A stretch of 24,148 nt of DNA from a virus, in IMG/VR virus record IMGVR_UViG_3300037809_000227, positions 1 through 24,148 of that record. One strand, 5' to 3'. The translations under genes were made by a program, and so were the position numbers. The notes beneath the pieces were generated by a model that was not told the DNA's origin, ran no database searches, and worked only from the letters and a program-made list of their open reading frames with translations. Below are positions 1-24,148 of the stretch, one piece after another; within the stretch, counting starts at the first letter, position 1, and every line of letters starts with the position of its first letter.

Positions 1-2
1 TA

Positions 3-2186
3 GATGATAACTTCAGTAATCTGAACACCGACAAGATTGAAGGCATTACAGGCGAATCATTAAGTGATTTAACTGATGTTAATGCAACAGCACCAACCGA
101 CGGACAAGCACTAGCGTACGACAATGCTACAAGCAAATGGACTGCACAAACAATTAGTGGCGGTGGTGGCGATGTTGTTAATGATACTACGCCACAGTTA
201 GGCGGCGACTTAGATGTACAGAACAATGTTATCACTACAACAGGTACTAGAATTACTATTGGTGATTCTACTAATAAACCTATTCGCTTTCAAGGCGATA
301 GTGGAAATCAACAATTATTTGAAATAACACCTAACTGGACAACAACAGACTCTGGTCGCCCTAATGCACTTATGCACACTCAATCATTAGTGCATAATGA
401 AGCAGTAACTAAACGAACTTTTTCATTATCTGCGGATGATGTAGCATCAGGTATTGACGCACGGGTTGAAATAACAGTGCCATATGGTGGTGGATTTAGA
501 CATGTATTAAAGGTAAGTGATGCTGGTGTTAAGATTGAAGATGCATACACATTGCCTACAACAGATGGTACTGCTAATCAAGTAATTGAAACAGACGGTG
601 CAGGTACATTAACTTGGGCAACACCTAGTGCAGGCGGTGCTTCAGCAGGCGATTTAACAGTTGACATGATGTTAACTAACACAAGTATGTCAGCGGGCGA
701 TGTTGTTGCATTACAAGGCAGTACATCAAATATAGTTGTTAAAGTAGGTGATATACAAACTATCACTGGTGTAGCATACAATGGACAAGCGGCAGGTAAT
801 CCTGCTAACAACTACTTATGTAACCGTACGCAGTTAACATCATCATTTGGTAATGCACTTGTACTAGTAGATGGTAGTGGTAACTTTAGTTTACATGAAT
901 ACACCGCAGACGGAAAATCAAGAACTGCAACTAGTAAATGGTACACTAACAACGCTTGGGAAAAACAACATGCAATTCAAGTATCACCTACAGTACCATC
1001 ATTAGTGTACTGTATTGGTAGTACCGTTGGTTGGGGTGGTGGAATACAAAACAAGGTAACAGCAAGAGCAGTTGACATTGCTTGGAATAATAATAGTTGG
1101 ACACATACAGCAGGTAGTGAATTTCAGATTAGTAGCGTTCAGCCATGTAGCGATAATGCGCTTGTTGATATTGAACCTACTTCATTAAAGTTTGCTACAT
1201 GTTATCGAGATGATACTAATTGTAATAATACACGCTACATGACATTGGGTACATTTGTTGATGGTGTTGCTAACCTAGGCGCACAAATAGTTGGAACAGA
1301 ATTTGATTTAACAACATCTTCATTAAATCTAAATCAGTGGGGTGATTTTCATTACCCGATATACACAACAAACGGTGACCTTTGGTTAATTCATCGAGAT
1401 GATATTAATGGTAATACACAAGCAACGCAGATAACCTACAATTCAAGTTACAATGTAACTGGATTAGGTTCTATTGGCAATATTACCAACAACCATTTTT
1501 TTGGGCAAATACTATCAGTATCGCGCGACCCACATAACGCAGACCATTTTGTTGCCGTGCATACAGGTGGTAACAACACAATGATAAGTTACTTTAGTAT
1601 CCTTGGAACTACAGTAACACCTATTAGTGATTTAACAGTTGTTAGCGGTGTTGAATTAAACGCATATCCATCATTTGAGTTCGACCCTATTAATGCTAGT
1701 TTAGGTATTTTAACTGGAAGAAATCAAAATCAAACCGGTAGACAAGAAGTTTACGGTATTGATATCAATCGTGGTACTAACACATTCACAGTAGCAGGTG
1801 GTTATCACTTGAATAGATACAACGATTCTAGCCCTGCAACAATTACACACTTCACCAATGCAACACATACGAATCTAATAATGATTTCAGAGCGTTCGTG
1901 GACACAAGGAATTGATGAAATTGGACTATTTCAAGTAGGCGGACAATCAAGTAATGTTAATAATGTAGTGCCTTTGGGCATCTTGCAAACAGGTGGTGCT
2001 CATGGTACTTTACAAACAGTTAGGTTAAAAGGCGGACTATCTACAATACATGCAGGATTAACAACTGGCATGATGTACGGTGTTGATAATACAGGTGCTT
2101 TAGTAGATGCTACTAGCCAAGGTTCAGTACACACGATAGGTAAAGCAATTAGTTCAACTTCAATCTTACAAAGGACGGATATTTAA
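3..2186 (+). CDS. Large tail fibre / receptor-binding protein, 5' end cut by window edge
   Basis: The reading frame is open from base 3 through an internal ATG at 372 to the TAA at 2184-2186, so 727 residues are visible and the true start lies left of the window; 372 should not be taken as the start. The visible N-terminal part has the fibre phrases LSDLTDVNATAPTDGQALAY, a Gly4 hinge and TTPQLGGDLD, which recur in long tail fibres of marine phages and precede trimeric beta structures. The middle is rich in Thr, Asn, Gly and aromatic residues with beta-propeller or lectin-like spacing, but I recognise no named domain. There is no catalytic signature. It probably acts outside the virion in host recognition. 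Its stop overlaps the next start (TAATG). Fibre identity is fairly sure; receptor and fold are unknown. Confidence 0.75.
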   Translation, partial: DDNFSNLNTDKIEGITGESLSDLTDVNATAPTDGQALAYDNATSKWTAQTISGGGGDVVNDTTPQLGGDLDVQNNVITTTGTRITIGDSTNKPIRFQGDSGNQQLFEITPNWTTTDSGRPNALMHTQSLVHNEAVTKRTFSLSADDVASGIDARVEITVPYGGGFRHVLKVSDAGVKIEDAYTLPTTDGTANQVIETDGAGTLTWATPSAGGASAGDLTVDMMLTNTSMSAGDVVALQGSTSNIVVKVGDIQTITGVAYNGQAAGNPANNYLCNRTQLTSSFGNALVLVDGSGNFSLHEYTADGKSRTATSKWYTNNAWEKQHAIQVSPTVPSLVYCIGSTVGWGGGIQNKVTARAVDIAWNNNSWTHTAGSEFQISSVQPCSDNALVDIEPTSLKFATCYRDDTNCNNTRYMTLGTFVDGVANLGAQIVGTEFDLTTSSLNLNQWGDFHYPIYTTNGDLWLIHRDDINGNTQATQITYNSSYNVTGLGSIGNITNNHFFGQILSVSRDPHNADHFVAVHTGGNNTMISYFSILGTTVTPISDLTVVSGVELNAYPSFEFDPINASLGILTGRNQNQTGRQEVYGIDINRGTNTFTVAGGYHLNRYNDSSPATITHFTNATHTNLIMISERSWTQGIDEIGLFQVGGQSSNVNNVVPLGILQTGGAHGTLQTVRLKGGLSTIHAGLTTGMMYGVDNTGALVDATSQGSVHTIGKAISSTSILQRTDI

Positions 2187-2374
2187 TGCAATTATTATTA
2201 AAAACAGACAGAGTGGTTATTAACTTCGCAGATGAAAATGCAGAAGGCGCATTTGATGCTTATTCAGATTTAATAGTCGTTAATTCAAATGCCACTGTGC
2301 CTAGTGATTACAGACCAGGTAAGTACTTGTTCACTAATGAATGGGTTAAAAACCCAAACTATACAGAGGGGTAA
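2186..2374 (+). CDS. Small protein following the tail fibre
   Basis: A 62-residue protein starts in a TAATG overlap with the fibre stop, with AAAGGA about ten bases upstream. It is acidic, has no signal peptide or membrane segment, and ends in a Gly-Lys-Tyr-Leu then Asn-Pro-Asn-Tyr pattern seen in small proteins that follow fibre genes. The tight coupling suggests it works with the fibre, for instance as a folding helper or tip subunit, but no family is recognised and this is inference from position. Confidence 0.6.
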   Translation: MQLLLKTDRVVINFADENAEGAFDAYSDLIVVNSNATVPSDYRPGKYLFTNEWVKNPNYTEG

Positions 2375-2377
2375 CTT

Positions 2378-3139
2378 ATGACATGGCCAACAATTACAGT
2401 TGATACAACAAACTTAGATGCAGGTGCAGATAGTCCTGCTAATGCTAGAGCAGACATTAAGCAAATGGCAGACAATGTCAATGCGATTAAAGATGAATTT
2501 GCAAATGGTGATGGTGCTAAGTTAAGCGCTATTGAAGCAAGTGCTACAGCAGACCAAACAGATGTTGAAATCAAAACTGCTTATGAAAATAATGCAGATA
2601 CTAACGCGTTTAGTGATACTGAACAATCTAAGTTAAGTGCTATTGAAGCAAGTGCTACAGCAGACCAATCAGATGCTGAAATCAAAACTGCTTATGAAAA
2701 TAACGCAGATACCAACGCTTATACAGATACTGATGTAAGCACATTGGGTTCTGCTATGCAGGGCTTAGTCGATGATACTACACCACAGTTAGGTGGTAAT
2801 TTAGACTTAAACGGCAATGCTGTACCACAGTCTTTACAATCACAGACAGGTACATCTTACACTGCAACAATTACTGATGCTGATAAGATTATCACAATGA
2901 ATAACGCAGGTGCAAATACAATTACTATACCTGCAAATAGTTCAGTAGCATATCCAAACGGCACTAAGTTAAACTTTATGCAACTTGGAACGGGTACGAC
3001 GACTGTAGCAATTACTACAGATACTTTATCCGTTAACGCGTTACTAACACTAGCCTTAAATGGGCAATACTCGATAGCAAGTGCATTGAAAGTATCAAGC
3101 ACTTCATGGGTAATATTTGGACAATTGGTCGCGGCATAA
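2378..3139 (+). CDS. Repeat-containing tail fibre protein
   Basis: This 253-residue protein is preceded by GAGGGG seven bases before the ATG. The N-terminal 50 residues (VDTTNLDAGADSPANARADI) form an attachment-type segment. Next come two near-identical 37-residue repeats built on KLSAIEASATADQ and IKTAYENNADTNA, a motif widespread in phage fibres and likely a trimeric beta or coiled stalk. A TTPQLGGNLDLNG element follows, matching the one in the preceding large fibre. The C-terminal 90 residues are beta-rich (ADKIITMNNAGANTITIPAN), like the capping domains of many fibre proteins. Its stop overlaps the next start (TAATG). Likely a side or accessory fibre; receptor unknown. Confidence 0.75.
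   Translation: MTWPTITVDTTNLDAGADSPANARADIKQMADNVNAIKDEFANGDGAKLSAIEASATADQTDVEIKTAYENNADTNAFSDTEQSKLSAIEASATADQSDAEIKTAYENNADTNAYTDTDVSTLGSAMQGLVDDTTPQLGGNLDLNGNAVPQSLQSQTGTSYTATITDADKIITMNNAGANTITIPANSSVAYPNGTKLNFMQLGTGTTTVAITTDTLSVNALLTLALNGQYSIASALKVSSTSWVIFGQLVAA
2517..2735 (+). repeat. Two tandem 111-bp coding repeats (37 residues each)
   Basis: The copies begin at 2517 and 2628 with CTAAGTTAAG and differ at only a small number of positions. They encode the KLSAIEASATADQ unit of the fibre gene. The high DNA identity points to recent duplication or gene conversion of a stalk module. Confidence 0.85.
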
Positions 3140-3900
3140 TGTTTATATCATTGGGCAGTATAGCAAGTTTCACATTACCCGCTAGCGCAATTGCTATGAC
3201 GGGTGGAACTGTAACTACTGATGCATCGTATACATATCATAAATTCTTAACAAACACGACATTAACCGTTACTGGAGCAGGTGAGGTTGAATACCTTGTT
3301 ATAGCAGGTGGTGGTGGTGGCGGTGATGGCGGTTTCGAAGAAGCCGACGGTGGAGCAGGTGCAGGTGGTTATCTATATGGAACAGGCATGTCATTATCAG
3401 TACAGGATTATACTATCGTAGTTGGCAATGGTGGAACAACACGAAATAACGGAACTAATTCATCATTCAATTCTATTGTAGCAATTGGTGGTGGTCATGG
3501 TAGTTGGTATGGTAATAATGCTGGCAGTGGTGGCTCAGGTGGTGGTGGTGCAATGAGTGGCGGTTCTGCTGGAACAGGTGTTTCAGGACAAGGTTACAAC
3601 GGCAGAAGTTTCGCATCATATGGAAAAGGTGGTGGTGGTGGCGGTGCAGGCGGTATGGGCGCAGCGTCAACTACAAACTACAAAGGTGCTGATGGTGGTG
3701 ATGGTCTTAACATACATTCTGCATGGGGTACTGCAACATCAACTGGTGAGGAAGGCGGATATTACGCAGGTGGTTCCAAAGGCCGAGGTAGCAACGCTAA
3801 TGGCACAAACGGATTAGGACAATACGCACACGGTGGTGGCGGTGATTACAACGGTAGTGGACAACCAGGTATCGTTATACTGCGATACCTGACAGTATAA
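3139..3900 (+). CDS. Glycine-rich virion/fibre protein
   Basis: An upstream in-frame ATG exists at 3106, but 3139 is preferred because it overlaps the previous stop (TAATG). This gives 253 residues. After a short N-terminal beta region, residues from about 55 onward (VEYLVIAGGGGGG) become a glycine-rich array that ends GQPGIVILRY near the C-terminus. That start-and-end signature is typical of the glycine-rich domain in phage tail-tip and adhesin proteins, which forms a polyglycine-II-like or sandwich tip. The N-terminal stretch MFISLGSIASFTLPASAIA resembles a signal peptide but probably is not one in a virion protein. Likely a host-contact tip protein associated with the adjacent fibre. Confidence 0.7.
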   Translation: MFISLGSIASFTLPASAIAMTGGTVTTDASYTYHKFLTNTTLTVTGAGEVEYLVIAGGGGGGDGGFEEADGGAGAGGYLYGTGMSLSVQDYTIVVGNGGTTRNNGTNSSFNSIVAIGGGHGSWYGNNAGSGGSGGGGAMSGGSAGTGVSGQGYNGRSFASYGKGGGGGGAGGMGAASTTNYKGADGGDGLNIHSAWGTATSTGEEGGYYAGGSKGRGSNANGTNGLGQYAHGGGGDYNGSGQPGIVILRYLTV

Positions 3901-3951
3901 ATATAATTTAACAAAACCCATTAAGCCTGGGGTTAAACAGGTTATTACAAT

Positions 3952-3957
3952 AAGGAG
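3952..3957 (+). promoter_or_regulatory. Strong ribosome binding site AAGGAG
   Basis: AAGGAG followed by AATTTAG and ATG at 3965. The same extended AAGGAGAA precedes the major capsid and major tail protein genes in this window, which suggests a high translation rate. Confidence 0.8.
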
Positions 3958-3964
3958 AATTTAG

Positions 3965-4363
3965 ATGTCAGCGGCAACTAATTATTTAGAAAATGAAGTC
4001 CTAGACCATGTACTTGGTAAAGGCACAACGGACTTTACAAGTCCAACTACATTAACTGTAGGTTTATTCACAGCAGTAGCAGACGGTGAAGCAGGGTCTG
4101 TAACAGAAGTATCAGGAAATGCGTATGCTAGAACAGCAGTAACATTTGGTGCATCTAGTTCAGGTTCAGCATCTAACAGTGCGAATGTTACATTCCCAAC
4201 TGCTAGTGGTGGTAACTGGGGTACTGTTACACACGCAGGTATCTACGATGCGACTACTGGTGGGTCACTTTTATTTTACGGCGCCCTCACTGTATCGAAG
4301 GTAATTACAGATGGGGACACCTTCCAGGTGAACTCTGGACAGTTGACAATTAGTTTAAATTAA
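3965..4363 (+). CDS. Small conserved phage structural protein, possibly abundant in the virion
   Basis: This is a 132-residue protein of a recognisable, widespread phage type. The N-terminus is NYLENEVLDHVLG, then LTVGLFTAVAD, an EVSGNAYARTAVTFG segment, WGTVTHAGIYDA and a beta-strand C-terminus. Members are usually annotated as tail fibre or structural proteins; their exact virion position is not well established. It carries one of the strongest ribosome binding sites in the window, like the capsid and tail-tube genes, so I infer many copies per particle. No catalytic residues are evident. It is separated from its neighbours by 64 and 12 bases, unlike the overlapping genes around it. Confidence 0.7.
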   Translation: MSAATNYLENEVLDHVLGKGTTDFTSPTTLTVGLFTAVADGEAGSVTEVSGNAYARTAVTFGASSSGSASNSANVTFPTASGGNWGTVTHAGIYDATTGGSLLFYGALTVSKVITDGDTFQVNSGQLTISLN

Positions 4364-4375
4364 TAGGTTAGTTCA

Positions 4376-5641
4376 ATGGCATTAATACTAGGTTCAATTA
4401 GTAATTATGTAGCAGACGATTATGTAGCATCAGGTTATATGACTGATGCTATGCATGTAAGTGCATCAACTTCAATTGATGCTATATTGAATCCTGTAGT
4501 GTATGTTTACGGTAGCGTTTCGCTACAAGCGAACTTCACAACTAGTATTAGTGCAGAAGTTGAAACTATTATTGAAGGTGCATTAGCGGTAACTTCACAG
4601 TTCACCAGTAGTATTAGTGCAGAAGTTGAAACTATTATTGAAGGTGCATTAGCGATAACTTCACAGTTCACGCAAAGTGCATCTGCTATATTGAATCCTG
4701 TAGTAGAAGCAGAATTATCATTAACTACGCAGTTTACTCAAAGTAGTACTGCAACGAATTTCATCACATTAGAAGCCGAAGGCAGATATGGGTGGGCTGA
4801 TGTTGCAGGTTGGGATAACTGGAATGTATGGCAAAATACATGGCTATTAACTTCACAGTTTAGTCAAAGCACTGGTGACAGTGGTATTGTGCATACATCA
4901 GGAGTTAATGTTAATTCTGCTTTAGCGTGGGATGCTAGTATTGTAGGTACTAGAGTGGGTGATATTGATTGTATCGTAAATACATCAATGTCCAATACTG
5001 CTACTGTAATACAGGGCGCAACTATTGGTGCTAGTGTTACATTTGGTAGCACATTAACTGCATCTAATATCACAGATACAACACTTGATTTAAACACAGC
5101 AGTAGGATTTACTGCAACGCCATTGCTAATACAATCATCGCCTTTGGCACTTGATTGTGAACTTAGTAAAGCATGTACAGGTAATGTTTCGCAATCAGCA
5201 GTATTAACTGTTGGTAGTGATACCACTTATGCATGTTCAATTGGCGGTGTGTTAACTACTGAAATTAATTGTAATATAACAGCAACACAAACAACAGACC
5301 CAGGGCTATTAATCGGCGCTGACTTACCAGTTGGTCTATTAACGAACTGGTCTGCTTTGGGTTCGCCTTTCCTAGGCACAAGTATTGCTGTTCCATTTGC
5401 ATTTAATTCAAATGTTAGTTCTGCTGTAACGAAATCAACTACCATCACACCTAGTGCTGAATTTAGTATCAACACACTGGGTGGCATGCAATACGCTGGA
5501 CAATTAATTATTAGTTCAGCGATGACTAGCACGCTTGTAGCAAGAGTTTACACAACAGACCTTACAAGATACTTGGTAGTTAAACAAGAAACACGAACAC
5601 TACGAGTTCCTGTTAAAAAACATTTGAGGGAAGCGGCATGA
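4376..5641 (+). CDS. Ser/Thr/Ala-rich repeat protein, probable virion surface component
   Basis: A 421-residue protein made mostly of alternating small and beta-branched residues. Residues roughly 35-125 contain about four units of 22 residues with the pattern x-F-T-x-S-x-S-A then E-G-x-L-x-x-T (two nearly identical: SISAEVETIIEGAL). Trp-rich stretches follow (WADVAGWDNWNVWQNTW, about residues 141-157), then degenerate repeats to the end. The composition fits a beta-solenoid or stacked-sheet virion fibre; a similar pattern occurs in large repeat proteins of marine phages. The C-terminal 25 residues are basic (RVPVKKHLREAA). It overlaps the next gene by four bases (ATGA). Function is not recognised beyond probable structural role. 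Confidence 0.55.
   Translation: MALILGSISNYVADDYVASGYMTDAMHVSASTSIDAILNPVVYVYGSVSLQANFTTSISAEVETIIEGALAVTSQFTSSISAEVETIIEGALAITSQFTQSASAILNPVVEAELSLTTQFTQSSTATNFITLEAEGRYGWADVAGWDNWNVWQNTWLLTSQFSQSTGDSGIVHTSGVNVNSALAWDASIVGTRVGDIDCIVNTSMSNTATVIQGATIGASVTFGSTLTASNITDTTLDLNTAVGFTATPLLIQSSPLALDCELSKACTGNVSQSAVLTVGSDTTYACSIGGVLTTEINCNITATQTTDPGLLIGADLPVGLLTNWSALGSPFLGTSIAVPFAFNSNVSSAVTKSTTITPSAEFSINTLGGMQYAGQLIISSAMTSTLVARVYTTDLTRYLVVKQETRTLRVPVKKHLREAA
4544..4675 (+). repeat. Two tandem 66-bp repeats (22 residues each)
   Basis: Copies begin at 4544 and 4610 with AGTATTAGTGCAGAAG and are almost identical for most of their length. Flanking protein sequence shows two or more diverged units in the same phase. 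Confidence 0.85.
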
Positions 5642-5967
5642 GTACAGGTTTTAACAAAGACAGAATAGGTGCATACATTGACAAAGACCCACAATCAACA
5701 TTAGATTACACAGTTGATTGGAGTAGTTGGATTAACACAGCAGACACCCTTTCGACAAGCACATGGGCTATTGAAACAATTGCAGGTGATGCATCCCCAT
5801 TAGCAAGCACATCAACAGCATTAGATACCACGAATCATTTAACACATGTTTGGGTAACTGCTGGTACTGCTGGTGATAATTACCGAATAACCAACACTGT
5901 TACAACTGTAGCAGGTCTTACCGAAGAACGCTATTTCCGTATCTTTGTTAAAGATAGGACAATCTAA
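5638..5967 (+). CDS. Small beta-sandwich-type conserved phage protein
   Basis: A 109-residue protein starting in an ATGA overlap, with GAGGGA upstream. The pattern KDPQSTLDYTVDWSSW, then TSTWAIETIAGD, HLTHVWVTAGTAGDNYRITN and a terminal RYFRIFVKD is that of a small Ig-like or beta-sandwich protein common beside head and packaging genes of tailed phages. It is often left as hypothetical; a capsid or fibre accessory role is possible. It ends in a TAATG junction with the small terminase gene, so it is likely co-translated with packaging genes. Confidence 0.6.
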   Translation: MSTGFNKDRIGAYIDKDPQSTLDYTVDWSSWINTADTLSTSTWAIETIAGDASPLASTSTALDTTNHLTHVWVTAGTAGDNYRITNTVTTVAGLTEERYFRIFVKDRTI

Positions 5968-6335
5968 TGTCAGTTAAAAAGGTCACGAAACCTTATCAAG
6001 TTGTCAAGAACGGCATCGAGTTTAAATCGAAGCGTAAGGGTAAAGTAATTATTTCTGAAGAAGAAGTGCGTATGTTATCAAGGCTACATTGCCCACTATC
6101 AGACATAGCAAGATACTTCGATGTGCCTAAAGAAACACTTTACGGGCATTTCAAAGTCATGATTGATGAAGAAAAAGAACGAACTAAACAGAAGTTAAGA
6201 GCCAAACAACTAGACGAAGCGTACAACGGCAATACAACACTGCTTATTTGGTTAGGAAAACAAATGTTAGGTCAAACAGACCAAGGTCCTAAAGACGATG
6301 ATGATAAGTTGCCGTTACCTTGGAAGGATGACTAA
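5967..6335 (+). CDS. terS: Terminase small subunit (DNA-packaging recognition)
   Basis: This 122-residue protein lies directly upstream of the large terminase. It has a basic N-terminal arm, a helix-turn-helix at about residues 43-62 (PLSDIARYFDVPKETLYGHF), a charged helix and the C-terminal phrase LIWLGKQMLGQTD, typical of small terminase subunits of this group. It ends in an Asp/Lys-rich tail that probably contacts the large subunit. The protein should bind the packaging site of the genome concatemer and regulate the motor. Length is short but within the range for these subunits. Start and stop both lie in TAATG overlaps. Confidence 0.8.
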   Translation: MSVKKVTKPYQVVKNGIEFKSKRKGKVIISEEEVRMLSRLHCPLSDIARYFDVPKETLYGHFKVMIDEEKERTKQKLRAKQLDEAYNGNTTLLIWLGKQMLGQTDQGPKDDDDKLPLPWKDD

Positions 6336-6421
6336 TGTACACAGTTAATGTTGGTACTAAAGAACATCCTGTATGGTGCGAAGTACAGCACATCGTGAAG
6401 AAGGAAAACAAATGCCACTAA
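6335..6421 (+). CDS. Possible 28-residue peptide between terminase subunits
   Basis: An ATG overlapping the small terminase stop (TAATG) opens a 28-codon frame that ends at TAA 6419-6421, inside the start of the large terminase. Its product begins MYTVNVGTKEHPVWCEVQ and has two Cys and two His residues. It may be a real small protein or a coupling leader carrying ribosomes to the large terminase start. Nothing else supports it. Confidence 0.35.
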   Translation: MYTVNVGTKEHPVWCEVQHIVKKENKCH

Positions 6422-7653
6422 GTTCAGGACAATCTACAATTACAGGTTCTGATGCTCGATTCAAAGTAGTAGTTGCTGGTAGACGATTTGGTAAGACATA
6501 CTTAGCAATGCGGGAAATTGCTAAACATGCACGATTGCCTAACAAGACTACTTTTTATGTGGCGCCTACATACAGACAAGCAAAGCAAACGGTGTGGAAG
6601 CCGTTAAAGAATAAGTTACAAGCCCTTAATTGGATTGGCAAAGTTAATGAGTCTGAGTTAACAGTTGAGTTAGTTAACGGTAGTACTATTAGTTTACGAG
6701 GAGCGGATAACTTCGATTCATTGCGTGGTGTTGGATTAGACCACTTAATAATGGACGAGTTTTCTTATACAAAGAGGGAAGCATGGACTGAAGTGTTACG
6801 ACCTACACTATCAGACACTAACGGCAGTGCAATGTTTATTACTACGCCTGCTGGCCAAGGTAATTGGTCGTTTGATATGTTCCAAAAAGGTCAACAAGAA
6901 GATGATAAAGAATGGGCATCATGGCAATTCACAACATTAGAAGGTGGTCGAGTTTCAGAAGATGAAATCGAGCAAGCAAGGAGAGATTTAGATGATAGGA
7001 CATTCCGTCAAGAATATGAAGCGAGTTTCGAAACTTACTCAGGTCAAATCTATTATAACTTTACTACGAAAACGCACATTAAGCAAGCAAAGTTTAATAC
7101 AACAGACATTAAAGAGTTACATATTGGATGCGACTTCAATGTCAACCCGATTAGTGCAGGCGTTGCAATTAAAACTAAAGAAGGTTTACATTTATTTGAT
7201 GAAGTAATCATCTACTCTAGCAACACAGATGAACTTGTACAAGAGATTAAAACACGCTACCCAACACAGCGTATTGTAATTTACCCAGACCCAGCAGGCG
7301 CTCAGCGTAAGACTAGCGCAGGTGGTAGAACAGATATTTCAATATTACAGAATGCAGGGTTTGTTGTCAAGTATAAGAAGAAGCACCCACCTGTGCGAGA
7401 TAGAATCAATGCAGTTAATTCGGCATTAGAATCGAGTGATGGTACTGTTAGGGTACGAATTGATGCTAAGTGTAAGCATGTTATTAAAGGCTTGCAGAAA
7501 CAAATTTACAAAGAAGGCACTCAAGTACCTGATAAAAATTCAGGCTATGACCACACTAACGATGCTATTGGGTACATGATTGAATATTTGTACCCAATTC
7601 GCAAAGAAGTACCAAAGTACGCACAAAGTACTTGGGGCGTAGGCACAATTTAA
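6412..7653 (+). CDS. terL: Terminase large subunit (packaging ATPase and nuclease)
   Basis: I choose the ATG at 6412 (413 residues) over the in-frame ATG at 6373 because AAGGA lies about six bases upstream and the ATPase domain begins at once. The Walker A is AGRRFGKT (residues 22-29). Walker B is LIMDE (acidic pair 115-116). The coupling motif is TTP (144-146). The C-terminal RNase-H-like nuclease shows GCDFNVNP (Asp241), YPDPAG (Asp293) and DHTNDA (380-385), giving a plausible metal-binding Asp triad at 241, 293 and 384. The protein translocates phage DNA into the prohead through the portal and cuts the concatemer. Length is normal for a compact terminase. Confidence 0.93.
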   Translation: MPLSSGQSTITGSDARFKVVVAGRRFGKTYLAMREIAKHARLPNKTTFYVAPTYRQAKQTVWKPLKNKLQALNWIGKVNESELTVELVNGSTISLRGADNFDSLRGVGLDHLIMDEFSYTKREAWTEVLRPTLSDTNGSAMFITTPAGQGNWSFDMFQKGQQEDDKEWASWQFTTLEGGRVSEDEIEQARRDLDDRTFRQEYEASFETYSGQIYYNFTTKTHIKQAKFNTTDIKELHIGCDFNVNPISAGVAIKTKEGLHLFDEVIIYSSNTDELVQEIKTRYPTQRIVIYPDPAGAQRKTSAGGRTDISILQNAGFVVKYKKKHPPVRDRINAVNSALESSDGTVRVRIDAKCKHVIKGLQKQIYKEGTQVPDKNSGYDHTNDAIGYMIEYLYPIRKEVPKYAQSTWGVGTI

Positions 7654-7683
7654 ATAAATATCACAAACATAAAGGTTATCGAC

Positions 7684-9045
7684 ATGATATATTCAAAAGA
7701 CTCATTAGAACAACAACACGAGATGTACAAAAGTCTTGCCAGCAAATGGGCTTTTTATATGGACAGTTACAGAGGTGGTCATGCTTACAAGAGTAAGAAC
7801 TACTTAACTCGATACACATTTGAATCCAACGAACAATACAAGAGCCGTATTGAACAAACACCACTAGACAATCATTGTGCAAGTATTGTACAGATTTATA
7901 CATCATTTTTATTTGCTGAAGCACCTACTAGACAATTTGGTAAGTTACAAAACGACCCTGTACTAGCAGACTTCTTAGAAGATGCCGACAGAGAAGGTCG
8001 TAGTTGGGATAACTTCATGAAACAAGCCTCTATATTAGCAAGTGTTTACGGACATGCATGGATTATTGTCGATAGACCTTCACTTGAAGTTAGCACACGA
8101 CAAGAAGAAATTGACAATGGCATTAGACCTTATGTAAGTGTGATTAACCCACTTAATGTATTAGATTGGGAGTACACACGCTTTGATAATGGCATCACTG
8201 AATTAACATTTTTAAAAGTAGTAGAAGGTGAAAATCATTACAAATGTTACTACGCAGACCGCACTGATACAGTTGCGCTTAGTGAAGATGGTAATACAGT
8301 CGATGTTCAGAGTGTACCTAACCCTTACAACAAGATTACAGCAGTACCTGTGTACGCACAGCGCGATTACACACAAGGTATTGGTATTAGTGATATCGGT
8401 GACATCAGTGACATGCAAAGAGCAATCTTTGATGAAAACAGTGAAATTGAGCAGATTATTAGATTAAGTAGTCACCCATCGTTAGTTAAAACTGCAAGTA
8501 CACAAGCAGGTGCTGGAGCAGGTGCAATTATTCAAATAGACGAGGACATGGACCCAGGTTTAAAACCTTACTTACTACAGCCCGATGCTGAATCATTAGA
8601 CAGCATTAGAGCATCAATAGGCGACAAAGTTGAAGCAATCAACCGTATGTCTAATGTAGGCGCAATACGCACAATAGAAACAAAATCAATGTCAGGTGTA
8701 GCAATGGAAACGGAATTCCGTTTATTGAACGCTAGACTTGCTGAAAAAGCAGATAACTTAGAATTAGCAGAAGAACAGGTGTGGCAATTAGTTGCTACTA
8801 TGTCAGGTACTAATTGGGATGGTACTATCAAGTACCCAGACTCATTCAATGCACACGATACAGAGAATGATTTGGCAGTACTTGAAAAGGCATTATTGTT
8901 AACTAAAAATCCTAAGTTAGTAGAAAAAATTGAGGAGAAAATCGCTATGTTGATTATCGATAATAGCGACGATTTAAACGAGGTGCTCGATAGTGCTAAA
9001 ACACTTGATATTAGCATCGACAGCGAAAATTTAATAAATAAATAA
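7684..9045 (+). CDS. Portal protein
   Basis: A 453-residue protein immediately after the large terminase, with AAAGG eight bases before its start. The pattern of an N-terminal RIEQTPLDNHCASIVQIY region, then ASILASVYGHAWIIVDRP, YVSVINPLNVLDWEY and a long helical C-terminus (SGVAMETEFRLLNARLAEKA) is that of portal proteins of siphoviruses of this type, related to the DUF4055 group. It should form the dodecameric ring at one capsid vertex through which DNA passes, and dock the terminase and the adaptor. The last 60 residues are acidic. Position and length support the call. Confidence 0.85.
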   Translation: MIYSKDSLEQQHEMYKSLASKWAFYMDSYRGGHAYKSKNYLTRYTFESNEQYKSRIEQTPLDNHCASIVQIYTSFLFAEAPTRQFGKLQNDPVLADFLEDADREGRSWDNFMKQASILASVYGHAWIIVDRPSLEVSTRQEEIDNGIRPYVSVINPLNVLDWEYTRFDNGITELTFLKVVEGENHYKCYYADRTDTVALSEDGNTVDVQSVPNPYNKITAVPVYAQRDYTQGIGISDIGDISDMQRAIFDENSEIEQIIRLSSHPSLVKTASTQAGAGAGAIIQIDEDMDPGLKPYLLQPDAESLDSIRASIGDKVEAINRMSNVGAIRTIETKSMSGVAMETEFRLLNARLAEKADNLELAEEQVWQLVATMSGTNWDGTIKYPDSFNAHDTENDLAVLEKALLLTKNPKLVEKIEEKIAMLIIDNSDDLNEVLDSAKTLDISIDSENLINK

Positions 9046-9050
9046 CAACA

Positions 9051-9063
9051 CTGCATGATGCAG
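9051..9063 (+). other. Short perfect inverted repeat after the portal gene
   Basis: CTGCATGATGCAG is a perfect inverted repeat that can form five base pairs with a three-base loop, followed by GCTTTTA. It could act as a weak terminator or an mRNA processing/stability hairpin between portal and scaffold genes; the stem is too short and the T-run too poor for a confident terminator. Confidence 0.35.
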
Positions 9064-9097
9064 GCTTTTACTCACAAACATAACGAGGTTAAACAAC

Positions 9098-9760
9098 ATG
9101 TCTGAAACAATAACAGAAAATTTGGTAGAACAGGGTACTGATACCGTCGAACAAAATCAGGGAAAGTCTTTTACTCAAGAAGAAGTAAACAAGTTAGTTG
9201 CACAGCGCGTCGATAGAGAACGCAACAAGTACGATAAAAAGTACAGTGGCATTGATGTCGAGCACTACGATAAACTTGTATCACAAGAAGCCAAAAAACT
9301 TCTAAATGAAAAAAAAGCAAGAGGTGAATTTGATTCAATTTTGAAAGATACTGTTACAAAAAAAGATGCAGTTATTTCAAACCTGGAACAGGAACTGAAG
9401 AACATTAAAGTTAATGGCGCTTTGTTAAGTTCAGCAAGTACTAATAAGGCAGTTAATGCTGACCAAGTAGTTGCTTTGTTACAAAGTCAAGTTAAGTTAC
9501 ATGATGGGCATGTTGAAATCATTGACGGCAATAACCAACCGCGATACACAGAGAGCGGTGATTTAATGCAAGTTGACGATTTAGTAAGTGAATTCTTACA
9601 AACAAACCCACATTTTGTTCAAGCAGGTCCAAAAGGTTCAGGTACAACAAATGCGATTAGTAATAATGCGCATGGTGTAGTTGATTTGGACACCTTAGAC
9701 ATGACAAACCCTTTAGACCGTCAAAAGTACAAAGATGCTAAGGCTAACGGGTTAATTTAA
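9098..9760 (+). CDS. Capsid scaffolding protein
   Basis: This 220-residue protein lies between portal and major capsid genes. It opens with an acidic, Gln-rich region and the phrase FTQEEVNKLVAQRVDRERNK, a hallmark of phage scaffold proteins. A long charged coiled-coil region follows (about residues 40-105), then a small C-terminal part containing NPHFVQAGPKGSGTTNA and a basic end (DRQKYKDAKANGLI) that probably binds capsid protein. It should guide shell assembly and be released from the prohead. No serine protease catalytic set is seen, so a protease fusion is unlikely. Confidence 0.82.
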   Translation: MSETITENLVEQGTDTVEQNQGKSFTQEEVNKLVAQRVDRERNKYDKKYSGIDVEHYDKLVSQEAKKLLNEKKARGEFDSILKDTVTKKDAVISNLEQELKNIKVNGALLSSASTNKAVNADQVVALLQSQVKLHDGHVEIIDGNNQPRYTESGDLMQVDDLVSEFLQTNPHFVQAGPKGSGTTNAISNNAHGVVDLDTLDMTNPLDRQKYKDAKANGLI

Positions 9761-9771
9761 TAATATTATTC

Positions 9772-9777
9772 AAGGAG
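9772..9777 (+). promoter_or_regulatory. Strong ribosome binding site of the capsid gene
   Basis: AAGGAG followed by AATAAAA and ATG at 9785. An AT-only palindrome (AATAATATTATT, 9759-9770) lies just before it and would keep the site single-stranded. Confidence 0.8.
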
Positions 9778-9784
9778 AATAAAA

Positions 9785-10609
9785 ATGGCAGATTCATATA
9801 TTAGTTCTACCAACACAGATGCGTTATTTGTACCAGCAAAGGCAGCAACTATTTACTCAGCACACGAAAGTTCGTTATTTCTAGGTGGTCAATTAATCCC
9901 AGTAGTAAACGCACCAAACGGCGTGTTACAAGTACCTGAACTATCTTCAGTTACTGCTACTACTATCACTAGTGGTATCACAGGTGATGTTGGTATTACA
10001 AACCCAACAGACACTAAGAACACAGTTAATGCTGATTTATACGCGGCTCGTTCAGTGATTCGTGATTTAGGTAACATCGACCCAACTGAAATTGGTCGTG
10101 CATTAGGTAATTCAGTTTCTTCGAAATTCGATGCTTCTGTTGCCGCTGTACTTGGTACTTTAACAGCACAAGAAATCACTTCAGGTGATTTAGACATGGC
10201 TGAAATCTTCGCCGCAGTTGCTACGATTCGTGGTGGTGGTGAAACAGGTCAATTGTTTGGTGTAGTTTCAACTGATGCATACGCAGCACTAATGGGTGAC
10301 ATTGGTAGTACAGCATTTGCTGGTGGTGAAAACTTCCAGGGTGCCGCACTTCGTTCAGGTTACTTCGGTACTTTAGCAGGCGTTGCTTGTTTCGTTTCAT
10401 CTTATGTAGATGGAACTAACACAGGCGTTACTAATCCTAAGATGGCAATTTTCGGTCAAGACGCAATGCGAATTGGTATGCAGAAGAATGTTGATTTAGA
10501 AATCGCACGCCGTGCTGAAGCAGTAGGTTGGGATGCAGTAGCATCACTACACGCTGGTGTTGGCCTTATCGACGCAAGTCGTGGTGTAATGATTCTAGAC
10601 GCGGTTTAA
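9785..10609 (+). CDS. Major capsid protein
   Basis: A 274-residue protein with the strongest ribosome binding context in the head region. It has the layout of an HK97-fold capsid protein: an N-terminal segment, a beta-rich E-loop-like region (LQVPELSSVTATTITSG), the helix RALGNSVSSKFDASVAAVLG, the phrase FGVVSTDAYAALMG, and a C-terminal P-domain ending in the common IFGQDAMRIGMQKNVDLEIAR type pattern. It should build the icosahedral shell. There is no long N-terminal delta domain, consistent with the separate scaffold gene just upstream. Position after scaffold and before the adaptor supports the call. Confidence 0.88.
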   Translation: MADSYISSTNTDALFVPAKAATIYSAHESSLFLGGQLIPVVNAPNGVLQVPELSSVTATTITSGITGDVGITNPTDTKNTVNADLYAARSVIRDLGNIDPTEIGRALGNSVSSKFDASVAAVLGTLTAQEITSGDLDMAEIFAAVATIRGGGETGQLFGVVSTDAYAALMGDIGSTAFAGGENFQGAALRSGYFGTLAGVACFVSSYVDGTNTGVTNPKMAIFGQDAMRIGMQKNVDLEIARRAEAVGWDAVASLHAGVGLIDASRGVMILDAV

Positions 10610-10629
10610 TCCCACAGTAGGTATAAGTT

Positions 10630-11052
10630 ATGAGCATGAGCACAGACAACGATATCTTGGAATATATGCCTGATTTAAACGATTATGGCATCCAAGGTTT
10701 CAGTAACGAACATGCTAAAACACGCAACGATATTCTAAGACGACTTAGAATTGAATGGTACCCTAGACATCGAGGTAACGCATCTACAGAGATGAATGCT
10801 TCGTTGTTAACGGAATCGCAGTTCACACGCGTTGCTGTGTTTCATGTTCTAAGTTATTACATTTTACCTAAGTTAACTCAGTTTACTACTGATGGTGATA
10901 GATTTCAAGTAATGTTGGACTTTTATAAAGACCGATATGAAGAAGAATTTAATTTAATTCTTCGCGATGGAATTGAATATGATGCTGATAGTAGCGGTGC
11001 TATTACAGACTCAGAAAAATCACCTGAAGTATTTTTAAAGTTGGAACGATAG
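10630..11052 (+). CDS. Head-tail adaptor (connector) with EF-hand-like loop
   Basis: A 140-residue protein directly after the capsid gene, in the usual place of the gp6/gp15-type adaptor ring that extends the portal. It has helical regions LRRLRIEWYPRHRG, LLTESQFTRVAVFHVLSYYI and DRFQVMLDFYKDRYEEEFNL, typical of adaptors of this marine siphovirus type. Near the C-terminus residues 118-129 read DADSSGAITDSE, which fits the 12-residue EF-hand calcium loop (acidic or polar at 1, 3, 5, Gly at 6, Ile at 8, Glu at 12). Calcium binding would be inference. It should join portal and neck. Confidence 0.75.
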   Translation: MSMSTDNDILEYMPDLNDYGIQGFSNEHAKTRNDILRRLRIEWYPRHRGNASTEMNASLLTESQFTRVAVFHVLSYYILPKLTQFTTDGDRFQVMLDFYKDRYEEEFNLILRDGIEYDADSSGAITDSEKSPEVFLKLER

Positions 11053-11484
11053 ATGAATAAACGGGAATTAATTGTTGAAGATTTAATCAGTGTTTTAAAA
11101 GATGCTGATGACCCACGATTTGGGTTAGTAACAAGAGATTTGTTCGACCCTGAGAGTTTAAGTCGACAACAATTTCCTGCTATCTATATTGCAACTGCAA
11201 ATGAAACTAGAGCAGACCTAACACAAGGTGGCAGCAATGGCACTAGAGAAGGGTCGCTTGAAATTACATTTATAGCATGGGTTAATGGGGCAAATATTGA
11301 TACCCAACGCAACGAGATAATTGAGCGCATTGAAGAAGTTATCGATTTAGACAGAACTAGAAATGGTAATGCTAAATGGACACAAGTGCGTGATATTACA
11401 GTTGATTTTGATATCATTGAGCCCTTTGGTAAAGTAGAAATAACTACTGAAATTTATTATACATACACACGAGGTGAGTTATGA
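11053..11484 (+). CDS. Tail terminator / neck protein
   Basis: A 143-residue protein starting one base after the adaptor stop. The N-terminus is a helix (RELIVEDLISVLKDA), then DLFDPESLSRQQFPAIYIA, and beta strands GSLEITFIAWVNG, TVDFDIIEPFGKVEITTEI and a final YYTYTRGEL. This alpha/beta pattern fits the tail-terminator (gpU-like) or neck family, which caps the tail tube and joins it to the head. Position between adaptor and major tail protein agrees. A head-closure protein is the main alternative. Ends in an ATGA overlap with a 50-residue gene. Confidence 0.68.
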   Translation: MNKRELIVEDLISVLKDADDPRFGLVTRDLFDPESLSRQQFPAIYIATANETRADLTQGGSNGTREGSLEITFIAWVNGANIDTQRNEIIERIEEVIDLDRTRNGNAKWTQVRDITVDFDIIEPFGKVEITTEIYYTYTRGEL

Positions 11485-11633
11485 ATAAAGTAACTTTAAC
11501 TAACGGTGAGCGTGAAATCAAGGTTGGTGAAAATCAAGTAACAGCATGGAATAATGCAGGTTACAAGGTTAAATCAGACAAGATTTTACTCAAAGCCGTT
11601 AAGCAAAAGCCAATTAATAAGGAGAAAGACTAA
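11481..11633 (+). CDS. 50-residue protein before the tail tube gene
   Basis: The ATG overlaps the previous stop by four bases (ATGA) and the stop overlaps the next ATG (TAATG), so the frame fills the gap exactly. The product begins MNKVTLTNGEREIKVGENQV, then WNNAGYKVKSD and a basic Lys-rich end. Small proteins of this look are found beside tail-tube genes of related phages. Its 3' end contains the AAGGAG ribosome binding site of the major tail protein, so it may also couple translation. Function unknown. Confidence 0.65.
   Translation: MNKVTLTNGEREIKVGENQVTAWNNAGYKVKSDKILLKAVKQKPINKEKD
11619..11624 (+). promoter_or_regulatory. Strong ribosome binding site of the major tail gene
   Basis: AAGGAG lies inside the 3' end of the 50-residue gene, nine bases before the ATG at 11633. 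Confidence 0.75.
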
Positions 11634-12022
11634 TGGCAACATATACAGGTCAAGACGGTAGTTTAACTATCGAAGGCGACGCGGTTGCAGAACTTCGTTC
11701 TTGGAGCATGGACTTAACAATCAATACTATTGAAAATACTGTTATGACGGCTGACACCAAAACCTTTAAACAAGGTTTGAAAGAGTGGTCAGGGTCTGCA
11801 GACATTTACTATAGTGCGACTGTAGCAGGTAACATTTTAGATTCAGTTAACACTGGTTCGGTAGCATTTATTGGCTACCCATCAACAGCAGGTACTGGTG
11901 ACCCTAAAGTGTCAGGCAACATTCTAATTACTGGATTAAGTATTAATAGTACTTTAGAAGGTATGGTTGAAGCGAGTGTTTCGTTCCAAGGTACAGGCGA
12001 TGTAACCATCGGCGTAGCGTAG
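11633..12022 (+). CDS. Major tail (tube) protein
   Basis: A 129-residue, almost all-beta protein with a strong ribosome binding site. It begins with the pattern GQDGSLTIEGDAVAELRSWS, followed by a TIENTVMTADTKTFKQGLKEW segment and SGSADIYY. It ends with strand pairs (VSGNILITGLSIN, MVEASVSFQGTGDVTIG). This is the layout of siphovirus tail-tube proteins in the Hcp-like fold, which stack as hexamers around the tape measure. Position between the tail terminator and chaperone genes agrees. Short but typical for this group. Confidence 0.82.
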   Translation: MATYTGQDGSLTIEGDAVAELRSWSMDLTINTIENTVMTADTKTFKQGLKEWSGSADIYYSATVAGNILDSVNTGSVAFIGYPSTAGTGDPKVSGNILITGLSINSTLEGMVEASVSFQGTGDVTIGVA

Positions 12023-12048
12023 CGCCTTAATAGCGTTAGTAACTCATT

Positions 12049-12432
12049 ATGCCATTACCATTAATAGCAAGACTAGTTGCAGGAATCGGGTATAGATTAT
12101 CGAAAGATAAGCCCACACCTACACTAGGCAAAGCACCTATTAAAGTGACAGGTCGGATAAAGACCAGTCCTAGTTTAAAAATCAAACTAGAAAAGGCACT
12201 TAATAGAAAGGTATCACGCATGATGGGTTATGCACATATGTCAGTAAAACCTTTGACACCAATTGATAGTGGTAAAGCACGAAGCAGTTGGCGCCTAACA
12301 GGCAAAGGTAAACATTCAAAATTAGTTAACAAAGTTCCGTACGCAAAGCGTTTAGAGAACGGGTGGTCAGGGCAAAGACCAAATGGCATGTTAACTCAGT
12401 TAATTAGTAAAATACAGAGGAAGTTTAAATGA
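12049..12432 (+). CDS. HK97 gp10-like neck / tail completion protein
   Basis: A basic 127-residue protein. The core phrases are LTPIDSGKARSSW and VPYAKRLENGWSGQRPNGML, the well-known signature of the HK97 gp10-type neck proteins (substrate loop P-Y-A then E-N-G-x-S). It should sit at the head-tail joint and help complete or stabilise the neck. No clear ribosome binding site precedes the ATG, so the start is less certain, but no other in-frame ATG occurs until codon 59. Its position after the tail-tube gene, not before it, is a little unusual. Confidence 0.75.
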   Translation: MPLPLIARLVAGIGYRLSKDKPTPTLGKAPIKVTGRIKTSPSLKIKLEKALNRKVSRMMGYAHMSVKPLTPIDSGKARSSWRLTGKGKHSKLVNKVPYAKRLENGWSGQRPNGMLTQLISKIQRKFK

Positions 12433-12767
12433 GCGTAATCGATAAAGTAACAAAACATTTCAATGAATCAGTTGACAACAACTTGAAAAAGTTTTATGTC
12501 AGCGAGTGGGATTTGGATGTGTACTACTACCCAACTTATTCGTTTAAAGACGAATCTAAGGTAATGCAAGCACAATCAGCAGGCAAAACAGTTGATGCAT
12601 TAATTGAAACTATTATTGTTAAAGCAAGAGATGGTGAAGGTAAGCGCTTGTTCAAAGATGCAGATAGAAGTGCATTGATGAATGAAGCAGACCCAACAAT
12701 TGTTATTAAAGTAGCAGGTGCAATTAACAACGGCGAAGTTAGTAGTGAGGAAATTGTAAAAAACTAA
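12429..12767 (+). CDS. Tail assembly chaperone gpG-like (unshifted product)
   Basis: A 112-residue protein starting in an ATGA overlap. It has a mixed alpha/beta N-terminal half (SEWDLDVYYYPTYSFKDESK), the segment LIETIIVKARDGEGKRLFKD, and an ADPTIVIKVAGAIN helix. It corresponds to lambda gpG: a short chaperone that coats the tape measure before tube assembly. The frame ends in AAC-TAA directly after a slippery heptamer, and the -1 frame continues with a T-like domain (see separate entry). Most ribosomes should stop here. Confidence 0.8.
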   Translation: MSVIDKVTKHFNESVDNNLKKFYVSEWDLDVYYYPTYSFKDESKVMQAQSAGKTVDALIETIIVKARDGEGKRLFKDADRSALMNEADPTIVIKVAGAINNGEVSSEEIVKN

Positions 12768-12928
12768 AAGCGAACATTGACTTATTTGTTCTAATGCAAA
12801 TTTGCAAGGAACTGGGTCTTACACTACACCAAGGTATGGGATTGTCAATGTTCGAGATTAAATTATGGGTCGCTTACTTCAAGCAGGTAAACGAACTTGA
12901 AAGGGAGAGTTTAAATGCCAAGAAGTGA
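12429..12928 (+). CDS. Tail assembly chaperone gpGT-like, by programmed -1 frameshift
   Basis: Join 12429-12764 with 12764-12928. Slippage at A AAA AAC (12758-12764) bypasses the TAA and adds 54 codons ending at TGA 12926-12928, for about 166 residues. The added part begins LKANIDLFVLMQICKELGL and contains MFEIKLWVAYFKQVNELE. This is strongly protein-like and has the helix-rich look of lambda T domains, which contact the tail tube while G binds the tape measure. The extension fills the otherwise empty space between 12767 and 12915 and overlaps the tape measure start. The arrangement matches the conserved G/GT switch of siphoviruses; the ratio cannot be read from sequence. Confidence 0.85.
12758..12764 (+). 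other. Slippery heptamer A AAA AAC for -1 frameshift
   Basis: In the gene's reading frame the bases are GTA AAA AAC TAA, an X XXY YYZ site placed immediately before the stop codon. No long downstream hairpin or pseudoknot is obvious; the adjacent stop codon may slow the ribosome. Confidence 0.85.
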
Positions 12929-14801
12929 CGCTACGCTAAAAATTGATGCTGATGTAAGAGGTGCGTCCAAAGCGATTACCAAACTTAACAAGGACTTAGG
13001 TGCTGTTAAGTTAAACGCTATGGTGAATCTAGGTAAAGCGGCACTTGGTGCTGGTAATTCCATGATTCAGACCAGTTATAGTTTCAAGCAAATGCAAACT
13101 GCATTGGATTCAGTATCAGGTTCATCTAAAAAAGGTGCCGAAGCATTTGATAACCTACTAACATTATCAGAAAATACACAGTTTACTGTATCTGATTTAT
13201 CATCTGAATTTATTAAGTTAAAAGCCGCAGGTATTGAACCTACCAACGAGTTGATGATGACATTCGCAGATACTGCGGCTATCACAACAGACGGGTTAGG
13301 TACTATGACTGCAATGGCAGACATGTTAGCCCGTACAACAGCAGGTGGATTAGGTCTTGAAGATGTCAACAGACTAGCAGACCGTGGTGTTCCAGTGTTC
13401 AGAATACTAGAAGAACAACTTGGATTATCTCGTTTAGAAATTAGTGCATTTGGTAAGTCTGCTGAAGGTGCTAAACTAATCACTGATACTTTGTTTAAAT
13501 CACTTAGCAAAGAATTCGGTGGTAATGCTGGGAAGAACGCAGACCATGTTGCTGTTGCATTACAAAATATGGGTGTGCAAGCAGACTTGTTATTAGTAGC
13601 AATAGGCGATACAGGCTTATTAACTGGTCTTACTTACCTAGTTGAAGGAATGACAGCAGTTGTTGAAATTGCACATGCTTTAACAGACGCAATATTCGGT
13701 GTTGAAGAAGCACTTGGTAAAAAGACAGCAGCACTCAAAAAAGCAACAACTAATACAGAAGCATTAGCAACTAAGCAAGAATGGCTCAATGGACTGAATC
13801 GAGAGAAAAAAGCAATTGATGAAGGCATTCTAAGTGTAAGTAAATCGCACGAAGAAGCATTGATTAAACAAATTGCACTTGCTGAAAAGGATTTGGCAAT
13901 TGTAAAAGAACTAGTTGCTAATGGTGATGGCGAACTTGATTACATTAGAGCAAAAACTAATGTAACCAAGAACTCAACAACTGCATTAATTGAAAAGATT
14001 GAAGCCGTAAAAGCCCTTCGCACAGAAGAAGAAATCGGCAACGATTATACTTCGATGATTGAAGGTTTACGCACAGAAACAGAAATTATAAATGATGATT
14101 ATCAATCTAAACTAGAAATACTAGACGAGTTCAATGGCATCAAAGCGCTAAAAGATTCTGAATACTTTGCTTTGAAAGAGAAACTTGAACAAGAGCACGG
14201 TACTAAAATTGCCGCAATACAGCAAGGTAACTTTGACGAGCAACTACAGTTGTTCCAAGATAACAAATTTGCTGAGTTAAATTTAAATAAGTTAACCGAA
14301 GAACAAATGCTTCAGTTTACAAAAGACGCAGGAGTAAGTGCGTTAGGTGCGTTAGCACAGCATAACAAAAAAGCATTTCAGATGAAGAAGGCATATGATA
14401 TTGGTGTTGCACTAATGAACACCGCAATGGGTATTTCAAATGCATTATCACAATATCCGTTCCCATACAACCTAGCAATCGCGGCATTAATGGCAGTTCA
14501 AGGATATGCTCAAGTTCAAACAATTAGACAACAGCAGTATCAAGGTAGACAATTTGGTGGTACCACAACAGGTAATCAGCCATTCTTAGTTGGTGAGCGT
14601 GGACCTGAAGTGTTTACACCTGGTAGAACAGGTACTATTACGCCGAACGGCGCTAGTGGTGGTAAAAACATAAACATATCGTTTAACATCACTGCAACAG
14701 ATGCTTCGGGATTTGATGATTTATTAACTAGCAGAAAGCCAATGATACTTGGTATGGTTAGACAAGCAGTACACGAACAACCTGCACTATTACAAGGATA
14801 A
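12915..14801 (+). CDS. Tail tape measure protein
   Basis: A 628-residue protein with GGGAGAG upstream. Residues 1-230 carry the tape-measure N-terminal domain signature (SFKQMQTALDSVSGSSKKGA, TVSDLSSEFIKLKAAGIEP, MADMLARTTAGGLGLEDVNR). A hydrophobic stretch follows at about 220-262. A long coiled-coil region spans about 270-490, then a hydrophobic helix pair around 494-535. Near the end lies FLVGERGPEVFTPGRTG (557-573), typical of tape measures. The protein sets tail length and may help DNA entry. At about 1.5 angstroms per residue it implies a tail near 95 nm, which is short for a siphovirus. Its start overlaps the frameshift product of the chaperone. Confidence 0.92.
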   Translation: MPRSDATLKIDADVRGASKAITKLNKDLGAVKLNAMVNLGKAALGAGNSMIQTSYSFKQMQTALDSVSGSSKKGAEAFDNLLTLSENTQFTVSDLSSEFIKLKAAGIEPTNELMMTFADTAAITTDGLGTMTAMADMLARTTAGGLGLEDVNRLADRGVPVFRILEEQLGLSRLEISAFGKSAEGAKLITDTLFKSLSKEFGGNAGKNADHVAVALQNMGVQADLLLVAIGDTGLLTGLTYLVEGMTAVVEIAHALTDAIFGVEEALGKKTAALKKATTNTEALATKQEWLNGLNREKKAIDEGILSVSKSHEEALIKQIALAEKDLAIVKELVANGDGELDYIRAKTNVTKNSTTALIEKIEAVKALRTEEEIGNDYTSMIEGLRTETEIINDDYQSKLEILDEFNGIKALKDSEYFALKEKLEQEHGTKIAAIQQGNFDEQLQLFQDNKFAELNLNKLTEEQMLQFTKDAGVSALGALAQHNKKAFQMKKAYDIGVALMNTAMGISNALSQYPFPYNLAIAALMAVQGYAQVQTIRQQQYQGRQFGGTTTGNQPFLVGERGPEVFTPGRTGTITPNGASGGKNINISFNITATDASGFDDLLTSRKPMILGMVRQAVHEQPALLQG

Positions 14802-14804
14802 ACT

Positions 14805-15446
14805 ATGCCAACATTACCTATGCCACAAGAATTTAGAGAAATAGAAATTAACAGTGTATTTCCAGGTATGCGTGTTGATACAGACACGGGCAAATCGTAC
14901 AGATTAAACTTCGGTACGCAATTCTTCACAATTCAAGTTACCTACCCACCGATGGATAGAAACGAAACTAGGCAGGTAATGGGCTTTATGCAAGGCATGC
15001 AAGGACATTTATCAGAGTTTGATTGTCCAATGGGTGTTTACAGTGATTCTGCAGGTGCTAGAGCAACATTAAGTGGACCTGCAGTCAAAACATTAACTGT
15101 TGGTGCAAGTGCTTCTGTAGGCGATAGTGCTATTACTTACAATAGTAATTGGACAAGCACTTATTACAATTCAGGTACAGATGGTGATTTTTTAGCAGTT
15201 GGTGATTATATTACTTTTAGCACTCACACTAAAGTTTATCAATTAACTGCAGTTACAAACCCTAGTGCTATTGGTGTTGGTGGATTTAGCATTAGTCCTA
15301 GTTTACAATTGCCAATTACAACAAGTGCAACTATCGATGTAATGGATGTAACCATGAAAGTGTTTTTAGACGGCGACACCATGGAATATTCAACAGGTAC
15401 CAAAGGCTTTAGTCAGATAGCATTTAATTTAAAAGAAGATATCTAA
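14805..15446 (+). CDS. Distal tail-type protein
   Basis: A 213-residue protein with AAGGAT nine bases before its start. It follows the tape measure directly, where distal tail proteins lie. The N-terminal half (EIEINSVFPGMRV, FTIQVTYPPMDRNETRQVMG) and the segment GFMQGMQGHLSEFDCPMGVY recall distal tail proteins with an N-terminal ring and a galectin-like insert. The middle (about 85-190) is Ser/Thr/Gly-rich beta and may be that insert. No enzymatic motif. It likely forms the ring at the tube tip. It overlaps the next start (TAATG). Confidence 0.65.
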   Translation: MPTLPMPQEFREIEINSVFPGMRVDTDTGKSYRLNFGTQFFTIQVTYPPMDRNETRQVMGFMQGMQGHLSEFDCPMGVYSDSAGARATLSGPAVKTLTVGASASVGDSAITYNSNWTSTYYNSGTDGDFLAVGDYITFSTHTKVYQLTAVTNPSAIGVGGFSISPSLQLPITTSATIDVMDVTMKVFLDGDTMEYSTGTKGFSQIAFNLKEDI

Positions 15447-16048
15447 TGTCATTATTCAGTTCATCACAAGTAAATCAATTAGCAAGTGGCAAATTTCAAA
15501 TTATAGATTTGTTGGACTTGCATCTGTTTAATCCATCTACTAGAACATACACCGACAGTTACTATTTGTCGACTCTACCAACCGATAGAGAATTTACTAC
15601 TTCAACAGGCACTGAAATGTACTTAGGTGGGTTTTTAGTCAATCATAGTTTAACAAACACTAGTGATGAAGTTACTCGAAAAACTATTTCATTTACTTTA
15701 TCAGGACTAAGTGCTACATTTGTATCAATGATTCAAGATAGTTTGCATTCTAATGCACCGTTTACCTTATATAAAGTGATTTTAGATGAAACTAACGCAC
15801 CTATTGGCAACGGTGTGATTGTGTACAAGGGCAGAATACAATCAGGTAGTTTTGAAGTATCGCCCGCTAATTCAGCAGTACAACTACACGGCTCACATAC
15901 ATTGTACAATTTCAACAGAACCAATAATGTTAGTTCACATCAAGACAACTATATTGCTTGGTGCAAAACGAATAACATAACAACCTATGGTACTGAATTC
16001 GCGGACATTGATAAACAAATCGACATACCTTGGGGCCGAAAAGCATGA
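15446..16048 (+). CDS. Distal tail / baseplate hub-type protein
   Basis: A 200-residue protein with the pattern SQVNQLASGKFQIIDLLDLHL, then TTSTGTEMYLGGFLVNHSLT, beta strands ending in VIVYKGRIQSGSFEVSPANS, and a C-terminus TYGTEFADIDKQIDIPWGRK. The last segment is typical of a tail protein that sits between distal tail and J-like genes in marine siphophages and resembles DUF2163-type baseplate hub proteins. It probably bridges the tail ring and the central tip. Ends with an ATGA overlap. Confidence 0.6.
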   Translation: MSLFSSSQVNQLASGKFQIIDLLDLHLFNPSTRTYTDSYYLSTLPTDREFTTSTGTEMYLGGFLVNHSLTNTSDEVTRKTISFTLSGLSATFVSMIQDSLHSNAPFTLYKVILDETNAPIGNGVIVYKGRIQSGSFEVSPANSAVQLHGSHTLYNFNRTNNVSSHQDNYIAWCKTNNITTYGTEFADIDKQIDIPWGRKA

Positions 16049-16383
16049 TAGTACCAATGGGTTCACTAACAAGACAACTTGAACGATTACCTGCGATTTT
16101 TAATAAACAATACGGTTGGGATATTAAAATCGACAATCTTAAAATTGATATTTTAAAAGGTCGCAACGAATTGCATTTAATTGACAAAGACTTAGTTTTA
16201 ATCGAGCGACAGTATCTACCAAATACAGAAATACCTATTATTATGTGTATTGTAGCACCACAATCAGGTAAAGACATAAGTAGTCTGTTGCTTGAAATTG
16301 CTAACAGAGATGGTTATAAGTGCTATGGTATTTACATACCAACCGCCTATGGCTGTAAAGTTGAAATACAGGAGATTGTCTAA
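16045..16383 (+). CDS. Small tail protein of unknown function
   Basis: An in-frame ATG exists at 16030, but 16045 is preferred because it forms an ATGA overlap with the preceding stop. The 112-residue product begins MIVPMGSLTRQLERLPAIFN and is mixed alpha/beta and Lys/Ile-rich. It lies between the hub-like and J-like genes, where lambda has its K and I genes, yet it has no clear peptidase Cys/His pair, so it is not an NlpC/P60 protein. It may be a tail-tip assembly factor. No family recognised. Confidence 0.55.
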   Translation: MIVPMGSLTRQLERLPAIFNKQYGWDIKIDNLKIDILKGRNELHLIDKDLVLIERQYLPNTEIPIIMCIVAPQSGKDISSLLLEIANRDGYKCYGIYIPTAYGCKVEIQEIV

Positions 16384-19346
16384 TGGGTTGGATTAAGTCA
16401 GCAGTAAAAAGTATTAAAAGAGCAGGCAAGAAGGTATACAAGAATGTAATAAAACCTGTTGTTAAAGCAGTTGTTGCTACTGTAACAGCACCTCTTGATT
16501 GGATAATGGATGCAATAACACCTAGCATGCCAGACATATCTACCGCTGGTGCCTCAGATGACCAAAAAGGCACGACGGTTAATAGTAGAGCAGGCGATGC
16601 GGTTATCCCAGTTGTTTACGGTGCACACAGCGCACACAATTTTGTCAAAATAGGTGGTATAGAAGCACATATTTCTGCATCGGGTACTGACAACAAATAC
16701 CTGTACTTAACCTATGTTTTATGTCACGGCATGATTCAAAATCTCGACATCTATCGCGACGAACTTCTTAGTTCTGTCGGCAAATGGACAGAAACTCACA
16801 ACGAAGATGATGGCGCTTATTCATCCGACACAACACAGTCGATGGTTATGTCCGATAAAGGTGTAGTTTTGTGGAAGGGCTTTTACGGCTCAGCAAATAA
16901 CACATTTAAGCCGTCGTGGCATAATGATAAAAACCTATACCCAGGCTTAACTGTATTTAAAATACGATTAGAATACCCTGCTGACGAAGATGGTAAAGAC
17001 GATACTTTCACACGACAAAAACCGAACCCAGTATTTTATATAAAAGGCATTGACAACTCACACCAAAGCCCGATTAATAGTATTACTAGTAATACCGACA
17101 AAACAGGTATCAGCAACATGTACGATTACTTAACTAATTCAGCGTACGGTGCTGGCATCGATGTAGCAGATATTGATGGTGCTAGTTTTACTAAGGTGTT
17201 TAACTACTTTGACGATAGACGACATAATGACTTTTATAGATTAAGTGCAAGTACTGTTATTGCGAACATCAAAAACATGCTTTGGTATTCAGCATGTGCA
17301 TTAATATACGAGGACGGCAAGTACATCTTGCGACTAGACCCGAACTTTGTAATAAGTGATTTAGGGTTTGTTGGGATGGTCACTGACTTCAGCGCTAAAC
17401 TTACTGATTTGGATATCACTACACACACAGTTAAAGCAGGTGATATTATCGGTGGTGTTGCATTGACGGATATTCCAACTGCAGACATACCGCACAAATG
17501 GTCGTACACATACATCGATACCGAAACACACACGCTTTATTACCCGTCCGACTCAGTAAGTTTGTTTGGTGGTATTTTATCAGCACTTAATAACTCTGTT
17601 TATGATGTTGCATCAAAGCCACTACCAAACACAGACAATACGCAAGAAATAAAAATCAATGGACCTGACCCAAAAATCGAGTTTAGATATTGGGAAGGTC
17701 GTATTAACAACAGCATTAAAATTACCTTATCGCCAAAGTTTGCAAATATCAGAGTGTTTGATATTATCAATATCACCTACCCGAAAGCAAATCTTCTTAA
17801 TAACGAATATGTTGTCACTAATATGACACGCGATGTGGACATGTCAGTTACACTTGAGTGCAAACAGTCGTTAAGAGATGCCAACAGCGCTATCAATGTG
17901 TGGCCTGTCGGCAGTTGGGATAAGTTATTAAAAGAGCAAGGTCTTAGCATAAGAAAAGCAAAATTACTAAGACCTGTTGGTTTAGGACTAGATTACAATA
18001 CACAAGTTGACGAGTTTATCCCAAACATGAAGATACCTGAAATTGCAAATTTAGTTGTTACTTCAAATGCAACAGATTTCAAAAAAACAGATTCAGGCGA
18101 ATGGCTACCAAATGTTAAAGTAACTTTTGATGAAATTGTAGAACCTAGTGTTAATCTTTACAAAATCGAAATGAAGGAAATTAATAGTAATACTTGGACG
18201 CCTTTATCATCGGGTTATTCTGCGGAAACATTTATCTTCAATTCCTTTGTGTTTAAGCAAGGTACTGATTACACAATTGCAGTTAGTGCTGTATCACGGT
18301 ACGGCACTGTGGGTAACAGAATTGAAGCAAGTGTTTATGTTCCATTTGCTGAAGGTGTTAATATATCACGACGATTATTCACCGTATACAACAATGGGTT
18401 AGATGAAAGTCCGATTGGACAAGTAGTTGATGAAACAGGTAGTATTAGTTTGCCCGAAGATGGTGGATTAAAGTGGGGTAATTTACAAGTACCACCAGCG
18501 CCTGGCTGTGTATTAGGTTCTAATTCAACTCATGAACGATACGACAGTTGGGAAGAATCAGCAAGTATTAGGTGGGTTGATGCACATCCAGCAGAAAGTA
18601 CTACTATCACTGAACTGCAAGCATATTATTATGAAACTGATAAATCAAGAGCAGTAAAATTATCACCAAATGATAATTTTTCGTTTACTGGATATGCTAA
18701 TGTTAAAATCGACACATACGACAATACAGATACATCATTGCCGTACGCTACATACGCAGTTGGGTGGAAGGTTTATGACAGTGCAGATAACTTAATATTC
18801 ACTCAAATTCCGCACAAATATGCTGTAATAAATGCAATGGCCGATAATTCAGCAAGAACAATGGGTGGATTAGCAAACCAAAGTTATGCATTGCCTTATT
18901 TTTACATTGTAGGACATAATGTTAGTGCAAATAATAACATTAATATAACCGAGTACGAATTTAAAACACATAAAACTGCACGAAAATCATTTTCTAATAT
19001 AGATACATCAACTCTAACTGGTAGTGCAGGTATTAGAGAATTGGAAATTAAATCAAATTGGATTCATGCTGATTTATCAAGTAGTACATATTCGCATCCG
19101 TTTTCTAAAATCAATAATATTATCATTACACCACATCCATCAGAACCTAAAACAATTGTAGGTAGTCACGGTGGTATGTCATATTCTAACGGTAAGTATG
19201 TAATACTGATAAAAATAACTGATGTCGCTACTAATTTACCAACTGATGCTATTGTTGACATCACAATAGATGGTGTGCCAAAAACATTACAAACTAAGGA
19301 TGAAAACGGCATCTATAAATATTACAAAATTGCAGAGGATTTATAA
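16383..19346 (+). CDS. Tail tip / central fibre protein (lambda J-like)
   Basis: The largest protein visible (987 residues). The N-terminus is a basic amphipathic helix (about 1-40), usual for these tip proteins. Conserved J-type phrases are AVIPVVYGAHSAHN (73-86), YLYLTYVLCHGMIQNLDIY (106-124), YLTNSAYGAGID (249-260), and a region to about 520 that ends in the SLRDANSAINVWPVGSW stretch. A fibronectin-III-like domain is likely at about 551-655. The remaining 330 residues are beta-rich and less conserved, ending in an ITDVATNLPTDAIVDITIDG domain. It should close the tube and trigger or mediate receptor contact. Overlaps neighbours on both sides by one base (TAATG). Confidence 0.85.
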   Translation: MGWIKSAVKSIKRAGKKVYKNVIKPVVKAVVATVTAPLDWIMDAITPSMPDISTAGASDDQKGTTVNSRAGDAVIPVVYGAHSAHNFVKIGGIEAHISASGTDNKYLYLTYVLCHGMIQNLDIYRDELLSSVGKWTETHNEDDGAYSSDTTQSMVMSDKGVVLWKGFYGSANNTFKPSWHNDKNLYPGLTVFKIRLEYPADEDGKDDTFTRQKPNPVFYIKGIDNSHQSPINSITSNTDKTGISNMYDYLTNSAYGAGIDVADIDGASFTKVFNYFDDRRHNDFYRLSASTVIANIKNMLWYSACALIYEDGKYILRLDPNFVISDLGFVGMVTDFSAKLTDLDITTHTVKAGDIIGGVALTDIPTADIPHKWSYTYIDTETHTLYYPSDSVSLFGGILSALNNSVYDVASKPLPNTDNTQEIKINGPDPKIEFRYWEGRINNSIKITLSPKFANIRVFDIINITYPKANLLNNEYVVTNMTRDVDMSVTLECKQSLRDANSAINVWPVGSWDKLLKEQGLSIRKAKLLRPVGLGLDYNTQVDEFIPNMKIPEIANLVVTSNATDFKKTDSGEWLPNVKVTFDEIVEPSVNLYKIEMKEINSNTWTPLSSGYSAETFIFNSFVFKQGTDYTIAVSAVSRYGTVGNRIEASVYVPFAEGVNISRRLFTVYNNGLDESPIGQVVDETGSISLPEDGGLKWGNLQVPPAPGCVLGSNSTHERYDSWEESASIRWVDAHPAESTTITELQAYYYETDKSRAVKLSPNDNFSFTGYANVKIDTYDNTDTSLPYATYAVGWKVYDSADNLIFTQIPHKYAVINAMADNSARTMGGLANQSYALPYFYIVGHNVSANNNINITEYEFKTHKTARKSFSNIDTSTLTGSAGIRELEIKSNWIHADLSSSTYSHPFSKINNIIITPHPSEPKTIVGSHGGMSYSNGKYVILIKITDVATNLPTDAIVDITIDGVPKTLQTKDENGIYKYYKIAEDL

Positions 19347-20656
19347 TGAGTTACCCGACTAATGACATAACATACGCTAATTTAGACAACGCTACTGACA
19401 GTGTAGGTTTAGCAAGAGCAGAATTACATAACGCACTTATTAGATTAAGTGAATTAATTAATTCAAGAGATACAACAGATGGGCTAGCACCATTAGATGC
19501 CAACGGACAAGTTCCAAGTGCTAATATGCCTACTACTTTTACAAGTGGTGGTGCTAATAATATTGTATTTCAGCCAGCAACAGGTGTTGCACTGTTACAG
19601 TATGCATTGGGATTAGAAGCAAAAACAACTGCTGAATTAGAAGCACTAAACCATCCCGCAGGCACTATTGCGTACTGTAGTGATGGAGATTCAGGTGGTC
19701 CTTGTTTAGCACTTAGTGATGGCACTTATGATGCAGGTGCAGGCATTTACCAATGGAATAAAATTAGACCATCTGTATTGCTTAATACAAGCACTACTAG
19801 TGATGGTAACACATTTGCTACTATCACAGTAGCAGGGCAATCCAATATCGTTGCTGACAGCACAGACGACACATTAACAATTGTTGCAGGTGCAAACATT
19901 ACATTAACCACAGACCCTGCAACTGATACTTTAACTATTGCTAGTGCAGGCGGTGGTGGTGGTGGTGGTGGCTTATCGACATTTACTTTATCAGATGGAG
20001 CAAATACGCAAGTAATCAGCGATGGTAATATTTTAACAGTTAACGGCACTGCTAACGAAATCGAAGCAGTGGTATCTGCTACTGATACTTTAACAATTGG
20101 ATTACCCAATAATGTTACTGTAACAAACACACTAACTGCTAGTGGACTAACGATTAACGCATCTAGTACAATTGATGCAGGTAGTAATAAAATTACTAAT
20201 GTTGGAGACCCAGTATCAGGTCAAGATGTGGCAACTAAATCATATGTTGATACAGTTTCATCAAATGCATTTACAGTAACCGATGGTTCAACATCACAAA
20301 CTCTTGCAATGGGCGACACATTAACACTTGCAGGAACAGCAAACGAAATTAATGTTGCTGTATCAGCAACTGATACAATGACAATTGGATTACCTAATAA
20401 TGTTACCATTACGGACACATTATCATGCAGTGGGTTAAATGTTAGTGCATCTAGTACAATTGATTTCAATGATAATAACTTAGCAGATGTGTATTTGTTA
20501 TCATTAAACCCAAAAACTAAAGCAGAACTAAACTCATTAACACCAACTGAAGGTGATGTTGCATATTGTTTAAATGGCGATAGTGGTAGTAAATGTTTTA
20601 CTATCTACGATGGTAGTAATTGGAAAGTTATTAGTTTAGGCGCAACTATTTCGTGA
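19346..20656 (+). CDS. Tail fibre with duplicated modules
   Basis: A 436-residue protein coupled to the tip gene by TAATG, with AGAGGA upstream. The N-terminal 60 residues (NALIRLSELINSRDT, GLAPLDANGQVP) form a tip-attachment type segment. Then come an ALGLEAKTTAELEALNHPAG module with a Cys-containing SDGDSGGPC loop, a Gly8 linker (near residue 205) and two copies of a TLSDGANTQ...GTANEI...SATDT..IGLPNNV unit. The familiar DVATKSYVD motif sits between the copies. The last 50 residues repeat the first module (NPKTKAELNSLTPTEGDVAY, then Cys loop). Probably a trimeric receptor-binding or side fibre. The Cys loops could form disulfides once outside the cell. Confidence 0.78.
   Translation: MSYPTNDITYANLDNATDSVGLARAELHNALIRLSELINSRDTTDGLAPLDANGQVPSANMPTTFTSGGANNIVFQPATGVALLQYALGLEAKTTAELEALNHPAGTIAYCSDGDSGGPCLALSDGTYDAGAGIYQWNKIRPSVLLNTSTTSDGNTFATITVAGQSNIVADSTDDTLTIVAGANITLTTDPATDTLTIASAGGGGGGGGLSTFTLSDGANTQVISDGNILTVNGTANEIEAVVSATDTLTIGLPNNVTVTNTLTASGLTINASSTIDAGSNKITNVGDPVSGQDVATKSYVDTVSSNAFTVTDGSTSQTLAMGDTLTLAGTANEINVAVSATDTMTIGLPNNVTITDTLSCSGLNVSASSTIDFNDNNLADVYLLSLNPKTKAELNSLTPTEGDVAYCLNGDSGSKCFTIYDGSNWKVISLGATIS
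19985..20470 (+). repeat. Two diverged tandem coding modules in the fibre gene
   Basis: Blocks around 20030-20180 and 20320-20465 share long near-identical runs, such as ACAATTGGATTACC followed by AATAATGTTAC, and GCATCTAGTACAATTGAT. Protein copies are about 95 residues apart. Confidence 0.75.
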
Positions 20657-20808
20657 TGAATAGATGTACCCTAGTGTTTTTGTCAGGTATTCTAATAAGC
20701 GTTGGTGCTTATGCGTTTATGCAACAGTTCATGCAGATGCCACAACAAGCAATGCAGATGATGATACCACAACAGCAACCTCGTGATTGCGAGTGCAAAA
20801 CAAAATGA
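20656..20808 (+). CDS. 50-residue Met/Gln-rich membrane protein
   Basis: The ATG overlaps the fibre stop (TGATG) and the stop overlaps the next ATG (ATGA). The product has one N-terminal hydrophobic segment (TLVFLSGILISVGAYAF, about residues 5-21). A Met/Gln-rich tail follows (MQQFMQMPQQAMQMM) with a terminal RDCECKTK. It could be a single-pass inner-membrane protein or carry a signal peptide. Given its place after the tail genes, a lysis role (holin- or spanin-like) is possible but not shown; no endolysin is visible in the window. Confidence 0.6.
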   Translation: MNRCTLVFLSGILISVGAYAFMQQFMQMPQQAMQMMIPQQQPRDCECKTK

Positions 20809-21134
20809 TGATTAATCAACAAGACCAATCATTGCGCGATAAGTGGATGGATATAATTGATTCAATCGATAAAACAAAGTTCAGCACTGAATTCATCGAT
20901 AGGATTCACATTACCTTCACTACAGAAACGAAGTTGCCCAACATAATCGATGTTAAAAAACTAAAAGCACTTGATGCTTATATCGACTTAAATCAAATCG
21001 ACGATATTATAGATGCGGCTTTGCTTGAAGTTCAAGACGAAATTGCATTTCTAGATTTGGTAGTTGATGTTGAAGCAGTGATGAAGGAAGCAATTCCAGC
21101 AACAAGGCAGTATTTAAAATCATTGCATAGGTAG
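20805..21134 (+). CDS. Acidic helical protein of unknown function
   Basis: A TTG in frame at 20787 extends the frame, but the ATG at 20805 is preferred because it forms an ATGA overlap with the preceding stop. The 109-residue product begins MMINQQDQSLRDKWMDIIDS and is mostly helical and acidic (DLNQIDDIIDAALLEVQDEI). No catalytic pattern or membrane segment. It is the last + strand gene of the morphogenesis block, and its 3' end overlaps the convergent minus-strand gene by 15 bases. Similar small proteins occur in marine phages, but I cannot name a family. Confidence 0.6.
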   Translation: MMINQQDQSLRDKWMDIIDSIDKTKFSTEFIDRIHITFTTETKLPNIIDVKKLKALDAYIDLNQIDDIIDAALLEVQDEIAFLDLVVDVEAVMKEAIPATRQYLKSLHR

Positions 21135-21587
21135 CAATACCATTAGCCAAGTCCAAGCAATATCGCCGTCGTTGTAAACTGCGTGCATTGGTCTGTAATC
21201 AAATGATATAAGTTCACCTGCGTTTAATTGAATTAATTCATCTTCAACAACAATACAACAATCATGCGCTTGTAAAGTTAGCACATGTGTGATGAATGGA
21301 TTATCGTGTGTGTGGGGTTTAATAACACTATGTGCGTTAAGCGAACCAAATGAAGCCGCTATTGCACCCATGTCAGTTATTAGTTGGGTAGTGATAGGCG
21401 ACTGTCGTTTGAAATTATCAATATCATCTTGAGCAAACACACCAGCATCTTCATCTTCGAGTTGCAACGGAGCAAGATACCAATCATCGCTTCGCCAATC
21501 ATCAAGTTTGATTAAATTATCCAATGAATTGAATTCTTCTGTTATAGCGAGTAAATTCTCTTTAGTTACTAACGACCTTACTTTCAT
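21120..21587 (-). CDS. Cupin-fold metal-binding or oxygenase-like protein
   Basis: A 155-residue protein on the minus strand with a strong site, AGGAGA, before its ATG. The C-terminal half has a double-stranded beta-helix pattern: PHTHDNP (His92, His94), a further His101, then GELISFDYRPMHAVYND with Gly124, His135 and Asn139. Gly-x10-His-x3-Asn matches cupin motif 2, and HxH matches the start of motif 1, though its usual Glu is missing. The same histidine spacing resembles aspartyl/asparaginyl beta-hydroxylases, but the arginines that bind 2-oxoglutarate there are absent. Metal binding is likely; substrate unknown. Last gene of a three-gene minus-strand group, convergent with tail genes. Confidence 0.55.
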   Translation of the reverse strand: MKVRSLVTKENLLAITEEFNSLDNLIKLDDWRSDDWYLAPLQLEDEDAGVFAQDDIDNFKRQSPITTQLITDMGAIAASFGSLNAHSVIKPHTHDNPFITHVLTLQAHDCCIVVEDELIQLNAGELISFDYRPMHAVYNDGDIAWTWLMVLLPMQ

Positions 21588-21605
21588 ATAATCTCCTAAA
21601 TTAGG

Positions 21606-21875
21606 CTATGTGTTGCGCTTGGTAATTGGGATTTTGAACTTCTTTCCACAACTACAACGACCAATCCATTGCTTACCTGATTTAGATAATCTCCAATGTA
21701 TTAATGGGTTGCTGTTGCGCACTTCATCGCAATTGCTACAATTGAATTCAGCATTTTTTTCAATGCCAATTGCTACATTACCTTCAACAACAAACTCAGC
21801 ATTATTCAAATGACCTTTTGTTATTCGATATAATTTGTAATTATCAGCGAAGTGCTTACGCAAAGGCTCCTTCAT
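21606..21875 (-). CDS. Small zinc-ribbon-like protein
   Basis: An 89-residue basic protein on the minus strand. Its start overlaps the upstream gene's stop by four bases (ATGA). It has paired cysteines, C46-x2-C49 and C74-x-C76, with a CSCGKKF end, in the style of a zinc ribbon. The region between contains LIHWRLSKSGKQWIGRC. Such small ribbons bind nucleic acid or protein in phages, often as early regulators. No catalytic residues are visible. Function is not recognised. Confidence 0.6.
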   Translation of the reverse strand: MKEPLRKHFADNYKLYRITKGHLNNAEFVVEGNVAIGIEKNAEFNCSNCDEVRNSNPLIHWRLSKSGKQWIGRCSCGKKFKIPITKRNT

Positions 21876-22225
21876 TCAGTATTGTCCAATGGATATTTTT
21901 TAAAGAAAGCAACCTTAGCCTTTGTGCTTGAAACTTCGTCGTAGTACTTTTTACGCCATTCAGTGTGCTTGTCGGTTTTACGGTACTCTTGCATATATTC
22001 ACGGATGTAAGTGCGATATTCATCACCTTTCTCTTTGCGATATGCTTTTTGCCATGCTGCTGCACGGGCTTTCTGTACAGGGTCATTCTTATAACGCTCG
22101 TCTGTTATCTTCTTGCAATCAATGCAGAATCTGCCTTTTACTTTACGATTGTAATGACCTCGTTCGCAAGGCTTGTCGGGTACATAAGATTCTAATCCCA
22201 AATCGATTGCTTCTTGATACTTCAT
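21872..22225 (-). CDS. Zinc-finger-like basic protein (endonuclease-associated type)
   Basis: A 117-residue, strongly basic protein on the minus strand, first gene of the minus-strand group. AGGAAA lies five bases before its ATG. Near the N-terminus it carries C20-x3-H24 and C34-x2-C37 in the phrase PCERGHYNRKVKGRFCIDCK. This finger is common in phage proteins linked to HNH or homing endonucleases. The rest is a Lys/Arg/Tyr-rich helix (about 43-108), suited to binding DNA. No HNH residues are seen, so it may be a lone finger protein or a decayed endonuclease. A weak promoter candidate lies just upstream. Confidence 0.58.
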   Translation of the reverse strand: MKYQEAIDLGLESYVPDKPCERGHYNRKVKGRFCIDCKKITDERYKNDPVQKARAAAWQKAYRKEKGDEYRTYIREYMQEYRKTDKHTEWRKKYYDEVSSTKAKVAFFKKYPLDNTE

Positions 22226-22248
22226 AATAGTTTCCTAATATTGTTAAT

Positions 22249-22278
22249 AATGTAACAGTTATTTAGCGTTAGTTTCAA
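22249..22278 (-). promoter_or_regulatory. Candidate minus-strand promoter for the three-gene cassette
   Basis: Read on the minus strand: TTGAAA (22278-22273), 18 bases, TACATT (22254-22249), about 24 bases before the start codon. The -35 is near consensus and the -10 is fair. Confidence 0.35.
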
Positions 22279-22436
22279 TCATGAATAATTAATAGCAGTA
22301 AGGTGTTGCAAAGTGTTGGTTATATCGTTTGTTTTGAACTGTATAAAGGTGTTCTATATTAGTGTTTCGTTATGTACTCTACAGACACTACTACAACAGT
22401 CTTTAAAATTTATTGCAGTAGTAAAAAAATAATAAA

Positions 22437-22465
22437 CACACCCACTCAATAATTTCGATTATAAT
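22437..22465 (+). promoter_or_regulatory. Candidate + strand promoter of the polymerase-like gene
   Basis: A perfect TATAAT -10 box at 22460-22465 lies about 100 bases before the gene. The -35 region is not consensus, so an activator or a phage-specific factor may be needed. Transcription from here would place the stem-loop in the leader. Confidence 0.4.
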
Positions 22466-22491
22466 AGGGAAATACCCACGCATAATACACC

Positions 22492-22537
22492 AACTATTAC
22501 ATCACGACGGTGTGCACAGCACACCTCGTTAATAGTT
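22492..22537 (+). other. Long interrupted stem-loop before the polymerase-like gene
   Basis: Three nested complementary arms: AACTATTA/TAATAGTT (8 pairs), ACGA/TCGT (4) and GGTGTGC/GCACACC (7) around an ACA loop. The only interruptions are CATC (22500-22503) and a C (22508) on the left side. No T-run follows, so it is not a terminator. It could be a leader RNA element, a protein operator or a replication structure. Confidence 0.7.
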
Positions 22538-22566
22538 AACTAAACTTGGAAAACAAAAACCCACAC

Positions 22567-24018
22567 ATGATTACTACTAACACACAGACAAACCCAACTA
22601 CTAACCAAGTACTAACCAAAGCAATTGACATTAAGACTAAAGCAGTTAATAAACACAGACATGATTATATTAGTAAGACATCAGACCTAATAGAAAGCAA
22701 GTACAAGTTCTCAGTAGTTAAGGCAAGTAAGCAAGTTCAAATCATTTATGATGTAATAGTTAAGCAGTTGGTTAGTAAAGCAATGAATGGACTAGGTGGT
22801 AATACCTTCTATGAAATCAGTACAGCAGGTAAGTTTTCAAAGAAGTACTTCTATGATATTAGGATTAGTGTGAAAGGTAAACCTATTAGTGCTTGGTCTT
22901 TGATGCAAGAACTAAACCCATTGCTTATAAAAACCTACGAAGGTAATCAATACGAAGCAGGTGAGTGTGTTATTAACAAAGACTTCGATTCAGTTATTAA
23001 AAACATTGTTCAGTACAACGGTGCTTATCTAGTTAATCTGATTGAAAGCCAACGCAAGTTAACAACTATCAAGACTAAGGCAACTAAGAAAAAGAAGGGT
23101 AGTGTTAAGCAAGTGCTGATTAAAGGTAAAGTTGATAAAATCAAAATCAATGCTGATTCATTACAAGACTTCGTCAATGAAACAACACACGCTATGTTGT
23201 CTGCTAATGATGATGCGTACGCAGAACTGAAAAAGGTGAAAGCCATTTCTAAACAACTGCTACTGATTAATTCAGTTAATGATTATGTACCATTGATGAT
23301 TAAATTTTCACATTCGGGTAGAAAGTACTACCGAGGTTCTAAGCACACCAACTTACAGCAGATGAAGAAGGTTATCAGAACTGCTTGTTTTAAAGGTTGC
23401 ACTGAGATTGACATTAATGCGTGTTCTGCTCAGTTCTTAATTCAACAAGCAAAGCAGTACGGTTGTTCTAGTAAAACATTAAGGCAACTCAAAGCAAATT
23501 CATTCAAGAAGAAGATTCGTTACGATGTCGCTAAGCATGTTTACGGTGTTGCTACTGAAGAAACTATCAAAGGTGCAAAAGAGATAATCACAGCGATTGG
23601 GTTAGGTGGTAGTTTAACTTCGCTTAGTCATAAACACAACAAACTACTCAGTCGTGGCACTGTAACCGTAGAGCAACTTAAAAAAGCACAACTGCATTCA
23701 TTCGTTCGACCTTACTACAATGAAGTTCGAGCAATCAATCAATCTATATTCGATGGTAATCAACACCTAGTCGATAAAGACTTCTTACACAAAGACAAAG
23801 ACATCAAGCAACCGCTTCAAAAAGGTAAAGTTAGCACTTACCTGTATCAGAAGTTCGAAGCAGAATCTATGAAAACAGCACTTAAAGGTTTTAAAGATAA
23901 TATCAGACTACAAGTACATGATGGGGTTTATTTGGAAAATCTCACAATAACTGAAATTAATAAAATTAAATTAAGATTTTCCAAGATGGATTTAACTATT
24001 ACAGTTAAGCAATTGTAA
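22567..24018 (+). CDS. Divergent family-A-like polymerase / replication protein
   Basis: Start uncertain: ATG at 22567 (483 residues) or TTG at 22546; neither has a clear ribosome site. Numbered from the ATG, residues 251-272 show GR then NLQQ, as in family-A polymerases (GR..NLQ..R). EIDINAC (280-286) fits motif A with Asp282. RYDVAK and YG (318-327) may be a shortened motif B. YQKFEAESMKTAL then LQVHDGVYLE (448-457) fits the region around motif C, with His451 and Asp452. No 3'-5' exonuclease motifs are seen in the helical N-terminal half; a Lys-rich linker lies near 170-185. It may synthesise DNA or RNA, or be a plasmid-type replication initiator. Palm identity is likely; exact role is not established. 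Confidence 0.6.
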   Translation: MITTNTQTNPTTNQVLTKAIDIKTKAVNKHRHDYISKTSDLIESKYKFSVVKASKQVQIIYDVIVKQLVSKAMNGLGGNTFYEISTAGKFSKKYFYDIRISVKGKPISAWSLMQELNPLLIKTYEGNQYEAGECVINKDFDSVIKNIVQYNGAYLVNLIESQRKLTTIKTKATKKKKGSVKQVLIKGKVDKIKINADSLQDFVNETTHAMLSANDDAYAELKKVKAISKQLLLINSVNDYVPLMIKFSHSGRKYYRGSKHTNLQQMKKVIRTACFKGCTEIDINACSAQFLIQQAKQYGCSSKTLRQLKANSFKKKIRYDVAKHVYGVATEETIKGAKEIITAIGLGGSLTSLSHKHNKLLSRGTVTVEQLKKAQLHSFVRPYYNEVRAINQSIFDGNQHLVDKDFLHKDKDIKQPLQKGKVSTYLYQKFEAESMKTALKGFKDNIRLQVHDGVYLENLTITEINKIKLRFSKMDLTITVKQL

Positions 24019-24021
24019 ATC

Positions 24022-24096
24022 ATGGCAACAAAGTTAATTACGCTCAAGAAAGCGTGTAACATATGTCGTTTAACTAAACTTGAGGTTCAAACATGA
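24022..24096 (+). CDS. Possible 24-residue CxxC peptide
   Basis: A short frame begins three bases after the polymerase-like stop and ends in an ATGA overlap with the next start. Product: MATKLITLKKACNICRLTKL and four more residues, with Cys12-x2-Cys15. The tight coupling favours translation, but its size gives little independent support. Confidence 0.35.
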   Translation: MATKLITLKKACNICRLTKLEVQT

Positions 24097-24148
24097 TTCA
24101 CACAAGCAAAGTAATAACCAAAGACCGACTAAAAGATTTGCTGTTTTG
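24093..24148 (+). CDS. Start of a gene cut by the right edge
   Basis: ATG in an ATGA overlap, open to the edge: MIHTSKVITKDRLKDLLF. Too short to identify; GAGG lies about eight bases upstream. Confidence 0.5.
   Translation, partial: MIHTSKVITKDRLKDLLF

Follow-up and report, generated by a model that had tools for sequence, protein, structure and literature searches.

It is common for small tailed phages to lack recognisable replication genes, and such phages are taken to depend on the host for everything. The question raised by the present locus, which lies near the end of the window (the whole stretch of viral DNA analysed, 24,148 nucleotides), is what kind of enzyme is encoded by an open reading frame that a first-pass annotation, made from the letters alone, had described as a divergent polymerase, and whether this enzyme is a concrete candidate for a replication function in such phages. 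The features on which the answer is built are as follows (residue numbers are those of the window protein).

22567..24018, + strand: coding sequence of the exonuclease-free family-A-like polymerase, 483 amino acids (open reading frame, orthologs, AlphaFold2/Foldseek)
22567..23151, + strand: N-terminal region, residues 1-195, without exonuclease signature and poorly conserved beyond the clade of the window
23152..23280, + strand: helix pair 196-210 / 215-238, a minimal thumb-like module (AlphaFold2 secondary structure, pLDDT 74-89)
23287..23334, + strand: beta-hairpin 241-256, bearing the invariant G251-R252-x-Y254 (family alignment; R252 falls on the PolA 'GR' motif)
23350..23385, + strand: N262-L-Q264 ... 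I270-R271-x-A273 motif, equivalent to NLQ...R.AF of PolA (family alignment, profile comparison)
23404..23424, + strand: motif A, EIDINAC, with catalytic D282, and S287 at the steric-gate position, Klenow E710 (alignments)
23566..23607, + strand: motif B, the O-helix of the fingers, I334...K338...T342...L346-G347, with K758 retained and R754 gone (family alignment)
23845..23874, + strand: Q-helix YQKFEAESMK (427-436), with invariant Q428 and E431, Q849 equivalent (family alignment)
23908..23937, + strand: motif C, LQVHDGVYLE, with catalytic H451-D452, HDG replacing HDE (alignments)
24094..24148, + strand: beginning of the following gene (MIHTSKVITK...), truncated at the window end (orthologs, 206-252 amino acids)

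The reading frame and all the motifs named in the first-pass annotation are present at the residues it gave. We place the start codon at the ATG at 22567; MI.TNT is common to the window protein and two orthologs, and an in-frame TTG at 22546 shows no conservation among orthologs. There is no clear Shine-Dalgarno sequence ahead of this ATG (22535-22567) in the window or in two of the contigs with orthologs, G010 and G007. The codons of the two catalytic aspartates are GAC at 23410-23412 (D282) and GAT at 23920-23922 (D452), and the helix pair immediately precedes the hairpin that bears the arginine. Orthologs of the downstream gene, which has no Pfam match, are found directly after the polymerase or two small genes later.

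Used as a single query, the protein gave no useful match in Pfam, PHROGs, PDB sequences, plasmids, viral contigs or genome contigs. Sister contigs were found through the TerL gene, and two of them, G004 and G007, carry orthologs (45% identity to the window protein in both cases); a third ortholog, in G010 (59%), came from an alignment scan. A weak tblastn match (E 0.01) to Desulfovibrio phage 7757 led to the shared motif set, and a degenerate DNA pattern with the Desulfovibrio spacing returned six matches, all true relatives and two of them identical; L028, picked up by the first motif pattern scan, was a false match. The relatives are now ten in number: the three orthologs, five proteins of uncultured phages, the Desulfovibrio phage 7757 protein (L002:2209-4509; 767 amino acids, with a C-terminal extension of ~250 amino acids) and, weakly, gp030 of Ma-LMM01 (L058:7776-9296), which is annotated as hypothetical, is phrog_34692-like and lies beside two transposases. 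When each member was left out of the profile in turn, all were recovered with E below 1e-22 except gp030 (E 1.2); its membership therefore depends on phrog_34692 and on a relative found with the pattern, L053, which matches phrog_34692 at E 1.4e-5 and gp030 at E 2e-3. Searching PDB sequences with the family profile gave chance matches only, searching genome contigs with the catalytic-domain alignment gave zero relatives, and none of the four members scanned matches PF00476, even at E 10. Weak matches to DUF5927, to a 'terminase' PHROG and to TnsA were discarded as low-complexity or chance matches in the wrong region.

The link to family A emerges from profile-profile comparison. Aligned by hhalign with phage PolA, the 11-member profile covers 202 columns with all motifs in register (score 54.2, E 4e-6), the maximum among 200 column shuffles being 23.8; a four-member profile compared with 12 phage PolA proteins scored 50.2, against at most 24.9 for 300 column shuffles and 15.1 for the reversed profile. 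The pairs formed are NLQ with NLAQIP, D282 with the motif A Asp, K338 with the O-helix Lys, Q428 with the Q-helix Gln and H451-D452 with motif C, so that D282 and D452 fall on the columns of the two catalytic aspartates of PolA. The score drops to 30.8 once the three most distant members are left out, and the link with PolA therefore depends on the breadth of the family. A stronger match than with PolA was obtained with five divPolA2 proteins (E 1.4e-7, probability 94).

The same comparison bears on the idea that the protein is a phage transcription enzyme, that is an RNA polymerase derived, as those of T7 and N4, from a PolA-like ancestor and starting at hairpin or other promoters. Against eight phage RNA polymerases the family profile gave no match (E 0.14 over 40 columns, while PolA is reached at the E-value given above), and on this ground kinship with the N4 or T7 RNA polymerase was rejected. 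The first-pass annotation had recognised the motif order of both family-A DNA polymerases and single-subunit RNA polymerases; the former half of this statement stands, and the latter is without profile support.

A model predicted from the single sequence was of no use (pLDDT 35), but an AlphaFold2 model from nine family members reached a pLDDT of 71 and a pTM of 0.58, with values mostly of 75-92 in the palm and fingers. Its N-terminal domain is short, mainly helical and of low confidence, with pLDDT 28-60 over much of residues 1-195. In a Foldseek search against the PDB the 50 best matches are all family-A DNA polymerases (top 6vdd, E 1.2e-5), which again argues against an RNA polymerase and agrees with the palm fold that the first-pass reading called for. 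The differing N-terminal half keeps the TM-scores to these matches modest (0.32-0.39). In a viral structure library, two uncharacterised proteins of uncultured phages match over nearly the full length (E 7e-16 with TM 0.62, and E 2e-12). The fold result is only partly independent of the profile result, since the model was built with nine of the same members. Taken together, motifs, profile and fold leave little doubt that the protein is an exonuclease-free polymerase of the family-A fold.

Ten residues are invariant in the 11 aligned proteins: R252, Q264, R271, D282, K338, G347, Q428, E431, H451 and D452. The invariance of R252, Q264, D282, K338, Q428, H451 and D452, and the register kept with PolA, put the motif set beyond chance. 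It also weighs against a non-catalytic derivative that binds DNA or RNA, for instance as a repressor or as an initiator without synthesis: several canonical active-site side chains are indeed replaced, but both catalytic Asp, His451, Lys338 and Arg252 are kept in very diverged members, and we regard such a derivative as very improbable. The replacements affect the positions of Klenow E710 (S/V/H in the family, S287 in the window protein), R754 (I/V/P, I334 in the window protein), F762 (T, with L in two members) and E883, the Glu of HDE (G or C, giving HDG or HDC), and no Asp is invariant in the fingers. In the alignments the two metal-binding Asp are thus retained and the residues that exclude ribonucleotides lost. 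Klenow mutants are the basis for treating E710 as the 2'-OH gate, and a small residue (S/V/H) at this position would remove that gate. The loss of the ribonucleotide-excluding residues therefore makes the family directly relevant to the question of how primases and RNA polymerases arose from family-A polymerases.

Where the architecture is concerned, part of the first-pass description has to be revised. It had seen a short fingers region, with about 125 residues from motif A to the helix before motif C, and a possible shortened motif B. The actual distance, from D282 to Q428, is 146 residues; K338..T342...L346-G347 are all there, with no truncation. In Klenow numbering the corresponding interval, D705 to Q849, is 144, and motif A to motif C is 177, as compared with 170 here. 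Since the motif spacing matches that of Klenow, the fingers are not shortened. The absence of an exonuclease pattern from the N-terminal half, on the other hand, was borne out: residues 1-240 have no Pfam match, hence none to a 3'-5' exonuclease domain, and Pfam and PHROG searches with the N-terminal region gave nothing above noise. What is missing relative to the canonical enzymes is the exonuclease (proofreading) domain, not the fingers.

What the enzyme does may be approached from the genomes that carry it. The two ends of G004 (25.8 kb) fall within one tail gene, and an essentially full structural gene set is found in G010 (31.8 kb) as well as in G016 (26.2 kb); these contigs therefore appear near-complete. 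In them, and in the likewise near-complete-looking G015 (48 kb), the polymerase is the largest recognisable non-structural gene, and in G004, G010 and G016 there is no other large one. Pfam searches found no PolA (PF00476), PolB (PF00136), DnaB (PF03796) or D5_N (PF08706) in the window, G004 and G007, nor in G010, G011, G015 and G016, contigs that may be incomplete; D5_N is absent from the eight records searched for it. Of ten further non-structural proteins, nine of G010 and one of G004, none reaches a Pfam match better than E 0.019, and no linkage to a resolvase, integrase, transposase or D5 helicase was seen in G004 or G010. The polymerase is thus apparently the sole replication-type gene of these 26-48 kb phage contigs, and it may therefore start the copying of their DNA.

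The distribution of the gene is informative as well. Ma-LMM01 also encodes a canonical PolA, and both a PolB and a DnaB are encoded by Desulfovibrio phage 7757; the family is therefore not the main replicase in every phage. Among annotated phages, the nearest TerL relatives belong to pelagiphage HTVC112P (54% identity with the window TerL, 6373-7653) and to phage DSL-LC06, and hmmsearch found the polymerase gene in neither; a divergent copy hidden in these two genomes was considered and dismissed, the profile search being negative. This type of phage is therefore viable without the polymerase, and replication genes appear to be swapped within the group.

Other genes of the window may be mentioned here. 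A 117-aa protein encoded divergently to the polymerase (21872-22225, - strand) is kept in all four genomes of the window clade and weakly resembles phage endonuclease PHROGs. An aspartyl/asparaginyl beta-hydroxylase-like protein (21120-21587, - strand; PF05118, E 4.5e-10) adjoins the tail genes, its G010 homolog having a different place and orientation. A tail-like protein at 2378-3139 has internal repeats, KLSAIEASATADQ.D.EIKTAYENNADTNA.., occurring twice.

The best explanation, to which we give a probability of roughly 55%, is that the protein is a catalytically competent polymerase that would prime or initiate phage replication. In this scheme the predicted polymerase would prime DNA synthesis on the phage genome, and perhaps extend this initial DNA, and host replication proteins would then complete the copying. 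The gene context fits the role of replication polymerase or initiator put forward in the first-pass annotation, and the priming role gains support because priming was predicted by Iyer et al. for related enzymes and demonstrated for CcPol-MP. Against the initiator reading are the lack of a recognisable helicase or SSB partner, whereas the published TV-Pols and CcPol accompany D5-type helicases, the loss of the R of RxxxK, the absence of the gene from HTVC112P and DSL-LC06 and the coexistence of the distant relatives with other polymerases.

This coexistence also fits a DNA polymerase that needs primers from the host primase and serves to elongate or repair phage DNA, as do a fold nearest to PolA and the fact that CcPol without MP only extends primers (PMC10061031). 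We find this doubtful, however: a processive DNA polymerase would not usually have lost E710, R754 and the HDE Glu, proofreading is absent, and no other priming or repair gene is seen beside the polymerase.

A further element of the locus may concern initiation.

22504..22529, + strand: hairpin ACGA-C-GGTGTGC-ACA-GCACACC-TCGT (conserved, compensatory changes, single-stranded DNA fold)

The hairpin ends 37 nt upstream of the polymerase ATG and has a core of a 7-bp stem and a 3-nt loop (triloops ACA, GCA and GAA); with its outer arms (22492-22537, 46 nt) it forms a 19-bp bulged stem. It occurs once per genome in all four genomes of the window clade, and not in the other loci. It lies shortly 5' of the polymerase start in three genomes and 60 nt inside the open reading frame in G004. 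Four of its 11 pairs show double-sided compensatory changes and none is broken, a result matched in 8 of 500 shuffles; since there are only three distinct sequences, this covariation is suggestive but no proof. When the 46-nt element is folded as DNA, its z-scores are -7.2 (window), -7.0 (G010), -5.0 (G007) and -2.4 (G004). In Rfam, the leader gave a chance snoRNA match only. The shift from the leader into the coding sequence suggests that the hairpin acts either in the DNA, as an origin or priming site, or in the mRNA, as an operator that withstands translation.

A hairpin of this shape, 7 bp with a 3-nt loop, recalls the promoters of the N4 virion RNA polymerase, which is a lead only. Its position ahead of the gene is one of the points in favour of a transcription enzyme, together with the replaced steric-gate Glu (S/V/H), the T at the F762 position and a GRxY like that of single-subunit RNA polymerases; the authors of the divPolA2 study made a similar suggestion (PMC11348598). 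But there is one hairpin per genome, which is therefore not a promoter set, and with the profile and fold results we consider an RNA polymerase unlikely. If the enzyme is a priming polymerase, as we prefer, the conserved hairpin is a specific candidate template for it. One could even imagine, although we hold it to be quite improbable, that initiation takes one enzyme: lacking a steric gate, the polymerase would recognise the one bulged hairpin, located at its gene, and start synthesis there; if so, a 26-32 kb phage would initiate replication without encoding a helicase, a DnaG or AEP primase or an origin protein.

How does the family relate to systems already described? TV-Pols are stand-alone exonuclease-free polymerases of transposons, Sputnik and Ma-LMM01, for which priming was predicted (Iyer, Abhiman, Aravind 2008; PMC2579912). 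The present family resembles them in being stand-alone, 400-600 amino acids long and without a nuclease, and in its two-helix thumb, Arg-bearing hairpin and two Asp. It differs in that RxxxK lacks its R (K338 is kept, position 334 is I/V/P), the fingers have no conserved Asp, and there is no linkage to a D5 helicase, resolvase or transposase. In sequence the two may be related through gp030 of Ma-LMM01, the single candidate link, identified by context and joined to the family by the weak profile match described above (E 1.2, with L053/phrog_34692 at 1.4e-5); gp030 is the probable Ma-LMM01 member, which Iyer et al. list within an integrated element (PMC2579912).

The divPolA2 proteins, described in 2024, are extra thumb-less PolA of barbaviruses, Vibrio phages and ICP1 (PMC11348598). 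They share with the family an exonuclease-free palm-fingers core of 400-500 amino acids with its own N-terminal domain, a GRxY..G..Q....R motif, motif C and, in some members, a Lys with T at +4. However, there is no pairwise match between the two, and motif C reads FDE/HDS in divPolA2 and HDG here. A tblastn search with divPolA2 AUR84708 returned 271 records, by organism name only phages of Vibrio, Rheinheimera, Aeromonas, Pseudoalteromonas, Shewanella, Pseudaeromonas and Pseudomonas. The Barbavirus copy adjoins a PolB, whereas neither a PolA nor a PolB was found with the polymerase in the window or in G004, G007, G010, G011, G015 and G016, contigs that may be incomplete.

The family-A polymerase complex CcPol-MP of SCCmec primes DNA de novo (PMC7581432, PMC10061031). 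The likeness with this complex, a PolA-SSB primase, consists of a family-A core, the lack of an active exonuclease and a mobile genome. CcPol is nevertheless near bacterial Pol I, retaining E710 and F762 (PMC7581432), and is accompanied by an OB-fold partner and a helicase, neither of which was recognised among the genes here. With canonical phage PolA (T7 gp5, PF00476) the family has NLQ, A, B, Q-helix and C in register and with equal spacing, but it has no Pfam match and no exonuclease, and E710, R754 and the HDE Glu are replaced. With the single-subunit RNA polymerases (T7, N4) it has in common the GRxY...NxQ motif and a small steric-gate residue, but no profile match, and its Q-helix has the invariant Gln of DNA polymerases. 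The first-pass view of a distinct lineage is thus correct insofar as the family lies outside Pfam and PHROGs, and too strong insofar as it is kin to known exonuclease-free family-A-like polymerases. Because two TV-Pol features and one divPolA2 feature are absent from it, we file the family as TV-Pol/divPolA2-like, yet as a separate new branch, one that has escaped both databases and that ties together the observations made on TV-Pol, divPolA2 and CcPol.
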